Below, one piece after another: positions 1 to 64,000 of a stretch of 64,000 bases of DNA. The stretch's first letter is position 1; the number at the start of each line of letters is the position of its first letter. This stretch comes from Shouchella hunanensis (GTDB lineage: Bacteria > Bacillota > Bacilli > Bacillales > Bacillaceae_D): NCBI RefSeq assembly GCF_028735875.1, contig NZ_CP117834.1, positions 2,530,001-2,594,000 of the forward strand, read 5' to 3'. The notes under the pieces are model-generated. The model was not told where the DNA came from. It saw only the letters and a program-made list of their open reading frames with translations, and searched no databases. Made by a program: the position numbers and the translations under genes.

Positions 1-1745
1 AAGCGTTATCGTTATATCATTTTCAATCGGAGTTAGGGTATAGCAAGAATACCATTTTACATGATTTGAAGCGTGTACAAAGTCGATTAAGTGATTATAA
101 CCTCGATATTCACTATTCACGTCGAAATGGCTATCGCTTAAAAGGAAAAGAGCTTCATATAAGGAAGTTACTCATTTATTTAGTTGATATTGCTGTGCAT
201 TCTAGTCAAGAAACGACATGGTTGGAAGATGTAGCAACTATAAAAAAAGAAGAAATTGAAGAGTTGAAAAGAAGAATTGATAAAGTGGAGAAGCGCCTAG
301 GTATTCGCTTTACAGATGAAAAATTGTTAGCTATGCCATACATTTTTCTTCTCGTACTAAAGCGAATTACGAGTGGATGTGGTCTGGAACCTTTTTCAAT
401 TGAATATGAAGAGCTTTCCGATACAAAGGAGTATCAAGCAACGGAGTTTATTTTTCAGAACATGACAGACGTACCTAAGCAGGAGCGGCTATTTATCGCG
501 CTACACCTTCTTACGGCAAATGTCCATTGGGCGGATTTAATAGTAGAGGATGATTCCATTCCTGATTTACTACCAGCCCTTTCGACCATGTTACGATCCT
601 TTGAAAAAAGTGCCTGTATTTATTTACAAGAGCGCGAAGTGTTGTTGAAAAAACTCGTTCAGCATACAAAGCCAGCGTATTATCGAATTCGTTATCAATT
701 GACGGAGATAGAGACTGTTCAAAATCCATTTAGCGTTGAATACCGAGAATTACATCACCTTGTTAAGCGTAGTTTAGGCCCTCTTGAAGAGCTATTCGGT
801 AAGGAGATTCCTGAGACAGAGGCGATTTACTTAACGATGCTGATCGGATCTTGGATGACACGTCAAGGTGAAAGTATAGCAAAGAAAACAAAAGCGATCG
901 TCGTTTGTCCGCAAGGTGTATCCGTATCTCGCTTAATGTTAAAGGAACTAAAAGAACTCTTTCCAGAGTTTATCTTTCTTGATTCCCTGTCAGTGAGGCA
1001 ATTCAATGGCTATGAATTATCATACGATATTATTTTCTCCCAAACACCTTTAACAACCGATAAGCTGGTATATGTGACGAAAGCCTTCTTGAGTCGAGAA
1101 GAAAAGCATCGATTAAAGCAACAAGTGATGCAAGACATTCACGGTTATAAACCGATGACGATTCAAATTGATCAATTAATGGACATGATTAGCGGCTACG
1201 CTACTATTGAAAATGAAAGCGAATTAAAAGAAGCACTCCATTCGTACTTTTTTCCTGAAGATCGTAAGACGTATCAGGATGAAGCCTTTCAAAATGGATT
1301 AGAGACGTTTTTAACAGCAGATATGATACAGCAAAAAGATACTGTACCAGACTGGGATGAAGCCCTGAAGCTAGCAGCTAAACCACTTGTTGAAAATGGA
1401 ATCGTAGAACCACGCTATGTTGATGCGCTTGTCGCCAATAAAGATCGTGATCCCTATATCGTCATTGGACCTGGGCTAGCGATACCACATGCGGCACCAG
1501 AAGAAGGCGTTATACAAACGGGAATGAGTCTACTGCAGTTAGAAACCCCTGTTCATTTTTCAGAAGAAGAACAGATTAAAGTGCTAGTCGTTATCGCTGC
1601 TAAAGACAAACATCAACATATTCGGGCATTACGGCAGCTCATTAAGCTTGCCGCTACAAAGAAAGACCGGGAAGTATTTTTAGAAGCATCGTCGATTGAA
1701 GACATAGAAACGATGATCATGACTTATTCGATGGATGAGGAGTAG
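1..1745 (+). CDS. BglG/MtlR-family PTS-regulated transcriptional activator (5' end outside window)
   Basis: The reading frame is open from the first bases, so the gene begins before the window. The first residues seen end a helix-turn-helix of the BglG type (YSKNTILHDLKR, then NGYRLKGKE). Counting from the TTG at 66, two PRD domains follow (about residues 50-155 and 185-270, with His near 147 and 230). A GatB-like EIIB domain comes next (VVCPQGVSVSR, Cys about 281) and then a fructose/mannitol-type EIIA domain (GLAIPHAAPEEG, His about 475). This is the architecture of MtlR/LicR/ManR activators, whose activity is set by phosphorylation from HPr and the cognate EII. It lies 20 bp before the PTS genes and very probably controls them. 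About 90-100 N-terminal residues are missing compared with family members. Confidence 0.9.
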   Translation, partial: ALSLYHFQSELGYSKNTILHDLKRVQSRLSDYNLDIHYSRRNGYRLKGKELHIRKLLIYLVDIAVHSSQETTWLEDVATIKKEEIEELKRRIDKVEKRLGIRFTDEKLLAMPYIFLLVLKRITSGCGLEPFSIEYEELSDTKEYQATEFIFQNMTDVPKQERLFIALHLLTANVHWADLIVEDDSIPDLLPALSTMLRSFEKSACIYLQEREVLLKKLVQHTKPAYYRIRYQLTEIETVQNPFSVEYRELHHLVKRSLGPLEELFGKEIPETEAIYLTMLIGSWMTRQGESIAKKTKAIVVCPQGVSVSRLMLKELKELFPEFIFLDSLSVRQFNGYELSYDIIFSQTPLTTDKLVYVTKAFLSREEKHRLKQQVMQDIHGYKPMTIQIDQLMDMISGYATIENESELKEALHSYFFPEDRKTYQDEAFQNGLETFLTADMIQQKDTVPDWDEALKLAAKPLVENGIVEPRYVDALVANKDRDPYIVIGPGLAIPHAAPEEGVIQTGMSLLQLETPVHFSEEEQIKVLVVIAAKDKHQHIRALRQLIKLAATKKDREVFLEASSIEDIETMIMTYSMDEE

Positions 1746-1765
1746 AGAACAGAGGTGAAATCGTA

Positions 1766-2230
1766 ATGCGTTTAGATGAATCAACGATCTTACTCGATAT
1801 TGAGGCGACGAACCAAGAGAGCGTTTTAAAGCAAATGGCAGATAATCTTGTTCGTGAGGGACTTGTGAAATCAAGTTTCGCTCAGGCTATTATCGCACGT
1901 GAGAAAGAGTACCCAACTGGCTTACCAACCGCTGGAGTGGCAGTTGCTATTCCGCACACAGATGTTGAGCATGTCAATGAAAAAAGCATTAGCATTGGTC
2001 GTTTAAAAGAACCAGTTTCTTTTGGAATGATGGGTGGCGATCCTTCTGAGCAAGTGGAAGTTAAGATTGTATTTATGTTAGCTATGAAGGAAGCGCATGC
2101 GCAATTATCGCTTTTGCAACAATTGATGCAGCTGTTTCAAAATGAAAGTAAACTCATGCAACTTGTTCATGCAGCATCAAAAGAAGAAGTAAAACAATTA
2201 ATTGATGACAGTCTAGAATTGACTGCATAA
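1766..2230 (+). CDS. gatA: PTS EIIA component, galactitol type
   Basis: Cytoplasmic phosphocarrier of 154 residues that takes phosphate from HPr and passes it to EIIB. The PTS_EIIA type 2 fold is shown by GLPTAGVAVAIPHTDVEH, with the phospho-acceptor His at about residue 64. The ATG follows AGAGGTGA. It sits between the regulator and EIIB in one operon. EIIA, EIIB and EIIC as three separate proteins is the arrangement of galactitol (Gat) systems, and GatD at 5150 supports that substrate class. The exact hexitol is inferred, not shown. Confidence 0.88.
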   Translation: MRLDESTILLDIEATNQESVLKQMADNLVREGLVKSSFAQAIIAREKEYPTGLPTAGVAVAIPHTDVEHVNEKSISIGRLKEPVSFGMMGGDPSEQVEVKIVFMLAMKEAHAQLSLLQQLMQLFQNESKLMQLVHAASKEEVKQLIDDSLELTA

Positions 2231-2243
2231 GGAGGAAATTAGT

Positions 2244-2528
2244 ATGGCAAAGAAAAAAGTATTAGTCGCGTGTGGAGCAGGTATCGCAACATCAACGGTC
2301 GTGAATAGCGCAATTGAAGAAATGGCGAAAGAACATAAAATTCCTGTTGATTTGGTACAAATTAAAATTTCTGAAGTAGGTGCGCATCGTGATACAGCTG
2401 ACCTACTTGTTACAACAGCAATGACTCAAACAGAATACCCATTTCCTGTCATTAACGCCCGTTCTTTTTTAACAGGTATTGGAACCGACAAAACGAAACA
2501 AGAAATTTTAGACGCATTAAAGGCGTAA
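2244..2528 (+). CDS. gatB: PTS EIIB component, galactitol type
   Basis: A 94-residue EIIB of the lactose/galactitol fold. The N-terminal P-loop VLVACGAGIATSTVV carries the phosphorylated Cys at residue 10, which transfers phosphate to the sugar bound by EIIC. It starts 13 bp after EIIA behind GGAGGAAATTAGT, so translation is probably independent and efficient. Its length and motif match GatB-type EIIB proteins. A long perfect hairpin separates it from the EIIC gene. Confidence 0.9.
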   Translation: MAKKKVLVACGAGIATSTVVNSAIEEMAKEHKIPVDLVQIKISEVGAHRDTADLLVTTAMTQTEYPFPVINARSFLTGIGTDKTKQEILDALKA

Positions 2529-2543
2529 ACAAAAACGAATGAG

Positions 2544-2574
2544 AACGGAATTTCTAGGTTCTAGAAATTCCGTT
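2544..2574 (+). other. Intercistronic hairpin between EIIB and EIIC
   Basis: A perfect 14-bp stem (AACGGAATTTCTAG paired with CTAGAAATTCCGTT) closes a 3-base loop. It lacks a proper T-run, so it is unlikely to be a strong terminator. It could protect the upstream EIIA-EIIB part of the mRNA, mark an RNase cleavage site or cause partial readthrough. Confidence 0.7.
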
Positions 2575-2594
2575 TACTTAAAGGAGGACCGACC

Positions 2595-3854
2595 ATGGAT
2601 GGATTTGTTAACTTCATTCAAGGATTTTTAGATTTAGGTGCAACGGTTATTCTACCGGTTGCCATTTTTATTCTCGGATTAGTATTTGGACAAAAACCGG
2701 GTAAAGCATTTCGTTCAGGTTTAACAATTGGGATTGCTTTTGTAGGTATTTTTCTTGTTGTTGACTTGCTTGTGAATAACTTAGGACCAGCTGCTCAAGG
2801 AATGGTTGATCGGTTGGGTGTTGAATTAAACGTTATTGATGTAGGATGGCCAGCATCTTCATCCATTGCGTGGGCATCAGTCGTTGCTGCATTTATTATT
2901 CCACTAGGGCTTGCAGTAAACGTTCTTATGCTAGTAACAAAAACAACAAAAACAATGAACGTAGATATTTGGAACTTCTGGCATTATACATTTACAGCAG
3001 CAATGGTGTACGTAGTATCTGGAAACATTTTCATTTCACTACTGTCTGCTATTCTATTCCAAGTTGTCTGTTTGAAAGTAGCTGATTGGACAGCACCTAT
3101 GATGAGTAAATTCTATGATTTACCAGGTGTATCCATCGCAACAGGAAGTACCATTTCCTATGCGCCTGGAATCTTTCTTGTAAAAGGATTACAAAAAATT
3201 CCTAAAGTAAAAGATTGGAATGCTGATCCTGAGTCGATTGAAAGACGATTTGGTATTTTAGGTGAATCAATGTTTATTGGCCTTGTGCTAGGTGCAACCA
3301 TTGGTGCATTAGCTGGTTACAGTGTCGGTGAAATTGTGGAGATTGGTATCGCAATGGCCGCAGTTATGGTCTTAATGCCACGTATGGTAAAGATCTTAAT
3401 GGAAGGGTTATTACCAGTATCTGAATCTGCTCGTGAATGGTTAAATAAGCGTTTTGGAGATCGAGAAATTTACATTGGATTAGATGCAGCCGTAGCATTA
3501 GGGCATCCGGCCGTTATCTCAACTGCACTTATCCTTGTACCAATTACGGTAGCAATGGCGGTATTACTTCCAGGAAATGCGCTTTTACCATTTGGTGATT
3601 TAGCAACGATTCCATTTATTGTCGCTTTCATCGTTGGCGCTGCTCGCGGAAATATCGTTCACTCCGTTATCGTTGGTACGGTTATGATTGCCATTTCGTT
3701 ATATATCGCGACAGATATGGCCCCTCTTTTTACAACGATGGCGCAAGAAGCAAGCTTTAACATGCCTGCAGATTCAGCCATGATATCAAGTATTGACCAA
3801 GGTGGAAACATCGTGAACTGGATTATTGTTAGATTTTTCGGTCTATTTTATTAA
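2595..3854 (+). CDS. gatC: PTS EIIC component, galactitol type (membrane permease)
   Basis: A 419-residue polytopic inner-membrane protein of the EIIC-Gat family, which translocates and phosphorylates the hexitol. It has about ten to twelve hydrophobic segments and begins MDGFVNFIQGFLDLGATVIL, typical of GatC. The central stretch with FYDLPGVSIATGSTIS and the charged loop IERRFGILGESMFIGL resemble family members. The ATG is preceded by AAAGGAGGACCGACC. Its substrate phosphate would be oxidised by one of the two downstream dehydrogenases. Confidence 0.88.
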   Translation: MDGFVNFIQGFLDLGATVILPVAIFILGLVFGQKPGKAFRSGLTIGIAFVGIFLVVDLLVNNLGPAAQGMVDRLGVELNVIDVGWPASSSIAWASVVAAFIIPLGLAVNVLMLVTKTTKTMNVDIWNFWHYTFTAAMVYVVSGNIFISLLSAILFQVVCLKVADWTAPMMSKFYDLPGVSIATGSTISYAPGIFLVKGLQKIPKVKDWNADPESIERRFGILGESMFIGLVLGATIGALAGYSVGEIVEIGIAMAAVMVLMPRMVKILMEGLLPVSESAREWLNKRFGDREIYIGLDAAVALGHPAVISTALILVPITVAMAVLLPGNALLPFGDLATIPFIVAFIVGAARGNIVHSVIVGTVMIAISLYIATDMAPLFTTMAQEASFNMPADSAMISSIDQGGNIVNWIIVRFFGLFY

Positions 3855-3887
3855 GTGAACGGACTGCTATGAGGAGGATGAACCACT

Positions 3888-4925
3888 ATGAAGGCACTGG
3901 TTAAAACAGATCACGGATTTGGAAACTTAGAGATACAAGAAAAACCAGAACCTATACCGGCAGCAGAACAAGTGAAGATTAAAGTACGATATGCAGGTAT
4001 TTGCGGAACCGATCTTCATACGTATGAAGGGCACTATAAAGTGGGTGTACCTGTTACACTTGGACACGAATTTTCTGGAGATGTCGTTGAGGTAGGCGAA
4101 GCAGTTACATCAGTCGCTGTAGGCGATCGGGTGACATCTGAAACAACCTATTCCATTTGTGGAGAGTGTGCATATTGTCAGACGAAAGATTATAACTTGT
4201 GTAATCGACGTAAAGGGCTTGGTACACAACAAGATGGCGGCTTTACGAACTACCTCATCGCTCGAGAAGCGAGTGTGCACAAACTGCCTGAAGGTGTCGA
4301 TTACAAAGCGGCATCAATGACAGAACCACTAGCTTGTACGTATCATGCCGTTGAGAAAACGGAAGTTCAGCACGGAGATATTGTCGTCGTTCTTGGTCCA
4401 GGTGCCATTGGGTTGTTAACTGCTCAAGTAGCAAGAAGTAAAGGTGCGAAAGTTATTATTACTGGCTTGAATAGTGATAAGATTCGTTTGGAAAAAGCAA
4501 AGGAACTCGGAATTGATTATGTTGTAAACATCCAAGAAGAGAACTTAAAAGACGTTGTTGATGGCATAACCAATGGGTATGGAGCAGACATTGTGTATGA
4601 ATGCTCAGGAGCAGTACCTGCAGCGAAGCAGGGGCTCGATCTTCTTCGGAAAAAAGGACAATATTGTCAAGTTGGGATTTTTGCAACACCGGAAATATCG
4701 TTTGATTTAGAGAAAATTGTTCAAAAAGAGATTCGTGTGGTTGGCACAAGAAGCCAAAAACATGCAGATTGGCAGCCATCCCTTGAATTATTAAATCGAG
4801 GGGATGTCAATGCAAAAGCACTTGTGACCCACGAATATGATATCACCCAGTGGGAAGAAGCGTATCATGCCATAAAAAGTGGTGAGGCGATTAAAGTACT
4901 ACTCACTCCTGTAGAAGAGGGATAA
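3888..4925 (+). CDS. Zinc-dependent polyol dehydrogenase (sorbitol/L-iditol dehydrogenase family)
   Basis: A 345-residue medium-chain dehydrogenase. Catalytic zinc ligands are visible as Cys39, His60 and Glu61, and structural zinc ligands as Cys91, Cys94, Cys97 and Cys105. The nucleotide-binding site is VVVLGPGAIGLL at about 167-178. Family members oxidise polyols or polyol phosphates with NAD(P). It is the first of two such enzymes in this operon; the second looks more like GatD. Its substrate may be another hexitol phosphate taken up by the same EII. Start chosen at the ATG after GAGGAGGATGAACCACT. Confidence 0.85.
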   Translation: MKALVKTDHGFGNLEIQEKPEPIPAAEQVKIKVRYAGICGTDLHTYEGHYKVGVPVTLGHEFSGDVVEVGEAVTSVAVGDRVTSETTYSICGECAYCQTKDYNLCNRRKGLGTQQDGGFTNYLIAREASVHKLPEGVDYKAASMTEPLACTYHAVEKTEVQHGDIVVVLGPGAIGLLTAQVARSKGAKVIITGLNSDKIRLEKAKELGIDYVVNIQEENLKDVVDGITNGYGADIVYECSGAVPAAKQGLDLLRKKGQYCQVGIFATPEISFDLEKIVQKEIRVVGTRSQKHADWQPSLELLNRGDVNAKALVTHEYDITQWEEAYHAIKSGEAIKVLLTPVEEG

Positions 4926-4937
4926 CAACAATATGAG

Positions 4938-4961
4938 GAAGGAAGAGGAGACTCTTCCTTC
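4938..4961 (+). other. Intercistronic hairpin in the hexitol operon
   Basis: A perfect 10-bp stem (GAAGGAAGAG with CTCTTCCTTC) around a GAGA tetraloop, with no following T-run. It lies between the first dehydrogenase and the small membrane protein and is the second such element in this operon. A role in mRNA processing or stability is inferred. Confidence 0.6.
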
Positions 4962-4987
4962 TCCCATAGTGGATGGAGGAAATAAAG

Positions 4988-5146
4988 ATGACAGATATGT
5001 TTTTAGATTTTATGCTAGGACCAATGCGAGGAATCGGTGATTTTTATTTTGAACATCAAATGGTTTTCAACACAATTGTTGTTGGGATCGCGCTGTTTGC
5101 TCTTATTCGAAAGCGTAAAGGAAAACAAGCAAAGGAGCAATCATAA
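4988..5146 (+). CDS. 52-residue single-pass membrane protein in the hexitol PTS operon
   Basis: A short ORF starts with ATG behind GGATGGAGGAAATAAAG and ends four bases before the GatD-type gene. The protein begins MTDMFLDFMLGPMRGIGDFY, has one hydrophobic segment (about residues 27-40, VFNTIVVGIALFAL) and ends in a strongly basic tail (RKRKGKQAKE). A good ribosome binding site, tight packing and protein-like composition argue that it is real. I do not recognise the family. An accessory subunit or stabiliser of the EIIC permease is a plausible guess from position only. Confidence 0.75.
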   Translation: MTDMFLDFMLGPMRGIGDFYFEHQMVFNTIVVGIALFALIRKRKGKQAKEQS

Positions 5147-5149
5147 AGT

Positions 5150-6214
5150 ATGGAGTCCTTAAAATTATATGGTGTTCAAGATATTCGTTATGAAGAGGCT
5201 CCGGTGCCAACGCTTGTTCATAACGATGATGTGCGCATTAAAATCTCAACTGTTGGTATATGTGGATCAGATTTGTCTCGTTATAAAAAGCTCGGTCCAT
5301 ACGTTCCTGGTACGATTTTTGGTCATGAGTGTACAGGTGTCATTGTAGAAACAGGCTCATCTGTTTCGCATCTTCAAGAAGGGATGCGTGTAGCTGTTTG
5401 TCCAACCTTTCAATGTGGTACGTGTCATTATTGTCAAATCGGAGAACCGAGTAGGTGCAGTTCTTTGCACGTTGTTGGTGCCAAACAGGATGGTGCCTTT
5501 GCAGAATATATCGTCTTGCCTTCTACTCAAGTGCTCCCTTTACCAGATGAGGTTGACGACGAAACGGCTGCGCTTATTGAACCATCAGCGGTAGTAGCAC
5601 ACGGTTTTTATCGCACGAAGATTCAGCCTGGAGCAACGGTGGCAATAATGGGATGTGGTAGCATTGGACTGCTAGCAATCCAATGGGCAAAAATCTTTGG
5701 GGCGCGTCAAATCTTTGCGATTGATATTGATGATGAAAAGCTAGAGATTGCGCAACATATGGGGGCAGATGTGTTAGTTAATTCAAAAGAACAATCAGCT
5801 CATGAACAAATAAGAGAATTAACTGATGGTTTAGGAGTCGATGTCGCGATTGAGTCAGCAGGGTCTCCTATTACGTCAGCTCAAGTGCTGGCCCTTCCTA
5901 AAAAAGGTGGAGAAGTGGTTTATTTAGGGATCCCTTATGGGGACGTACCTATTGAACGCTTTTACTTCGAACAGATTGTCCGAAATGAGTTAAGTGTACA
6001 TGGGTCATGGAATGCGCTCTCTGCCCCTTTTCCTGGACGAGAATGGCAAGCAACGATTCATTATATGAAAACAGGTGCCATAAATGGTGCCCCAATGATT
6101 AGTCACCGACTCCCCCTCAACCAAGGACCTGACGTATTTAAGAGAATGACATCAGGGGAAAAAGGCTTCGTAAAAGTTTTGTTTTATCCGCAAGGGAAGG
6201 AAAGAAGCGTTTAG
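5150..6214 (+). CDS. gatD: Galactitol-1-phosphate 5-dehydrogenase-like zinc enzyme (GatD)
   Basis: A 354-residue zinc-dependent dehydrogenase expected to oxidise galactitol 1-phosphate to tagatose 6-phosphate with NAD. Catalytic zinc ligands are Cys38, His59 and Glu60; structural zinc ligands are Cys89, Cys92, Cys95 and Cys103. The Rossmann motif is GCGSIGLL. The late segment (RNELSVHGSWNALSAPFPG, then REWQ) closely follows the corresponding E. coli GatD region recalled from memory, which is why I prefer this name. It starts four bases after the small membrane protein and ends the operon, which has a terminator downstream. Tagatose-6-phosphate kinase and aldolase are not in the window. Confidence 0.8.
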   Translation: MESLKLYGVQDIRYEEAPVPTLVHNDDVRIKISTVGICGSDLSRYKKLGPYVPGTIFGHECTGVIVETGSSVSHLQEGMRVAVCPTFQCGTCHYCQIGEPSRCSSLHVVGAKQDGAFAEYIVLPSTQVLPLPDEVDDETAALIEPSAVVAHGFYRTKIQPGATVAIMGCGSIGLLAIQWAKIFGARQIFAIDIDDEKLEIAQHMGADVLVNSKEQSAHEQIRELTDGLGVDVAIESAGSPITSAQVLALPKKGGEVVYLGIPYGDVPIERFYFEQIVRNELSVHGSWNALSAPFPGREWQATIHYMKTGAINGAPMISHRLPLNQGPDVFKRMTSGEKGFVKVLFYPQGKERSV

Positions 6215-6324
6215 TTGTAGCTGAATCGACAAGTTAGCATACTTGCAGATTTTTGCTAGGCATGTATAGGAACATGTGTTAGAAGGCTTTAAAGCGGTAG
6301 AGAGTATAATCATCGTGTAGCATG

Positions 6325-6356
6325 GTATCTTATCGAATAGGTAAGATACTTTTTTT
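6325..6356 (+). terminator. Terminator of the hexitol operon
   Basis: GTATCTTA pairs with TAAGATAC across a 9-base loop and is followed by seven T. It lies about 110 bp after the last gene. Confidence 0.75.
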
Positions 6357-6431
6357 ACCCTATAACAAGCTATGTCAGCGAAAACGATTGCACGATGCTA
6401 GTTTTTTTAAACACGTCAGCCAACAGAGCCA

Positions 6432-6460
6432 TTGACAAAGCGTTCTGCCTATGGCATCAT
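6432..6460 (+). promoter_or_regulatory. Probable promoter of the ABC-F transcript
   Basis: TTGACA (6432-6437), a 17-bp spacer and CATCAT (6455-6460). The -35 is perfect and the -10 matches four of six. It would give a leader of about 255 nt before the ABC-F start codon. Confidence 0.5.
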
Positions 6461-6488
6461 TAGAGCCATCTTATAAGGAAGGAAATTG

Positions 6489-6512
6489 GTGCCTAATACA
6501 ATGAAGCAGTAA
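6489..6512 (+). CDS. Candidate leader peptide of the ABC-F attenuator
   Basis: GTG or the adjacent TTG starts a 7-8 codon ORF (MPNTMKQ from the GTG at 6489) that stops at TAA 6510-6512. A strong Shine-Dalgarno, AAGGAAGG, ends six bases before the GTG. It would lie close to the RNA 5' end. Leader peptides of this size are common in antibiotic-sensing attenuators, where a drug-stalled ribosome changes downstream folding. Expression is not proven. Confidence 0.45.
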   Translation: MPNTMKQ

Positions 6513-6690
6513 TCGAATCGATCCAACGTAATGGAATAGTCAATTATTCACTCGAGTGAGAGCTGGATAGTATTTTCATGAACGTTAGAGTAGGATTCGT
6601 CTGTTTTCATAGATTAGGTTAAAAGGAATACGACCGCCACAGGAGCTTGTGGGGTAGTGTCTTTTTGGTGACTAATTTCTTACGGGCGAA

Positions 6691-6721
6691 CTCTCTCTAA
6701 CTGTATTAGAGGGGGTTTTTT
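6691..6721 (+). terminator. Attenuator terminator overlapping the ABC-F ribosome binding site
   Basis: CTCTCTCTAA pairs with TTAGAGGGGG (10 pairs, two of them G-U) around CTGTA, followed by six T that run into the start-codon region. The 3' arm contains the gene's Shine-Dalgarno GAGGGGG, and the ATG at 6724 follows the T-run. Upstream GTTAGAG (6584-6590) is fully complementary to CTCTAAC in the 5' arm and could form an antiterminator. Confidence 0.75.
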
Positions 6722-6723
6722 AT

Positions 6724-8319
6724 ATGCTATTGCTACAAACAACAAAATTAGAAAAACAGTTCGGTGCAAGAGTGATTTTAGATAATGAACCATTATTTAT
6801 TTATAAAGACCAACGCATTGGATTGGTCGGTAAAAATGGTGCTGGAAAGACAACACTGTTGCATGTTCTAGCAGGATATGGTGTAGCTGATTTTGGGCAA
6901 GTGACTCGTTATGAAAAAATGGCCTACATTCCACAGCTTCATGAGCTCTCAGCTCCATTATCAGCGAGAGAAGCAAAGCAATGGCAAGTACCAGCTCATG
7001 TTCATAAAAGTGGTGGAGAACAAACACGAGCAAAAATTGCCCAAGCGCTGGAAGCAAATGCTGCCCTTATACTAGCAGATGAACCGACCAGTCATTTAGA
7101 TATGGAAGGGATGAAGCAGCTTGAACAAGTATTTACCTCATTCTCAGGAGGTATTTTACTTACATCTCACGATAAAACATTTCTTAACAATGTATGTACG
7201 TCTATTTGGGAGATTGAAGATGGAAAAGTGAAAGCATACGAGGGAAACTATGATGCATATCTAGTTCAAAAGCAAAAAGAAATGGACAAAGCGCACAAAG
7301 CCTATCAATCCTATCAACTTGAAAAAGATAGGCTCTTACAAGCGGCAAAACAAGCACAGCGCCGTTCTGATCAGATTAAGAAAGCACCGTCTAGAATGGG
7401 GAATTCTGAAGCACGTTTGCATAAACGTAGCAGCGGTGTTCAGAAAGCAAAAATAAACCGGGCAGCTGAAGCGATGGTAACACGAGCGAATCAACTAGAA
7501 AAAAAAGAAAAGCCAAAAGAAGAAACAAAGATTCAGTTTGACCTAAGTCGCTTTCCTGTTGTTCACAGTAAACAAATGATTCAATTTGAAGCCTTTCAAG
7601 TATGGATAGAGGGACGGCTGCTGAAAGAAGTGAATGGGGTTGTACCGGCAGGTAGTCGTGTTGCCATTATAGGAAAAAATGGGTCAGGGAAATCGACGCT
7701 TTTACAGCAAATCGAGAGTCGACAAATGACAATCGCCAAACCAGCAAAGATAGGTTATTTCTCACAGCATCAACACGATATTTTAGATGAGGAAACGATT
7801 CTTGAAAACGTAGGGAAAAACAGTCCTTATTCAGAAACATTTATTCGAACCGTCTTATCTCGCTTGGCTTTTCAACGAGAGGACGTCTTCAAAAAAGGGA
7901 TTGACTTGAGTGGGGGTGAGCGAGTTCGTACCGCCTTAGCGAAAGTATTTTTAAGTAATGTGAATCTTTGGTTATTAGACGAACCAACAAATTATTTGGA
8001 TCTAACGACAAAAGATTCCCTTAAAGAAGTAATGAACAAATTTCCTGGTACGATCCTGTTTGTTACACATGATCGGACATTAATAAGTGATGTTGCAACT
8101 CACCAGTTATCCTTCGATGATGAATGTGCACAGATTAAGGCAGTTAACCAAGTGGAAGAAGAATTAAAAAAGCCAGACGAGTCTTTATTAACCATTGAGT
8201 TTAAACTATCAGAGCTGTTGTCACGTTTATCAACTGTTACCGATGAGACTGAGAGGAATAAACTAGACCAGCAATTTCAAGAGCTGTTAAAGACAAAACG
8301 GACACTAAAGAATCAATAA
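6724..8319 (+). CDS. ABC-F ribosome-protection ATPase (Vga/VmlR-like antibiotic resistance factor)
   Basis: A 531-residue protein with two ABC ATPase domains and no membrane segments. Domain 1 has Walker A GLVGKNGAGKTT (about 33-44), signature KSGGEQ and Walker B LILADEPTSHLD. A charged, helical linker follows (about 195-260, rich in Lys and Gln). Domain 2 has IIGKNGSGKST, LSGGER and LWLLDEPTNYLD. ABC-F proteins of this size bind the ribosomal E site and displace drugs such as lincosamides, streptogramin A or pleuromutilins. The leader attenuator strongly supports a drug-induced role. The Shine-Dalgarno GAGGGGG lies 8 bases from ATG inside the terminator stem. Drug specificity cannot be read from the sequence. 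A terminator follows. Confidence 0.85.
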   Translation: MLLLQTTKLEKQFGARVILDNEPLFIYKDQRIGLVGKNGAGKTTLLHVLAGYGVADFGQVTRYEKMAYIPQLHELSAPLSAREAKQWQVPAHVHKSGGEQTRAKIAQALEANAALILADEPTSHLDMEGMKQLEQVFTSFSGGILLTSHDKTFLNNVCTSIWEIEDGKVKAYEGNYDAYLVQKQKEMDKAHKAYQSYQLEKDRLLQAAKQAQRRSDQIKKAPSRMGNSEARLHKRSSGVQKAKINRAAEAMVTRANQLEKKEKPKEETKIQFDLSRFPVVHSKQMIQFEAFQVWIEGRLLKEVNGVVPAGSRVAIIGKNGSGKSTLLQQIESRQMTIAKPAKIGYFSQHQHDILDEETILENVGKNSPYSETFIRTVLSRLAFQREDVFKKGIDLSGGERVRTALAKVFLSNVNLWLLDEPTNYLDLTTKDSLKEVMNKFPGTILFVTHDRTLISDVATHQLSFDDECAQIKAVNQVEEELKKPDESLLTIEFKLSELLSRLSTVTDETERNKLDQQFQELLKTKRTLKNQ

Positions 8320-8333
8320 GAAAGGTAGATGAG

Positions 8334-8369
8334 AGGCGAAGCAATGATTTATTTTGTTTCGCCTTTTTT
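8334..8369 (+). terminator. Terminator after the ABC-F gene
   Basis: AGGCGAA (extended by GC) pairs with TTCGCCT, followed by six T. Confidence 0.8.
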
Positions 8370-8379
8370 GGTTTAACTT

Positions 8380-8459
8380 CGACATAATCCGGGAAAGGGT
8401 ACTCACGACTTCGTTTCTAGAATTTTAGAAAAAAAGCAGGTTAAAGTCGAATTATGTCG
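8380..8459. repeat. Imperfect inverted repeat in the gap before the betaine transporter
   Basis: CGACATAATCCG (8380-8391) and CGAATTATGTCG (8448-8459) form a 12-bp inverted repeat with one mismatch. TTTCTAGAATTTTAGAAA, itself an inverted repeat, lies between them. The arms could form a long-range RNA stem, bind a regulator or be a mobile-element remnant. No ORF is present in the gap 8370-8666, apart from the promoter listed separately. Confidence 0.45.
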
Positions 8460-8560
8460 TAAATGATTGAATTGTCGACGATTTGTAAGGGAGAAAAGCC
8501 CTACTATTCAATCCACGGTGTTTATGGCGGAAAACTCTATAAAACACATAAAAATCAAGT

Positions 8561-8589
8561 TTGTGAATAAGTAAACGCTTCAATATAAT
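8561..8589 (+). promoter_or_regulatory. SigA-type promoter of the betaine-type ABC operon
   Basis: TTGTGA (8561-8566), 17-bp spacer, TATAAT (8584-8589). It gives a leader of about 70 nt before the ATG at 8667. AAAAAGGGGTAAATA precedes that ATG. Confidence 0.65.
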
Positions 8590-8666
8590 AAGAAGCAATC
8601 TATGCAACCTCTATCAGCATCAACACCTGAAAAAGGTGAAAAATAAAATGAAAAAGGGGTAAATAA

Positions 8667-9674
8667 ATGAAAAAGAAAAGAATAGGTACGGGTCTAAGTC
8701 TAGTAGCGGCAATCGCCCTGCTGTCGGCATGCGGGGATGGCACTGGAAATGCAGATGAACTCTCGGTCATCACGTTTGCCGATGCAGGGTGGGAGAGCAT
8801 TCGAATTCATAACGCCATTGCTCAGACCATTATTGAAGAAGGTTATGAAATGGATACGGATACAACAATGGGTTCTACTGCAGCCACTGTACAAGGGTTA
8901 CGTGATGGTGATATTAATGTCTATATGGAAGTGTGGACAGATAATATTAGAGAACTTTACGATGAATCCATTGAATCAGGCGACATCATTGAAGTCTCAA
9001 CAAATTTTGATGACAACGTTCAAGGTCTTTACGTGCCGACCTACGTCATTGAAGGAGATGAAGAAAGAGGGATTGAACCGTTAGCGCCGGATTTACGTCG
9101 AGTGGATCAACTTGTTGATTATCCAGACGTTTTTCCTGACCCAGAAGATTCTTCAAAGGGTCGAGTGTTGAATGCTCCAAGTGATTGGGCGATTTATGAT
9201 GATATCTCTACTAAATTTGAAACATATGGACTCGGTGAGACGTTTAATTTGTTTGCTCCTGGTTCAGATTCTGGCATGGTAACAGATTTAGTGCGAGCTT
9301 ATGACGCTGGCGAAGGTTGGGTTGGTTATTACTGGGAGCCGACGGGCATTACGGCAAAATACGATTTAACTTTACTGGAAGAAGATGAATACAATCAAGA
9401 TCAATGGGAAGAAGACCGTTCGACTGAGTTTCCTCCAAACGATGTAACGGTTGCGATTAATCAGCATCTTCCAGACCAAGCCCCTGATGTCGTTGAATTT
9501 CTTGAAAATTACGAAACGAGCAGTGCCTTAACGGAAGAAGCTTTATTGTACATGGAAGAAGACGGATTGACGGAAGAAGAAGCAGCCATGCGTTGGTTGG
9601 AAGAGCATGAAGACGTATGGACAAGTTGGTTACCAGAGGATATCGCTGAAAAAGTAGTAAATGCGATTAAATAA
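8667..9674 (+). CDS. Substrate-binding lipoprotein of a glycine betaine/quaternary amine ABC importer
   Basis: 335 residues with a lipoprotein signal peptide: basic MKKKRIG, a hydrophobic core and the lipobox LLSAC with the lipidated Cys at 22. The mature part is an OpuAC/ProX-family solute-binding protein that captures osmolytes outside the membrane. It contains several Trp (GWESIR, GWVGYYWEP) of the sort that form the aromatic cage for quaternary amines. The chain is exceptionally rich in Asp and Glu, as is common for exposed proteins of alkaliphiles and halophiles. It is the first gene of the operon, whereas in B. subtilis opuA the binding protein comes last. Ligand choice between glycine betaine, choline and relatives is open. 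Confidence 0.87.
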   Translation: MKKKRIGTGLSLVAAIALLSACGDGTGNADELSVITFADAGWESIRIHNAIAQTIIEEGYEMDTDTTMGSTAATVQGLRDGDINVYMEVWTDNIRELYDESIESGDIIEVSTNFDDNVQGLYVPTYVIEGDEERGIEPLAPDLRRVDQLVDYPDVFPDPEDSSKGRVLNAPSDWAIYDDISTKFETYGLGETFNLFAPGSDSGMVTDLVRAYDAGEGWVGYYWEPTGITAKYDLTLLEEDEYNQDQWEEDRSTEFPPNDVTVAINQHLPDQAPDVVEFLENYETSSALTEEALLYMEEDGLTEEEAAMRWLEEHEDVWTSWLPEDIAEKVVNAIK

Positions 9675-9681
9675 AAAAAGC

Positions 9682-9700
9682 GGCTAGCTGTGCGCTAGCC
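9682..9700 (+). other. Intercistronic hairpin after the binding-protein gene
   Basis: GGCTAGC pairs perfectly with GCTAGCC around five bases. There is no immediate T-run. Such stems often raise the level of binding-protein mRNA relative to the permease genes. Confidence 0.6.
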
Positions 9701-9763
9701 TGCTTAGTGTTTTGAATTTTCCGAAACGAGGTGAATGGATACACCGACGTGTATCGTAAGACA

Positions 9764-10624
9764 ATGAACAATTTTCCAGATATTCGTTTGAATCTAGGGG
9801 ACTATATAGATGCATTTATTAGCTGGTTAACAGAAGCTGGTGCAGGTGTATTTGATTTTATTTATTTTATAAGCGTGAATACTATTAACGGTATTAATGA
9901 TTTCCTCGACTTATTTCCATGGTGGTTATTCATATTCATTGTTATTGCGCTTGGCTGGTTTTTTCAGAAATGGAGTTCTGGTTTCATCTATGGTGCTTTT
10001 ATTTTTATCATCGGAGCATTCGGGCTATGGTCTGAAATGATGACGACTTTAGCTATCATAATAGCCGCTGTCTTAATTTGCTTAATTATAGGAATTCCAC
10101 TCGGTATTATAATGGCTTTTAGTAATCGTTTTTCAATCGTGATGCGTCCTATACTTGATGCCATGCAGACGATGCCAAGTTTTATTTATTTAATTCCAGC
10201 AATTTTCTTTTTCGGACTTGGAAATGTGTCGGCTATTTTCGCAACAATTATTTATGCAGTACCGCCAGTTGTGCGTTTAACTGAGTTGGCTATTAGAGGG
10301 GTTAGTCCTTCGATGGTTGAATCTGCTCAATCATTTGGCTCTTCAAAAGCTCAAACATTATGGAAGGTTCAGCTACCGCAAGCCGTTCCAACGATTATGG
10401 CTGGTGTAAATCAGACGACTATGATGGCACTAGCGATGGTCGTCATTGCCTCTATGGTTGGTGCAGGTGGATTAGGTGCGCAAGTACTAGTAGCGATCAA
10501 TCGTGTTGATATTTCACTAGGTGCAGAAGCAGGACTTAGTATTGTGTTTCTTGCGATTATCATTGATCGAATGACAAATGGATTTGCAAATAAAATTCAA
10601 AGACATAGGAGAGTGACGTCATGA
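9764..10624 (+). CDS. Permease of the glycine betaine-type ABC importer (OpuAB/ProW family)
   Basis: Inner-membrane channel subunit with about seven hydrophobic segments. The BPD_transp_1 domain includes the EAA-loop region (ESAQSFGSSKAQTLWKVQLP) that docks with the ATPase. I chose ATG 9764 because MNNFPDIRLNLGDYIDAFIS aligns with the start of B. subtilis OpuAB as I recall it. The frame is also open to GTG 9731. A 10-codon mini-ORF (ATG 9735, behind CGAGGTGA) ends in TGA overlapping ATG 9764, so translation may be coupled through it. The stop overlaps the ATPase start as ATGA. Confidence 0.85.
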   Translation: MNNFPDIRLNLGDYIDAFISWLTEAGAGVFDFIYFISVNTINGINDFLDLFPWWLFIFIVIALGWFFQKWSSGFIYGAFIFIIGAFGLWSEMMTTLAIIIAAVLICLIIGIPLGIIMAFSNRFSIVMRPILDAMQTMPSFIYLIPAIFFFGLGNVSAIFATIIYAVPPVVRLTELAIRGVSPSMVESAQSFGSSKAQTLWKVQLPQAVPTIMAGVNQTTMMALAMVVIASMVGAGGLGAQVLVAINRVDISLGAEAGLSIVFLAIIIDRMTNGFANKIQRHRRVTS

Positions 10625-11850
10625 CCATCCAAATTTCACTTAAGAATGTCTCAAAAATCTTTGGGCCAAAACCAAAATCTGTGATTCCTATGATTAAACA
10701 AGGAATGACAAAGGAAGAAATACTAGCAAAAACAAATCATACCGTTGGTGTTTATGATGCTTCTATGGATATAAAGAAAGGAGAGACCTTTGTCATTATG
10801 GGTCTTTCTGGGAGTGGGAAATCGACGCTCATTCGATGTTTCAACTTATTAAATAAACCTACTGATGGCGAAATTGTCTTAGATGGAGAAAACATTGTCG
10901 CTTACTCGAACAACCAATTAAAAAAAGTGCGACAAAACAAAATCGCAATGGTTTTTCAGCATTTTGGACTGTTTACACATCGAACAATCTTATCAAATGT
11001 CGAGTATGGATTAGAAATCAAACAAATGCCTAAAGCAAAAAGGCGCGAAATTGCCTTGAAAAATATCGAAATCGTAGGATTAAAGGGGTATGAAAATAAG
11101 TACCCAGATGAGCTATCAGGAGGCATGCAGCAACGGGTAGGTCTTGCCCGAGCATTAACAAATGATCCTGACATCTTATTGATGGATGAACCATTTAGTG
11201 CACTTGACCCACTCATTCGGAGAGAGATGCAAAGTGAACTTCTCGATATTCAAGAGCGTCTTCAAAAGACAATTATTTTTATAACCCATGATGTAAACGA
11301 AGCATTTAAAATTGGTGACCGAGTCGCCGTCATGAAAGATGGGAAAGTGGTTCAAATTGGCACCCCAGAAGAAATTATGGAAAGCCCTGCAAATGACTAT
11401 ATTTCCGAGTTCATAAAAGACATTGACCGTTCAAAAGTGTTTCAAGCCTCACATATTATGATGAAGCCAAACGCGATGGTTTCTGTAGAAGATGGTCTAA
11501 ATGTGGCAGTAAAAGAAATGAAGCGGAATGGACTATCAAGCGTTTTTGTTGTTGACGATCGTCAGCGCTTAAAAGGTATTCTTACAATTGATCAAGCCAT
11601 TAAAGGCATTAAAGAAAAGAAAGCTTTAAGTGACGTCATGTCAAAAGAGATTCAAAAAGTAACCAAAGATTGCTATGTGACAGATTTAATTCCCAAAGCA
11701 TTAACCTCCGCTTTTCCATTGGCGGTTGTTACCGAAGAAGGACAATTAGAAGGGATTATCCTACGAGTGCATGTATTGTCAGGACTAATTTCTGAAGAAG
11801 TAGACGAAACAGAAGAGTACCATCCAAAAGAAGAATTAAGTCCGGTATAA
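10621..11850 (+). CDS. ATPase subunit of the glycine betaine-type ABC importer (OpuAA/ProV family)
   Basis: 409 residues. The N-terminus has the ProV-type extension (FGPKPKSVIPMIKQGMTKEE), then Walker A GLSGSGKST (about 61-69), signature LSGGMQQRVG and Walker B ILLMDEPFSALD. C-terminal CBS domains follow (about 280-390), which in OpuA-type systems sense ionic strength or nucleotides. It energises uptake of compatible solutes. The start overlaps the permease stop by four bases, so the two are co-translated. A strong terminator ends the operon. Membership is clear; which osmolyte is carried is not. Confidence 0.9.
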   Translation: MTIQISLKNVSKIFGPKPKSVIPMIKQGMTKEEILAKTNHTVGVYDASMDIKKGETFVIMGLSGSGKSTLIRCFNLLNKPTDGEIVLDGENIVAYSNNQLKKVRQNKIAMVFQHFGLFTHRTILSNVEYGLEIKQMPKAKRREIALKNIEIVGLKGYENKYPDELSGGMQQRVGLARALTNDPDILLMDEPFSALDPLIRREMQSELLDIQERLQKTIIFITHDVNEAFKIGDRVAVMKDGKVVQIGTPEEIMESPANDYISEFIKDIDRSKVFQASHIMMKPNAMVSVEDGLNVAVKEMKRNGLSSVFVVDDRQRLKGILTIDQAIKGIKEKKALSDVMSKEIQKVTKDCYVTDLIPKALTSAFPLAVVTEEGQLEGIILRVHVLSGLISEEVDETEEYHPKEELSPV

Positions 11851-11855
11851 GAGCT

Positions 11856-11886
11856 AAACAGCGTGTTGAAGGGGACACGCTGTTTT
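11856..11886 (+). terminator. Terminator of the betaine-type ABC operon
   Basis: AAACAGCGTGT pairs with ACACGCTGTTT across 8 bases, followed by T. Located right after the ATPase stop. Confidence 0.8.
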
Positions 11887-11893
11887 TAATTTG

Positions 11894-12322
11894 CTAGTTA
11901 ACTTTTTTTTTCATTACAGATACGGTACAACGTGAAATACAGATGGTTTCTCCTTCTTCATTCGTTAGTTCAATATGCCAAACCATTGTGGAGCGCCCTT
12001 TGTGAAAAGGAGTGGCCGTGGCAATAAGTAAACCGTCAGCCATAGTACGAATGTGATTCGCATTTATTTCCATACCAAAGCAAACATGAGTATCCTGATC
12101 AATGTTAATAGCTGTAGCAATGGAGGCGGCTGTTTCGGCAAGAACAACAGAAGCACCACCGTGGAGAACCCCATAGGGCTGATGCACATTTGGTCCCACT
12201 GGCATTGTCATAACGACTTTATCAAGGGAAACCTCCTTATATGTAATGCCAAGGTGCTCAATTAAGGTATTCTTCGCATGCTTGCTTAGCTGTAAAAGTT
12301 GGTCGTCAGTAAAAGTAGTCAT
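11894..12322 (-). CDS. Hotdog-fold acyl-CoA thioesterase (PaaI/MenI family)
   Basis: A 142-residue protein of the PaaI_thioesterase family. The core motif is QPYGVLHGGASVVLAETAAS, with the HGG and downstream acidic residue typical of enzymes such as B. subtilis YuxO and E. coli YdiI (MenI, 1,4-dihydroxy-2-naphthoyl-CoA hydrolysis). The start is the ATG at 12322 because GGAGG lies six bases upstream; the frame stays open about 47 codons further without a binding site. It is a single gene, convergent with the ABC operon. A menaquinone role is possible but not established. The 400-bp gap beyond its start (to 12720) shows only promoter-like AT-rich sequence and no supported gene. Confidence 0.8.
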   Translation of the reverse strand: MTTFTDDQLLQLSKHAKNTLIEHLGITYKEVSLDKVVMTMPVGPNVHQPYGVLHGGASVVLAETAASIATAINIDQDTHVCFGMEINANHIRTMADGLLIATATPFHKGRSTMVWHIELTNEEGETICISRCTVSVMKKKVN

Positions 12323-12720
12323 GTCTAGCCTCCATTCAATTAATAAAGCGTTTACATTTAAGTATACAAAACATTGCTCTATGAAGAAAGAGGTTAAACG
12401 ATTTGGAATTACGCACCAATAAGTTTCAATTGATTCGATCAAGAGCGATTGTGAAAAAACCACAAGAATCTCGAAACATAACAGACTCGTGAATTCACTA
12501 AGGGAGTCGTTTTATAGGTAAGGCCTTAATCTTTTTTGTAGCAAGGTCATCACTGTGAAGGAATGCTGTTTTGTTCTAAGGGAGTGTACAATTCATCTTA
12601 CGGTAAAAAAAGAAAGGTGAACAGCCTTCATGATATGCTCTCTCCAACGTTATCACTTCAGTATCAGAGTGGCAGTTCATAGGGCCAATTCGCCTTTCGT
12701 TCCGTCACATACTTGTATGC

Positions 12721-13647
12721 CTAATTACCGGCTACAGTATTTTCTAAGATGGTAATCGTTCCGTTTGTTCCATCGACTCGTACATTCGCGCCGATAGGTA
12801 ACGTTCCTTTATAATAATTATGTGCCGATTGAACATTCGTAACAAGAGGTTTGCCTAAAGGTACAATAAAGGCATCAATTAAATCTTGGTAACTTGTATT
12901 ATAGGATACTGGACAATCCGTACATGTACCCATCAGAATAGCTACACAATCCTCAAATTTTCCTGCTGCTTCTAAGTGAGCTAAATAGCGATAAATCGTA
13001 TTCGTTGCTTCGTGTGTATCTTCAAGGAAGATCACTTTTCCCCTCGTGTTTATTTCATAAGGTGTGCCTAACGAATCAACAAATGACGTTAGATTACCTC
13101 CAACTAGTTCACCTGTTCCAACTCCACCGACCTTCCCTTGTAAGGGTATTCCAGGCGGGTTAAGGAATCGGTAGGGGGCATTGCCGTTCATAGTCGCTGA
13201 AAAGAATTGATCAAAATTATATGAAGGGGTACTATCACGAAAATCAATCAGAAGTAACCCTTGAAACGTAATAAGGTCTACATACTGGTAGATGGCATTT
13301 AAAAGGATCGTTATATCACTGTAGCCAGAAATAATCTTAGGATTATCACGAATTTCTGTGAAATCAAGATAAGGGATAATACCTGCGACGCCTACACCTC
13401 CTCGCGTCGGCAAAATCCATTTTACGTCTGGGTTTAACACCATATTCATAAAGTCATTCGCTCTACTCTCAGCAGACCCAGCTAAAAACCCTGTTCGATT
13501 GAACACGCTCTCTCCTAAAAGGGTGTTAAAGCCAAGCTGCTCCAAATAATCAACCCGAGTACGAATGGTGTCAGCTGAAAGTGGGCTACCTAACGTTACA
13601 ATTCCTACCGTATCACCTTGATTGAGTTGCGGCGGCGCAATGCTCAT
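12721..13647 (-). CDS. LD-carboxypeptidase/microcin-immunity-like peptidase, family S66
   Basis: 308 residues. The S66 nucleophile elbow is visible as GYSDIT with Ser at about 110; FLEDTHE supplies the Glu and QSAHNYYKG the His of the Ser-Glu-His triad. Family members cut the L-Lys or meso-Dap to D-Ala bond of muropeptides (LdcA) or inactivate peptide-nucleotide antibiotics (MccF). There is no signal peptide, so a cytoplasmic role in cell-wall recycling or self-immunity is likely. ATG follows GAGGAGGGGAAACAATAC. It lies alone on the minus strand. Confidence 0.85.
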   Translation of the reverse strand: MSIAPPQLNQGDTVGIVTLGSPLSADTIRTRVDYLEQLGFNTLLGESVFNRTGFLAGSAESRANDFMNMVLNPDVKWILPTRGGVGVAGIIPYLDFTEIRDNPKIISGYSDITILLNAIYQYVDLITFQGLLLIDFRDSTPSYNFDQFFSATMNGNAPYRFLNPPGIPLQGKVGGVGTGELVGGNLTSFVDSLGTPYEINTRGKVIFLEDTHEATNTIYRYLAHLEAAGKFEDCVAILMGTCTDCPVSYNTSYQDLIDAFIVPLGKPLVTNVQSAHNYYKGTLPIGANVRVDGTNGTITILENTVAGN

Positions 13648-13734
13648 GTATTGTTTCCCCTCCTCGTATCGCTTCTATAATGAAGTATATGGATAGAGAG
13701 AAGAAATAGACAGACAAAATCAGGTTATGAAAGC

Positions 13735-14385
13735 CTATTTTGTCTTTTGCGGAAAAAGGGTGTATGACCATGAATAGATCATATCGGCGACAAAAACAAT
13801 TCCCCATATCATGGAAATACTATAAATGGTTTCATTAGGGTAAGGTGTAGCATCAATAGGTGTATCACCGTTAAGCCAGGACCAATTTTGAAGATAAGAA
13901 AAGGCTTCGAGGATTGATTCTGTTCCTAATGAAAAGAAAATCATTTGTGCACTTAAGAAAACAACGATATGAATAAAAGCAGTATGTCGATAGTGCTTTG
14001 CTTTGTAGAATGGGTCTTTTTGTTTTTCAGCTTTGCGATTATCGTCAGCTGTCAATAGATTTACTCCACGCCACTGACCAATTTTTTTCTTCATCCAACG
14101 ATCAAGTTTTCGAAAATCTTGATACCCAAAAGTAATGGCGTAAAGAACAAAGATGGTAATAATAATCTGTAGAGAGGAAATTTCTCCTGTTTCTCGATAA
14201 AGTAGCCAAGCCAGTATCGCTTCTAAAATAGTCATAAGAATAAATAAAAAAATAAAGGTGGTGCTAATCGTTTTACGGTTAAACCAATACCGTGTTAAAC
14301 CGAATAACAGCAAACAGAGTAAAGAGAGAACCTCTAAAGTAATAAAAATAATTCCTCCATAGTTCAAAAATACATTCATTCCCAA
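13735..14385 (-). CDS. Multi-pass membrane protein next to a two-component system
   Basis: 216 residues with about five hydrophobic segments (around 10-30, 42-62, 70-88, 135-155 and 190-208) and a basic cytoplasmic loop (RKLDRWMKKKIGQWRG). I do not recognise a family. It starts 10 bp after the response regulator stop on the same strand, so it is probably co-transcribed with the regulator and kinase. It could be their target or an accessory sensor. The start is TTG 14385 or ATG 14379; the upstream AAGGA suits the TTG slightly better. Confidence 0.65.
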   Translation of the reverse strand: MGMNVFLNYGGIIFITLEVLSLLCLLLFGLTRYWFNRKTISTTFIFLFILMTILEAILAWLLYRETGEISSLQIIITIFVLYAITFGYQDFRKLDRWMKKKIGQWRGVNLLTADDNRKAEKQKDPFYKAKHYRHTAFIHIVVFLSAQMIFFSLGTESILEAFSYLQNWSWLNGDTPIDATPYPNETIYSISMIWGIVFVADMIYSWSYTLFPQKTK

Positions 14386-14395
14386 ATAATTCCTT

Positions 14396-15007
14396 TCATG
14401 TTGTTAACCAACCTTTCTCATTTGCTTTTTGCGCAGCTTCAAATCGATTCGTTGTTTGTAATTTTTGCATAGCAGTAGATAAATAATTTCGGACGGTACC
14501 AATAGACAGAAAGTGTTCTTTTGCCATCATTTCGGTCGTTTTTCCAATCAAAATGGACGATAGTAGTTGTTGTTCCCGCTCTGTTAGAGGATTGTGTTGG
14601 AGTTGAAACAACTGCTGGTGAAGCGCTTGTGAAATAACGGTATCGCCCCTATACACCCGACGTATGCCATCAACAAGGTCTTCAATCGCTTCATCTTTTA
14701 GCAAATAGCCATTTACACCAATCCGCATGGCAGATTCAATATAGCCTGCACGAGAAAAAGTGGTAAGTAACGCAATTTTACCGTTAAAACCGATGTCTTT
14801 CAGTTTAGCTGCTGTTTCAAGACCTGTTCCTTCTGGCATTTCAATGTCCATCAAGAGAACATCTACCTCTTGAATGATGGGAGATGCTAGTACCTCTTTT
14901 CCTGTCCTAGCTTGACCAATTACGTTCATATCGGTCTCTAAATGAATGAGAGAAGTTAACGCATCCCTCAGAATCGTTTGATCCTCAGCAATAAAAATTC
15001 GAATCAT
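14396..15007 (-). CDS. NarL/LuxR-family response regulator
   Basis: 203 residues: receiver domain (about 1-115) with the acidic pocket at residues 8-9 and phospho-acceptor Asp at 54 (LLMDIEMPEG), then a LuxR-type helix-turn-helix (about 138-198; LTEREQQLLSSIL, then IGTVRNYLS). It resembles DesR/YvfU-type regulators. Its start overlaps the kinase stop by four bases, so the pair is translationally coupled. Targets are unknown; the adjacent membrane protein gene is the obvious candidate. Confidence 0.9.
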   Translation of the reverse strand: MIRIFIAEDQTILRDALTSLIHLETDMNVIGQARTGKEVLASPIIQEVDVLLMDIEMPEGTGLETAAKLKDIGFNGKIALLTTFSRAGYIESAMRIGVNGYLLKDEAIEDLVDGIRRVYRGDTVISQALHQQLFQLQHNPLTEREQQLLSSILIGKTTEMMAKEHFLSIGTVRNYLSTAMQKLQTTNRFEAAQKANEKGWLTT

Positions 15008-16128
15008 AGAGCGTTCCCTCCTTTATCAATTATAGGCAAGAATAGCGTGATCGTAACACCACTCCCTGTAGTATGTTGATTCCATTCGCTTCTCCCATTA
15101 ACGAACGCCATTCGTTCTTGAATAGATTGAATACCTGTGCCATCAAGATCTCGTTCTTGCGACATTCCAACGCCGTCGTCTTTTATTTCACACGTCAGGG
15201 TAGCATCTTTTAGTGAAAAATGGACATGAACGCGATCGGCTCGACTATGCTTGTAACAATTTAACAGAGCTTCTCGAATGCTAAGCGCTAGCATGGATTC
15301 CGTTACTTCTGATAACTGGGGAATGGAGTGCTGACCAGTAATGAAGTAGTTGATATAGGTTCCTTTGAAAAGGGATTTACCGTGCTGTAGTTCATCTTGA
15401 ATGCGTATGTGCTTTAATTCTGAGACTACCTCCCGTACTTGTTTAGAAGCACCCTTTATTTCCTCAAGCACAGCTTTCATTTCAAGTTTTGCTCGTTTCG
15501 AGTCTTGATCCATTAGTCTTATGGCTAGCTCACTTTTAAATTTAATCACAGCCATGGTATGACCAAGCGTGTCATGGAGATCCCTTGCTATTCGGTTTCG
15601 TTCTTCTTCTTTTATTAGAGACTCGATTTCTTTATTTACAACAGCTAGATCCCTCTCCAAACTTTGTGTACGCTTAATCATTCGAATAACGTATGGTAAT
15701 GCAAGCTGAAGAAAGAGAAAGGGGAAGAACATGGTTGTAAGAAAAGCAAAAGGATCCCCATAGGAAATGCTAGATACAGTTACATAACTCAATACCAATC
15801 CGATTTGGGTAAGCAAAACATAGGGTGTAATCTTTACATTCCCGCTGGCATCTGAAAAAACAAATAAGTAAATAAGCAAATTGGGGGTTGTTTGAATAGC
15901 TAAAAAGGTGAACAGCAAAATGCCTAGCAAACTACTTAGAACATGTAGCCACTTCTTGAAGTTCAATGTGATAACGTATAAGAAGAGGATGAGGATAAAG
16001 GCAAGTAGTCGAATGAAATAAGAAAGTTCAGACTCAGCTTGAAGCAAGATAAACAATAAAAAAGCAAAGACACTTAAGTCCAAAAAAAATAGTTTAAGCT
16101 GATTACGTGGATAAAAAAACAAAAGCAA
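15004..16128 (-). CDS. Sensor histidine kinase, HisKA_3 (DesK/YvfT-like)
   Basis: 374 residues. Five or six hydrophobic segments fill about residues 10-150, with little extracytoplasmic loop, which suggests sensing within the membrane. The dimerisation and phosphotransfer motif RIARDLHDTLGHTMAV has the phospho-His at about 185. The ATPase part has DDGVGMSQERDLDGTGIQS. DesK-type kinases read membrane fluidity; the input here is unknown. The start is TTG 16128, preceded by AGAGAGGATGGC; an ATG nearby is out of frame. Confidence 0.88.
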   Translation of the reverse strand: MLLFFYPRNQLKLFFLDLSVFAFLLFILLQAESELSYFIRLLAFILILFLYVITLNFKKWLHVLSSLLGILLFTFLAIQTTPNLLIYLFVFSDASGNVKITPYVLLTQIGLVLSYVTVSSISYGDPFAFLTTMFFPFLFLQLALPYVIRMIKRTQSLERDLAVVNKEIESLIKEEERNRIARDLHDTLGHTMAVIKFKSELAIRLMDQDSKRAKLEMKAVLEEIKGASKQVREVVSELKHIRIQDELQHGKSLFKGTYINYFITGQHSIPQLSEVTESMLALSIREALLNCYKHSRADRVHVHFSLKDATLTCEIKDDGVGMSQERDLDGTGIQSIQERMAFVNGRSEWNQHTTGSGVTITLFLPIIDKGGNAL

Positions 16129-16280
16129 GCCATCCTCTCTCGGTCATGATTAACTCCTTTTAGTATAGCTTGAATATAAGTGTAGAATGTAGCTTTTACC
16201 GATACTAGACATGGCTGTCATCAAAAATAAATGACAACTGTCATTTTGGTTGTTGAAATGAATGAATGTTATGAGAAAAT

Positions 16281-16320
16281 AAAAACAAAAACCTTGTTGA
16301 ACAAATAGGTCAACAAGGTT
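16281..16320 (-). terminator. Terminator of the alpha/beta hydrolase gene
   Basis: Read on the minus strand, AACCTTGTTGA pairs with TCAACAAGGTT across nine bases and is followed by TTTGTTTTTA. The stem overlaps the stop codon. Confidence 0.8.
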
Positions 16321-17285
16321 TACGAAAAGTATATGGGGTCAGAGATAAACGGTTCATGCTTGATGAAATGGCGATCTAAAAAGTTTAATACACGTTCCTC
16401 GTATTCATTTTCAAAATGAAAATAACTACGGATATGTCCGCCTTTTTCCGGTAGCCAAAGTTCGCTTCCTGAAGCACTCCGATGAATGGCTTCGGATTCC
16501 GAATACGGAATGGCTCCATCTTGCATTGAGTGAATAAGAAATAACCCTTTATCTTCTGGATACGACTGAGCGGCGTACAAAGGAGTTACGTCAGTTGGAT
16601 TAAACCCAGGGACCATCACACCAATGGCACGGGTCGTTCCTGTTGCAAATGATTTTGGTAGGCCAGTCCAGTATTGAAAACTTTCAGCAGCATACTCACT
16701 TAAGTTGGCAAAGGGAGAGTCCGCAATTACCGCCTTCACTTGTTCAGACTCTGCTCCTGCCATAATCGAAGTGACAGCGCCCATAGACCAACCCATTAAG
16801 GCAATATCCTCGATTTCGTATGTTTCACTTACATAGTCAATGGCGCTTAATAAATCTGTCTTTTCATTACCGCCAAATGTTGTAGGTGCTTGCTCAGACA
16901 TACCTGAATTTCGAAAATCGAACATAAACACGTGGTAGCCTTCTTTATTTAAACGACTGGCTAATTGCAGGGGACTAAACGGCATTTCAGTACGATTGTA
17001 TCCATAACCGTGAGCAAAAATAACAGCTTTATCCGTATTAAAAAGGGAATTATGCTCAGATGGAATCCACCAACCACTTAATGAAATGTGGTCAAATTTA
17101 TTCGAGAATTGAACTTCCTCATAGGCAAGGTCGTAATGACTAGGATTGCTTTCAAGGAGTCGAATTGCTGGATTCGTTGCTTTATAGCCAACGAACATAA
17201 GTGCCCCAGCCAATAGGACGAGTAAAGCCGCAAAGGTGGTGACAGCGTTCATTAGCCAACTTTTGAAATTGAGGCGTTTCTTCAT
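16320..17285 (-). CDS. Membrane-anchored alpha/beta hydrolase (YqkD/YfhR-like serine hydrolase)
   Basis: About 321 residues with one N-terminal transmembrane anchor (about 12-35). The hydrolase domain has the oxyanion region FAHGYGYNR, nucleophile elbow GWSMGAVTS (Ser about 167), HSMQDGAIP (Asp) and KGGHIRSY (His). This is the S33-like family of B. subtilis YqkD. Natural substrates are unknown. I chose the ATG at 17285, eight bases after GGGAG; GTG 17294 is also in frame. Confidence 0.82.
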   Translation of the reverse strand: MKKRLNFKSWLMNAVTTFAALLVLLAGALMFVGYKATNPAIRLLESNPSHYDLAYEEVQFSNKFDHISLSGWWIPSEHNSLFNTDKAVIFAHGYGYNRTEMPFSPLQLASRLNKEGYHVFMFDFRNSGMSEQAPTTFGGNEKTDLLSAIDYVSETYEIEDIALMGWSMGAVTSIMAGAESEQVKAVIADSPFANLSEYAAESFQYWTGLPKSFATGTTRAIGVMVPGFNPTDVTPLYAAQSYPEDKGLFLIHSMQDGAIPYSESEAIHRSASGSELWLPEKGGHIRSYFHFENEYEERVLNFLDRHFIKHEPFISDPIYFS

Positions 17286-17489
17286 CCTTTCCACTCCCTA
17301 GGTGTAGTTCGTTCTTTAGATGGTTTAGAGATAACCAGTTTACTAGTTTGGATTGTAGCATTATTATACGTGCTACGAAAGTTGATTACAAATGCTATCA
17401 AACAAATCAATTGTGAGAGAACCTGCTTTCTAGCGATAAGAGCGTGAAATTACAATTTAGTAACAAGAAGAAATGGAGTGAACGATCCG

Positions 17490-18104
17490 ATGAATCTTCA
17501 AGAAAGTACGAAAAGACAAGTAAATGATAACAAAAAACCTAAGCACAACATACAGGAAAAGCCGGCTCAGCAGAACCGATCCAATCGAACAACTCAACAG
17601 GGGTTGAAATTAGAAAGACTTCGTCAAGATCACGAAACAACATTGTATCAGTTTGAACAAACCAATCGCACTTATTTTGAAACGATGGTACCGAGTAGGG
17701 GAGAAACCTTTTATCAAAAAGAAGCCTTTCGTAAAAGCTTAGAGGAACTGATAAAGGAAGAGGAAAGTGGGCAAGGCCTTTTCTATCTGATTTTCAATAA
17801 GGAAGGAGCACTTATTGGCCGTCTTAATCTAACGATAAATGGTGAAATGGCAGATGTAGGGTATCGAATAGGAGAAGCTTTCTCAGGTCGAGGTTATGCG
17901 AAAAAAGCCCTTGCGCTAGGAATAGAAGAAGCGCAGAGCCATCCTTATTTACAAAAAGTGACAGCAAAGACGACTTCAGCTCATGTAGCGTCTCAAAAAG
18001 TGCTAGTGAAAAACGGGTTTCATGAAATAGGACGTGACAACGAATCATTTATGTGGAAAGGAAAGGCACAACAGTTTGTTTACTATGAGCGATCAGTCAT
18101 CTAG
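17490..18104 (+). CDS. GNAT acetyltransferase (RimJ/RimL type)
   Basis: About 204 residues. The first 45 are polar and low-complexity (many Gln, Lys and Asn), an unusual extension ahead of an Acetyltransf_3 domain. The acetyl-CoA motif is visible around YRIGEAFSGRGYAKKALA, followed by TSAHVASQKVLVKNGF. Such enzymes acetylate protein N-termini or small amines. ATG 17490 is taken because GGAG ends 11 bases before it; GTG 17478 overlaps that GGAG and is less likely. Confidence 0.78.
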   Translation: MNLQESTKRQVNDNKKPKHNIQEKPAQQNRSNRTTQQGLKLERLRQDHETTLYQFEQTNRTYFETMVPSRGETFYQKEAFRKSLEELIKEEESGQGLFYLIFNKEGALIGRLNLTINGEMADVGYRIGEAFSGRGYAKKALALGIEEAQSHPYLQKVTAKTTSAHVASQKVLVKNGFHEIGRDNESFMWKGKAQQFVYYERSVI

Positions 18105-18116
18105 CTCAAGTCGTCT

Positions 18117-18155
18117 AAAAAAAATGGATGGGCTCGTTACGTTGAACGAACCCAT
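18117..18155 (-). terminator. Terminator of the deoxyribosyltransferase-like gene
   Basis: On the minus strand ATGGGTTCGTT pairs with AACGAGCCCAT (one wobble) and is followed by a run of T (18124-18117). The stem overlaps the end of the coding region. Confidence 0.78.
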
Positions 18156-18526
18156 TCGTCAATGATGGTAGGAAGGTCACTTAGCTCACTATTACTATGA
18201 GTGACACCGTTTAGAAAGTAGAACGTTGAAGGGTCAATAGTTGTTCTAGGGGGTGAATGAATGATAATCGGCTTATTTGTTGCAAGAGCAAGCCCTAATT
18301 CCACATGGCTTCCTTTTCCGGCAGGTAACAGTAGGATAAAAAAACGAGCACGTTCAACAGCTTGCTTTTCAAGCTCGCCGATCGTTTTTAACTCCTGAGC
18401 TTCTGAGGCACGCTGATGCTGAGTCCAATCGTATGTTTGTGTATAGCCAAGTTTCTGTAATGAAGTAGCTAGCGTGCGGACAGCTTCCACGTTTCGAAAC
18501 GATGATGCAATGTAAAATGTCATCAA
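18137..18526 (-). CDS. Nucleoside 2-deoxyribosyltransferase-like protein
   Basis: 129 residues. The start FYIASSFRN and the central LLLPAGKGSHVELGLALATNKPI match the fold of nucleoside 2-deoxyribosyltransferases and related TIR-like or DUF4406 proteins. The Glu in GSHVELG is the expected nucleophile. It could exchange bases on deoxynucleosides or cleave a nucleotide. It is a single gene with its own terminator. Start at ATG 18523 or the TTG just before it. Confidence 0.65.
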   Translation of the reverse strand: MMTFYIASSFRNVEAVRTLATSLQKLGYTQTYDWTQHQRASEAQELKTIGELEKQAVERARFFILLLPAGKGSHVELGLALATNKPIIIHSPPRTTIDPSTFYFLNGVTHSNSELSDLPTIIDEWVRST

Positions 18527-18608
18527 AACACCCTTTTTAAACTAATTTTAGCTGTCGTCGTAAAGGACGTCAATGTGGAAAGGTTTGATTCATCAGATCA
18601 TTACAAAC

Positions 18609-19769
18609 TCATGAAGACTGCCAATAAATAGAACGAGGCACATACGTATAGCCTTCCATTAACCTCCGAGACGTTCGTGCAACTGCAGCTTGCTTAATGA
18701 TTGGCTCTTCATATTCTTGTTCTTCCACTTTTGCTGAAAAGCCCATCGTGCCAGAAGGATGACCAATCGTTATATTGGAGGATGATGTAGTGTGATTCAC
18801 ATCTGCTACGACAGTCCCTTTCAACTGTGAGGCAATAGCTGTGCATAGACCACCGGTAACAGGAAAAGCATGATGCATTTTTTGCATAGACATGGCACGG
18901 CTAACAAATGAAATCCCTTCTTTTCGAACCATTTGATTGGTTGTGGTTTGATACGCACATGGTTCATGAACTAAGATCAGCTTGGGGCTTGCCGGTGTAA
19001 CCGCTGTTGCTTGATCTCTCTTTTGGACAAATCCGAGCAATCTGGCACCCTCGCTTCGAATTTCTTCAAGCTGGTGAAGTTGCTCGACGGTTAATTGTGA
19101 CGGCAGTTCAGTTCCCTTTAAACCAATGGATTGTGCATGTAAAAAAACAACAGCGGTCGTCACATCGAGTATACTTACTTCGACATCTCCATATGAAATA
19201 GAGAGCGTGTCTTTCCGATTGCCAGTTGGAAACAGCGAGCCTGTTACAGCTCCTGCTGCGTGCTCAAACTCAAGCAAAATCTGGGCTCCAGTACCAGGAA
19301 CACCGTCAATGGAGAAATCCCCTGTAAAAACGGATCGTCCATTAAAGACAGGAACATGGGCTATGATAACTTTATTTGTATTCGTGTTATAGATGCGAAC
19401 CTTCGTAATCGGTTCGACTGGAGGAACTAGCCCTTCATCGATGGCATAAGGACCAACCCCGCTCAAAATGTTTCCACAATTTGTCCCGTAATCAATTGTC
19501 TTTGTGCCAATCCCCACCTGTCCAAATGTATAAGCAATATCAGCATCCGCTCGTGTCGAGACGGATACCATTGCGAATTTGCTTGTTAAAGCATCTGCCC
19601 CACCTAATCCATCTATTTGACGCTCGTCATTTCCATAGATAGAAAGAATGACTTGATCACGCACAACGGGATTGCTAGGTAATTCATGTTCTAATATATA
19701 GACACCTTTACTTGTGCCTCCTCGTATGATGGCTGCACGGATACGTTCAAACTCTCTCACATCTATCAC
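18609..19769 (-). CDS. PrpF-family isomerase (aconitate/methylaconitate isomerase-like)
   Basis: 386 residues. The N-terminal IRAAIIRGGTSKGVY and the segments DGLGGADALTSKFA and TIDYGTNCGNILSGVGPYA are hallmarks of the PrpF family (two diaminopimelate-epimerase-like halves). Relatives isomerise 2-methylaconitate, trans-aconitate or 4-oxalomesaconate without cofactors. It is the last gene of the tctC-tctA-tctB-prpF run, three bases after tctB. With a tricarboxylate importer and a TcuA-like enzyme beside it, action on aconitate is the most economical idea, though the substrate is inferred. Confidence 0.82.
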   Translation of the reverse strand: MIDVREFERIRAAIIRGGTSKGVYILEHELPSNPVVRDQVILSIYGNDERQIDGLGGADALTSKFAMVSVSTRADADIAYTFGQVGIGTKTIDYGTNCGNILSGVGPYAIDEGLVPPVEPITKVRIYNTNTNKVIIAHVPVFNGRSVFTGDFSIDGVPGTGAQILLEFEHAAGAVTGSLFPTGNRKDTLSISYGDVEVSILDVTTAVVFLHAQSIGLKGTELPSQLTVEQLHQLEEIRSEGARLLGFVQKRDQATAVTPASPKLILVHEPCAYQTTTNQMVRKEGISFVSRAMSMQKMHHAFPVTGGLCTAIASQLKGTVVADVNHTTSSSNITIGHPSGTMGFSAKVEEQEYEEPIIKQAAVARTSRRLMEGYTYVPRSIYWQSS

Positions 19770-19772
19770 TCC

Positions 19773-20207
19773 TTAAAAACCTAGAATATTTGTTGGCCAA
19801 TAAACGCCGAGCAAGCTGCTGGCAGTGGAAATGGCGACAAGCACACATACTACAGAGATAATCGTTTTCCACCAAACCATCGTTGTTTCGATGAGCAAAA
19901 AGCTAAGAATAAACAAACTGGTTGCGATAAACATACCAAAGACGTAAATAACGCCAATATAACCAACAATCCAGCCGATGTATCGTAACGGTTTAATAAA
20001 AGAAATCCGTTCATGCTCGGTGCGATTTTTATTGTAGTGAATGAGTAAAACGATAAGATAAATGATGGACAAAATGGTTCCAGCCACCGACACATAAAGT
20101 GGAAAGAATTGTGCTAGTCGAGAAAATCCTAAAGCGAGAATAGCGGCACTACCAAAAACGATGCAGAGAAATAGCGTAAAGATAATGTTCAAGATGTCTT
20201 TATTCAT
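19773..20207 (-). CDS. tctB: Tripartite tricarboxylate transporter small membrane subunit TctB
   Basis: 144 residues with four hydrophobic segments (about 8-25, 35-55, 75-95 and 100-140), the usual form of TctB. It acts with TctA in the membrane to admit the ligand delivered by TctC, driven by an ion gradient. It overlaps tctA by four bases (start before tctA's stop), which supports co-translation. TctB proteins diverge strongly, so position carries much of the evidence. Confidence 0.82.
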   Translation of the reverse strand: MNKDILNIIFTLFLCIVFGSAAILALGFSRLAQFFPLYVSVAGTILSIIYLIVLLIHYNKNRTEHERISFIKPLRYIGWIVGYIGVIYVFGMFIATSLFILSFLLIETTMVWWKTIISVVCVLVAISTASSLLGVYWPTNILGF

Positions 20208-21697
20208 AGCGACATATTTCCCCCTTTTGACTCAACCGATTTACTAAACCGTTTCATTAACATTCCTCCGGTTAAGAGGAAAGCAATAACAATGCCAATG
20301 CCTATAACAATAGGGTTTGTAAGCCATTCCCAACCATAGCGCTCAATGGAAATCCAGTAGTATCTTTCAGCTGAAATCGCAAGTACGAACCCAATTAGTA
20401 ATGGGGGCCTTGGCCAGTCTAAAATGGTCATCATATAGCCTAGAAGGCCAATAGCGATAAAGACGATAATATCGCCCCATGAGAAATTAGACTGATAAGC
20501 ACCTAGAATAAGCAAGACAAGTAAAAACGGCACAATCTTTTCACTCGGAATAAAACTAATTTTGGATATAGGTCGTATTAAAGCCATGCAAAGTAACGCC
20601 CCGAAAATATTTGCGAATACAAGTGTCCATACAATGGATAAAGTGACAGGCAAGTCGGCACCAAGCATTCTTGGACCAGCTTCTAGCCCCATAAGAGTTA
20701 AGCCACCTAAAAGGATGGCGGTTGTCCCTGATCCAGGTATTCCAAATAATAGGGTAGGTACTAAGGAGCCTCCTTCTTTCGCATTGTTCGCACTTTCTGG
20801 CGCAATCACTCCTCTTATATCCCCTTGACCAAATGTATTGTTTTTAACGGTTTTTTGGGCAGCACCATAAGCAATCCAGTCGACAACACTACCTCCAAGA
20901 CCAGGAACAAATCCAATTAATGTGCCAATAACGGCACTACGAAAAACTAAGAACTTATTTCGAAGAGAGTCCATAACGCCTTTCATAATCCCGCCTTTGA
21001 TGGGTCGATTGCTCGTAATGCTTCCTTTACTTGAAAGCATTGTGATCATAATTGGAAAAGCGAAAATAGCAAGAGCAACCACAGGTAATGAGACACCGTT
21101 TGATAAATACAAAGAACCAAATGTATAGCGGTATTCGGCAACGGCAGGTGCGCTTCCAATGGAGCCTATCAAAAGGCCGAGTAAGCCAGAGATAATGCCT
21201 TTAATTGGTGACTTTCCGGCGAGTAATCCAGCCATACTTAGGCCAAGCATCGTTAACATAAATAATTCTGGAGAGCTAAAAGCCGATATTAATGGGCGGG
21301 CAAAAGGGATCATTAAATATAAAGAGATGCCACCTACAACTCCACCTACCATTGAGCAAAAGAAGGATGCTCCCATAGCTCTAGAAGCCTGCCCTTGTTT
21401 CGCTAAAGGGTAGCCATCCATAATCGTTGCCTGAGAACCTGACGTACCAGGGATACCAAGTAAGATAGAAGGAAATGTATCACCAGTGTGAACAACGGCG
21501 ACCATACCGATTAACAAGGCCATACCAACAAAAGGATCTAATCCGAATACGAAGGGAAGGAGCAAAGACATTCCAACGGTTCCGCTTAATCCTGGGAGTA
21601 ATCCGACAAAGATACCAATAAAAATGCCTAAGAACATAAAACCAATTCGTGATGGGTGCAAAACAATTAGTAACGCTTCCCAAGCAGCCTCTAGCAT
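20204..21697 (-). CDS. tctA: Tripartite tricarboxylate transporter large membrane subunit TctA
   Basis: About 497 residues with ten to twelve hydrophobic segments. Family motifs are clear: GLLPGLSGTVGMSLLLP near the start, GIPGTSGSQATIMDGYPLAKQ, and later GFVPGLGGSVVDWIAYG. This is the main permease of TTT systems for citrate, tricarballylate and similar acids. ATG 21697 is preferred because AAAGGAG ends eight bases upstream; GTG 21706 is in frame. It lies between tctC and tctB. Confidence 0.92.
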   Translation of the reverse strand: MLEAAWEALLIVLHPSRIGFMFLGIFIGIFVGLLPGLSGTVGMSLLLPFVFGLDPFVGMALLIGMVAVVHTGDTFPSILLGIPGTSGSQATIMDGYPLAKQGQASRAMGASFFCSMVGGVVGGISLYLMIPFARPLISAFSSPELFMLTMLGLSMAGLLAGKSPIKGIISGLLGLLIGSIGSAPAVAEYRYTFGSLYLSNGVSLPVVALAIFAFPIMITMLSSKGSITSNRPIKGGIMKGVMDSLRNKFLVFRSAVIGTLIGFVPGLGGSVVDWIAYGAAQKTVKNNTFGQGDIRGVIAPESANNAKEGGSLVPTLLFGIPGSGTTAILLGGLTLMGLEAGPRMLGADLPVTLSIVWTLVFANIFGALLCMALIRPISKISFIPSEKIVPFLLVLLILGAYQSNFSWGDIIVFIAIGLLGYMMTILDWPRPPLLIGFVLAISAERYYWISIERYGWEWLTNPIVIGIGIVIAFLLTGGMLMKRFSKSVESKGGNMSL

Positions 21698-21711
21698 GAA
21701 CAGCACTCCTT

Positions 21712-22827
21712 TTATAGACGATTAACATCGACGTCATAATTTTCTAACAAAAATTGTCGTACCCAATTAACTGTACTCTCGTTGACGTCTAGCATCGCGT
21801 TAATGCGATCTTGTAAATCGTCTCCAATAAACGGTTGATAGTTCTCTAATATTTCTTCTGATTGCGCTTGAAACTGTTCATCTTCTATTAATGAAATCAT
21901 GGAGGAGTGAAGCTCTTGTTTATGAGCTTCTGGTGCATCATCATGAACCCAAACCGCCTTTTGTAAAGTAAATCCGGCACCGACAAATTGTTTATATGCT
22001 TCCCATGCTTCACCAGTAGGAACTTCATCATGTAATTCAATATACAGCTCTTCAATGGTAGGTAAATCAGGGAACTGAGGATCGCGGATAAGATCGCCAT
22101 TTTCATCAATTTGACCAAGACTATAAAGGGGAACCGCTCTACCCTCTTCAACAAGCGGCACAACATTTCGGTTGTAGGCAGTTGTTGTCTGATAATCAAT
22201 ATTGCTTTCTCCTTGTTCAAAAGCTACACGTGAAGGACCTTTCCCTTCATAGCCAAGCACAGCTTTTACATCTAAATTTAGGACTTCGAAAGAAAGAAGG
22301 GTGATAAGATCTAAACCAGTTGGAGACATTCCTGCATAAAAAAGTTCTCCTGATGTCTCAACAAGTTCATGCACACCTTGAGAGGCTTTTTCTGGATTGG
22401 TGTAAACAACGCCACCTGATGGAGAGCCAATAATCGGCGTCATATTCGATAAATCGTATTGAACCGATCCTTGACCGAGAATATAAGGAATATGGGACGA
22501 TCCACTCGTTGTTAAAATGTTTCTGCCATTTGGTTTACGAGTTTGTGCATATTCGTTCGTACCTGTAATGCTTCCTCCTCCAGGGATATTCTCAACTTGA
22601 ACACGAGGAGAGCCACTAATATGTTCCGAGAAATAGGGGGTCATAAACCGAGCAAATACATCTGTTCCTCCTCCAGCTTGAAAGGGAACAACAAAGGAAA
22701 TAACACGATCCTCGTATAAAGAGCCGGTTGTTGTTTGTTCACTTGCATCGTTTGCTTCAATGGTGTTGCACGCGGTAAAGAATATGCAGGATGAAAAAAT
22801 AAAAAATGATAGGTGTTTTGTCTTCAT
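21712..22827 (-). CDS. tctC: Tripartite tricarboxylate transporter binding lipoprotein TctC
   Basis: About 371 residues with a lipoprotein signal: MKTKHLSFF, hydrophobic core and lipobox FFTAC. The mature protein has the Bug/TctC fold (VISFVVPFQAGGGTDVFARF near its start, and a GGGSITGTNEYAQ loop). It captures a carboxylate outside the cell for TctAB. The start is ATG 22827 behind AAGGGGGTTACAGCT; the frame continues upstream without a binding site. First gene of the operon, with its promoter overlapping a cre site. Confidence 0.9.
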   Translation of the reverse strand: MKTKHLSFFIFSSCIFFTACNTIEANDASEQTTTGSLYEDRVISFVVPFQAGGGTDVFARFMTPYFSEHISGSPRVQVENIPGGGSITGTNEYAQTRKPNGRNILTTSGSSHIPYILGQGSVQYDLSNMTPIIGSPSGGVVYTNPEKASQGVHELVETSGELFYAGMSPTGLDLITLLSFEVLNLDVKAVLGYEGKGPSRVAFEQGESNIDYQTTTAYNRNVVPLVEEGRAVPLYSLGQIDENGDLIRDPQFPDLPTIEELYIELHDEVPTGEAWEAYKQFVGAGFTLQKAVWVHDDAPEAHKQELHSSMISLIEDEQFQAQSEEILENYQPFIGDDLQDRINAMLDVNESTVNWVRQFLLENYDVDVNRL

Positions 22828-22861
22828 AGCTGTAACCCCCTTGAATTGGTTCTTGAATCGA

Positions 22862-22890
22862 ATTGTAAGCGATTGCAAAACATAAGTAAA
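22862..22890 (-). promoter_or_regulatory. Probable promoter of the tctC operon
   Basis: On the minus strand TTTACT (22890-22885), 17-bp spacer, TACAAT (22867-22862). It gives a leader of about 30 nt. Confidence 0.5.
22864..22877. promoter_or_regulatory. CcpA cre site (perfect consensus match)
   Basis: TGTAAGCGATTGCA fits TGWNANCGNTNNCA at every fixed position. It overlaps the -10 and spacer of the tctC promoter, a position where CcpA would repress. This predicts carbon catabolite repression of the tricarboxylate importer. Confidence 0.65.
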
Positions 22891-22898
22891 ATAGTTGT

Positions 22899-22920
22899 AT
22901 TTTATAAAACACTATAAAAT
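22899..22920. promoter_or_regulatory. Inverted repeat, probable LysR-regulator binding site
   Basis: ATTTTATA and TATAAAAT are perfect inverted arms separated by six bases, in the divergent tctC/lysR promoter region. The element overlaps the expected -35 zone of lysR (TATAAT at 22935-22940), a usual place for autoregulation. Confidence 0.55.
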
Positions 22921-22969
22921 TTTTCTATGAGCGGTATAATGAGGACAATTTAAAAAAGGAGTGAATGTG

Positions 22970-23839
22970 GTGGATCAAAAAGATTGGCATCTTATACATG
23001 AGCTTTATAAGAATAAAAATATTACAAAAACAGCTGAAAAATTATTTGTTTCACAGCCATCGATTAGCTATCGATTAAAACGCATTGAGCAAGATCTTGG
23101 GGTTTCGCTTTTTTTTAAAACAAAAAAGGGGATTGGATTTACATCAGAAGGCGATTATTTGGCACAACAAGCACGTGAAATGATTCAATCGTATCAACAA
23201 ATGAAAGATCAACTACTGAATATGCAAAATGAAGTGAGTGGTACGTTAAGAATCGGTGCCTCTAGTAATTATGCACAATATTTACTTCCACAAATGTTGA
23301 AAGCGTTTTCCGATCAATATGAAAATGTCCGTTTTCAAGTTCGGACAGGCTGGAGTACCCAGATCCTTGATCTGTTGCAAAATGATGTTGTTCATGTAGG
23401 TATTCTTCGTAATGATTTTTCTTGGCCTGGTATTAAGTTGCTCTTGAAAGAAGAACAGCTCGCGCTTATATCAAAAACGAAACTAAAAATAGAAAGTCTT
23501 CCGATGCAACCGTATTTAAGTTATCGAACGGATACTTCACTAACGGAGTCCATTAAATCTTGGTGGAATGACCGCTTTGAAGACCCACCCTATACAGAGA
23601 TGGATCTAGATCGGTTTGAAACGTGCAAAGAGATGGTGAAACAAGGGTTAGGATACTCTATTGCTCCAATGATTTCTTTATCTGAAAAGGATCAACTGTA
23701 CATTAAACCGTTACATTTTAAAAACAAGAAGCCTGTTATTCGCCGTACTTGGTTGCTTGCTAGTGAAGAGGCTTCAAGATTAGCGGTTGTGGAGCGCTTT
23801 ATTCAATTTATACAGACGATGGAGATAGATCATAAATAA
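22970..23839 (+). CDS. LysR-family transcriptional regulator of the tricarboxylate locus
   Basis: About 289 residues: N-terminal winged helix-turn-helix (about 5-60; NITKTAEKLFVSQPSISYRL) followed by a LysR substrate-binding domain (about 90-285). It is divergent from tctC and upstream of the dehydrogenase and TcuA genes, the standard layout for a LysR activator controlling both sides. By analogy with TcuR it may respond to tricarballylate or another tricarboxylate. In-frame GTG codons at 22961, 22967 and 22970 compete; 22970 lies eight bases after AAGGAG. Confidence 0.88.
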   Translation: MDQKDWHLIHELYKNKNITKTAEKLFVSQPSISYRLKRIEQDLGVSLFFKTKKGIGFTSEGDYLAQQAREMIQSYQQMKDQLLNMQNEVSGTLRIGASSNYAQYLLPQMLKAFSDQYENVRFQVRTGWSTQILDLLQNDVVHVGILRNDFSWPGIKLLLKEEQLALISKTKLKIESLPMQPYLSYRTDTSLTESIKSWWNDRFEDPPYTEMDLDRFETCKEMVKQGLGYSIAPMISLSEKDQLYIKPLHFKNKKPVIRRTWLLASEEASRLAVVERFIQFIQTMEIDHK

Positions 23840-23931
23840 ATTTTATTGGAAATGCAAAAAAAATGATATTTTATTTCATGACCTAACGCTAGTAAGCTAA
23901 AAGCATGAACGAAAAAGAAGGAGGTGCTGTC

Positions 23932-25008
23932 GTGCTTACGTTAGGTGTATTGCACGGTGATGGAATTGGCTATGAAATTGTTGAATCTGCAAAAGCGATT
24001 GCTTCCGCGGCTGCCTTGCATGCGGGAGTAGCTGTTCAATGGAAGACGCTACAAATGGGTGAAGAAGCGATTAAACAATTCGGAACAAGTATGCCGGATG
24101 AAACGATTGCGCACCTATCTGAATTAGAAGGCTGGTTAATGGGTCCACACGATTCACTTTCCTACCCAGCTGAATTAAAAGAACTTAGAAATCCAAGTGG
24201 AGAGCTAAGGCATCATTTTGATTTATATGCCAATATAAGACCAATTCAATCAAGTCCATTTGTACGTGGGATGATTGACAAAGCCGATCTTGTTATTTAT
24301 AGGGAAAATACAGAGGGTTTTTACGTTGATCGAAATATGTTCCAAGGAGTAGGAGAAATGATGGTGACCCCAGATGTTGCTTTGACGACAGGGGTGTTTA
24401 CTAGAAAAGCAATCGAACGAATTGCCCATGCGGCGTTTCAAAAAGCTCAGCGCCGACGTAAAAAGGTAACGATTGTGCATAAGGCAAATGTAATCAAATT
24501 AGGGAGCGGGTTCTTCCTGTCTCTTTGTCGGGAAGTTGGTAAGCAGTACCCTGACGTTAAAGTGGATGATTATCATATTGATGCGATGTGTGCGCACTTA
24601 GTTAGACGTATGCCTGACTTTGATGTAATTGTCACAGAAAATATGTTTGGGGATATACTCTCAGATTTAGCAGGTGAACTTGTTGGGAGTTTAGGCTTAG
24701 CAAGTTCCATTAATGCAAGCGCTTCAAAAGTGATGGCACAAGCTGCACATGGTTCGGCACCTGATATTGCCGGTAAAGGTATCGCCAATCCAATTGGCAT
24801 GATTGAATCTACTGCATTATTGTTTGAATGGCTTGGTGAGAAACAGAAAGACCATGGTTTACAGTTACTGGCTTCTATAATTCGCGAGTCAGTAACAGCC
24901 ACATTGAAAAAGGGAATAGCAACACCTGACCTTGGAGGTCAAGCGACGACAAACGAATTTACCGATCATGTAATAAACCTCATGACAGAAGGGAAGATAT
25001 GTAAATGA
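23932..25008 (+). CDS. Isocitrate/isopropylmalate-family decarboxylating dehydrogenase
   Basis: About 358 residues of the Iso_dh family. Visible motifs: LGVLHGDGIGYEI at the start, substrate Arg residues in ELRHHFDLYANIRP, YRENTEGFYV, and the metal-binding DVIVTENMFGDILSD. GSAPDIAGKGIANPIG marks the nucleotide site. Such enzymes oxidise and decarboxylate 2-hydroxy acids (isopropylmalate, isocitrate, tartrate). Neighbours suggest a tricarboxylate-derived substrate. GTG 23932 is chosen because GAAGGAGG lies seven bases upstream; ATG 23905 sits before that site. It overlaps the next gene by four bases. Confidence 0.83.
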   Translation: MLTLGVLHGDGIGYEIVESAKAIASAAALHAGVAVQWKTLQMGEEAIKQFGTSMPDETIAHLSELEGWLMGPHDSLSYPAELKELRNPSGELRHHFDLYANIRPIQSSPFVRGMIDKADLVIYRENTEGFYVDRNMFQGVGEMMVTPDVALTTGVFTRKAIERIAHAAFQKAQRRRKKVTIVHKANVIKLGSGFFLSLCREVGKQYPDVKVDDYHIDAMCAHLVRRMPDFDVIVTENMFGDILSDLAGELVGSLGLASSINASASKVMAQAAHGSAPDIAGKGIANPIGMIESTALLFEWLGEKQKDHGLQLLASIIRESVTATLKKGIATPDLGGQATTNEFTDHVINLMTEGKICK

Positions 25009-26513
25009 ATATAATTCATCAGAAACAACAATGGCCAGTCGTAGTAGTTGGCGCAGGGAACGCAGCTTTATGCGCAGCGATTGCCGCAAAAGAAAATGGT
25101 CAAGATGTACTCGTTCTTGAGCGCGCGCCGAAACAAAAACGAGGCGGCAACTCTTATTTTACTGATGGTGCAATTCGAACCGCATATGGGGATTGGCATT
25201 CCTTAAAAGAAGTATTGTCTGATGACATAAAGGTAGAAGATCGATTAATTCAAATGCCAAACTACGGAACAGATGAATTTATGGACGATCTGCAACGTGT
25301 GACAGAAGGACAAACCGATTCTCAATTGGCACAACAGCTTGTGACGCGCTCATTTGAGACGATTAAGTGGATGAAACGCAACGGTATCCAATTTGAATTA
25401 AACGAAAATCAATATTACATGAATGGTGAAAAAAAGCAGTTCTGGGGTGGGCTCCCGTTAAAGACAACGAATAAAGGTGTTGGTCTAATTTCGTCATTGC
25501 TAAAGAGAGTAGAAGAACTAGGCATCTCGATTGCCTATAACGCTCGACTGAAAGATCTAGATAAGTCATCATCAACCCAATTTACATTGACAGTCGGTAC
25601 TGAGAAGGGAGAAGAGACAATTACTGCGAAAACCGTTATTTTAGCGTGCGGTGGCTTTGAAGCAAATGCAGCAAAGCGTATGGAAGAGTTGGGTGAAGAA
25701 TGGGAACATGCCATTGTTCGTGGGACGGAATATAATACAGGTGATGGCTTAGAATTAGCTTTAAAACTAGGTGCCGTAAAATATGGTCAATGGGAAGGTT
25801 GTCATGCACATACGACGGATTATTTTGCACCGGAGACAGGGGATTTTTCTAAACCTGGTGATATTTACAAAAAATCATCCTATCCATTAGGTTTAATCGT
25901 TAATACCGCTGGTGAACGATTTGTTGACGAAGGAGCAGATTTTAGAAATTACACCTATGCCAAATATGGAAAAGAAACGCTGAAACAACCGGAGCAAAAA
26001 GCGTTTCAATTGTTTGATGGGAATGTTTTTGGAAATTTACGAAAAGAATATCGGATCGAGGAAGCCTCGGTCTATAAAGCGGATACCATTGAGGAACTAG
26101 CTCATAAAATGGGTGTTGACGGAGATGTATTAATCAAAACGATCAATAACTATAATCAAGCTGTACAGCCTGGAGAATACAATCCGGCCATAAAAGATGG
26201 CAAAGGAACGAAGGGGATACACCCGGCAAAGAGTAATTGGGCACTTCCATTTAACCAAGCTCCGTTTTTAGCATTTCCAGTTACGTGTGGGATAACGTTT
26301 ACATTTGGAGGTGTAAGAACAAGTCCAAATGGTCATATTCTTAATCAACATGGAGACGAAATTCCCGGATTATTTGCAGCAGGTGAAATGATTGGAGGAC
26401 TTTTTTATCATAATTATCCGGGTGGTTCCGGCTTAATGTCTGGTGCGGTATTTGGTAAGCTTTCAGGTGAGCATGCAGGAAAGTATATAAGCGAGCAATC
26501 AGTCGAAATCTAG
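25005..26513 (+). CDS. tcuA: FAD-dependent tricarballylate dehydrogenase-like flavoprotein (TcuA)
   Basis: 502 residues of the FAD_binding_2 (fumarate reductase flavoprotein) family. VVVVGAGNAALCAAIAA (about 13-29) binds FAD, and RGGNSYFTDGAIR is characteristic of TcuA. C-terminal HNYPGGSGLMSGAVFGK also fits. In Salmonella TcuA oxidises tricarballylate to cis-aconitate and passes electrons to TcuB. No TcuB gene lies here, so another electron acceptor must serve. It is coupled to the dehydrogenase gene (ATGA overlap). 3-Ketosteroid dehydrogenases and urocanate reductases are related alternatives. Confidence 0.8.
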   Translation: MNIIHQKQQWPVVVVGAGNAALCAAIAAKENGQDVLVLERAPKQKRGGNSYFTDGAIRTAYGDWHSLKEVLSDDIKVEDRLIQMPNYGTDEFMDDLQRVTEGQTDSQLAQQLVTRSFETIKWMKRNGIQFELNENQYYMNGEKKQFWGGLPLKTTNKGVGLISSLLKRVEELGISIAYNARLKDLDKSSSTQFTLTVGTEKGEETITAKTVILACGGFEANAAKRMEELGEEWEHAIVRGTEYNTGDGLELALKLGAVKYGQWEGCHAHTTDYFAPETGDFSKPGDIYKKSSYPLGLIVNTAGERFVDEGADFRNYTYAKYGKETLKQPEQKAFQLFDGNVFGNLRKEYRIEEASVYKADTIEELAHKMGVDGDVLIKTINNYNQAVQPGEYNPAIKDGKGTKGIHPAKSNWALPFNQAPFLAFPVTCGITFTFGGVRTSPNGHILNQHGDEIPGLFAAGEMIGGLFYHNYPGGSGLMSGAVFGKLSGEHAGKYISEQSVEI

Positions 26514-26522
26514 CTTTTACAG

Positions 26523-26559
26523 AGGCAACTAGCGTTTTATTAGGCTAGTTGCCTTTTTT
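26523..26559 (+). terminator. Terminator after the tcuA-like gene
   Basis: AGGCAACTAGC pairs perfectly with GCTAGTTGCCT across ten bases, followed by six T. The stretch 26560-26858 beyond it holds an 80-codon frame without a ribosome binding site, which I do not support as a gene. Confidence 0.85.
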
Positions 26560-26900
26560 GATTAACTTGCTATCTATTCATAATGTTGAGATACTAAAAG
26601 AGTATTACTTAGAAAGGGAAATACGACATAGAAAATTCTACTGTATAGAGATATTGAGTGGAAAAACAGAACTGAAAAAATGGTTTAAACAGAAATTGTC
26701 CGAGTCATTTATCATACGAACCATGTTATCCAAGAGACATACTCCTTCTTTTCTAGTAGAAGAGACCGCTGTGAATCTATTACTAGAGTGAATGCGTGTA
26801 TGCGTAACGAATTGAGGAGACTATTAAAATTCAAAACACTTACATGGTCACATAGCCTATGGCGAACCATTATAAAAAACGAAACGAGTGGGGGAATAGT

Positions 26901-27749
26901 GTGTTCCAAGAATTAAATGGATATACGATACAGTTGAAAAAAGCGCATGATTTTAGTTGGTTACAAAGCTATGGAAAGGTCTTTGCTGTCTTTGATCAAC
27001 AAGACTCTGGCAATATAAGCTTTGGTATCCAATCCGGGCAAAAACGATATTTTATCAAGTATGCAGGAGCAGAAACTATTAACGGTTCGAATACAACATC
27101 AGAAGCCATTCAACAGCTAAAAGAAGCGAAACAGGTGTACGAAGACTTGCATCATCCTACTTTAATTACGTACATTGAAGCCATTGAACGACCGAGTGGC
27201 TATGCACTTGTTTTTAGTTGGACAGACGGGGAAAATTTACACCCACATTGGAAATTTCCTCCCCCAGAAAAATATACCCATCCTGATTCACCTTTTTATC
27301 GTTTCAAGCAATTGCCATTTGAAAAAAAGCGAAAAGCGTTTATACAAATTTTGTCCTTCCACCAAATGGTTGCAAACAAAGGCTATGTATCCATTGATTT
27401 TTATGATGGGAGTTTAATGTATAACTTTAAAACAAATACAATGACCATATGCGACATCGATTTTTATTCAAAGACTCCTTATGTTAATAAAAGGGGAACG
27501 ATGTGGGGATCAACGCGCTTTATGTCTCCTGAAGAGTTTGAGAGAGGGGCTAAAATTGATCAACAGACGATGGTGTATACAATGGGTGCGATGGCATTCG
27601 CACTATTTGGAGGCGAGCAAGATCGCTCAAGAGAAAAATGGGATGCTTCAGAAACGCTCTATCAAGCATCTTTAAAAGCCGTGCAAGCGAATAAACGTGA
27701 GCGCTTCTCGACAGTTAAAGACTTTCTTACATGCTGGGAAAAAGAATAA
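26901..27749 (+). CDS. Serine/threonine protein kinase-like protein
   Basis: About 282 residues of a kinase-like fold. KRYFIKYAG supplies the Lys of the ATP site. The catalytic-loop equivalent is SIDFYDGSLMYN and the metal-binding DFG equivalent is ICDIDFYSK. GTMWGSTRFMSPEEF resembles the activation and APE region. The usual HRD and loop Asn are not kept, so activity is uncertain, although the variant loop appears to be a family feature. GTG 26901 follows GGGGG by six bases; ATG 26859 is in frame but has no site. Confidence 0.7.
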   Translation: MFQELNGYTIQLKKAHDFSWLQSYGKVFAVFDQQDSGNISFGIQSGQKRYFIKYAGAETINGSNTTSEAIQQLKEAKQVYEDLHHPTLITYIEAIERPSGYALVFSWTDGENLHPHWKFPPPEKYTHPDSPFYRFKQLPFEKKRKAFIQILSFHQMVANKGYVSIDFYDGSLMYNFKTNTMTICDIDFYSKTPYVNKRGTMWGSTRFMSPEEFERGAKIDQQTMVYTMGAMAFALFGGEQDRSREKWDASETLYQASLKAVQANKRERFSTVKDFLTCWEKE

Positions 27750-27775
27750 GAGTGGATAACCTCTTATTCTTTCTC
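27737..27775. terminator. Bidirectional terminator between converging genes
   Basis: AAAGAATAAGAG pairs perfectly with CTCTTATTCTTT over 12 bp around an 8-base loop, with A and T tracts on the two sides. It overlaps both stop codons. Confidence 0.75.
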
Positions 27776-27973
27776 TTGTTCCTTTTTTTCTTCCAATGCA
27801 TCTAGACGGGCAAGAATTTGATCAAGCTTCTTGTCAATTTCGTCAAACTCTGGACCGGCGCCTTGCCGCATTTCTAATTCTTTTAATTTCATGCGGTTAT
27901 TAATCAGGGTAGTGAAAACTGGAAATAGAATAGCAGCCAAAGGGATAAGCACCCACCAAGGAAAATCACCCAT
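27764..27973 (-). CDS. Small membrane protein with a C-terminal coiled coil
   Basis: 69 residues: one transmembrane segment near the N-terminus (about 5-24, WWVLIPLAAILFPVFTTL) and a charged helix with heptad-like hydrophobics (IDKKLDQILARLDAL). The layout recalls PspB, but I see no real homology. ATG follows AAGGAGGCTACAAC. It may share a transcript with the photoreceptor gene 54 bp upstream. Function unknown. Confidence 0.7.
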   Translation of the reverse strand: MGDFPWWVLIPLAAILFPVFTTLINNRMKLKELEMRQGAGPEFDEIDKKLDQILARLDALEEKKEQEKE

Positions 27974-28027
27974 GTTGTAGCCTCCTTATTGTATGTATCC
28001 TCTATACGGGCTCCATTCAATAATGTT

Positions 28028-28810
28028 TCACGTTTGGTCAAAATAGTGACGAAGAAATGCTTTAACCGAGCTTGCTGTTTTCATGCCTTTCAGTGTGGTT
28101 TCTTGAAGGCCAACCGACTGTTTTGCGAGAATCGGTGACATTCCTGTTAAGATCGTATCTGTACCTACAAGCTGAATAATATCACGTAAGCGAAAAATCC
28201 CTTCAACAACGTACTCATCAAATTCCTCTAACCCGGAAACATCGACAATTAATGTTGACAAGTCTTGCTCGGAGATTTCCTTTGTAACGGTTTCAAACAT
28301 ATGGTCAAAGCGAGCTTTCCCAAATTCACCAACCAGTGGGATAACCGCAATGCCATTTACTAGTGGAACAATAGGCGTTGAGATTGTGTCGATCCGCTGT
28401 ACAGATTCGAAGTAGTTCAATTCTATTTCTTTTTGAACCGTAACGTCTTTTTGAATGCCGATAAAGTATTTTATATCTGGTCGATCAAGGGTGACACACT
28501 CAATGTTTAATTCATTCCAAAAATAGCTTCCGTCTTTTCGATAATTTATAATTTCAACCGAGATAGATTCTTCATTGTCTATAGCTTGCCTAATTTGGTT
28601 TACTTTTTCTTGATCGGTTTCTTCACCTTGAAGAAACCGACAATTGGTCCCGAGAACATCGGTCTCTTCATACCCGGTCATATCCGTAAAGCCTTGATTT
28701 GAGTAAACGATTGGATTATCTTTTTGGGAAGGGTCTGTTACGAGCACACCTACTTTCGTCCGATCTAGCAGTCGCGTTAAAAGCTGAGATTTGTTAAACA
28801 AATAGTCCAT
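28028..28810 (-). CDS. ytvA: Blue-light photoreceptor YtvA-like (LOV-STAS)
   Basis: 260 residues. The LOV domain (about 10-125) contains GTNCRFLQG, with the photoactive Cys at 57 that forms the FMN adduct. A linker helix (about 125-150) leads to a STAS domain (about 150-255; LIVDVSGLEEFDE). Length and order match B. subtilis YtvA (PfyP), which feeds blue light into the stressosome and sigma-B. The lone location is normal. Whether a sigma-B pathway exists here cannot be seen. A weak SD (GAGGAAATCTT) precedes ATG. Confidence 0.92.
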   Translation of the reverse strand: MDYLFNKSQLLTRLLDRTKVGVLVTDPSQKDNPIVYSNQGFTDMTGYEETDVLGTNCRFLQGEETDQEKVNQIRQAIDNEESISVEIINYRKDGSYFWNELNIECVTLDRPDIKYFIGIQKDVTVQKEIELNYFESVQRIDTISTPIVPLVNGIAVIPLVGEFGKARFDHMFETVTKEISEQDLSTLIVDVSGLEEFDEYVVEGIFRLRDIIQLVGTDTILTGMSPILAKQSVGLQETTLKGMKTASSVKAFLRHYFDQT

Positions 28811-28949
28811 AAGATTTCCTCAATTCTATTCAGAGTCGATAGAAACTAGTTTCCCGAAAATGAATGATTTAAACAATAGCGGATAGGAAGCACATCGATT
28901 AAAAATCATGTAAAATAGAAAAGAATGTTAGTAGAGTGAGGTACTTAAG

Positions 28950-29441
28950 ATGAAAGACTTTTTTCAGCAAGTAAATGTTAGTGCTCAGCTTCCTAAAAAG
29001 AAAGCCGTATTTCAACTGAATCGAATGAGAATTGGGGTCCCGTTCTTTTATATAGGCATTTTGCTTATTTTTATTTGTATTCCACTGTTGGTTCAATCGT
29101 TTTCAAATAGGGAAGGGGCGTTAGGTGATTTAGCATTACCGATTTACCTAGTCTATTTTGTTTTTGTTTTCTTTCCTATTTTCTCTGGTGCCGTTTATTT
29201 GTTGATTGCTTCCATTTCCGCAATCGCTTTGTCAGTAGCAAGATTACTAGATCGAAAATTAACATTTCTAATGATGTTTAAGTTGGCTTCATTTGCTGCT
29301 ACATTTCCACTTATCGGCTACGGGATTTTACTTGTACTGAATGAATCACTGGCAACACTATGGATTTGGCCAAGTGTCGTCTTTATTTTCTTTATAGTAT
29401 GCCGGTCCATTTTTTACTATCCAAAGCAAAGAAAAGGATGA
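28950..29441 (+). CDS. Four-helix membrane protein of unknown function
   Basis: 163 residues with a short polar N-terminus (MKDFFQQVNVSAQLPKKKAV) and four hydrophobic segments (about 28-50, 60-90, 105-128 and 133-155). The N-terminus has a passing resemblance to DUF1189 membrane proteins, which are longer. GTGAGGTACTTAAG precedes ATG. It ends 11 bp before the HD-hydrolase gene, so the two probably form an operon. Confidence 0.65.
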   Translation: MKDFFQQVNVSAQLPKKKAVFQLNRMRIGVPFFYIGILLIFICIPLLVQSFSNREGALGDLALPIYLVYFVFVFFPIFSGAVYLLIASISAIALSVARLLDRKLTFLMMFKLASFAATFPLIGYGILLVLNESLATLWIWPSVVFIFFIVCRSIFYYPKQRKG

Positions 29442-29452
29442 GGAGGGGTTGA

Positions 29453-30082
29453 ATGATACTTCAACATACAGAAAATTGGGTGAGACAAAGGCTAGCGAAG
29501 GATACAACCGGACATGACTGGTTTCATACAGAACGAGTCAGGAATGTAGCAAAGACATTAGCGCGTGTTGAAGAGGCAGATTCATTTATTGTTGAAATGG
29601 CTGCATTGCTGCATGATACGATTGATGACAAACTTGTAGCAAATGAGGAACAAGCGATACAAGAAGTGGTGCATTTCCTAAAAGAACAACATCTAGAAAA
29701 AAAGCAAGTGGATCATATACTCGAAATTATTCAGTCGATTTCGTTCAGCAAGGGAATGGAACTACGCACGATCGAAGCGAAAATCGTTCAAGATGCTGAC
29801 AGACTCGATGCAATGGGCGCAATAGGCATTGCTCGTACGTTTCAATATTCTGGTTCTAAACAGCAAGCCATCTATGACCCGGCAATTGCTGTACGTGAAG
29901 AGATGACTAAGAATGAGTACCGTAATGGAGAAACATCAGCGATTAATCATTTTTATGAGAAGTTATTAAAGCTAAAAGACAAATTACATACACATGCTGC
30001 AAAGGAATTAGCAGAAAAACGCCACCACTATATGGAACAATTCTTAACACAGTTTAGTCTTGAGTGGGAAGGAAAGGCTTAG
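29453..30082 (+). CDS. HD-domain phosphohydrolase
   Basis: 209 residues. Metal-binding residues follow the HD pattern: HDWFHTERV early, AALLHDTIDD (His-Asp about 53-54) and VQDADRLDAMGAIG later. B. subtilis and E. coli YedJ-type proteins share this form and are thought to act on nucleotides. GGAGGGGTTGA precedes ATG. Second gene of a two-gene unit, followed by a terminator. Confidence 0.85.
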   Translation: MILQHTENWVRQRLAKDTTGHDWFHTERVRNVAKTLARVEEADSFIVEMAALLHDTIDDKLVANEEQAIQEVVHFLKEQHLEKKQVDHILEIIQSISFSKGMELRTIEAKIVQDADRLDAMGAIGIARTFQYSGSKQQAIYDPAIAVREEMTKNEYRNGETSAINHFYEKLLKLKDKLHTHAAKELAEKRHHYMEQFLTQFSLEWEGKA

Positions 30083-30128
30083 AAGAAAGAACGTAGAAGT
30101 AGAGCGGTAACAAACGTTAATTGAAATC

Positions 30129-30154
30129 ACATCTACCCAGTGTAGATGTTTTTT
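30129..30154 (+). terminator. Terminator after the HD hydrolase gene
   Basis: ACATCTAC pairs with GTAGATGT around CCAGT, followed by TTTTTT. Confidence 0.8.
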
Positions 30155-30155
30155 C

Positions 30156-30497
30156 TTGGAAACAAGCAATCATATGCTTGATCCATGGGAAGTGTTAAAG
30201 ACGGCATCGACATTGTTGAAGCCTAGTGGTTCCATTTATGCAAGCATCCCAAATGTTGGCCATATCACGATTATGGAACAATTATTAAGCGGTACATGGA
30301 CGTATACAGAATCGGGATTATTAGATAAAACCCATTTTGGTTTTTTTACAAAGGCAGAAATTTATGCACTTTTTGACAGTCAAGGGTTTGACATTATAGC
30401 CATTAACCAACTGATGAATACGGGTGAACGGGAGACTCGTTTACTTGAGCGAACGACTGCATTTCAATACATTGTCCACGCTCGAAAAAGGGAATAA
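30156..30497 (+). pseudogene. C-terminal remnant of a class I SAM-dependent methyltransferase
   Basis: The frame encodes a segment beginning around LDPWEVLKTASTLLKPSGSI, then SIPNVGHITIMEQLLSG and LLDKTHFGFFTKAEI. These are the later motifs of Methyltransf_23-type enzymes found in polysaccharide clusters. The N-terminal SAM-binding half (Gly-rich loop) is missing, and the preceding sequence is the terminator of another gene. There is no ribosome binding site. It looks like a truncated leftover from a recombination or deletion event. A short functional protein is much less likely. Confidence 0.65.
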
Positions 30498-30501
30498 GTT
30501 G

Positions 30502-30798
30502 ATGCAGTTAACGTCCAGTCACACAGCAGCTAATCAACATGCTATCTATTTTATGGATGGATCCATTTCAAGCGGCTGGCACTACCAGATTATGACGTAT
30601 CAGGAAAGTCAGTCTGTTCCAGTTCGGTTCTATTGGGATATCGAGGGAACGTTTCAACGAGATCATAGTGAAGAAGTGGGCTTATTTGATTGCGCAAAAA
30701 CAGATGTACATGTCTTTCCATGCTATATAGCACCACAAACGAGAGGAGGCACTATTCCTCTCGTTTTGTATGGTCTGAAAAGTCTTCTTCTTTTTCTT
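30502..30798 (+). other. Possible small ORF or remnant downstream of the methyltransferase fragment
   Basis: From ATG 30502 (weak GGGAATAAGTTG upstream) the frame reads MQLTSSHTAANQHAIYFMDG and stays protein-like, with several aromatic and acidic residues, to about 30750. It then runs through a terminator into the antisense of the next gene, ending only at 30861. The sensible part resembles no family I know. The natural end may have been lost, which fits a decayed region. The end coordinate is approximate. Confidence 0.3.
30739..30768. terminator. Terminator between converging reading frames
   Basis: ACGAGAGGA pairs with TCCTCTCGT around an 8-base loop, with TTTTG on the plus side. The stop codon of the minus-strand gene lies in its loop. 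Confidence 0.65.
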
Positions 30799-31429
30799 CA
30801 CTATGGGCGATTGTTTCTTTTTGTTCTTTTGTATAGCCATCTCTATGATCGGCTTGATTAGGGTCTGAGTGATCATCTCGTTCTTGTTTATCTTTATCAC
30901 GATTTTGCATCGTTTTTTCTTGAGAGCTCGTGTAGGAACGCTCTTCATTCTTTAAATAATCTGAACGCTGACCGTGCCAAATCAAGTCAAAAATGGCTCT
31001 TCCGTTTGTTGGTTGCCCATCTGGTAGGTAAACAGGTATAAGATCAAAAAATACAAAATAAAAGATATAAAACATGAAGGTACTCCAAAACATATTGTCA
31101 GGGATGATTTGTGCCGCTAAGAGTGAGTTTACAATCACAGCTATAATGGTGCTTGATAAAATAGGCGACGCGTATATAAACCCATGCCAAAAACGATTTT
31201 TTGGGTTAAGCTCCTCATACTCCATCCAACTATACATAAAAAAATAACGGCGTACCTCAATGGTCTTTAATGAGAAAAGCTTGGGACCACTTCCAACGAC
31301 CAATTTTTTATTTGAAGCTCCTAGTAAAACCGCGGTTAAGTAGTAACCTGACTCACGAATAATGGTTACAATAGGTAAAATAATGATTGCAGACATGATC
31401 AACTGTGCAAGGTCAATGAATGTAAACAT
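30752..31429 (-). CDS. M50 (site-2 protease)-like membrane protein lacking the zinc motif
   Basis: 225 residues with three or four membrane segments in the first 150 and a highly charged C-terminal tail (about 160-225, rich in Asp, Glu, Lys and Gln). Segment IRESGYYLTAVLLGASNKK, then VVGSGPKLFS, follows the M50 pattern HExGH...GxGP, but His-Glu-x-x-His has become RESGYY. Later DLIPVYLPDGQPTNG echoes the M50 NxxPxxxLDG motif. It is therefore probably a non-catalytic relative. The cytosolic tail suggests a binding role. The assignment is from motif spacing only. Confidence 0.6.
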   Translation of the reverse strand: MFTFIDLAQLIMSAIIILPIVTIIRESGYYLTAVLLGASNKKLVVGSGPKLFSLKTIEVRRYFFMYSWMEYEELNPKNRFWHGFIYASPILSSTIIAVIVNSLLAAQIIPDNMFWSTFMFYIFYFVFFDLIPVYLPDGQPTNGRAIFDLIWHGQRSDYLKNEERSYTSSQEKTMQNRDKDKQERDDHSDPNQADHRDGYTKEQKETIAHSEEKEEDFSDHTKREE

Positions 31430-31574
31430 TATACTGTACTCCTTTCATTAGTGCCTTTACTAACGTACCCGAAAGAGAGTGAGAGCAATCTTCTTTTTTT
31501 AAAACCAAAAATTAGTCCTTTCTTTTCGGCTGCAACAGTGGCAAAATAGAAAGGAATCTACTGACAGTGGCTTT

Positions 31575-31590
31575 ATGAAATCGATTTCAT
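31575..31590. promoter_or_regulatory. 16-bp perfect palindrome upstream of the efflux gene (cre-like)
   Basis: ATGAAATCGATTTCAT is a perfect palindrome, 22 bp before the preferred start codon. Its core TGAAATCGATTTCA also fits the CcpA cre consensus at all fixed positions. It may be a CcpA site or the operator of a dedicated repressor. Confidence 0.5.
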
Positions 31591-31611
31591 TTATTGGAGA
31601 GAAGGGGTAGC

Positions 31612-32844
31612 TTGGAACAAACAGCCATTACGGGACGTAAACGGTTTGGCTTAGCCTTATTGCTTGGGACATTGGCAGCCTTCGGGCCGTTAACGATTGA
31701 TATGTACTTGCCTAGCTTTCCTTCTATTGCATCAGACTTACATGCCCCAGCTTCACTTGTGCAGTTGAGCTTAACTGCTTGTTTATTAGGATTAGGGGCA
31801 GGTCAGCTTGTGGTTGGACCTATGAGTGATGCAAAAGGTAGGAAAAAGCCGCTTGTTATTTCAATCTTTCTTTATGTCCTCGCTTCTCTAGCGTGTGCGC
31901 TTGCACCTAATATAGGGACGTTAATTGTGGCAAGATTTATGCAAGGCTTTACTGCTGCTGCTGGAATTGTTATTTCCCGGGCAGTCGTTCGTGATTTATT
32001 TAATGGAAGAGAATTAACAAAGTTCTTTTCTCTATTAATGCTCATTAATGGATTGGCACCTATTTTAGCACCTGTTTTCGGAAGTGGCGTGCTACTAATA
32101 CCGGGAGCAAATTGGAACTGGATTTTTATCTCTTTAGCTCTACTTGGTCTTATCATTGTGCTCATTGTCATCAATCGATTAACAGAAACATTGCCATTAG
32201 AAAAGCGGACACAAAGTAGTATAGGTCATACATTGCGGACATTCAAAAGCTTACTCTCAGACCGAGCATTTATGGGGTTTGCGTTTACTCAAGGCTTAAT
32301 GATGGGTGGTATTTTTGCCTATGTATCAGGAACCCCATTTGTATATCAAGGAATTTACGATGTGTCACCGCAAGTGTTTAGTCTATTATTTGGTGTGAAT
32401 GGTCTTGGAATTATTGTAGGCACTCATTTAGTTGGCAGGTATGCAGGTATTATTCCTGAACGTTCATTTTTACGCTTTGGCTTAATAACAGCTACTCTTG
32501 CGAGCAGTGTCTTACTCATTATGACCATAATAAATGGCCCGTTATTTTCAATTGTTGTTCCTATTTTCTTGTTCGTATCAATGATCGGAATGATTGGGAC
32601 AACGTCGTTTTCATTAGCGATGGAGTCACAAGGTGGCAGAGCTGGTAGTGCTTCTGCATTACTTGGATTATTACCTTTTGTAATTGGTGCTATAACGGCA
32701 CCACTTGTCGGTATAGCTGGTGAAGATACGGCTGTACCAATGGGGGTCATTATGTTCCTTTCTAGCATCTCTGCTTTGGCGGCTTTCTATTTGCTAGCTA
32801 AAGGAGGAAAAGACGAACAGGAAGCGAATGAGAGAATGGAATGA
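31612..32844 (+). CDS. Bcr/CflA-family multidrug efflux transporter (MFS)
   Basis: About 410 residues with twelve hydrophobic segments. The Bcr/CflA signature region is clear: FGPLTIDMYLPSFPSIASDL at the start, GPMSDAKGRKKP in loop 2-3 and ARFMQGFTAAAGIVISRAVVRD. These proton-driven pumps export drugs such as bicyclomycin, chloramphenicol or cysteine. The likely start is TTG 31612, close behind AGAAGGGG; an upstream TTG at 31594 is in frame. It has its own terminator. Confidence 0.9.
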   Translation: MEQTAITGRKRFGLALLLGTLAAFGPLTIDMYLPSFPSIASDLHAPASLVQLSLTACLLGLGAGQLVVGPMSDAKGRKKPLVISIFLYVLASLACALAPNIGTLIVARFMQGFTAAAGIVISRAVVRDLFNGRELTKFFSLLMLINGLAPILAPVFGSGVLLIPGANWNWIFISLALLGLIIVLIVINRLTETLPLEKRTQSSIGHTLRTFKSLLSDRAFMGFAFTQGLMMGGIFAYVSGTPFVYQGIYDVSPQVFSLLFGVNGLGIIVGTHLVGRYAGIIPERSFLRFGLITATLASSVLLIMTIINGPLFSIVVPIFLFVSMIGMIGTTSFSLAMESQGGRAGSASALLGLLPFVIGAITAPLVGIAGEDTAVPMGVIMFLSSISALAAFYLLAKGGKDEQEANERME

Positions 32845-32849
32845 GAAAG

Positions 32850-32885
32850 AGGCAGGAGGATGGCGTACATCCTTCTGCCTTTTTC
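32850..32885 (+). terminator. Terminator after the efflux gene
   Basis: AGGCAGGAGGATG pairs with CATCCTTCTGCCT (one mismatch) around five bases, then TTTTT. Confidence 0.85.
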
Positions 32886-32912
32886 ATTTTAGAAGCATGT
32901 CTAGTTGCTCCG

Positions 32913-33050
32913 TTATTTCATAGATTGACTATTCTTTTTTGAAAGGTCTTGAAGAAATTTCTTTTCCTCTACTGTTAGCTCTCGATTTAACTTCGCTTCC
33001 ATATCTTTTTTTAATGAAACAAATAATAATTTTGCTGTTTGATCGAGCAT
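32913..33050 (-). CDS. 45-residue charged small protein
   Basis: ATG at 33050 follows GAGG by six bases on the minus strand, and the ORF ends at TAA 32913-32915. The product begins MLDQTAKLLFVSLKKDMEAK, is soluble and mostly helical by composition, with alternating Lys and Glu (LNRELTVEEKKFLQDLSKK). A clean ribosome binding site and protein-like codon use support it. I do not recognise a family. Confidence 0.55.
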   Translation of the reverse strand: MLDQTAKLLFVSLKKDMEAKLNRELTVEEKKFLQDLSKKNSQSMK

Positions 33051-33215
33051 AAGAGGCCTCTTTTCATTCTTGCTTTACAGTATATTCGTACTAATTTTAA
33101 CAGATTGCTATGAAAATAGAAAGATTTTCCCTTTTTTTTTAGTCTCAAAAAGAGGGAGCAATATTCTTTTTTTAGAATACATGTGGTACAGTAAATAGTT
33201 GAAAGAAGGTGACGT

Positions 33216-34067
33216 ATGGGGGAATTGAAGAGTAAACGAGACATGGCTTCGTCTTTACTAAGACAATTAAATGGTCGATTAACATGCCCGTATTGTCAGG
33301 AAGCGTTAGAGTTAGTAGATATGTATAAACTGGTTTGTGTGCATGCCCATTCGTTTGATGTATCGAAGCAAGGGACCCTCTATGCTTTAACTCAATCGGG
33401 ATCAAGTCAGTACGATAAACGTTTATTTCAAGCAAGGCAGTCAATAATACAACAGAAACAACTGTATGCGCCAATGCATGATAGGCTGGTACAAGAGCTT
33501 GATGAAGGGGATCTATTACTGGATGCCGGAACTGGAGAAGGCTCTCATCTAAATGAAATCAAAAGAAGATTTTCTACTATTCTTCCAGTTGGACTTGATA
33601 TTTCAAAAGATGGTATTCAACAAGCTGCTAAGTCTTACCGGGATCATGTCTGGATAGTCGGGGACCTTGCAAATCTGCCTTTTGGTAATCAAACCATCGA
33701 CATCATTATAAATATATTATCCCCGTCAAACTATGCCGAATTTAAGCGTGTGCTAACGTCTGGAGGGAAGTTGATTAAGGTTGTTCCAGGAGCAAACTAT
33801 TTACAGGAATTGCGTGCTTATACTGCTGAAGCTTCAGCACAGCCGTATTCAAATTCAAAAACGATTGAGCTGTTTAACCGTCATTTTAGTGATACGGATG
33901 TGCAGACTCTCTCCTATAAAAAAGAGGTTACATCAGAGGAGCGTCAGTGGATTGTTGATATGTCTCCACTTGGCTGGACGGTCCAAGAAAGAGCAAGGTG
34001 CGACTATATCAACAAAGGAAGTTCTTCTATTACAATTGATTTAACCATTTTAATAGCAAGAACGTAA
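33216..34067 (+). CDS. rlmA: 23S rRNA (guanine-N1)-methyltransferase RlmA family
   Basis: 283 residues. An N-terminal zinc finger (CPYC at about 27-30, then Cys and His in VCVHAHSFDVSKQG) precedes a SAM-binding Rossmann domain with LLLDAGTGEGSHL (about 100-112). The bridge HSFDVSKQG and later RLFQARQSII match RlmA. These enzymes methylate G745 or G748 of 23S rRNA; in Gram-positives the G748 mark affects tylosin and telithromycin binding. AAGGTGACGT precedes ATG. Its end overlaps the terminator shared with the NUDIX gene. Confidence 0.85.
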   Translation: MGELKSKRDMASSLLRQLNGRLTCPYCQEALELVDMYKLVCVHAHSFDVSKQGTLYALTQSGSSQYDKRLFQARQSIIQQKQLYAPMHDRLVQELDEGDLLLDAGTGEGSHLNEIKRRFSTILPVGLDISKDGIQQAAKSYRDHVWIVGDLANLPFGNQTIDIIINILSPSNYAEFKRVLTSGGKLIKVVPGANYLQELRAYTAEASAQPYSNSKTIELFNRHFSDTDVQTLSYKKEVTSEERQWIVDMSPLGWTVQERARCDYINKGSSSITIDLTILIART

Positions 34068-34110
34068 TCCGAACGCTGAATTTACATCGATTCAGACGTT
34101 CGGATTGTTT
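34066..34110. terminator. Bidirectional terminator between rlmA and the NUDIX gene
   Basis: AATCCGAACG pairs with CGTTCGGATT; an inner TGAA/TTCA pairing extends the stem. It overlaps the ends of both converging genes. Confidence 0.7.
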
Positions 34111-34552
34111 CTAAAATAGATGGGTAATAGGGCAAGATATAGTCCTTGTATTCATCCTTTAATGTCGGGGGAAGGCTTTTTACAAATCGAACTTCTTTCG
34201 ATTCATTCGGGTTCACTTGAAGGGTCCCACTAAAATGCTTCGTCCAATAAACAGCAGTAACGGAGTATATTTCATCACCATTGTCGAATGTAAAATGGTA
34301 TGTTTCGCCTGAGAATATGCCAAGAAGTTGAAGATTTCTTACATCCAGTCCAGTTTCTTCTTTCACTTCTCTTACTGCTGTTTGTTCTAAAGACTCCCCT
34401 AGTTCCATTAATCCTCCGGGTAATCCCCAACCCCCGTCTTTTCGATTTTCAAGCAAAAGCTCACCTTGATGATTAACGATCAAAACAACGGAACCTGGTA
34501 AGATTAAAGGCTGTGTTCCAACTTTTTGTCGTAATGATTGAACATAGTCCAA
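34082..34552 (-). CDS. NUDIX hydrolase
   Basis: About 156 residues. The NUDIX box is complete from GGLMELGESLEQ to AVREVKEETGL, with the metal-binding REVKEE. Such proteins hydrolyse nucleoside diphosphates linked to other groups; this short form is similar to ADP-ribose or dNTP hydrolases of bacilli. TTG 34552 (MDYVQSLRQKVG) is preferred: GGAG lies eight bases upstream, and relatives begin in this way. GTG 34561 overlaps that site. Confidence 0.85.
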   Translation of the reverse strand: MDYVQSLRQKVGTQPLILPGSVVLIVNHQGELLLENRKDGGWGLPGGLMELGESLEQTAVREVKEETGLDVRNLQLLGIFSGETYHFTFDNGDEIYSVTAVYWTKHFSGTLQVNPNESKEVRFVKSLPPTLKDEYKDYILPYYPSILETIRTSESM

Positions 34553-34820
34553 TGCAATCACTCCTCTCTAAGTGAAAGACTCGTTTCCTAGAATGTTGTT
34601 CTCCATCTAATGAATGCGCTTAAAACGCTAATGCATACTGTTCCTTTCTCGGTAAAGATCATAATATCCTTCTGATGTAGGATCCATTTAGGACGGAAAA
34701 CCATTTGTATGTTAGTGAGGAAATATAAGATTAGGTAAAAGCATTAGGACCTTTGTCCACACAACATCGAATCCCGATGCATAAGGTATAGCAGACCCTT
34801 AGGTTTGGGAGGTGAAGCTT

Positions 34821-35024
34821 ATGAGTTATTATGAATCTGGTAGACATGGCCACTACAAACCTGTAAAAGGTTTTTCTGCTCGAATTTGTCCAGGTTGTCG
34901 CTGTAAAAAACGGTGCGCTTCTTGTAACGAACGACCAGTAGAAACACCAGTAGAACGACCGGTAGAGCGCCCAATTCGCTTATTCACTGAGTTAGCTGAT
35001 TTAAACCAAACAGATGAGAAGTAA
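34821..35024 (+). CDS. Small cysteine-rich protein with a VERP repeat tail
   Basis: 67 residues from ATG 34821, eight bases after GGGAGGTG. The N-terminus is rich in Tyr, His and Gly (MSYYESGRHGHYKP). A tight cluster CPGCRCKKRCASC could bind zinc. It is followed by a short tandem repeat (VETP, VERP, VERP) and an acidic tail. It has its own terminator. Small Tyr/Cys-rich proteins of this kind are often spore-coat proteins in bacilli, but no specific homology is claimed. Confidence 0.65.
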   Translation: MSYYESGRHGHYKPVKGFSARICPGCRCKKRCASCNERPVETPVERPVERPIRLFTELADLNQTDEK

Positions 35025-35033
35025 TTCTATACA

Positions 35034-35073
35034 AGGCTAAGCCATTGTGTAACAATGAGCTTAGCTTATTTTA
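35034..35073 (+). terminator. Terminator after the Cys-rich small gene
   Basis: AGGCTAAGCCATTGT pairs with ACAATGAGCTTAGCTT (one bulge), followed by ATTTTAC. Confidence 0.65.
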
Positions 35074-35092
35074 CTGACAGGTGATGAGAGAA

Positions 35093-35734
35093 ATGAAGAA
35101 GGAAACCCCAAAAATACCAGAAGTTCTTGAAGAAAAATCATTGCAATCGGTCTTGTTTGAAGAGGATCGAGAATTAGTTCGTTCCAGCATATATCAAGAA
35201 GACCTCAGTGATTCCAATTTGCAAAAGCTAATCCTTTCTAAATGTATCGTTACTCGCTGTTCATTCCCGCGCTCACACATGGTGAAAGCTGATTTTACCG
35301 ATGTGCGATTTGTGAATTGTGACTTTTCGAATGTAGATCTGTCAGAAAGTCTGTTTCATCGGGTTGAGTTTATTGACTGCAAATTTATCGGTAGTCAATT
35401 TACTAACGCGCATTTGTCTCACACTACGTTTACAAATTGCGTCTTAAATGTAAGCAATTTTATTGATGTAACGCTTAAGGGAACACAGTTTAGTTGTTCT
35501 TCGCTAAAGCAAGTCAATGTCGCACATGCGAAAGTGAAACAACTTATTCTTGATAAGTGTGACATTGATGATTGCTCATTTCATGAGACATCTTTAAATG
35601 GAGTCGACATTAGCACTTGTACATACAATTCTTTTCAAGCCTCACAAGATATACTGTCAGGATTAATCGTCTCAAAAGAACAAGCCATTGGGTTTGCCCG
35701 ACTACTAGGGCTAACTGTTAAAGAGGAAATGTAA
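35093..35734 (+). CDS. Pentapeptide-repeat protein
   Basis: About 213 residues. From about residue 40 to 185 hydrophobic Leu/Phe recur every five residues (ADFTD, CDFSN, VDLSE, CKFIG and so on), the mark of a right-handed quadrilateral beta-helix. Nine repeats carry Cys before the central residue. A C-terminal GLIVSKEQAIGFARLLGL resembles Qnr-like proteins of Gram-positives, where such folds mimic DNA and protect gyrase. That function is a possibility only. Starts ATG 35084 and GTG 35081 are also in frame. Confidence 0.8.
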   Translation: MKKETPKIPEVLEEKSLQSVLFEEDRELVRSSIYQEDLSDSNLQKLILSKCIVTRCSFPRSHMVKADFTDVRFVNCDFSNVDLSESLFHRVEFIDCKFIGSQFTNAHLSHTTFTNCVLNVSNFIDVTLKGTQFSCSSLKQVNVAHAKVKQLILDKCDIDDCSFHETSLNGVDISTCTYNSFQASQDILSGLIVSKEQAIGFARLLGLTVKEEM

Positions 35735-35829
35735 CAGAAATGTGAACATCGCTGAATTTGATGAGATTCTATTCTGCAAAAAGGTGAGCCATGGTACACT
35801 AGACAAAAGATTTATTTTGGAGGGGTACT

Positions 35830-36738
35830 ATGGGGAAACGAATTATGTTGTTTATCGGAACTAATATTCTTGTTCTAACAACGATCTTTATCGTTTGGTC
35901 ACTCATTATACAATTTACCGGAATTGATGGTTCATTTGTATCAAGCGATGGTTCCATTCAATTTGCGGTTATTTTATTATTTAGTGCAATTGTTGGTTTT
36001 GCTGGTTCATTTATTTCATTAGCCATGTCTCGTTGGATTGCTAAAATGATGATGAAAGTCAAAGTCATTGATCCAGAGGGGCCAATGTCAAGAGAAGAAC
36101 GAGCTGTTGTAGAGAAAGTCCATCGTTTATCAAGAGCTGCAGGGCTTGTGCATATGCCTGAAGTAGGAATTTATCAAAGTAACGAAGTAAACGCATTCGC
36201 AACAGGGCCATCAAAGAAACGCTCTTTGGTTGCAGTATCGTCAGGATTGTTACACACAATGGATGATGACGCCGTTGAAGGTGTTATTGCCCATGAAGTG
36301 GCTCACGTAGCCAACGGTGATATGGTAACAATGACGTTGTTACAAGGAATTGTGAACACATTTGTTGTCTTTTTCTCGCGAGTTATTGCGATTGTACTGT
36401 CTCGATTTGTTCGTCCTGAACTGCAGTTTATCGTTCAATTTGCATCCATTATTATTTTACAAATTTTATTCTCAATACTAGGTAGCCTTGTTATTAGTGC
36501 GTATTCACGTCATCGAGAGTACCACGCTGACCGGGGCGGTGCAGACTTAGCTGGTCGAGACAAAATGGTCCATGCACTGCGTTCACTTCAACAGTACGTA
36601 AACCGAGCGAAAGCAAACGATCATACCGATGACACTGCTGTACAAACGATGAAAATTAATGGTGGGAAATCAATGATGAGATTGATGTCCACCCACCCTG
36701 ATTTAAATGATCGCATCGCACGTTTGGAAGAACGTTAG
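35830..36738 (+). CDS. htpX: Membrane metalloprotease HtpX
   Basis: 302 residues, M48 family. Two N-terminal transmembrane segments (about 5-27 and 38-60), then the zinc motif [10 protein letters not shown] (about 155-164), two further membrane segments (about 175-225) and the third ligand region [13 protein letters not shown]. HtpX degrades misfolded membrane proteins with its active site in the cytoplasm. TTTTGGAGGGGTACT precedes ATG. Single gene with a terminator. An unusually clear assignment. Confidence 0.96.
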
Positions 36739-36743
36739 AAAAA

Positions 36744-36776
36744 GAAGCCGTCGACTACTACGACGGCTCTTTTTTA
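36744..36776. terminator. Bidirectional terminator between htpX and the aldo/keto reductase gene
   Basis: AGCCGTCG pairs with CGACGGCT around seven bases, T-runs on both sides. Confidence 0.85.
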
Positions 36777-37703
36777 TGGAATAAGATTTCCTGCTGCGGC
36801 ATATAGCTCTGTCCATTCTTCACGTGTTAATGGAATAGATGATCCGGCACATGCTTCTTTTACTCTAGAAGGTTTTGTCGATCCTACAATGACTTGAATG
36901 TTAGCTGGATGCCTTGTTATCCAAGCGGTTGCTATCGCTGTCGGAGTAACTTGATAGGCTTCTGCCAAGCGTTCAAGAACGGAATTTAACTCAGGGAAAT
37001 CTTTCTTATTCCCAATAAACGTACCAGCAAAGAATCCGTTCTGATACGGTGACCATGCTTGTAGCGTTATGTCATTGAGGCGACAATAATCAAGCGTTCC
37101 TGCATCACGGTTAACAGCCTCGTCTGTTTTCATGTTAAGAGACATACTTGAATCAATTAATGGTGTATGCGCAACACCAAATTGCACTTGATTCACAATC
37201 AGCTTCTGCTCAACCGAACGTTGCAACAGCTGGATTTGATGAGGGGTATGATTAGACACACCAAAATGACGGACTTTTCCACTTGTATGAAGTTGATGAA
37301 AGGCTGCAGCTACTTCATCAGGCTCCATAAGTGGGTCAGGTCGATGTAATAATAAAATATCTAGATAGTCAGTGTTTAAACGCTTTAAAATCCCGTCAAC
37401 AGAAGTAAGAATATGATCCTTTGAGAAATCATAGTAACCGGTCGCACCTTTGCGGATTCCACACTTACTTTGTAAAATAAGCTTTTCCCGGGAAATGTCT
37501 GTATGTGATAAAGCTTTGGCAAATAAGGATTCACATTCTCCTTTGCCATAGATATCGGCATGGTCATAAAAATTAATGCCTTGTTCATAAGCAGTTTCGA
37601 GCAATTGTTGAATGCCGCTATCATCTAGAGAATTAATACGCATATTGCCTAAGATTAAGTTTGAAACTTCTAAGTTTGTTCCTGGTAAGGTGAACGTTTT
37701 CAT
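36774..37703 (-). CDS. Aldo/keto reductase (YdhF-like)
   Basis: About 309 residues of a TIM-barrel AKR. Catalytic residues in order: Asp47 and Tyr52 (FYDHADIYGKGE), Lys81 (LILQSKCGIRKG) and His near 113 (DILLLHRPDP). The NADPH-binding end has QVIVGSTKPSRVKEA. It most resembles E. coli YdhF, whose physiological substrate is unclear. ATG 37703 follows AAAGGAG by eight or nine bases; an upstream in-frame start has no site. Confidence 0.88.
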   Translation of the reverse strand: MKTFTLPGTNLEVSNLILGNMRINSLDDSGIQQLLETAYEQGINFYDHADIYGKGECESLFAKALSHTDISREKLILQSKCGIRKGATGYYDFSKDHILTSVDGILKRLNTDYLDILLLHRPDPLMEPDEVAAAFHQLHTSGKVRHFGVSNHTPHQIQLLQRSVEQKLIVNQVQFGVAHTPLIDSSMSLNMKTDEAVNRDAGTLDYCRLNDITLQAWSPYQNGFFAGTFIGNKKDFPELNSVLERLAEAYQVTPTAIATAWITRHPANIQVIVGSTKPSRVKEACAGSSIPLTREEWTELYAAAGNLIP

Positions 37704-37765
37704 CTTACACTCTCCTTTCTTTCCTATATTCATAGTTTAAGTGGAGAAAAGAAAAGAGTACAGTG

Positions 37766-38596
37766 TTATTGTTCGACAATGCCCTTTGCAATGGCATGAG
37801 CAATGGTTGTTTGGTACGCGTCATCATTTAATTTTACGGCTTCTTCAGAATTTGTGATAAACCCTACTTCAACAAGGATGGCCGGAATTTTACTGTTGCG
37901 CAGAACATGAAATGTTTCTGGTTTAACACCTCTATCAATTTCACCTGTAGTTTGAAGTAAAGCTTGTTGTGTAGACTGAGCCAATACTTGACTACTCGAA
38001 CTGGAGGGGTGATAAAATGTTTCAATTCCTCTCGCCTCTGTATTCGTATGACCATTTGCATGAATACTAACAAATTGATCGGCCCCCCACGAAGAAGTGG
38101 AGGAGACTCGTTCTTCTAAGGAAAGAAACACATCTGTTTCCCTTGTCATATTGACAACGTACCCTAACTCCTCTAATCGTTGTTTTGTCTTATGAGCAAT
38201 AGCTAGTACGATATCTTTCTCCATTAACCCATTTGCTGCGGCACCACTATCGTGGCCACCGTGACCAGGGTCGAGCATTATGCGCTTTGGTTCTACCTCT
38301 GAATTCGTAGACGCTGCTTGTACATCAATTTTTTTGATCCAATCTAGACTAACGTAGCCCGAGCCATCAATAAGACGCCCCCAGCCTTGTCCTTCATTAA
38401 TAAACTCGACGATATCGCCGTTGTATTTTACACCAATAACCTCTGCAGATGTAGATGGTCCGCTTCGTACATTTAACGTTGTATTAACTGTCACTTCGCC
38501 TTGTTCGACTGCATAGGCCGGTGTGACGGCCAGCAAGATACAAGCAAGGGTGAAAATAATCATAAAACCATTGAGTTGCCTTCTATTTGTGTTCAT
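37766..38596 (-). CDS. Secreted N-acetylmuramoyl-L-alanine amidase (SH3b plus Amidase_3)
   Basis: 276 residues: signal peptide (about 1-29, cleaved after AYA), a bacterial SH3 domain (about 33-92; VNTTLNVRSGPSTSAEVIG) and an Amidase_3 domain (about 103-274). Zinc ligands are visible in LDPGHGGHDSG (His), NGLMEKD (Glu) and VSIHANG (His), with the catalytic Glu in LVEVGFITN. It cuts the amide between MurNAc and the stem peptide of peptidoglycan. The gap 38597-38923 shows no gene. Confidence 0.92.
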   Translation of the reverse strand: MNTNRRQLNGFMIIFTLACILLAVTPAYAVEQGEVTVNTTLNVRSGPSTSAEVIGVKYNGDIVEFINEGQGWGRLIDGSGYVSLDWIKKIDVQAASTNSEVEPKRIMLDPGHGGHDSGAAANGLMEKDIVLAIAHKTKQRLEELGYVVNMTRETDVFLSLEERVSSTSSWGADQFVSIHANGHTNTEARGIETFYHPSSSSSQVLAQSTQQALLQTTGEIDRGVKPETFHVLRNSKIPAILVEVGFITNSEEAVKLNDDAYQTTIAHAIAKGIVEQ

Positions 38597-38923
38597 CAGA
38601 ATGTCCTCCTCACCAACGGTATAAGAGACATTCTGACCAAACTAGTAATCTTTTAAACACAGCAGTAAACAAATCTTGTGAAATATCACTGTGTTTTAAT
38701 GTATCTCTTAGCCAATAAACGGCATCGCATTAATCCTAAACCTAGTATAAAATGGAGAAAACCACCATAAAAAAAGGAAGTGTGAGTGGAATAACACGAG
38801 TGAATGGAACGGCTAGTTTCTATTACAATCGAATAGACTTACCGTTAAAAAGAGAGTGAAGTAAGAATAGGAAATGCACTGTTTTCTCTTACAATGATCG
38901 ACCAAATCAAAACAGGGTGTTGT

Positions 38924-38952
38924 TTGAAAAGGTGTTAGTATTTTAGTATAAG
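38924..38952 (+). promoter_or_regulatory. SigA-type promoter of the GNAT gene
   Basis: TTGAAA (38924-38929), 17-bp spacer, TATAAG (38947-38952); start codon about 65 nt downstream of the expected transcription start. Confidence 0.55.
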
Positions 38953-39020
38953 ATTGATAGAACGAGCTTGATAGGTGCTACTGATTTGAGAATGTGTAGC
39001 CATTTAATTGGGGGTAGAAA

Positions 39021-39479
39021 ATGATACGTGAACTACAAGTGAGAAATAATGATCAATCAAAAGCATTATACGGTCTTCAAAAAGTGGCTTATCAAATTGA
39101 AGAAAATATGCTAGACTTTCACGAAATTCCTCCGTTGATGGAGTCGTTTGCACAGTTTCTTAAGACTACAGAAATGTTTTATCTATACATAGAAGAGGGT
39201 TCCATTCTAGGCGCTGTTTCCATTGATGATGATTCTAACCAAGCGATTGAAGTCACAAGGATGATGGTCGACCCGAGGCATTTTCGCAAAGGCATTGCGA
39301 CGAAGCTTTTGCAACATATTGAAACGCTCCTGAATGAGCCATGTATGTTGAAAGTGGCGACGGGAGCAAAAAATATACCTGCTATTCAGCTTTATCAATC
39401 TCAAGGCTATCAGCTTGTAGAACGTAAAGTTGTTAAAGGCGGCGTTGAATTAGTTTATTTCGAAAAAAACATAAACTAA
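39021..39479 (+). CDS. GNAT N-acetyltransferase
   Basis: 152 residues. Motif A is VTRMMVDPRHFRKGIATKLL (about 77-96), where the R-x-x-G-I-A loop binds acetyl-CoA pyrophosphate; AIQLYQSQGYQLVER is motif B. The small-molecule or protein substrate cannot be told. GGGGGTAGAAA precedes ATG. It is followed closely by the TetR gene, which has its own promoter. Confidence 0.85.
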   Translation: MIRELQVRNNDQSKALYGLQKVAYQIEENMLDFHEIPPLMESFAQFLKTTEMFYLYIEEGSILGAVSIDDDSNQAIEVTRMMVDPRHFRKGIATKLLQHIETLLNEPCMLKVATGAKNIPAIQLYQSQGYQLVERKVVKGGVELVYFEKNIN

Positions 39480-39500
39480 CATGTAATTTTCAGAAAAGTA

Positions 39501-39529
39501 TTGACAAGAGCGATTGGTAGCGCTAATGT
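39501..39529 (+). promoter_or_regulatory. Promoter of the tetR gene
   Basis: TTGACA (39501-39506), 17-bp spacer, TAATGT (39524-39529), immediately ahead of an operator-like palindrome. Confidence 0.55.
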
Positions 39530-39534
39530 ATTAT

Positions 39535-39549
39535 TTAACCAGTGGTCAA
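39535..39549. promoter_or_regulatory. TetR operator 1
   Basis: TTAACCAGTGGTCAA, an almost perfect 15-bp palindrome about the central G, lying just after the -10 of the tetR promoter. The same core recurs at 40170. Confidence 0.65.
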
Positions 39550-39564
39550 TTAGGTGGGGTGAGA

Positions 39565-40137
39565 ATGACGCCAAGACGAACAATAGCAAACGAATTAACA
39601 AAAGAAATGATTGTTGAAGTTGCTAGTCAACAGTTTCAAACAAAAGGCTATCAACACGTATCAATGCGTTCACTTGCAAAAGAACTACAGTGTAGCCACG
39701 GTGCGCTTTACTATCATTTTAACAATAAAGCTGAGCTTTTTTTTGAAGTTGTGTCTCGTTACTTCGAGAAATTAAATGACTTGATAAAAAAGGTGCAAGC
39801 CAAATCAGTTAAGAACGAAGAGAAACTAATTGAACTACTGCTTTGTTATCTGGAGTTTGGACTACACTATCAAGTTCATTATGAATTCATGTTTATGATA
39901 AAAGATCCAGCTATTGACGCACTATCTAAACGGGCGGCTAATCAAAGCTATGATCTCTTTGCTAAAGCGTTAGGTAGTTTTTCTAATAACGATGCGTCCA
40001 TTGGAGATGTCTATTCAACATTTGTATCTCTTCATGGGTTTGTTGCACACTATATTCATCGTGTAAACAACTTCTCAGAGGTAGAAGAAGCTGCTAAGAA
40101 ACATGTTCAATTTTTAACGAAAGCGATTTTGTCATAA
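39565..40137 (+). CDS. TetR-family transcriptional repressor
   Basis: About 190 residues. The N-terminal helix-turn-helix is clear (about 10-55; SMRSLAKELQCSHGALYYHFNNKAEL in the recognition region), followed by an all-helical ligand domain. ATG 39565 follows GGTGGGGTGAGA; the frame is open further upstream but through the operator. Palindromes in front of this gene and the next gene indicate autoregulation plus control of the downstream dehydrogenase. The inducer is unknown. Confidence 0.88.
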   Translation: MTPRRTIANELTKEMIVEVASQQFQTKGYQHVSMRSLAKELQCSHGALYYHFNNKAELFFEVVSRYFEKLNDLIKKVQAKSVKNEEKLIELLLCYLEFGLHYQVHYEFMFMIKDPAIDALSKRAANQSYDLFAKALGSFSNNDASIGDVYSTFVSLHGFVAHYIHRVNNFSEVEEAAKKHVQFLTKAILS

Positions 40138-40159
40138 AAAAGCCGACATGGCTTTTTTA
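40136..40159 (+). terminator. Terminator after tetR
   Basis: AAAAAGCC pairs with GGCTTTTT around GACAT, extended by T. The following gene therefore needs its own promoter or readthrough. Confidence 0.75.
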
Positions 40160-40169
40160 TACCATTAAT

Positions 40170-40182
40170 TGACCAGTGGTCA
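40170..40182. promoter_or_regulatory. TetR operator 2
   Basis: TGACCAGTGGTCA is a perfect palindrome about its central G and shares ACCAGTGGTCA with operator 1. It sits 17 bp before the start of the dehydrogenase gene. Confidence 0.7.
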
Positions 40183-40198
40183 GAAAAGGGGATATATG

Positions 40199-41140
40199 AT
40201 GAAACAAGTGACGGTTTTAGGGGCAACTGGAGGAGTTGGCTATGCATTAACAAAGGAATTGTTAAGTCGAGGAATGGAAGTCGTTGCATTTGCTCGAACA
40301 AAAAGCAAACTAACTGCTATGTTTGGAGGGAATAAAAAGGTTCAGCTTATTTCAGGAGATGTATTGAAGGAAACCGATCTCCTTGCAGCGGTTAGAGGGT
40401 CAGATGCAGTCTATCATGCCGTTAATTTTCCTTATCAGCAATGGGAAGAAAAGCAGATGGTTTGTCTTAATCGGTTAATAGCTCATGCTGAAAATACAAA
40501 CATGAGCTTAATACTTGCGGATAATATTTATGCTTATGGTGACAAAGATAGCTATGTAGCAGAAACGTCAAAAAAAGAGCCGTCCACAAAAAAAGGCACC
40601 ATTCGTCTGCAAATGGAGCAACAATTATTGGAAAGTACGACACCAGCACTTATCGTGCATTTGCCTGACTTATATGGTCCCTATGCGGTTAATACGCTCT
40701 TGCATGAGACATTGCGCAATGCTGTAGTAGGGAAGAAAGCGAACTACATTGGCTGTCCAACGATCAAACGAGAATTTCTTTATACACTTGACGCGGCGAA
40801 GGCGATTGTCGACCTTTCCTTTCAGAACCGTGTGTACAATCAAGTTTGGAATGTAAGCGGTGTGACAATAAGAGGGGAAGATCTGCTTCAGCTTATTCGT
40901 AAAGAAACAAGGACTACAAAAGGGTTTCGCGTTGTAAAGAAAAGAATGATTCGACTTCTAGGTATACTTTCACCTCAAATGCGCGAACTTGTTGAAATGA
41001 TGTATCTAACTGAACGGCCTGTTTATTTAAACAGTGAGAAGTTAGCGAATGAGTTGGACTATTGGCAGCCGACCTCTTTTGAAGTGGGCTTGAGAGAAAC
41101 GATTAAAGAACTAAGAAATGAAAGCATTCAATCATTATAA
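40199..41140 (+). CDS. NAD(P)-dependent sugar epimerase/dehydratase-like SDR
   Basis: About 313 residues of the extended SDR family. VTVLGATGGVGYALTKELL (about 4-22) binds NAD(P); later DNIYAYGD replaces the usual catalytic YxxxK region, so classical SDR catalysis is uncertain. Related proteins reduce quinones or aldehydes or act as sensors. It lies directly behind TetR operator 2. ATG 40199 follows AAGGGG by seven or eight bases; ATG 40196 is adjacent. Its last six bases overlap the end of the converging gene. Confidence 0.78.
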   Translation: MKQVTVLGATGGVGYALTKELLSRGMEVVAFARTKSKLTAMFGGNKKVQLISGDVLKETDLLAAVRGSDAVYHAVNFPYQQWEEKQMVCLNRLIAHAENTNMSLILADNIYAYGDKDSYVAETSKKEPSTKKGTIRLQMEQQLLESTTPALIVHLPDLYGPYAVNTLLHETLRNAVVGKKANYIGCPTIKREFLYTLDAAKAIVDLSFQNRVYNQVWNVSGVTIRGEDLLQLIRKETRTTKGFRVVKKRMIRLLGILSPQMRELVEMMYLTERPVYLNSEKLANELDYWQPTSFEVGLRETIKELRNESIQSL

Positions 41141-41785
41141 AAAGCGGTCGCCTCCCTCATAAAAAAGCCCAGTTAAAACAGCGCCAATTGCTTGAAGAAT
41201 CGTGCCAATTTCGTAAAACGATTCGCCATTTCCTCCACGAAGCTCTGTTATACCGGCATAGGCCTCGAAGCCGTTGCCAAAAAGTTGTAATAGCGCTGAA
41301 TAGAGTGTATAGATCTGGAAGCGCGTAGGGTTTTCCGGAGGTACAACACCAAATAGAGCATAAGAAGTGCCAAGTGCTTCGATGAATGATCCTTTTACTT
41401 CGGTCTGTATAGCGACCTCTTCTGTTAGATTGCCAATATCTGCGTAAAGGGCAAACAGTGTGCCAATTGTGATGATATAGCTCCCGTATTTGTCTGGACC
41501 ACCTGATGCAAATCCTTCTGCAACTAATGCATTGCCTGTTGCTTCAAAGCTATTGCCATATATAGAAAAATTCGAACGGAGAGCGTCTTCTAAATCTGCT
41601 TGTGTTGTAGCAGCGATGGCGTTAAAAATCGTACCAATGGCACTCACCCACAATCCAAAAAAGATAAGGGAATGATTGTCTTCAGGGCCATCGTCAGTCG
41701 CTACTTGAGGTTGATCAGGGTAGCGTCTTTTCTTTTCGTCTCGAAGTAAATCAAAAATAGATGCAGAGCGGTTATCTGTAGACAA
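41135..41785 (-). CDS. Glycine-rich repetitive hydrophobic protein (DUF6944-like)
   Basis: About 216 residues. An N-terminal polar stretch (STDNRSASIFDLLRDEKKRR) is followed by repeats in which Gly recurs in hydrophobic helices: AIGTIFNAIAAT, TIGTLFALYADIG, EIGTILQAIGAV, and GNSFEATGNAL versus GNGFEAYAGI. It resembles the uncharacterised repetitive proteins of bacilli listed as DUF6944, from memory. There is no signal peptide. TTG 41785 is chosen because AAGGAGGG lies eight bases upstream. Function unknown. Confidence 0.65.
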   Translation of the reverse strand: MSTDNRSASIFDLLRDEKKRRYPDQPQVATDDGPEDNHSLIFFGLWVSAIGTIFNAIAATTQADLEDALRSNFSIYGNSFEATGNALVAEGFASGGPDKYGSYIITIGTLFALYADIGNLTEEVAIQTEVKGSFIEALGTSYALFGVVPPENPTRFQIYTLYSALLQLFGNGFEAYAGITELRGGNGESFYEIGTILQAIGAVLTGLFYEGGDRFL

Positions 41786-41854
41786 GGAATAAACCCTCCT
41801 TAAGTCTATAGGCTGTTGTGCTATCATATGCAAAAAGGTAAGAAGGGTAACGCC

Positions 41855-41889
41855 AAAAACGGCTTAGCGAGGTTAGTGCTAAACCGTTT
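41855..41889 (-). terminator. Terminator of the DCC-family gene
   Basis: On the minus strand AAACGGTTTAGC pairs with GCTAAGCCGTTT (one wobble), followed by TT and GGC. Confidence 0.65.
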
Positions 41890-41890
41890 C

Positions 41891-42274
41891 TTAAATAAAA
41901 TCAGGACGTATATATTCAGTTTGACCAAACCATGCGTGTCGTCGATGGGAGACAAATTGGTAGACGATCTGACCGATTGCTTCAACAGCTGCTGGTTTCA
42001 TTAACAAGGCAACCCATATTAGACTAGGTAATGATGAGAGGATTTCACGAATGGCTGGGAAACCAACGAGCACATGACCGTGTTTTGTTAATACATAGAT
42101 TTCTTTTTCCATATCAGCAAAATACGTGCGAGCTTTTTGCCTTGTTGAAGGTCGGACTTCTTGAACAGGAATCCAACGTAGACAATTGTCTCGATCAAAA
42201 AAACGCAAAGTTTTTTTGATGGTCTGGCATAAAGGACACTGGGCATCGTAGAAAACGGTATGTTGTTGGCTCAT
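41891..42274 (-). CDS. DCC-family thiol-disulfide oxidoreductase-like protein (DUF393)
   Basis: 127 residues. The N-terminal motif FYDAQCPLCQ, with the CxxC pair at about 13 and 16, defines this family of thioredoxin-fold proteins. Aromatic and hydrophobic segments in the C-terminal half suggest membrane association. Its role in bacilli is not known. GATGAGGTGAAAAAAT precedes ATG. It lies between the repetitive protein and a Gfo/Idh/MocA gene on the same strand, with a terminator of its own. Confidence 0.82.
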   Translation of the reverse strand: MSQQHTVFYDAQCPLCQTIKKTLRFFDRDNCLRWIPVQEVRPSTRQKARTYFADMEKEIYVLTKHGHVLVGFPAIREILSSLPSLIWVALLMKPAAVEAIGQIVYQFVSHRRHAWFGQTEYIRPDFI

Positions 42275-42317
42275 ATTTTTTCACCTCATCCATCCCATTT
42301 CCCTTAGGTTGTTTACG

Positions 42318-43334
42318 TTAAACCGTTGTATGCTTTTTATTCCCTAATTCAATCCGCTTACCAGCTTCAGATGACTGAATAGCTGCTTCGTTTATACGTG
42401 TAAGTAAGCGCATATCCTCTCGTGTTATGCGTGGTTCTTCTCCGTTCTCAATGTGCGCAACCCATTGGCTCATCGCACTTGGAGCTTGTTCAGGTAACTC
42501 TGGAGTGATCCATCCACTTTCATCTAAATGAGTTGATTGGATACGTAATGAACGCTCTTCAACAAGAATGGTTCCGTCCGTTCCGTGTAATTCAAGAATA
42601 AATGGACTCTTTGAGGCGATAAAACCGGCTTCAATGGTTGCGGTTGCACCGGAAGCATAGCGCACGATCACCGTTGCATGATCATCTACAGGTTTGTCTG
42701 TGTAGGATGCCATATCGGCATAAAGGGATACAGCATCGCCACCAAATCGATTCGTTAAATAAATAGGATGTGCGCCAAGGTCGATTAAAGCACCACCACC
42801 ACATTGTTCTTTATTAAAGAAATGAGAAGGGAGCCAACCGTTAGGATGTGATTCTGTAGGAAGCGCTCCACCATGTTCAAGGCGACAACGGATAGATGTA
42901 AGCTCCCCAAGTAAACCTTCTTGTAGCGCTTGTTCTGCATAGAGATAGGTTGGATCATTTAAACGCGGTAAAGACAGCATTAACGAGACGTTGTGCTCAT
43001 CCACACTAGTAAAAATGTCTTCAACATCTTCCTCCGTAAGCGCTAACACTTTTTCGGAAAAAATATGCTTCTTTGCTTTCGCTGCCGCAAGGATGACTTC
43101 TTTATGCATGGCGGTAGGTGTGTCTACGATGACGGCATCAACATCTTCTCTTGCTAAGGTATACTCTAGGCTGTTTTCAAAATCAACACCAAGCTCATCC
43201 GCCCATCTTTTTCCTCTAGCAGGGTCTTCATCCCAAACCACTGTAATAGCAATTGATGGATTCTTACTTGCTTCTCTAGCATAGTCGTCAGCATGAACAT
43301 GCCAACGGCTTAATAAAGCAACTCGTATCATCAT
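42318..43334 (-). CDS. Gfo/Idh/MocA-family oxidoreductase
   Basis: About 338 residues. N-terminal Rossmann domain (MIRVALLSRWHVHADDY, with DTPTAMHKEV in the NAD site) and C-terminal substrate domain with the catalytic Lys in HIFSEKVLALTEEDV. The usual GxGxxG is replaced by LLSRWHVHA, an uncommon variant. Substrates are probably cyclitols or sugars oxidised with NAD. ATG 43334 or 43331, both behind GAGGAGGAGTTT. It follows the AraC gene on the same strand by about 75 bp and may belong to its regulon. Confidence 0.82.
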   Translation of the reverse strand: MMIRVALLSRWHVHADDYAREASKNPSIAITVVWDEDPARGKRWADELGVDFENSLEYTLAREDVDAVIVDTPTAMHKEVILAAAKAKKHIFSEKVLALTEEDVEDIFTSVDEHNVSLMLSLPRLNDPTYLYAEQALQEGLLGELTSIRCRLEHGGALPTESHPNGWLPSHFFNKEQCGGGALIDLGAHPIYLTNRFGGDAVSLYADMASYTDKPVDDHATVIVRYASGATATIEAGFIASKSPFILELHGTDGTILVEERSLRIQSTHLDESGWITPELPEQAPSAMSQWVAHIENGEEPRITREDMRLLTRINEAAIQSSEAGKRIELGNKKHTTV

Positions 43335-43409
43335 AAACTCCTCCTCGTTTTGAATTACCATTCATACTAGCTATCGATTTCAAAACTGTCAAGACAAAAA
43401 AGTTTTATT

Positions 43410-44312
43410 TTATAACGACTTACTCGTAACCTTTTTGAAGCGCAAGGGAGATATGTGCTTTGCTTGCTTAAACTGAGAAATAAAGTAACTTGTGTTTGTA
43501 TAGCCAACAGAAGTGGCAATATCCGTAATCGACAAGTCCGTTGTTGTTAGTAGTTTTTCAGCCTCCGTAATGCGAACGTAATTAAGTAATTCAGTAAAAG
43601 AGCGCCCAGTAGTGGCTTTAATTTTTCTTGAGAAGTAGCTATAGCTTAAGTTACATGCATGTGCCGCTTCTTTTGCTGTTAAAGGAGTATGGTAGTTGCT
43701 TTCAATTAATTGAAAGGTTTGTCGCATAAGCTGAAGGTCGTCTTCACTCAAATCATCGTTTATGCCGACGGTTATCCCAACATCCCGCCAATGTCTTAGG
43801 ACAGCTAAAAAGATGGAACAAATATGAATACGGATAGCAAAATCAAACCCAAAGTCCTGCTTTGAAAACTCGGTCATAATGTTTGTAATACTTTTAGGAA
43901 TACTGGTGTTGGCAATTTCTTCTTTTTGTAGAAGAGTTTGTGGGCTTGATTTACCCATTGTGAACGGTAATACATATTTAGATTCAAATAAGGAGCGAGA
44001 CGTTGAATATAACACTTCAGGTTCAAGCTTAATAACGATATATTTAACGTCTCCTCCTTTCTCCGCATAGATGCCATGAACCTCTTGAGCGTTGATAATG
44101 ATTAAATCACCAGGTTTGAGTCTAAACGACTGACCGCTAACAAACACATACGCCGTTCCTGAAAAGCCATAAAGTAACTCGATGGCATCGTGAAAATGAG
44201 GACTTGCAATACGTCGATCAGGGAGGCTTTGTTCAATGTGACAATGGATGGGTTGTTTGATTTCATTTTCAAGTAACTTTTTTTCTTTGTATGCTTTACT
44301 TTGATCAAACAT
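43410..44312 (-). CDS. AraC-family transcriptional regulator with cupin sensor
   Basis: 300 residues. N-terminal cupin (about 20-135; HFHDAIELLYGFSGTAYVF, then LKPGDLIIINAQEVHGI) for sugar sensing and C-terminal double helix-turn-helix (about 200-297; TAKEAAHACNLSYSYFSRKI, then SITDIATSVGYTNTSYF). It is divergent from the isomerase and dehydrogenase pair at 44424 and upstream of another dehydrogenase, so it probably activates both. AAGGAGC lies just before its start codon. Confidence 0.88.
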   Translation of the reverse strand: MFDQSKAYKEKKLLENEIKQPIHCHIEQSLPDRRIASPHFHDAIELLYGFSGTAYVFVSGQSFRLKPGDLIIINAQEVHGIYAEKGGDVKYIVIKLEPEVLYSTSRSLFESKYVLPFTMGKSSPQTLLQKEEIANTSIPKSITNIMTEFSKQDFGFDFAIRIHICSIFLAVLRHWRDVGITVGINDDLSEDDLQLMRQTFQLIESNYHTPLTAKEAAHACNLSYSYFSRKIKATTGRSFTELLNYVRITEAEKLLTTTDLSITDIATSVGYTNTSYFISQFKQAKHISPLRFKKVTSKSL

Positions 44313-44423
44313 AAAAATGCTCCTTCATGACAAAAATTTTATATAATTGAATAGTTTTAGTATATAATCAATTGTTGAGTCATGATAGTCTATTAGTAGA
44401 TTCAGTACATTGGAGGTGGATTG

Positions 44424-45176
44424 ATGCCAAAAATTGGGCTGCAACTATATTCTATAAAAGAACGTTGTGCAGAGGATTTTTTTGGTGCGTTAGAGAAGGT
44501 TGCGGAAGCAGGCTATGATGGCGTTGAATTTGCAGGGTACTATGAGAAAACAAGCACGGATCTTTATAACACGTTAAAAGGTATCGGTTTACAAGCAGCA
44601 GGCAGTCATATATCAATTGAGCAGCTCGAATCAAATTTGGATCAAGTTATTGAGTACTCACACAAAATTGAAAGCCCTTACATCGTTTGCCCAGGTTTAC
44701 CTGATTCGTATCGCGATAATGCAGATGCTTATAAAAGAACGGCGGAGCTATTTACTAAAATAGGCGACAAAACGTCAGAGGCAGGCATTGCATTTGGTTA
44801 TCATAATCATGACATTGAATTAAAGAAATTTGAAGGTGAATATGGATTAGATTTGCTCTTTCGTTATTCAGATCCAAAAGCGGTATTTATGGAATTAGAT
44901 ACCTTTTGGCTAGAAGCAACAGGGTTGAAATCTGTCGATTGGATTCGTAAATATAAAGAACGTGTGAAGCTACTTCACATGAAAGATATGAATAATGCAC
45001 AAGACTTGCGAAATGTAGAAGTTGGATCAGGCATAATGGATTTTCATGCTATCCACCAAACGGCAAAAGCATATCAGGTAGACTGGTACACGGTGGAGCA
45101 AGAGGAATTTGATAAGGATGAGTTTGTCTCAATAAAAGAAAGCGCTACATTTTTGCAGCAACTACTTAAAGCATAG
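44424..45176 (+). CDS. Sugar phosphate isomerase/epimerase-like TIM-barrel protein
   Basis: About 250 residues of the AP_endonuc_2 family. PKIGLQLYSIKERCA at the start, GYHNHDIELKKFEG (metal ligands), MELDTFWLEATGLKS and LLHMKDMNNA mark the divalent-metal site. Relatives include IolE, IolI and hydroxypyruvate isomerases. Together with the adjoining Gfo/Idh/MocA genes it suggests use of inositol-like or 3-keto sugars. ATG 44424 follows GGAGGTGGATTG. It starts a two-gene operon. Confidence 0.85.
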   Translation: MPKIGLQLYSIKERCAEDFFGALEKVAEAGYDGVEFAGYYEKTSTDLYNTLKGIGLQAAGSHISIEQLESNLDQVIEYSHKIESPYIVCPGLPDSYRDNADAYKRTAELFTKIGDKTSEAGIAFGYHNHDIELKKFEGEYGLDLLFRYSDPKAVFMELDTFWLEATGLKSVDWIRKYKERVKLLHMKDMNNAQDLRNVEVGSGIMDFHAIHQTAKAYQVDWYTVEQEEFDKDEFVSIKESATFLQQLLKA

Positions 45177-45188
45177 AGGTGAATACGA

Positions 45189-46295
45189 ATGGAAAAACGT
45201 ACGATTCGAATTGGAATTATTGGCTGTGGAGGTATTGCGAATGGGAAACAAATGCCAAGCCTTGTTAAGCAAAAAGGTGTTGAACTCGTTGCCTTTTGCG
45301 ATATTGTGAAAGAAAAGGCAGAGAAAGCGGCTGCTGATTATGGTGTTGAAGGCGCAGATGTCTACACCGACTACCAAGAATTATTAAAGGATACATCAAT
45401 AGAAGTTATTCATGTATGTACACCGAATAAATCACATGCACCTATTTCGATTGCTGCTCTAGAATCAGGTAAACATGTTCTTTGTGAAAAGCCTATGGCA
45501 AAAACAGCCGCTGAAGCAAGGGAAATGGTTGAGACGGCAAAACGTACAGGTAAGAAATTAACAATTGGTTACGACAACCGCTATCGTCCAGATTCTCAGT
45601 ATTTAAAGCAGCTAGCAGAAGAAGGCGAATTTGGGGATATTTATTTTGCTAAAGCGCATGCGATCCGCCGTCGGGCAGTTCCGACATGGGGAGTGTTTTT
45701 AAATGAAGAAGAACAAGGCGGGGGTCCATTAATTGATATTGGTACACATGCACTTGATCTAACGCTTTGGACACTGGATAACTACAAAGTAAAAAGTGTT
45801 GTAGGAAATGTGTACTATAAATTATCAGACACAGAAAATGCTGCAAATGCCTTTGGACCTTGGGATCCAAAAGAATTTACAGTTGAAGACTCTGCATTTG
45901 CTTTCATTACAATGGAAAATGGAGCAACGGTCACGTTAGAAGCAAGTTGGGCATTAAATACGCTAGATGTGGATGAAGCGAAAACGACGCTTTGCGGTAC
46001 TGCAGCAGGAGCAGATATGCGCGATGGTTTGCGAATAAATGGTGAGAAATTGAGCCGTTTGTATGTAACGAAGCCGGACCTACAAGCTGGGGGTGTAGCG
46101 TATTACGATGGTGGCAGTGAAACGCAAGCAGACAAAGAAGCTAGACTGTGGATTGATGCGATTCGAAATGACACAGAACCAGTCGTTAAAGCGGAGCAAG
46201 CGCTTGTCGTAAGCGAAATTCTAGAAGCGATTTACGAGTCAGCTAAAACTGGGAAAGCGATTTATTTTAATGAGAAAAATCAAGCTCTCGTTTAA
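45189..46295 (+). CDS. Gfo/Idh/MocA-family oxidoreductase
   Basis: 368 residues. A canonical NAD fold (IGIIGCGGIANGKQMP, about 9-24), VCTPNKSHAPISIAALE, and the catalytic motif LCEKPMAKTAAEA with Lys about 100. GGPLIDIGTHALDLTLW carries the second catalytic histidine. It probably works with the TIM-barrel protein 12 bp upstream in cyclitol or sugar catabolism. AGAGGTGAATACGA precedes ATG. A terminator follows. Confidence 0.9.
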   Translation: MEKRTIRIGIIGCGGIANGKQMPSLVKQKGVELVAFCDIVKEKAEKAAADYGVEGADVYTDYQELLKDTSIEVIHVCTPNKSHAPISIAALESGKHVLCEKPMAKTAAEAREMVETAKRTGKKLTIGYDNRYRPDSQYLKQLAEEGEFGDIYFAKAHAIRRRAVPTWGVFLNEEEQGGGPLIDIGTHALDLTLWTLDNYKVKSVVGNVYYKLSDTENAANAFGPWDPKEFTVEDSAFAFITMENGATVTLEASWALNTLDVDEAKTTLCGTAAGADMRDGLRINGEKLSRLYVTKPDLQAGGVAYYDGGSETQADKEARLWIDAIRNDTEPVVKAEQALVVSEILEAIYESAKTGKAIYFNEKNQALV

Positions 46296-46304
46296 CGAGT
46301 AGAA

Positions 46305-46338
46305 AGTAGGTCGGATTTCAAACCGACCTGCTTTTTTA
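46305..46338 (+). terminator. Terminator of the isomerase-dehydrogenase operon
   Basis: GTAGGTCGG pairs with CCGACCTGC (one wobble) around eight bases, followed by TTTTTT. Confidence 0.82.
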
Positions 46339-46416
46339 TTGTAAACAAGAATAGCGTTTTATTCTTTTAAAAAAACTGAATTATTTATATAATGGATGCA
46401 AAGAGGGGTGATAAGA

Positions 46417-47988
46417 ATGGTACAGGACACATTAGTTATTCCAGAACATTACAACGTAGCCGTTGAAGTGGAGAAGAATGCGAATGGTAATCAGAAGGCA
46501 ATACTATGGCAAGGTCAAAACGGCAAGCAGATTGAATGGACATACAAAAGATTAATTGAATCCATGAACCAATATGCGAATACATTCGCATCTCTTGGAT
46601 TACGTAAAGGAGACCGGGTTCTCTTGTTATTTCCGCGTGTTCCAGAGGCGTACGCTACTTATTTAGCCTGTATAAAAGCTGGATTGGTTATCATTCCTTG
46701 CTCTGGTATGCTCCGTGCAAAGGATTTAGCATATCGGATCCAACATGCGGAAGCCGCTGCCGTTATTGCTTATACTGGCTTAACGGATGAAGTTGACAAA
46801 ATGGATTCTACTCCGACATTAAAGGTGAAGCTAGTCGTTGGTGATCAAAAAAGTGGTTGGGAAGATTTAAGATCGTTAGCGGAAAATGAAAGCGTTTCCT
46901 TTGAGTGTAGCACTCATAGAGATGATCTGGCCTTTTTACCATATACATCTGGTACAACCGGAAATCCCAAAGCAGTTGTACATACACATGGTTGGGCTTC
47001 TGCCCACCTGCGAACGGCTGCAACGGAATGGCTTGGTGTTAAGCAGCATGATATCGTATGGGCAACGGCTGCACCTGGATGGCAAAAGTGGGTATGGAGT
47101 CCATTTTTATCTGTTATCGGAAAGGGCGCAACAGCATTTATTTATGACGGACCATTTGATGCCAAAACGTATTTATCTCTTATCGAAGAGCATAACGTTT
47201 CTGTTTTTTGTGCGACACCAACGGAGTATCGAATGTTAGCAAAAGAAGAGACGTTATCTACGTATCGTTTGTCTTCCATTCGGGAAGCTGTTTCAGCAGG
47301 AGAACCGCTAAACCGAGCTGTGATCTCTACCTTTGGAGATTTATTTCGTATCACCGTTCGTGACGGTTACGGACAAACGGAAAACACGCTTTTGATCGGG
47401 ACAATGATTGGTATGGAGGCGAGACCTGGATCAATGGGAAAGCCTACAGCAGGGAATGGCGTGCATATTATTAATGAGGAAGGACGAGAAACAGATGTAG
47501 ATGAAATTGGCATGATTGCTGTTCATAAAGATTCACCAGCGTTGTTTAAACGATATGATAAAGATGAAGAAAGAACGAAAGCATCTTTTTTAGGGGATTA
47601 TTATGTAACTGGTGATCAAGCAAGAAGAGATAAAGACGGCTACTTTTGGTTTGAAGGAAGAGGCGACGATATTATCATCTCGTCTGGTTACACAATCGGT
47701 CCGTTCGAAGTGGAAGATGCGCTAACGAAACATCCAGCGGTAAAAGAATGCGCTGTTGTCGCAAGTCCTGATGAAATAAGAGGGAGCATTGTAAAGGCGT
47801 ACGTGGTACTTAATCAAGAACCGTCTTCGTTAGACGAACTTACCGTCACATTGCAAGAGTTTGTGAAGCAAGAAACAGCACCATACAAATACCCTCGTCA
47901 AATTGAATATATAAAAGAACTGCCGAAAACGATATCAGGAAAAACAAGAAGAATAGAATTACGTATGCGAGAACAAGGAAGAGGTTAA
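46417..47988 (+). CDS. Acyl-CoA synthetase, AMP-forming (acetyl/medium-chain type)
   Basis: About 523 residues of the ANL superfamily. The AMP-binding motif is FLPYTSGTTGNPKAVVHTHG (about 178-197), followed by RDGYGQTEN, the hinge YFWFEGRGDDIIISSGY and the catalytic Lys near the end (LPKTISGKTRR). It activates a carboxylate to its CoA thioester. Acetate, propionate or a medium-chain acid are all possible; the length is shorter than AcsA. ATG 46417 follows GAGGGG by eight bases. A cre-like sequence lies inside at 46887. Confidence 0.88.
   Translation: MVQDTLVIPEHYNVAVEVEKNANGNQKAILWQGQNGKQIEWTYKRLIESMNQYANTFASLGLRKGDRVLLLFPRVPEAYATYLACIKAGLVIIPCSGMLRAKDLAYRIQHAEAAAVIAYTGLTDEVDKMDSTPTLKVKLVVGDQKSGWEDLRSLAENESVSFECSTHRDDLAFLPYTSGTTGNPKAVVHTHGWASAHLRTAATEWLGVKQHDIVWATAAPGWQKWVWSPFLSVIGKGATAFIYDGPFDAKTYLSLIEEHNVSVFCATPTEYRMLAKEETLSTYRLSSIREAVSAGEPLNRAVISTFGDLFRITVRDGYGQTENTLLIGTMIGMEARPGSMGKPTAGNGVHIINEEGRETDVDEIGMIAVHKDSPALFKRYDKDEERTKASFLGDYYVTGDQARRDKDGYFWFEGRGDDIIISSGYTIGPFEVEDALTKHPAVKECAVVASPDEIRGSIVKAYVVLNQEPSSLDELTVTLQEFVKQETAPYKYPRQIEYIKELPKTISGKTRRIELRMREQGRG
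46887..46900. promoter_or_regulatory. Possible cre site inside the acyl-CoA synthetase gene
   Basis: TGAAAGCGTTTCCT matches the CcpA consensus except for its last base. Intragenic cre sites can block elongation, but coding sequence can also produce such matches by chance. Confidence 0.3.
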
Positions 47989-47999
47989 GAAGTAGCATT

Positions 48000-48046
48000 A
48001 GGGCTGTGTGGCAAGGTAGAATATCCTTTTACCATAGCCCTTTTTC
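48000..48046 (+). terminator. Terminator after the acyl-CoA synthetase gene
   Basis: AGGGCT pairs with AGCCCT at the base of a longer imperfect stem (48000-48041), followed by TTTTT. Confidence 0.6.
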
Positions 48047-48278
48047 GAATGGATCAATAAGATAAGGGATAATGATGATTTGAATGATTTCTACTGAGTG
48101 TGAGTCTGTGTAAACGAGTAATGTATAGATTGAGTAGTTTGGAGGGTCTCCGTAATAAAGAGAAGGAGTTTGATTTTTAAGCTAATGTCCTTTTCATGTA
48201 GATAATCAGGAAACGAGTATGGCAAAAACAAAGAATATGGTAGGCTTAAAGAGAGAAAGGGTAAAAGGAGTGAGTGGG

Positions 48279-49232
48279 TTGACAACAGAACCAATCTTTT
48301 TTTCCCCCGTTCTGCAAGAACGAATTTGGGGTGGACAAAAGCTAGCGCAATTTGGGTATGACTTACCGAGTTTACATACAGGAGAATGTTGGGGAATATC
48401 TGCGCATCCAAATGGATTAAGTACAGTACGTAATGGGCTTTATAAAGGGAAATCATTGCTTGAGTTATGGGAGAATCATGCGGAACTTTTTGGAGGAAAC
48501 ACAAAAGGGAGCTTTCCTCTATTGGTTAAAGTGCTAGATGCTTCCGCAGATTTATCGGTTCAGGTTCATCCAAATGATGCTCAAGCGGCTCAACTTGAAG
48601 AGAATGAAGCATACGGAAAAACCGAGTGTTGGTATGTTATTGAAGCAGAAGAAAATGCAGAGCTTATTTTAGGACATACGGCAAAATCAGAAGCTGAATT
48701 TAATGAGAAAATAGAAGCGGGGGAATGGAATGAGCTATTTCATCGCATTCCAATTCGATCTGGCGACTTTTTTCATGTTCCAAGCGGTACGATTCATGCA
48801 ATTGGAGCAGGAACACTCATCTTAGAAACGCAGCAAAGTTCAGATACAACATACCGCGTATATGATTTTGATCGTACAGACGAAAAAGGAAATAAGCGTC
48901 AGTTGCATCTTGAGAAAGCGAAGCAAGTAACGCAAATTCCAGATAGAAAAGCGCGAACAAACACAAAAACGGTAAGAAAAGATAAGGGTTGCACAATTAC
49001 AGAACTGATTGCATCACCCTATTTTACAGTGTATCACGGTCAAATCACCTCTTATTGGAATGCGGCGGTTGAAGCCGATTATCTTTTAGTGTCTGTAATA
49101 AAAGGATCTGGAGAATTAACGGTACGAGATAAGTCTTTTCCATTAAAAAAGGGGGACCATTTACTGTTACCAGTAGATGCGACAACGTTTGAGATACATG
49201 GAGAGCTAGACTTCATCGCAAGCCATGCGTAA
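48279..49232 (+). CDS. manA: Mannose-6-phosphate isomerase, class I
   Basis: About 317 residues from TTG 48279, which follows AAAGGAG by eight bases and gives MTTEPIFFSPVLQERIWGG, like B. subtilis ManA as I remember it. Zinc ligands appear in VQVHPNDAQA and FFHVPSGTIHAIG. It interconverts mannose 6-phosphate and fructose 6-phosphate for mannose use or GDP-mannose supply. Upstream in-frame ATG 48219 has no ribosome binding site. A small membrane protein gene follows. Confidence 0.92.
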   Translation: MTTEPIFFSPVLQERIWGGQKLAQFGYDLPSLHTGECWGISAHPNGLSTVRNGLYKGKSLLELWENHAELFGGNTKGSFPLLVKVLDASADLSVQVHPNDAQAAQLEENEAYGKTECWYVIEAEENAELILGHTAKSEAEFNEKIEAGEWNELFHRIPIRSGDFFHVPSGTIHAIGAGTLILETQQSSDTTYRVYDFDRTDEKGNKRQLHLEKAKQVTQIPDRKARTNTKTVRKDKGCTITELIASPYFTVYHGQITSYWNAAVEADYLLVSVIKGSGELTVRDKSFPLKKGDHLLLPVDATTFEIHGELDFIASHA

Positions 49233-49259
49233 AAACGACTGATTCGATAGGGGATAAAC

Positions 49260-49430
49260 ATGAATGGTTCGCTTCTTGTCAGCATGTTAGCTGGAATAGT
49301 CCTAGGGTTTGTAGCGGCTGAATCCATCGGAGCTTTGTTAGGATTATGTGCAGGTATACTTTTTCACATTGCTAATAGGCTTGATTCCATACATCAGGTC
49401 ATAAAAGAAAATGAAAAAAGAAGCGAGTGA
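49260..49430 (+). CDS. 56-residue small membrane protein after manA
   Basis: ATG follows ATAGGGGATAAAC. The protein starts MNGSLLVSMLAGIVLGFVAA, has two short Gly/Ala-rich hydrophobic segments (about 4-20 and 24-38) and a charged tail. Its stop lies inside the hairpin that terminates the opposite BCCT gene. Function is unknown; the binding site and composition support a real gene. Confidence 0.6.
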   Translation: MNGSLLVSMLAGIVLGFVAAESIGALLGLCAGILFHIANRLDSIHQVIKENEKRSE

Positions 49431-49453
49431 GGATGCCTCACTTCGCTTCTTCT
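49411..49453 (-). terminator. Terminator of the BCCT gene, overlapping the end of the small membrane protein gene
   Basis: On the minus strand AAGAAGCGAAGTGAGG pairs with CCTCACTCGCTTCTT (one bulge) around CAT, followed by TTTTTC. Confidence 0.8.
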
Positions 49454-50955
49454 TTCTGTTGAATACGTAATAGTCGTTTCGCTGTCAACGGAGCTAGCCA
49501 GAGTGTTGGTAGCATAAAGAGGGAAACCGGAACAGCGGTAAGAACGATGAAGGACTGTAGCGAATCAATACTACCTTCACCAATATAAAGAAGTGCAGCA
49601 GCAACAGCTCCGAAAATGAGGGCCCAAAAAATCCGGATAAATCGATCTGGGGTTTCCTTCCCAGTTATAATCATTGAAATGGAGTAAGAGATTGAATCTG
49701 CAGTTGTTGCTACAAACACGCATGTGACAAAAATAAACAAAAATGCAAATAAAGCACCTAGTGGTAGCTGATTGACAATGGCAAAGATGGAAGCAGGAAG
49801 GCCACCCTCATTTAATGGATCACTAACAGATCCAGGTTCGCTCATTTCGTAAAAAATGCCTGTACCGCCAACGACAGTAAACCAGAAGTTCGTGACAACA
49901 GGTGCTAAAAATGCAACCGTTAAGAATAGCTCACGTATGGTTCGTCCGTCGGATATTCTAGAAATGAAAATCGCCATAATCGGTCCATATCCAATAAACC
50001 AGCCCCAGAAGAAAATAGTCCAGCCTGAAAGCCACCCTTCATCTCCTCTATATAAGCTCATTGGAAAGAAGTTTTGCATGTAAGAGCCATAGCTCGTTAC
50101 AAATGAATCAATAATAAAACGGGCGGGTCCTAGAATCAAAATGGCAATAGCAAGAATAACTGTAATAATGACGTTAAACCGACTTAACCACTGAATTCCT
50201 TTATGGATTCCAGTTGCTGCTGATACTGCTGCAATGCCGACTAAAAAGAAAATCATCGCAAAATGTATCGCAAATGTGTCTGGTAAGCCGAAAAGCATAT
50301 TCAAACCGTATCCAGCTTGTAATCCTAAAAATCCAATTGGTCCAATTGTTCCTGCACAAGCGGCTAAAATAGAAAAGACATCAATCAGTGTGCCTAAGAC
50401 ACTTTTATGCATAATCTTTTCTCCAAAGAGTGGATAAAGCAGTGCTCGTGGCTTAAGGGGCTGTCCTTTCTTTTTTGCATACATGAGAACAACAACGCCA
50501 AGTGTACCTAAAATACTCCAAGCAAGAAAGCCCCAATGCAAGAATCCAGTTGACAAACCAGCCTGAATGGCTGTAGCCGCACTACCGGTTTCACTGTACA
50601 TAGGCGGAGTATCTAAATAATGATACATCGGTTCGGCCGCTGCCCAAAATACCCCACCACCAGCAAGAAGTGTAATCATGATCATTGAAAACCATTTAAA
50701 GAAAGAAAACGTTGGTTTGGATGAATCGCCTAATCGTACCTTTCCTAATTCGGTAAGGCTCATGAAGACGGCGATAATAAATGTAAGAATCATCAGTACT
50801 TGCCAGAATGCACCAAAAGTTAAAGATGACCAGGCAAATGCTGTATTGACTAGATTACCGACGAAGCCTGCATTTACGAGTGAAGCAATAACGAATACGA
50901 GTAAAAAGCCACCAGATATCGCAAAGACAGGCCAGTCTAATTTTAAATTTTTCAA
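49438..50955 (-). CDS. BCCT-family osmolyte transporter (OpuD/BetT-like)
   Basis: 505 residues with twelve transmembrane segments. The family Trp-rich signature is WTIFFWGWFIGYGPIMAIFIS in the eighth membrane segment region, and GGGVFWAAAEPMYHYL is also typical. Such carriers take up glycine betaine, choline or carnitine with Na+ or H+. The C-terminus is short, so osmosensing as in BetP is unlikely. AGGAGGAACAATTG precedes ATG. It is divergent from the ABC importer at 51172. Confidence 0.92.
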   Translation of the reverse strand: MKNLKLDWPVFAISGGFLLVFVIASLVNAGFVGNLVNTAFAWSSLTFGAFWQVLMILTFIIAVFMSLTELGKVRLGDSSKPTFSFFKWFSMIMITLLAGGGVFWAAAEPMYHYLDTPPMYSETGSAATAIQAGLSTGFLHWGFLAWSILGTLGVVVLMYAKKKGQPLKPRALLYPLFGEKIMHKSVLGTLIDVFSILAACAGTIGPIGFLGLQAGYGLNMLFGLPDTFAIHFAMIFFLVGIAAVSAATGIHKGIQWLSRFNVIITVILAIAILILGPARFIIDSFVTSYGSYMQNFFPMSLYRGDEGWLSGWTIFFWGWFIGYGPIMAIFISRISDGRTIRELFLTVAFLAPVVTNFWFTVVGGTGIFYEMSEPGSVSDPLNEGGLPASIFAIVNQLPLGALFAFLFIFVTCVFVATTADSISYSISMIITGKETPDRFIRIFWALIFGAVAAALLYIGEGSIDSLQSFIVLTAVPVSLFMLPTLWLAPLTAKRLLRIQQKEEAK

Positions 50956-51171
50956 TTGTTCCTCCTGAATTCAGTCATAAGTTTGGAATGTTATCATACA
51001 TCCATCACTGTGACAAGTAACAGTAATCTATTCCATTATTTTGAATAAAAAACATGATTTTATCCGAAGCGAATGATTCTAATTGACGATTATCGTGACA
51101 TCCCTTACACTTAAAAAAAACTATAATTCTTATTATATTAGTAGGTATTATTGGTATTTGGGGGTGCAAAG

Positions 51172-52014
51172 ATGCAAATTCAATTAAATCATGTAGAGAA
51201 ATCTTTCGAAAAAAATAAAAAACAATCGCTACATGTATTAAGCGATATTAACCTAACCATTAAAGAAGGAGATTTTATTTCATTATTAGGTCCTTCTGGA
51301 TGTGGAAAATCAACGATCCTTAATCTAATTGCCGGACTTGATACACCCTCTACTGGAGAAGTCATTGCAGGTGGGAAACAGGTGAAAAAACCAGGCAACG
51401 ACAGAGTGGTTGTCTTTCAAGAAGCTGGCCTTTTTCCATGGATGAATGTCCTTGACAATGTGACGTACGGCTTACGACTGAAAGGCGTATCAAAAGCAGA
51501 AAGTGAAGAAAAGGCAATCGAAGGATTGAAAACGGTGCATCTAGGAAATTTCACTAAATCTTTTCCACATGAGCTTTCTGGGGGAATGAAGCAGCGGGTG
51601 GCGATTGCTCGGGCACTCGTTATGGATCCGGATATTTTACTAATGGATGAACCGTTTGCTGCGTTAGACGAGCAAACACGAATGGTCTTGCATAAAGAAT
51701 TGCTTGAAATTTGGGCAAATACAGGTAAAACCATTCTATTCATTACTCATAATATTCGGGAAGCGGTGATGCTTTCCAATCGAATTGTACTTATGGGGAC
51801 GCGCCCAGGAAAAATAAAACGAGAATTCCCTGTTCAAGCTGCACTCCCAAGAGATCCTGCTGACAGCAATCTAGTTGATTTAGAACGAAGAATATTAGCT
51901 GAACTTGAAGAAGAAATGGAGAAAGTGTTGAAGGAGGAGTTTGGAGATGACTACAGCTATAAGACGGATCGTATTCATCGCGATGATCGTGGCTATATGG
52001 GAGATAACATCTAG
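51172..52014 (+). CDS. ATPase of a nitrate/sulfonate/taurine-type ABC importer (SsuB-like)
   Basis: About 280 residues. Walker A LLGPSGCGKST (about 40-50), signature LSGGMKQRVAIA and Walker B ILLMDEPFAALDEQT. The C-terminus is extended, running through the first 68 bases of the permease gene in another frame. ATG 51172 follows GGGGGTGCAAAG; an upstream in-frame start has no site. It powers import with the permease and binding protein downstream. Confidence 0.9.
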   Translation: MQIQLNHVEKSFEKNKKQSLHVLSDINLTIKEGDFISLLGPSGCGKSTILNLIAGLDTPSTGEVIAGGKQVKKPGNDRVVVFQEAGLFPWMNVLDNVTYGLRLKGVSKAESEEKAIEGLKTVHLGNFTKSFPHELSGGMKQRVAIARALVMDPDILLMDEPFAALDEQTRMVLHKELLEIWANTGKTILFITHNIREAVMLSNRIVLMGTRPGKIKREFPVQAALPRDPADSNLVDLERRILAELEEEMEKVLKEEFGDDYSYKTDRIHRDDRGYMGDNI

Positions 52015-52735
52015 GGTAGGTAACTTCCCGCCAGGCTCATTTCCACCTTTACTATTTCCGTTAGATCCCGGTGGTACAACGGTTATAAATACATTTGTAA
52101 GTGGACTCCTGTCTGGACAGATTTTAACAGCCACAGGAATTACATTAGGACGATTGTTACTCGGGTTTACCATTGCCATTATTGTCGGTCTTACATTAGG
52201 ATACTTAATTGCTCGATATAAACTCGTTGACGATACCCTCGGCTTTTTAGTGACGGCACTTCAATCAATACCAAGTATTGTCTGGCTTCCGCTTGCTATT
52301 ATTTGGTTTGGATACGGAAATGCCTCTTTACTATTTATCGTCACAATAGGGGCTACATGGACGGTGACAGTTAGTTCGAGCACGGGCTTTAAAAATGTTC
52401 CGACTCTCTATATGAACGTTGCCAAAACCCTCGGATCAGGAGGAAGTCATTTATTGCGAACGGTCATTTTACCCGCTTCAGTGCCTCATCTCATTTCAGG
52501 TGTACGGACAGCATGGGCATTTGCATGGCGTGCTATTATGGCAGGTGAACTATTTGTAGCTGCTGGTGGTCTTGGCTATTTATTAACAGTTGGCCGTTCG
52601 CTTGGCCAAATGGATTTAGTGCTTTCTGTCATGATTGTTATTGGTATTATTGGAACCATTGTGGATAACCTTGTGTTTTTACGTGTAGAGAGATCGGTAC
52701 AGAAAAAATGGGGATTAAAACCAGGTTTACATTAA
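51947..52735 (+). CDS. Permease of the nitrate/sulfonate/taurine-type ABC importer (SsuC-like)
   Basis: About 262 residues, six hydrophobic segments. The BPD_transp_1 EAA loop is seen around YMNVAKTLGSGGSHLLRTVI, then LPASVPHL, and AWRAIMAGELFVAAGGLGYL is characteristic of SsuC and TauC. ATG 51947 follows AAGGAGGAGTTTGGAG, and the gene overlaps the ATPase by 68 bases. That is longer than usual and implies tight coupling. The binding protein follows after 15 bp. Confidence 0.9.
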   Translation: MTTAIRRIVFIAMIVAIWEITSRVGNFPPGSFPPLLFPLDPGGTTVINTFVSGLLSGQILTATGITLGRLLLGFTIAIIVGLTLGYLIARYKLVDDTLGFLVTALQSIPSIVWLPLAIIWFGYGNASLLFIVTIGATWTVTVSSSTGFKNVPTLYMNVAKTLGSGGSHLLRTVILPASVPHLISGVRTAWAFAWRAIMAGELFVAAGGLGYLLTVGRSLGQMDLVLSVMIVIGIIGTIVDNLVFLRVERSVQKKWGLKPGLH

Positions 52736-52750
52736 AAGGAGAGACATGCT

Positions 52751-53722
52751 ATGAAAAAAGTAATACAAGGATCTTTACTTGCTTTAGGGGCTGGCATTAC
52801 ACTTGCAGCTTGCGGTAATAGTGCAACGGAAGGGGAAGTACGCATTGCCTATTTTCCTAACTTGACTCATATCTCCACAATTGTTGCATTAGAAAATGAC
52901 TATTTTGAAGAAGCATTTGGTGAAGATGCTCGTTTTACGACAATGACTGTACCAGATGGAGCGCAGTTTATGGAAGCAATGTCGGCAAATGAAATTGACA
53001 TCGGTACGGTGGGACCAGTGCCAGCAATGAATACGTACACAAGAAATCCAAGCCATTCCATTATTGCAGGGGCTGTGAACGGTGGAGCCGTTATTATGGC
53101 TCGTGCTGATTCAGGAGTAGAGTCTGTTGCAGATTTAGCAGGAAGAAATGTTGCCATCCCGACCATTGGTTCCACTCAAGATATCATGTTACGAAAAGAG
53201 TTAGCAGATGCAGGTGTTGACGCAGACGATATTAATTTTGTTCCGCAAGCACCAGCAGATACGTCGATTTTATTTTCACAAGGTGACGCTGATGCTGCTG
53301 CCACTCAAGAGCCTTGGGGTAGCTTTCTTGCAGATAATTTAGACGCCGCTTTTTTAGTTGATGCAGACGAATTTGCTTGGGGAGAGGATTCCACTAATAC
53401 GGTGGTAACCGCAAGTCATGAGTTTTTAGAGATAAATGAAGATTTAGCACGTGCCTACCTACGTGCACATACAGAAGCGGTCGAGTTTGTCGCTAACAAT
53501 CCTGATGAAGCGGCACAAATCTTTGTGGACCATATTCAAAGAGAAACTGGGAACGAATTAGACTACGACGAAATACGTCTTTCTCTGGAACGCTTATTTC
53601 CAACTGTGGATGTAAATGAACAGGTACTTCAAGAAATGGCTGCCATTAGTGAAGAAGCAGGACAAATGGCTAGTACGGACATTGATGGTCTTGTTGATTT
53701 ACAGTATGTAGAAAATGAATAA
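52751..53722 (+). CDS. Substrate-binding lipoprotein of the nitrate/sulfonate-type ABC importer
   Basis: 323 residues with lipoprotein signal (MKKVIQGSLLALGAGITLAAC; lipidated Cys at about 21). The NMT1/SsuA-type fold is shown by VRIAYFPNLTHISTIVALEN and NEIDIGTVGPVPAMN. The mature protein is strongly acidic. Ligands in this family are aliphatic sulfonates, taurine, nitrate or thiamine precursors; none is proven here. AAAAGGAGAGACATGCT precedes ATG. A terminator ends the operon. Confidence 0.87.
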   Translation: MKKVIQGSLLALGAGITLAACGNSATEGEVRIAYFPNLTHISTIVALENDYFEEAFGEDARFTTMTVPDGAQFMEAMSANEIDIGTVGPVPAMNTYTRNPSHSIIAGAVNGGAVIMARADSGVESVADLAGRNVAIPTIGSTQDIMLRKELADAGVDADDINFVPQAPADTSILFSQGDADAAATQEPWGSFLADNLDAAFLVDADEFAWGEDSTNTVVTASHEFLEINEDLARAYLRAHTEAVEFVANNPDEAAQIFVDHIQRETGNELDYDEIRLSLERLFPTVDVNEQVLQEMAAISEEAGQMASTDIDGLVDLQYVENE

Positions 53723-53731
53723 CGGAATTGA

Positions 53732-53762
53732 AACGCTTTAGCGAAAGCTAAGGCGTTTTTAT
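53732..53762 (+). terminator. Terminator of the sulfonate/nitrate-type ABC operon
   Basis: AACGCTTTAGC pairs with GCTAAGGCGTT (one wobble) around GAAA, followed by TTTTT. Confidence 0.85.
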
Positions 53763-53821
53763 TTTATAAAAATGAAACGTTGAGCAAACGGAAGCGTATA
53801 TTAGGGAGGGGGGAGTTGTAT

Positions 53822-54322
53822 ATGATTGAAATAGAGATTCCAGTTGTCCGGACAACGAGACTTGAAAAAGGGATGACAACGATAGCGGCCTTTCTATTGA
53901 TTGGCTTTTGGGTTGTGTTTATCGTTATCTATCCTAAGTTGCCGACGGAGGTACCCATTCATTCAGCTTCGTTTACTTCAGAGGCTTATACATATGGCAA
54001 TAAAGGATTATTCTTTTTACTGCCAGTTCTCACAACGGGTCTTTCACTCATGCTGTTTGCATTACGTTTTGTTCCCTCACTCTTTAATTTTCCGATTAAG
54101 GTAACAGAGGAGAACATTACGATCCTTATACAGTTAACACGAAATATGGTCGCTCAAACGAATGTCATCATGGTGCTGTTATTTTTATGTGTATTTATCG
54201 ATTTTTCATTTGTAGCATTTGATCAACCAATAGATGGTCTTGGCTTCCTTCAAATTGGATTGCTTGTGTATTCAGTAGCACTCGTTTTCTATTATTTCGT
54301 TATCATCATAAAAAAAGGCTAA
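53822..54322 (+). CDS. DUF1648-type membrane protein
   Basis: About 166 residues with four hydrophobic segments. The first is followed by YPKLPTEVPIHSASFTSEAY, which matches the DUF1648 pattern (PxLPxxVPxHW) common in bacillar membrane proteins near regulators. The usual HWN is altered to HSA. ATG 53822 follows GGAGGGGGGAGTTGTAT. Single gene. Function unknown. Confidence 0.7.
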   Translation: MIEIEIPVVRTTRLEKGMTTIAAFLLIGFWVVFIVIYPKLPTEVPIHSASFTSEAYTYGNKGLFFLLPVLTTGLSLMLFALRFVPSLFNFPIKVTEENITILIQLTRNMVAQTNVIMVLLFLCVFIDFSFVAFDQPIDGLGFLQIGLLVYSVALVFYYFVIIIKKG

Positions 54323-54347
54323 CAACAAAGCCGAGCAAAAGAAAAAA

Positions 54348-54375
54348 ATCTGCATAAATGATGCAGGTTTTTTGT
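54348..54375 (+). terminator. Terminator after the DUF1648-type gene
   Basis: CTGCAT pairs with ATGCAG around five bases, then GTTTTTTG. Confidence 0.75.
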
Positions 54376-54427
54376 TTTGCCTGCATAGATTCCTCTATAT
54401 GGATTTTTTTCTAAGGCGGTGTTTAAT

Positions 54428-55297
54428 CTGAAAGGAATTATACTGGCAGGAGGAAGTGGAACAAGGCTTTATCCTATAACGAAAGCTACGTCCAAACAGT
54501 TGCTTCCAATCTATGATAAACCAATGATTTATTACACCTTATCTTTACTCATGCTCGCAGGTATTAGGGAATTTCTACTCATTTCTACACCAGAAGATAC
54601 AGGACGTTACAAGCAAGTGTTGGGAGATGGTGCCCAGCTCGGACTTTCAATTCAATACGAGATTCAACCAGAACCTGGGGGATTAGCGCAAGCGTTTATT
54701 ATTGGTGAGAGGTTCATAGGGACATCGAATGTCACTCTTGTACTAGGGGATAATCTGTTTTACGGACACGGTTTACCAGATCGCTTAAAGAAGGCGATGC
54801 AACAAAACAAGGGAGCAACAGTATTCGGCTACTACGTAAGTGATCCAGAGCGATTCGGTGTTGTTGACTTTGATGAAAAGGGTGAAGCCATTTCAATCGA
54901 AGAAAAACCAACTCAGCCAAAATCGAATTATGCAGTAACAGGACTCTATGTCTTCGATCATCGTGTTGTTGAATATGCAAAAGCGATCAAGCCATCAGCT
55001 CGAGGAGAATTGGAAATCACAGATGTAAATGTTATGTATTTAAACCAGGGGCAATTGCATGTAGAGAAATTAGGAAGAGGAACAGCATGGTTAGATACTG
55101 GCACCCATGAATCGTTGCTCGAGGCTTCGCAATTTATTCATACTGTAGAAAAACGTCAAAGTTTAAAAATTGCATGCATTGAGGAGATTGCTTTTCGAAT
55201 GAAGTATATATCAAAAGAAGAATTACTTACACTTGCACAACCGCTAAAGAAAAATGAGTATGGTCAGTATTTGTTGCGTATAGCAAAAGGAGGGTGA
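54428..55297 (+). CDS. rfbA: Glucose-1-phosphate thymidylyltransferase RfbA (RmlA)
   Basis: About 289 residues. The nucleotidyltransferase signature [20 protein letters not shown] is at the very start, followed by [15 protein letters not shown] and later [11 protein letters not shown] and EEKP. It makes dTDP-glucose from dTTP and glucose 1-phosphate. Family proteins begin MKGIILAGG; that position here is CTG 54428, with AAGGCGGTG six bases upstream. GTG 54419 overlaps that site, so CTG may be the true start. First of four dTDP-rhamnose genes. Confidence 0.92.
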
Positions 55298-55300
55298 ACA

Positions 55301-55846
55301 ATGGAGGTACATGAAACAAAATTAGAAGGTGTCTATTTACTAGAACCAAATGTGTACGCAGATGACAGAGGCTATTTTGTGGAAACCTATAACGAAAATG
55401 TGTTTAAAAAGGCAGGCATTAAAGAAGTGTTTCTGCAAGATAATCAATCGTTATCAAAACAAGCAGGAACGTTGAGGGGTCTCCATTATCAGTTAAACCC
55501 TGATTCACAATTAAAAGTAGTTCGATGTGTTACAGGAGCAATTTTTGATGTAGCTGTTGACATTCGTAAAAAATCACCAACGTACAAACAGTGGGTAGGG
55601 GTCGTTTTAAGTGAGCACAATCAGAGACAGCTTCTCGTGCCAAAGGGATTCGCGCATGGATTTTGCACGCTAGTGGACCATACAACAGTTGCCTATAAAG
55701 TGGATCAACTCTACTCGCCACTTCATGATCGGGGTATTCGCTGGAATGATCCAGAGCTTGCAATCGAGTGGCCGTGTAGTCAACCTATTTTGTCTAAAAA
55801 AGACCGTGCGCATCCGCTGCTTCATAAAGCAGAAACTAATTTTTAA
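55301..55846 (+). CDS. rfbC: dTDP-4-dehydrorhamnose 3,5-epimerase RfbC (RmlC)
   Basis: 181 residues of the cupin-fold RmlC family. Visible: DDRGYFVETYNENVF, LRGLHYQ (catalytic His near 64) and PKGFAHGFCTL, with the catalytic Tyr in the following stretch. It epimerises C3 and C5 of dTDP-4-keto-6-deoxyglucose. It starts three bases after rfbA behind AAGGAGGGTGAACA and ends 12 bp before rfbB. The order rfbA-C-B-D is common in bacilli. Confidence 0.95.
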   Translation: MEVHETKLEGVYLLEPNVYADDRGYFVETYNENVFKKAGIKEVFLQDNQSLSKQAGTLRGLHYQLNPDSQLKVVRCVTGAIFDVAVDIRKKSPTYKQWVGVVLSEHNQRQLLVPKGFAHGFCTLVDHTTVAYKVDQLYSPLHDRGIRWNDPELAIEWPCSQPILSKKDRAHPLLHKAETNF

Positions 55847-55858
55847 AGGGGAATGATC

Positions 55859-56845
55859 ATGAATCTACTGATTACAGGAGGAGCAGGGTTTATTGGTAGT
55901 GCATTTGTGCGGTTACTCGCTAAAGATTATCCAGAAGACAATCTGATTGTGTATGATAAGCTAACGTACGCCGGTAATCTCGATAACTTAAAACGAGTGC
56001 GTAACGCTATTCGCTTTATACAAGGGGACATCTGCGATAGTCATCAAATAGAAAGCGTATTTTCTACTTATGACATAGATGCCGTTGTTCACTTTGCTGC
56101 AGAGTCTCATGTAGATCGCAGTATTGTCAATCCAGGTGCATTTGTACATACAAATATGTATGGCACGCAACTATTATTACATGCAGCTAAACGCGCCGAT
56201 GTGAAGAAGTTTGTACAAGTATCGACAGATGAAGTTTACGGTAGTTTAGGAGAGACAGGATTTTTTACAGAAGAAACGCCATTGCAACCGAATAGCCCTT
56301 ATTCGGCGAGTAAGGCAGGAGCAGATTTATTAGTGCGCTCCTATTACGAAACATTTGGAATGAATGTAAACATAACACGGTGCTCAAATAATTATGGACC
56401 CTATCATTTTCCCGAAAAATTAATTCCACTTATGGTAACAAACGCGTTGCGAAATAAGCCGCTTCCTATTTATGGAGATGGTCATCAAGTACGAGACTGG
56501 CTCCATGTAGACGATCATTGTCGAGGTGTTAATTCCGTATTACGTAATGGTAAGCCTGGTGAAGTTTACAACATCGGTGGGCGAAATGAACGAACGAATA
56601 TTGAGATTGTCCAGCGGATTGTCCAGACATTAGGCGTATCAGAAGCCCTTATTCATCATGTGGATGATCGACTTGGTCATGATTTTCGTTATGCTATTGA
56701 TGCGTCAAAAATTGAAAGAGAGCTTGGCTGGAAAGCAACATACTCTTTTAATGAAGGATTAGCGGAAACGATCGATTGGTATATTCAAAATAAAAAGTGG
56801 TGGCAGGATGTGTTATCAGGTGCGTATCGGGGGCATACACTATGA
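55859..56845 (+). CDS. rfbB: dTDP-glucose 4,6-dehydratase RfbB (RmlB)
   Basis: About 328 residues of the extended SDR family. LLITGGAGFIGSAFVRLL binds NAD, VSTDEVYGSLG holds catalytic Thr-Asp-Glu residues, and YSASKAGADL is the catalytic Tyr-x-x-x-Lys. NNYGPYHFPEKLIPLM is diagnostic for RmlB. ATG 55859 follows AAGGGGA by six bases. The stop overlaps rfbD as ATGA. Confidence 0.95.
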   Translation: MNLLITGGAGFIGSAFVRLLAKDYPEDNLIVYDKLTYAGNLDNLKRVRNAIRFIQGDICDSHQIESVFSTYDIDAVVHFAAESHVDRSIVNPGAFVHTNMYGTQLLLHAAKRADVKKFVQVSTDEVYGSLGETGFFTEETPLQPNSPYSASKAGADLLVRSYYETFGMNVNITRCSNNYGPYHFPEKLIPLMVTNALRNKPLPIYGDGHQVRDWLHVDDHCRGVNSVLRNGKPGEVYNIGGRNERTNIEIVQRIVQTLGVSEALIHHVDDRLGHDFRYAIDASKIERELGWKATYSFNEGLAETIDWYIQNKKWWQDVLSGAYRGHTL

Positions 56846-57696
56846 AGCTTCTTGTAACAGGAGCCGGCGGGCAACTAGGTTCAGCTATTTTAGCTTTAGC
56901 TACATCACAACAGATTCCATGTATTGGGTTGACAAGGGGAGAGCTTGATATTACAGATGTTCGTAAAGTGGAAAGTGTGCTGACCACCATTCAACCTGAC
57001 GTCATCATCCATTGTGCTGCCTACACACAAGTGGATCAAGCGGAAGAAGATGAGATGGAGGCGTATCGAGTGAATGCAGCTGGAACTCGGAATCTCTGTG
57101 TTGTAGCAGAGCAACTAGCCGCAGTTTTTGTGTACGTAAGCACAGACTATGTCTTTGACGGTAGCGCAAAAGAGCCAATTGATGAATGGACCCCGCCTGC
57201 GCCACTCGGCGTATATGGGCGATCCAAGCTCGCAGGTGAACAAGCTGTCCAACAATTTCATTCAAAGTTCTTTATTGTTCGGACATCATGGGTCTTTGGA
57301 CATCGTGGAAAAAACTTTGTGAAAACGATGCTGGCTTTGGCTGAAAAAGAATCTCCTTGCCATGTTGTTGATGACCAAATTGGTTCACCAACCTATGCAC
57401 CTGATCTTGCCGAAATGCTTTTTGCACTCATCGGGACAAAACGATATGGCATTTACCATGTGTCTAATAGCGGTAGCTGTTCATGGTACGAGTTTGCCCA
57501 TGAGATTTTTATGAAGCAGGGAGTTGCTGAATTAGTAAAACCTTGCGCAACAATCGATTATCCTACTGTAGCATCTCGTCCTGCATATTCTGTATTTGCT
57601 CATAAAAATTTGCAGTTAAATCAATTCCCACCAATGCGAAACTGGCGCGAGGCTATTCATGCATTTCTAGATTGTGAAAAAGATAAGAGTTTGTGA
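56842..57696 (+). CDS. rfbD: dTDP-4-dehydrorhamnose reductase RfbD (RmlD)
   Basis: About 284 residues. LLVTGAGGQLGSAIL binds NADPH; STDYVFDGSAKEPIDEW and YGRSKLAGEQAV are RmlD hallmarks. It performs the final reduction to dTDP-L-rhamnose. ATG 56842 is coupled to rfbB by a 4-base overlap; the frame is open upstream within rfbB but without a site. No rhamnosyltransferase follows, so the sugar is probably used by envelope genes elsewhere. Confidence 0.95.
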   Translation: MKLLVTGAGGQLGSAILALATSQQIPCIGLTRGELDITDVRKVESVLTTIQPDVIIHCAAYTQVDQAEEDEMEAYRVNAAGTRNLCVVAEQLAAVFVYVSTDYVFDGSAKEPIDEWTPPAPLGVYGRSKLAGEQAVQQFHSKFFIVRTSWVFGHRGKNFVKTMLALAEKESPCHVVDDQIGSPTYAPDLAEMLFALIGTKRYGIYHVSNSGSCSWYEFAHEIFMKQGVAELVKPCATIDYPTVASRPAYSVFAHKNLQLNQFPPMRNWREAIHAFLDCEKDKSL

Positions 57697-57770
57697 GAAA
57701 ATTTACATTTATAGACGATTCAATATCAAAAAAGCGTATAATGGACGGAACAAAAAAATGAGGTGAGTCT

Positions 57771-58340
57771 TTGTCACGTCCCGTAAAAGTTACGATTTTC
57801 AGCCTTTTTCTACTCATAGCAGTGTCTGTCATTGCGTTTTCAAGTTCTACACCATACGGAAATCAAGATATACGTGGTATATTAAGTCATCTACCGATTC
57901 AGTGGATTGAACAAACAAGAATTGCTCACATTTCGTTTCCATATGGCGAGCGAGTGATTAGTTTAGAGTATTTGTCAGTAGAATCATTTGTGGAGTTTTT
58001 TCTTCGGAAAGCGGCTCATTTCTTCTCATTTTTATTTATTGGTTTGATTGGCACACGGCTACTTGCTTACTTTACACGCCTACGTTACGCTAGTGCAATG
58101 TCGCTATTTTTTGTTGTTTTTTACGCAAGTATTGATGAATACAGACAGTCTTTTACCCCAGGTCGGTCACCGATGATTGAGGATGTACTGGTAGATACGA
58201 TGGGTGGTCTGGTAGGTATTTTGATTGCTATGTTTTGGATTGTGTACGTACGCTCAATCAAACCATGTGAAGAATGTGGAAATAGTCAAACGAAAACCCA
58301 TGTTCACAAGAAATGGGAAGACATAAGAAAACAAGCCTAG
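57771..58340 (+). CDS. VanZ-like family membrane protein
   Basis: 189 residues, about four hydrophobic segments. The VanZ-type pattern is FLRKAAHFFSFLFIGLIGTR, and later SIDEYRQSFTPGRSPMIEDV, then DTMGGLVG. VanZ proteins are implicated in low-level teicoplanin resistance, but most homologues have unknown roles. A C-terminal tail has a CEEC pair. TTG 57771 follows GAGGTGAGTC. A TATAAT at 57737-57742 may be part of its promoter. Confidence 0.82.
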   Translation: MSRPVKVTIFSLFLLIAVSVIAFSSSTPYGNQDIRGILSHLPIQWIEQTRIAHISFPYGERVISLEYLSVESFVEFFLRKAAHFFSFLFIGLIGTRLLAYFTRLRYASAMSLFFVVFYASIDEYRQSFTPGRSPMIEDVLVDTMGGLVGILIAMFWIVYVRSIKPCEECGNSQTKTHVHKKWEDIRKQA

Positions 58341-58342
58341 TA

Positions 58343-58377
58343 ATTACTCTCTCTTGTAAAGGAGAGAGTAATTTTTG
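58343..58377 (+). terminator. Terminator after the vanZ-like gene
   Basis: ATTACTCTCTC pairs perfectly with GAGAGAGTAAT around eight bases, then TTTTTG. Confidence 0.88.
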
Positions 58378-58383
58378 TTTACA

Positions 58384-58416
58384 CGAAAAAGACTTACCGT
58401 TCACGAGATCGGTAAG
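58384..58416 (-). terminator. Terminator of the converging membrane protein gene
   Basis: On the minus strand CTTACCG pairs with CGGTAAG around ten bases, followed by TCTTTTTC. Confidence 0.75.
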
Positions 58417-58427
58417 CGGCAAGTGAT

Positions 58428-59102
58428 TTAGGAGCTAACTTGTTTCTCAAACTCAGCTGCTTTTTCATACATTTTTGAAAAACGGCGTTCTCCGTTGTAC
58501 TGGTAAAAACGATATTGCTGAAGTACGTGCTGTTGTTCCAATTCAAATAAGTTAATCGCTTCTTTCATGGAGTCTGCCCGTTGATGAAGAAAATAAGTTT
58601 CAAATTTTGCTAGCGCATACGTCTTTAAATAGTACATAGGAATAGTGGTTTGGTCGGTTAGTGTATGCTTCAGCTCGTATTCTACTTCTTTCGCTTCTTT
58701 TAAAGCCAGTAATACTTCATTTTCTTTATGATCATAATGAAGCCAACGCTTAAACAACTTATTTATACTCCAAATCAGAAGGAAGTAAGCTAGAATAGGC
58801 ATGAAAACAAAAAGAACAAACAGACTGATGACTGAAATGAACAGTATATCGATACGAGAAAAGAGTTGATAAATGGTGATAAGCGAGGCTGAAAAAACGG
58901 TGTGAAAGACGAATAGATACACTAAAATGGAAACGGCAAACAAGCTGTTTAAGTCTTTAACGTGATACAAACTACGTAAAGGACCTCGTTCAAGTTGTTG
59001 TTGTTTTGCTTCCAAATCTTTTTGTTGCTCTAGAATGTCTTCGATCTTTTTTGCTAAAGGGGTAATACGTTGAATATGGGAGAGGCATTGAGTGTTTTGC
59101 AT
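58428..59102 (-). CDS. Two-helix membrane protein with coiled-coil ends
   Basis: 224 residues. An N-terminal charged helix (KKIEDILEQQKDLEAKQQQL) precedes two hydrophobic segments (about 53-80 and 88-112), and a long cytoplasmic helical part follows (EVLLALKEAKEVEYELKHTL). I recognise no family. GGAAGGTGGCAAC precedes ATG. Neighbouring genes give no hint. Its own terminator lies downstream. Confidence 0.6.
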   Translation of the reverse strand: MQNTQCLSHIQRITPLAKKIEDILEQQKDLEAKQQQLERGPLRSLYHVKDLNSLFAVSILVYLFVFHTVFSASLITIYQLFSRIDILFISVISLFVLFVFMPILAYFLLIWSINKLFKRWLHYDHKENEVLLALKEAKEVEYELKHTLTDQTTIPMYYLKTYALAKFETYFLHQRADSMKEAINLFELEQQHVLQQYRFYQYNGERRFSKMYEKAAEFEKQVSS

Positions 59103-59237
59103 GTTGCCACCTTCCTTCTTGTCCTAGTTATTCTATACGTATGTAGAAATGAATCTCACCATGACTGAAAAGAAACTTTCATATGAAGAAGTTTTTCGCA
59201 TATATATGGAAGGGCAAATAAAGAGGAGGAAGACTTT

Positions 59238-59489
59238 ATGGAAAAGACAGTAAAAGTAGGGTTATCCCAAGGGTTGCACGCTTCTAATGCTGCGGCACTA
59301 GTAGAAAGAGCGAGTCAATTTAAGGCAGATGTTCATTTGAAAAAAGGGAATTCGATTATTAATGTTAAGAGTATTCTCGGTTTAATGAGCATCGTGTTAA
59401 AGCCAGGAGACGACGTTCAGCTAACGGCTGACGGGCCTGATGAGGAAGAAGCAATAGCAGCTATTGAGGATTTTCTTACCCACAAGTAA
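59238..59489 (+). CDS. Atypical HPr-family phosphocarrier-like protein
   Basis: 83 residues with the full HPr fold. The active-site loop reads GLHASNAA: the His that PTS enzyme I phosphorylates is kept (His14), but the next Arg and Pro of GIHARPAT are Ser and Asn. The regulatory serine site is kept in NVKSILGLMS (Ser about 45). It is neither a standard HPr nor a Crh, which has Gln in place of His. It may be a regulatory homologue acting with CcpA. GAGGAGGAAGACTTT precedes ATG. Own terminator. Confidence 0.78.
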   Translation: MEKTVKVGLSQGLHASNAAALVERASQFKADVHLKKGNSIINVKSILGLMSIVLKPGDDVQLTADGPDEEEAIAAIEDFLTHK

Positions 59490-59493
59490 AAGC

Positions 59494-59528
59494 TGAAAAA
59501 CGTAGGCTGGGGCTAGCCTGCGTTTTTC
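59494..59528 (+). terminator. Terminator after the HPr-like gene
   Basis: AAAAACGTAGGCT pairs with AGCCTGCGTTTTT (one wobble) across five or six bases, ending in T. Confidence 0.82.
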
Positions 59529-59568
59529 GTCGTTATGACCAAAGCGTCAACCTAAGAATGGGAAACTA

Positions 59569-60474
59569 CTAGCGAAGGTGAATGAGTTCATCAAAAAGTT
59601 GTCTGTTCTCATAAAGCCATAGAAACATGGAGCGATTCTTTTCCATACGTTCTTCATCGTGACTAAAAAAAGCGATCATAACAGCTTCAATGCTTAGAAG
59701 TGTTAGCCAGAAAGCCTTTCGTTCTTGGATGGTGAATGGGTTTTCTTGATGATAGGCGCGGAAAAACGCTTTTATTGCTGGAAACCAGCGATCCACATCT
59801 GCTGGGCTCGAATAGACATCCCTTAACACACTGGTCGCAAAGTAACATGGGTCTAACACGCGTATATTTTCTTCCACCAATTCTAAATCGATAATGCCAT
59901 TTACTGTATCCTCAAAATAAAGAAAGTGACGATAGTGAGGATCTCGATGAATAAGCTGAGTTGGAAGTTGTTCCAATAGGAGCATCTCGTCTGCCAGTTC
60001 TGTTAAAAGATGAACGACATCAAGGGCAATCGCTTCTTTTTTCATAAATGGAATAATATTATGATATAACGATGTGTAAACGTGACGTTTTCTGAACGGG
60101 TGATAATCGCTTACTTCAAGTAAAGCATTGTCTAATTTTGCTAGTGCATAGCCAGATTGTTTTACGAGTGCTTGCTGATCTAAAAGGGTTTCAGCTGCGA
60201 TTAAATGACCGTCCAAATAGGAGTAAACGACATAAAAACTGTCTTGACTTTGAACAGTATATTCATTAGAGGTTGTTTTTAAAGGAACTGGCACAGGTTG
60301 TTCTTTTCTATGCAAGTCTTGAAGAAGTTGAGCTTCCATTCGTGCTCGCTCTTGATCGGATTTCTTTTTTAAAATGAACGTTTTCTTTTCATTTGTATGA
60401 ATAAAGTCAACTCGATTTGTTACTTTATCTGTGTATCGAATGGATAGTTGGAATGCTTGATCAATTTTACGCAT
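59569..60474 (-). CDS. Aminoglycoside phosphotransferase-fold kinase
   Basis: 301 residues of the APH/choline-kinase family. FILKKKSDQERARMEAQLL contains the ATP-binding Lys. The Brenner-type motif is LIHRDPHYRHFLYF and the metal motif is NGIIDLELVEEN. The normal HGDxxxxN is modified (Arg for Gly, His in the Asn region). Relatives in bacilli include CotS-like and fructosamine kinase-like proteins. It probably phosphorylates a small hydroxyl compound. No neighbour indicates which. Confidence 0.72.
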   Translation of the reverse strand: MRKIDQAFQLSIRYTDKVTNRVDFIHTNEKKTFILKKKSDQERARMEAQLLQDLHRKEQPVPVPLKTTSNEYTVQSQDSFYVVYSYLDGHLIAAETLLDQQALVKQSGYALAKLDNALLEVSDYHPFRKRHVYTSLYHNIIPFMKKEAIALDVVHLLTELADEMLLLEQLPTQLIHRDPHYRHFLYFEDTVNGIIDLELVEENIRVLDPCYFATSVLRDVYSSPADVDRWFPAIKAFFRAYHQENPFTIQERKAFWLTLLSIEAVMIAFFSHDEERMEKNRSMFLWLYENRQLFDELIHLR

Positions 60475-60689
60475 AGATCATCCCTCGCTTTAAAAATAGC
60501 CGCAGAACTAAATAGATATAAAGACTATTCTAACACTATAGTCTTGGGAAAACGAAGAAACAATAGCTATTTAGACACATTTCATGAAAATAGGAAGAGA
60601 GATTCCTAGTTATATCTGATTATTTGGAAATAAAAAGGAGGATTTTGCAGAATCATTGTGCAATTGTTTTAGTAAAAGGAGGAATGGTC

Positions 60690-62336
60690 ATGAGAATAAA
60701 ACGAACGTCTTTACTTTTTATCATTATAACGTTATTACTTTTTAACGGAAGTGATCAAGCTACATGGGCAAATGAACAACAACATGAAGCGTTAAAAGTT
60801 GTTGGGTATTATCCTTCTTGGGTAGCCGAAGAAAGAGGCTATGAAGTGAAGGATCTCCCAGCAGAGCAAATGACTCATATTATGTATGCGTTTGCCAATG
60901 TATGTTGGGAAGGGGTTCACGGGAATTTAGATCCGTCAGGGCCGAACCCTAGAGAGTGGATCTGTGAAGATGAAGCTGGACCGATTGACGTGCCGAATGG
61001 AACAATTGTGTTAGGAGATCCAGAACAAGATGTGCGTAAAGTGTATCCTGGTGACGATGAGGAAGAGGCTATTAAAGGGAACATTAATCAACTAAATCAG
61101 TTAAAGGCAGAACAGCCTCATTTGAAAACCGTTATTTCTGTTGGGGGATGGACGTGGTCTAACCGTCTTTCATTAGTGGCTGCAACTGAAGAAACGAGAG
61201 ACACATTCGCTCAATCTGCTGTTGATTTTGTAAGGGCGTATGGATTTGATGGACTCGATTTGGATTGGGAGTACCCAGTTAGTGGCGGGATGCCTGAGAA
61301 TGAGCGTAGTCCAGAGGATAAGCAAAACCATACGAAACTTCTAGAAGCAACGAGAGAGGCGCTAGATAAAGCTGGTCAAGAAGATGGTAAAGAGTATTTA
61401 CTTACCATTGCGTCCTCAGCTTCACCTAGTTATTTAGAGAATAATGAAATGGAAAAGCTTGCGAATATTTTAGATTGGATTCAAATTATGACATATGATT
61501 TAAACGGCACATGGCAAGCACAAAATGGGCACAATGCGCCTTTGTTTTATGACGAAGAAGCAACTGTTCCTTGGGCAGATGCGTTAAATGTTGATGCTGC
61601 GATTACGGGGCATTTACAGGCAGGAGTTCCAAAAGAAAAATTAATAATGGGGATGCCTTTCTACGGATATGGGTGGACAGGGTGCGATGCTGAGAATAAT
61701 GGCGAGTATGCTTTCTGCGATGGTCCTGCTCAAATTGGAACATGGTCAAATGCCACTTTTGACTATCAAGACTTAAAAGACCATTATGTGAATCAAAATG
61801 GCTACAAGCGTTATTGGAATGATGCATCGAAAGTTCCTTTCTTGTTTAATGAAACAGATGGAACCTTTATTACGTACGATGACCCAGAGTCTATTGCCCA
61901 TAAAGCAAATTATATCGTTGACAAAGGCTTAGGTGGTGCTATGTTCTGGGAAGCAAGTAATAATCGAGATGGTGATTTAGTTCAGGCCATTACCACTGTA
62001 TTTAATGGGGACGAACAGCAAGGTTGTGATGTTTCTGAATGGTCGGAAAATGCGATTTATGTAAAAGGGGATCGAGTATCAAAAAACGGGTTTATTTATG
62101 AAGCAAAGTGGTGGACACAAGGGGATCATCCGCAACATTCAGGAGAGTGGGATGTTTGGAAAAAGGTGAGTGTGTGTCAAGGAGAAACAGAAACGAGCAT
62201 TTGGTCGAAAGATACAATTTATATAAAAGGAGATCAAGTCGAGCATAATGGCATGTGGTACGAAGCAAAATGGTGGACACGTGGAGAAGAACCTAATCAA
62301 TCAGGAGAATGGGATGTCTGGAAACATGTAAACTAA
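60690..62336 (+). CDS. Secreted chitinase, GH18 with two chitin-binding modules
   Basis: About 548 residues. Signal peptide ([18 protein letters not shown], cut near ATWA), GH18 domain (about 33-430) with the catalytic motif [10 protein letters not shown] (acid Glu about 194) and [12 protein letters not shown], then two CBM5/12 modules at the end ([17 protein letters not shown] and [17 protein letters not shown] starts, both ending SGEWDVWK). It hydrolyses chitin outside the cell. ATG 60690 follows AAAGGAGG by seven bases; the frame upstream has no good site. Own terminator. Confidence 0.95.
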
Positions 62337-62347
62337 TAGACCTGTGT

Positions 62348-62377
62348 AAAAAAGCCGTGTGAAAACGGCTTTTTTTG
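62348..62377 (+). terminator. Terminator after the chitinase gene
   Basis: AAGCCGT pairs with ACGGCTT around six bases, followed by a seven-T run. Confidence 0.85.
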
Positions 62378-62461
62378 TTTGCAAGAAACGAATATACGGT
62401 GGCGCGTTTGAGACAAGCAAAAAAAAGGAATGAATGGATAAATGGACGAAGGTGAAGTAGC

Positions 62462-63457
62462 ATGAATATCTTTTTATTGTTAGGAATCGTTTGTGGGCTT
62501 GTTTTTTTACTGAGTATGCAGATTGAGAAACGTAGTATCTTTAACGGTATGTTTTTAACCTTAAGCTTGCTGTTGTTTTTAGGAAGTGGACTAGCTGTTG
62601 TGACAACTGGACCTGTGAGTAGATATGATCATCTTATTCTTATACTCTATTTTCTATTTGCACTCATGCTCCTTTTATTTTTACTTTTTGTGATAGGGTA
62701 CGTTATACGAAATACATGGAAGTTAATACGAAAAGAAGGACGAAAGCGGAATAATTTTTTTTCACTGCTAGCGAGCTTAGGTATGTTTAGTTTTCTTCTG
62801 CTCATCCCGACAACGTTCCTTACCATTGAGCCTCTTGCCATTACCATAACGATATACATTGGGTTTTATGGGTTTCTGTTTCTATCTTTTCTCGTTTCTT
62901 CTATTTTATATCGCTACAATCGACCCTATTACAATCAACATTATATAGTGATCTTAGGGGCTGGCTTGTTAAGGGGAAAGAAGGTTTCACCTATTTTAGC
63001 AAGTCGATTAGAAAGAGGAATTTATTTCTATACGATGCAAAAAAAAGTGGCACCTCCTCCCCGTATCATTGTGACAGGAGGGCGAGGGGAAGATGAGATT
63101 ATAAGCGAAGCGGAGGCAATGAAAGCCTATCTAGTTCACAGACATATTCCACCTCAATCAATCATTATAGAAGATCGAGCGCGCAATACGTACGAAAACT
63201 TTTTGTATACAAAAAAAATAATACCTGATCACCAAAAAGTCGTGTTTGTTACGAATCATTTTCATGTTTTTCGATCGAGCTTAATCGCAAAACAGTTATC
63301 GATGGCAGCTGAAGGAATCGGCTCCCCAACGGCCTGGTATTTTCAGCCTAACGCCTATACGCGTGAATTTATTGCTGTTTTAGCAATGAATAAAAAACCC
63401 CATCTTCTATTATTTAGTTGCTTCCTTCTGCTACTCGCTTATTTTTATTTCTCTTAA
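62462..63457 (+). CDS. YdcF/SanA-like membrane protein (DUF218)
   Basis: 331 residues. Five membrane segments in the first 155, then a DUF218 domain (about 160-300): YIVILGAGLLRGKKVSPILA, IIVTGGRGEDEIISEAEAM, RNTYENFLYTKKI and VVFVTNHFHVFRS. A final hydrophobic helix closes the protein. E. coli SanA and YdcF affect envelope integrity; a role in cell-wall metabolism is inferred. GACGAAGGTGAAGTAGC precedes ATG. Confidence 0.85.
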   Translation: MNIFLLLGIVCGLVFLLSMQIEKRSIFNGMFLTLSLLLFLGSGLAVVTTGPVSRYDHLILILYFLFALMLLLFLLFVIGYVIRNTWKLIRKEGRKRNNFFSLLASLGMFSFLLLIPTTFLTIEPLAITITIYIGFYGFLFLSFLVSSILYRYNRPYYNQHYIVILGAGLLRGKKVSPILASRLERGIYFYTMQKKVAPPPRIIVTGGRGEDEIISEAEAMKAYLVHRHIPPQSIIIEDRARNTYENFLYTKKIIPDHQKVVFVTNHFHVFRSSLIAKQLSMAAEGIGSPTAWYFQPNAYTREFIAVLAMNKKPHLLLFSCFLLLLAYFYFS

Positions 63458-63520
63458 TCGAAGAAAGAAGGAACTTATAAGAACAATGTCTAATTGATGA
63501 TAATAAAAGGAGGAGTGCAT

Positions 63521-64000
63521 ATGTTTGATGTATGGAAAGAAGGACTACCGGAAATTAGTGGTGTTTCACGATCACGCTCAAAGTTACTTGAACAAATCCA
63601 TTTTCTGCGCGACCGACACATGCAATCGCTCTGTTACATTCCACTTTTTAAACGCGAACATCCTGCAACGTGGGGAGACGAGATTACAAAGACAGTAAAA
63701 GCGTATAACGAGAGATTGAATGACATTACGCTCTTACCAGGGCAAGTGTTGCCGCTTAATGACGATCTTCTTACTGACTTGAAAGCGGGCAAAGCAATTC
63801 CTCTAAACAAAACTTTATTTGTTCTTGTTACCCTTAATGGAGAAGATCTACAGGGCGCAGCAGAAAAGCTGTACCGACTCGCCGTGGCAGGTTATTATCC
63901 GGTATTGCTCTATCCAGAAAAAGATACCCGCATACAAAAGAATCCCGATTTATTATACAAATTAGTGAAGCAAGGAGCGTACACAATAATGGACGCGACA
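63521..64000 (+). CDS. CpsB/YwqE-like protein lacking metal ligands (3' end outside window)
   Basis: An ATG behind AAAAGGAGGAGTGCAT opens a frame of 160 codons that runs off the window. The sequence follows bacterial tyrosine phosphatases of the PHP type (YwqE, CpsB): LLPGQVLPLNDDLLTDLKAG, AGYYPVLLYPEKDTRIQ, KNPDLLYKLVKQGAY. The metal-binding residues are replaced: HCH near the start is WKE, ATPHH is YIPLF, the Glu of LPGQE is Val, and AHPER is LYPEK. It is probably not an active phosphatase of that type. A regulatory partner for tyrosine kinases or capsule proteins is a guess. Confidence 0.65.
   Translation, partial: MFDVWKEGLPEISGVSRSRSKLLEQIHFLRDRHMQSLCYIPLFKREHPATWGDEITKTVKAYNERLNDITLLPGQVLPLNDDLLTDLKAGKAIPLNKTLFVLVTLNGEDLQGAAEKLYRLAVAGYYPVLLYPEKDTRIQKNPDLLYKLVKQGAYTIMDAT

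Follow-up and report, generated by a model that had tools for sequence, protein, structure and literature searches.

A probable ribosome-mediated attenuator ahead of an ABC-F resistance gene of Shouchella and its likely relatives before other resistance genes of Bacilli

The window, i.e. the whole stretch of 64,000 nucleotides from Shouchella hunanensis that was analysed, carries on its forward strand a gene for a 531-residue, Vga/CplR-like ABC-F ribosome-protection protein (6724–8319), as assigned from family and structure matches. The protein passes the NCBIfam model ribo_prot_ABC_F with 442.1 bits at a cut-off of 380 bits, and the models for Vga and CplR are the nearest ones, both of them below their cut-offs. 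The solved structure with the highest-scoring match is 7nhl (332.2 bits), a protein of lincosamide-streptogramin A resistance, the chain of which we take to be VgaA; 7nhn, Lmo0919, comes second. Since the match to the 8buu chain, presumably VmlR2, reaches 210.8 bits and that to 7nhl is thus the closer one, the window protein is not simply a VmlR2. An ABC-F of 99% identity is found in Shouchella miscanthi AK13. A paralogous ABC-F of the window genome has an RLR-type leader.

Upstream of the gene, and on the same strand as all leader features described here, a motif scan finds a sigma-A type promoter at 6432–6460 (TTGACA-17-CATCAT, with TG ahead of the second hexamer), from which RNA polymerase would start near 6467. 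A TTGACA promoter had already been proposed in a first-pass annotation of this DNA and is indeed present; TTGACA-type matches in that kilobase number one versus 2.3 expected by chance, and the site is counted only because the orthologous leaders keep a similar one, as judged by eye. At the other end of the leader, a terminator scan and folding reveal an intrinsic terminator (6688–6721) composed of a hairpin of 13 pairs at 6688–6718 and a T-run at 6716–6721. Three terminator-like sites were found in the kilobase versus 0.6 expected, and the segment 6684–6726 folds with −14.9 kcal/mol (z −4.35). The 3' arm of the hairpin contains the ABC-F Shine–Dalgarno sequence AGAGGGGG (6708–6715), followed by the T-run and the ATG at 6724, which bears out the earlier claim that terminator arm and ribosome binding site coincide. 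In the predicted repressed fold, the main Shine–Dalgarno sequence is hence sequestered.

Near the predicted RNA start lies the purine-rich, Shine–Dalgarno-like AAGGAAGG (6475–6482), 18 nt ahead of an ATG at 6501 and with a purine block as its counterpart in relatives. It had been assigned to an ORF of eight codons that starts at GTG 6489 (6489–6512, MPNTMKQ). The short ORF and its Shine–Dalgarno sequence close to the RNA start stand, whereas the GTG start is not conserved. A search of 13 genomes of the genus recovered window-type ABC-F genes in 10 of them, with 57–100% identity. In all ten orthologous leaders ATGAAGCAGTAA at 6501–6512 is invariant, while the position of GTG 6489 reads GTG in four (L001, L011, L012, L013) and GTA in six (L014–L019). 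As judged from this comparison, the conserved leader ORF is the three-codon ATG AAG CAG TAA (MKQ, 6501–6512), the predicted drug-stall site, and not the GTG 6489 ORF.

The comparison was extended to 85 ABC-F leaders, i.e. 23 matches from a family search (in 23 of 41 genomes) and 62 further ones from a search of the order, in which 69 of 397 genomes contained an ABC-F match at E at most 1e-100. This set omits other ABC proteins of the same genome (L002–L008), L009 (the same place as L011), L010, more distant ABC-Fs (L020–L026), and L060 at a contig end, which was replaced by L102. At the homologous place, a short ORF occurs in 84 of the 85 leaders, with two codons in 9, three codons in 74 and seven codons in one case, so that 83 of 85 share an ORF of two to three codons; L102 lacks the ATG. 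The encoded peptides comprise MKQ (18), MKY (11), MK (9), MKF (9), MRN (8) and 13 others, a tally confined to the 84 ABC-F leaders because vmlR-type loci are ambiguous owing to overlapping upstream ATGs (MGGR and the like). As the peptides vary, it is their position rather than their sequence that is conserved.

It is therefore unlikely that MPNTMKQ, with its seven residues, functions as the leader peptide, even though the GTG is better spaced from AAGGAAGG (6 nt) than the ATG, is retained in 4 of 10 orthologues, and has a parallel in L028–L031, where another in-frame upstream start yields MVPRTMK. Apart from the replacement by GTA in the majority of orthologues and the prevalence of ORFs with two to three codons, relatives also display a long spacing between Shine–Dalgarno sequence and AUG, as in L166, a leader with the vmlR uORF MIN, in which AGAAGGG is located 14 nt ahead of the ATG. 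For B. subtilis vmlR, both the Shine–Dalgarno sequence AGAAGGG and the start codon of MIN were tested experimentally, according to the available part of PMC9226507.

The minimum-energy fold of the leader that contains the MKQ ORF (6467–6726; −81.7 kcal/mol, z −4.85), which none of 200 shuffles equalled, corresponds to the repressed state. It combines an anti-antiterminator, in which the 5' arm at 6514–6536 pairs with the 3' arm at 6574–6599, with a helix between the uORF and 6601–6610 (the complete 3' strand thus spanning 6574–6610), a middle hairpin at 6620–6667 and the terminator. The middle hairpin carries TCTTTTT at its 3' end and is placed like SL-2, the pause hairpin that PMC9226507 describes for vmlR. 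A box ahead of the uORF (6480–6499) closes this fold around the uORF, since 6480–6490 pairs with 6671–6681 and 6491–6499 with 6612–6619; relatives possess a weaker counterpart of this helix (73.3% of cells paired). If 6575–6700 is folded alone, the antiterminator is obtained (−42.6 kcal/mol, z −4.33). Its 5' arm (6584–6604) overlaps the 3' arm of the anti-antiterminator and pairs with 6682–6701, which in turn overlaps the 5' arm of the terminator. The upstream GTTAGAG (6584–6590), previously pointed out as complementary to the 5' arm of the terminator, is present as a piece of this longer arm. The predicted anti-antiterminator around the leader ORF is a third element absent from the first-pass annotation, and could explain how a stalled ribosome flips the switch. 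By eye, two layouts can be distinguished among the leaders: in class I, to which the window and many relatives conform, the 3' arm of the terminator is the Shine–Dalgarno sequence of the gene and the T-run serves as spacer to the start codon, while in class II a later Shine–Dalgarno hairpin follows, like SL-4 of vmlR (e.g. L033–L036, L082, L085 and L087).

The predicted folds and the co-variation of their arms agree that anti-antiterminator, antiterminator and terminator in the window are mutually exclusive. In 63 of 65 non-redundant leaders, the 3' arm of the anti-antiterminator and the 5' arm of the antiterminator overlap by at least 12 nt, compared to an expectation of 27.2 when the middle region was dinucleotide-shuffled; two of the terminators in this set were placed by hand, in L001, for which the automatic finder had picked the middle hairpin, and in L034, for which it had picked nothing. 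When alignment columns defined the arms of 31 class I leaders and these arms were permuted among the leaders, the own arms paired better for both the anti-antiterminator (z −6.6) and the antiterminator (z −8.7), and in neither case did any of 5000 permutations reach the observed pairing. Thinning to 23 leaders left z values of −5.2 and −7.2, respectively; of two control segments, one stayed at 0.1 while the other, at −3.0, showed some signal. An earlier version of the permutation test (about 9 to 14 standard deviations; 36 and 63 leaders) is not relied on, as its middle arm had been chosen by best own pairing, which favours cognate pairs. Column by column, 85.8% of cells are paired in the conserved core versus 34–48% when the strands are slid, and co-variation is modest, with 3 pairs and 7 cells in which both sides have changed. 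RNAalifold returned no consensus pairs from an alignment of 28 leaders (A2), and column-wise pair counts on alignment A1 were left unused because of register shifts.

Taken together, the element ahead of the window ABC-F would be a ribosome-mediated attenuator for drugs of the peptidyl-transferase centre (pleuromutilins, lincosamides, streptogramin A), a reading to which a probability of roughly 0.87 is assigned. Ribosome-mediated attenuation, with one hairpin blocking both transcription and translation, had been suggested before and is well supported by the anatomy, the conservation of the uORF and arms across orthologues and the arm co-variation, although the start of the sensing ORF had been misplaced and the anti-antiterminator missed. 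The analysis itself shows the sequence, its conservation, the arm co-variation and the predicted folds, while the ends of the transcript, the stalling, the class of drug and the induction are inferred as follows. Without drug, the ribosome would read the MKQ uORF and leave, whereupon the anti-antiterminator and then the terminator may form, and the RNA would end at about 6721. In the presence of drug, a ribosome would be trapped at or just after the AUG at 6501 and cover the base of the anti-antiterminator, leaving 6584–6604 free to pair with 6682–6701. The resulting antiterminator would take up the 5' arm of the terminator, so that transcription could continue and the Shine–Dalgarno sequence at 6708–6715 would be exposed.

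The effect of a stalled ribosome was modelled by keeping a segment from 15 nt before to 16 nt past the ATG single-stranded in transcripts cut ahead of the 3' arm of the terminator, a procedure adopted after equilibrium folding at full length had given no clean switch. Of 36 class I leaders, 3 exceeded an antiterminator occupancy of 0.5 with no site masked, and all 36 did so with the ribosome at the ATG. Masking 12 nt further upstream, which in the window is the GTG site, had this effect in 26 of 36 leaders, and masking 40 nt downstream in 18 of 36. In the window itself, the occupancy rises from 0.00 (free) to 0.88 with the ATG masked, 0.80 with the GTG masked and 0.89 with the mask 40 nt downstream. 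Hence, the start codon cannot be picked from folding alone: the value for the GTG would suit initiation of MPNTMKQ, while across the class I leaders the upstream site works less generally than the ATG, in line with MKQ as the sensing ORF.

In full-length equilibrium folding, which was run for five leaders, the window terminator persists at 0.84 with the ATG masked compared to 0.97 unmasked, so that the model needs antiterminator-first kinetics, i.e. an order of folding during transcription. The same persistence would be expected if the hairpin simply terminated transcription or blocked translation to a constitutive degree, and the complementary stretch upstream played no part in switching. This is very improbable, given that the three arms, which exclude one another, coevolve in leaders of different genera and that the place of the uORF relative to the arms is kept, both of which argue for a switchable attenuator.

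Two models were used to follow this attenuator further. R1, which includes the window, is restricted to sequence because RNAalifold gave no pairs, and the covariance model R2, the E-values of which are rough, was derived from 20 class I leaders of one uORF register with a structure drawn by hand and the window excluded. R2 scores the window leader weakly, if still as the best match in 64 kb (20.2 bits, E 0.071), and under the stricter filters of the genome scans (E at most 0.001) the leader was missed in its own genome. The Rfam family RF02452 (ncr1575) matches the window at 6542–6722 with 20.6 bits and E 1.1; as its gathering score is 60, the window is not filed under it. The link between window and family runs through the orthologues L014 and L015, with which the window leader aligns block by block; these two are part of R2, as the window is of R1, and therefore match their own models by construction. 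RF02452 itself passed its gathering score in two of seven loci tried, L156 (vmlR-like, 155.3 bits) and L181 (Lnu(G), 139.6 bits). At E up to 0.05, it matched four of eight loci, namely L193 (Vat), L144 (MFS), L058 and L050 (ABC-F), with 37.9–48.4 bits, and gave no match to the other four, L170, L034, L074 and L014. The matches to L193, L144, L058 and L050 are, to some extent, independent evidence that leaders of different gene classes are homologous.

Genome scans with R2 (E at most 0.001) yielded matches in 202 of 397 genomes of the order and in 62 of 398 genomes of the class, some genomes being shared by both sets. From the order, 40 matches were taken, mostly from genomes without an ABC-F in the order search. 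Of these, 36 are located ahead of an ABC-F-like frame and four ahead of an MFS pump. One of these pumps is Lmr(B)-like (453.6 bits, cut-off 800), and the other three have TIGR00900 and Tap as their highest-scoring models, with scores that fall far short of the cut-offs. From the class, 69 among 73 matches listed were examined. They precede 50 ABC-F-like frames (defined by a phmmer match to the window protein with E below 1e-8, and in a few cases short or split), 10 MFS genes similar to that of L144, one Tet-like MFS gene, three Vat-like genes, one lnu(G), two genes for Vgb-like lyases, one for an SDR oxidoreductase and one ambiguous case that may be a decayed ABC-F; thus, 67 of the 69 stand ahead of ABC-F-like, MFS, Vat, Lnu or Vgb-like genes. 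Three places are common to the order and class sets (L139/L175, L150/L176 and L155/L178). Lnu(G) passes its NCBIfam cut-off (621.9 versus 525), as do both Vat proteins scanned (L193 with 338.1 and L199 with 351.0, cut-off 300); L194 is considered Vat-like from its likeness to L193, and for the two lyases Vgb(B) is the highest-scoring model, with 396.0 and 388.7 at a cut-off of 600. A mini-uORF, a terminator and arms overlapping by at least 14 nt were present in all of the 22 leaders checked that stand ahead of genes other than ABC-F, a check made without shuffle control and with L181 and L219 started at an overlapping upstream ATG.

A recognised gene follows on the same strand in all 40 order matches and in 68 of 69 class matches, and 107 of these 108 genes are resistance-like by family or similarity. 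It is hence hardly credible that the element works in trans as a small RNA, a role that the Rfam entry RF02452, with its type Gene; sRNA, would imply for the vmlR-type relatives it matches. The window terminator, moreover, contains the Shine–Dalgarno sequence of the gene. Some genomes harbor two or three copies of the leader, e.g. G649 and G490, in each of which a Vat-like gene and an ABC-F gene are both preceded by one, and Shouchella G005 combines a window-type leader with a vmlR-like leader ahead of another ABC-F-like frame.

The drug class is deduced from the genes behind related leaders, which include those for Lnu(G), Vat, an Lmr(B)-like pump and Vgb-like lyases. MFS pumps apart, the enzymes among them are by family name lincosamide or streptogramin resistances. 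Vgb acts on streptogramin B, and the Vgb-like lyases, the Tet-like pump and the SDR enzyme do not fit the pleuromutilin-lincosamide-streptogramin A class. Macrolide attenuators such as those of msrD and erm possess a longer leader peptide with a stalling motif. A leader of this kind that senses a nascent chain was also weighed for the window: a macrolide-type leader reportedly controls the ABC-F gene msrD, and the paralogous ABC-F mentioned above with its RLR-type leader belongs to the same genome. This explanation is very improbable. No longer peptide with a stalling motif was found in the window, where the uORF has three codons and would leave little room for nascent-chain sensing, the two- and three-codon uORFs of relatives with their variable codons leave no conserved nascent chain, and the enzymes point to lincosamides and streptogramins.

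The occurrence of such leaders before ABC-F, MFS, Vat, Lnu(G) and Vgb-like genes suggests, from sequence comparison, a portable sensor of pleuromutilin-lincosamide-streptogramin A type drugs. Probably, it is one homologous RNA module rather than a series of independent inventions that senses these drugs across Bacilli, redeployed ahead of five or more unrelated classes of genes (ABC-F target protection, MFS efflux, Lnu nucleotidyltransferase, Vat acetyltransferase and Vgb-like lyase). Multiple copies per genome would then constitute a cis-encoded regulon, the window would hold a divergent copy from Shouchella, what counts would be where the AUG lies and hardly the peptide, and Rfam ncr1575 would be this attenuator. 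By title or the start of the abstract, no description of a leader of this family ahead of Vat, Lnu, Vgb or MFS genes was found among the papers listed, a search that lay outside subscription journals and preprints and is no proof of absence. Nor was one drug-sensing leader before many resistance classes found in the literature searched, including the available parts of PMC9226507, PMC10201436, PMC10219788, PMC8632094 and PMC11550727.

For the window, this means that the Shouchella ABC-F resistance gene is, on sequence and folding models, very probably inducible, and that its expression would be missed without drug. The leader search model flags candidate inducible resistance genes without knowledge of the gene itself. 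This makes it directly testable if one and the same signal acts on resistance genes of widely different kinds, and if an ORF of two codons suffices for drug sensing.

Among known systems, the likeness to vmlR that the first-pass annotation had drawn holds, while msr-type leaders fit less well in view of the three-codon ORF and the lincosamide and streptogramin enzymes behind related leaders. As far as described in the accessible part of PMC9226507, the B. subtilis vmlR leader shares with the window a mini-uORF within the anti-antiterminator, an alternative antiterminator, a middle (pause) hairpin, an intrinsic terminator and an ABC-F gene downstream. It differs by its uORF, MIN instead of MKQ, and by a separate hairpin SL-4; in the window, no such Shine–Dalgarno hairpin follows the terminator and one structure serves both functions. 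The NusG pause motif TTNTTT was not matched at the middle hairpin of the window, which reads TCTTTTTGG at 6660–6668. RF02452, typed as Gene; sRNA, fits vmlR-type and Lnu(G) leaders, with the window below its gathering score. The lmo0919/rli53 element of Listeria monocytogenes, a lincomycin-responsive attenuator in the available text of PMC11550727, is likened to the window through the Lmo0919 protein. In the cplR leader of Clostridioides difficile, a three-codon uORF (MRI) is likewise combined with a terminator stem that sequesters the main Shine–Dalgarno sequence and an RNA that ends at the main start codon (PMC10201436, in part). A terminator that also hides the main Shine–Dalgarno sequence has hence already been published for cplR, which belongs to another lineage with another uORF and is compared here by description. 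From the same source stems the uORF consensus MK[L/Q] obtained with uORF4u for VmlR2, with which the MKQ of the window agrees. Experiments support the same circuit for vmlR (PMC9226507) and cplR (PMC10201436), as reported in the parts available. Judged by its sequence and modelled folds, the predicted mechanism of the window attenuator is the one published for vmlR and cplR, and the Shouchella leader is another member of that type.

Leaders of one family also precede resistance genes other than ABC-F genes, namely those for Lnu(G), Vat-like and Vgb-like proteins (loci L181, L193, L194, L199, L221 and L231). The Rfam family RF02452 (ncr1575) matches both a vmlR-like leader (L156:91-292) and the leader ahead of the Lnu(G) gene (L181:1401-1623). 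This family is typed in Rfam as Gene; sRNA, and by appearance it looks like a cis-acting attenuator.

At another locus, L170, a class I leader is followed at a distance of about 150 nt by an Lmr(B)-like MFS gene. By eye, the Shine-Dalgarno sequence of this leader drives a tiny ORF, MLLKKKKKLL, which is perhaps a leftover of a former ABC-F gene. A full-looking leader at L236 stands ahead of a gene for an SDR oxidoreductase; among the 69 class matches read, this is the only one whose recognised gene is no obvious resistance gene. The uORF consists of merely two codons (MK) in nine leaders (L027-L032, L047, L056 and L057), and these predicted sensors possibly rank among the shortest drug-sensing ORFs.

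The genome of the window harbors a second ABC-F gene, L002 (G000:C1:2252579-2253976; 35% identity). A leader ORF that differs from the window type follows AGGAGG, e. g. MLPARLRQQTLNKQ and MTAGMRLRNVALNNR, at seven of eight loci of this second type checked (L002 and its relatives within the genus, L020 and L022-L026); at the eighth, L021, such an RLR-type leader ORF was not found. The encoded RLR-type peptide resembles ErmDL. The leaders of these seven loci would probably act as macrolide sensors. Their peptide also resembles the hflX motif uORFC-6-1 (PMC8632094).
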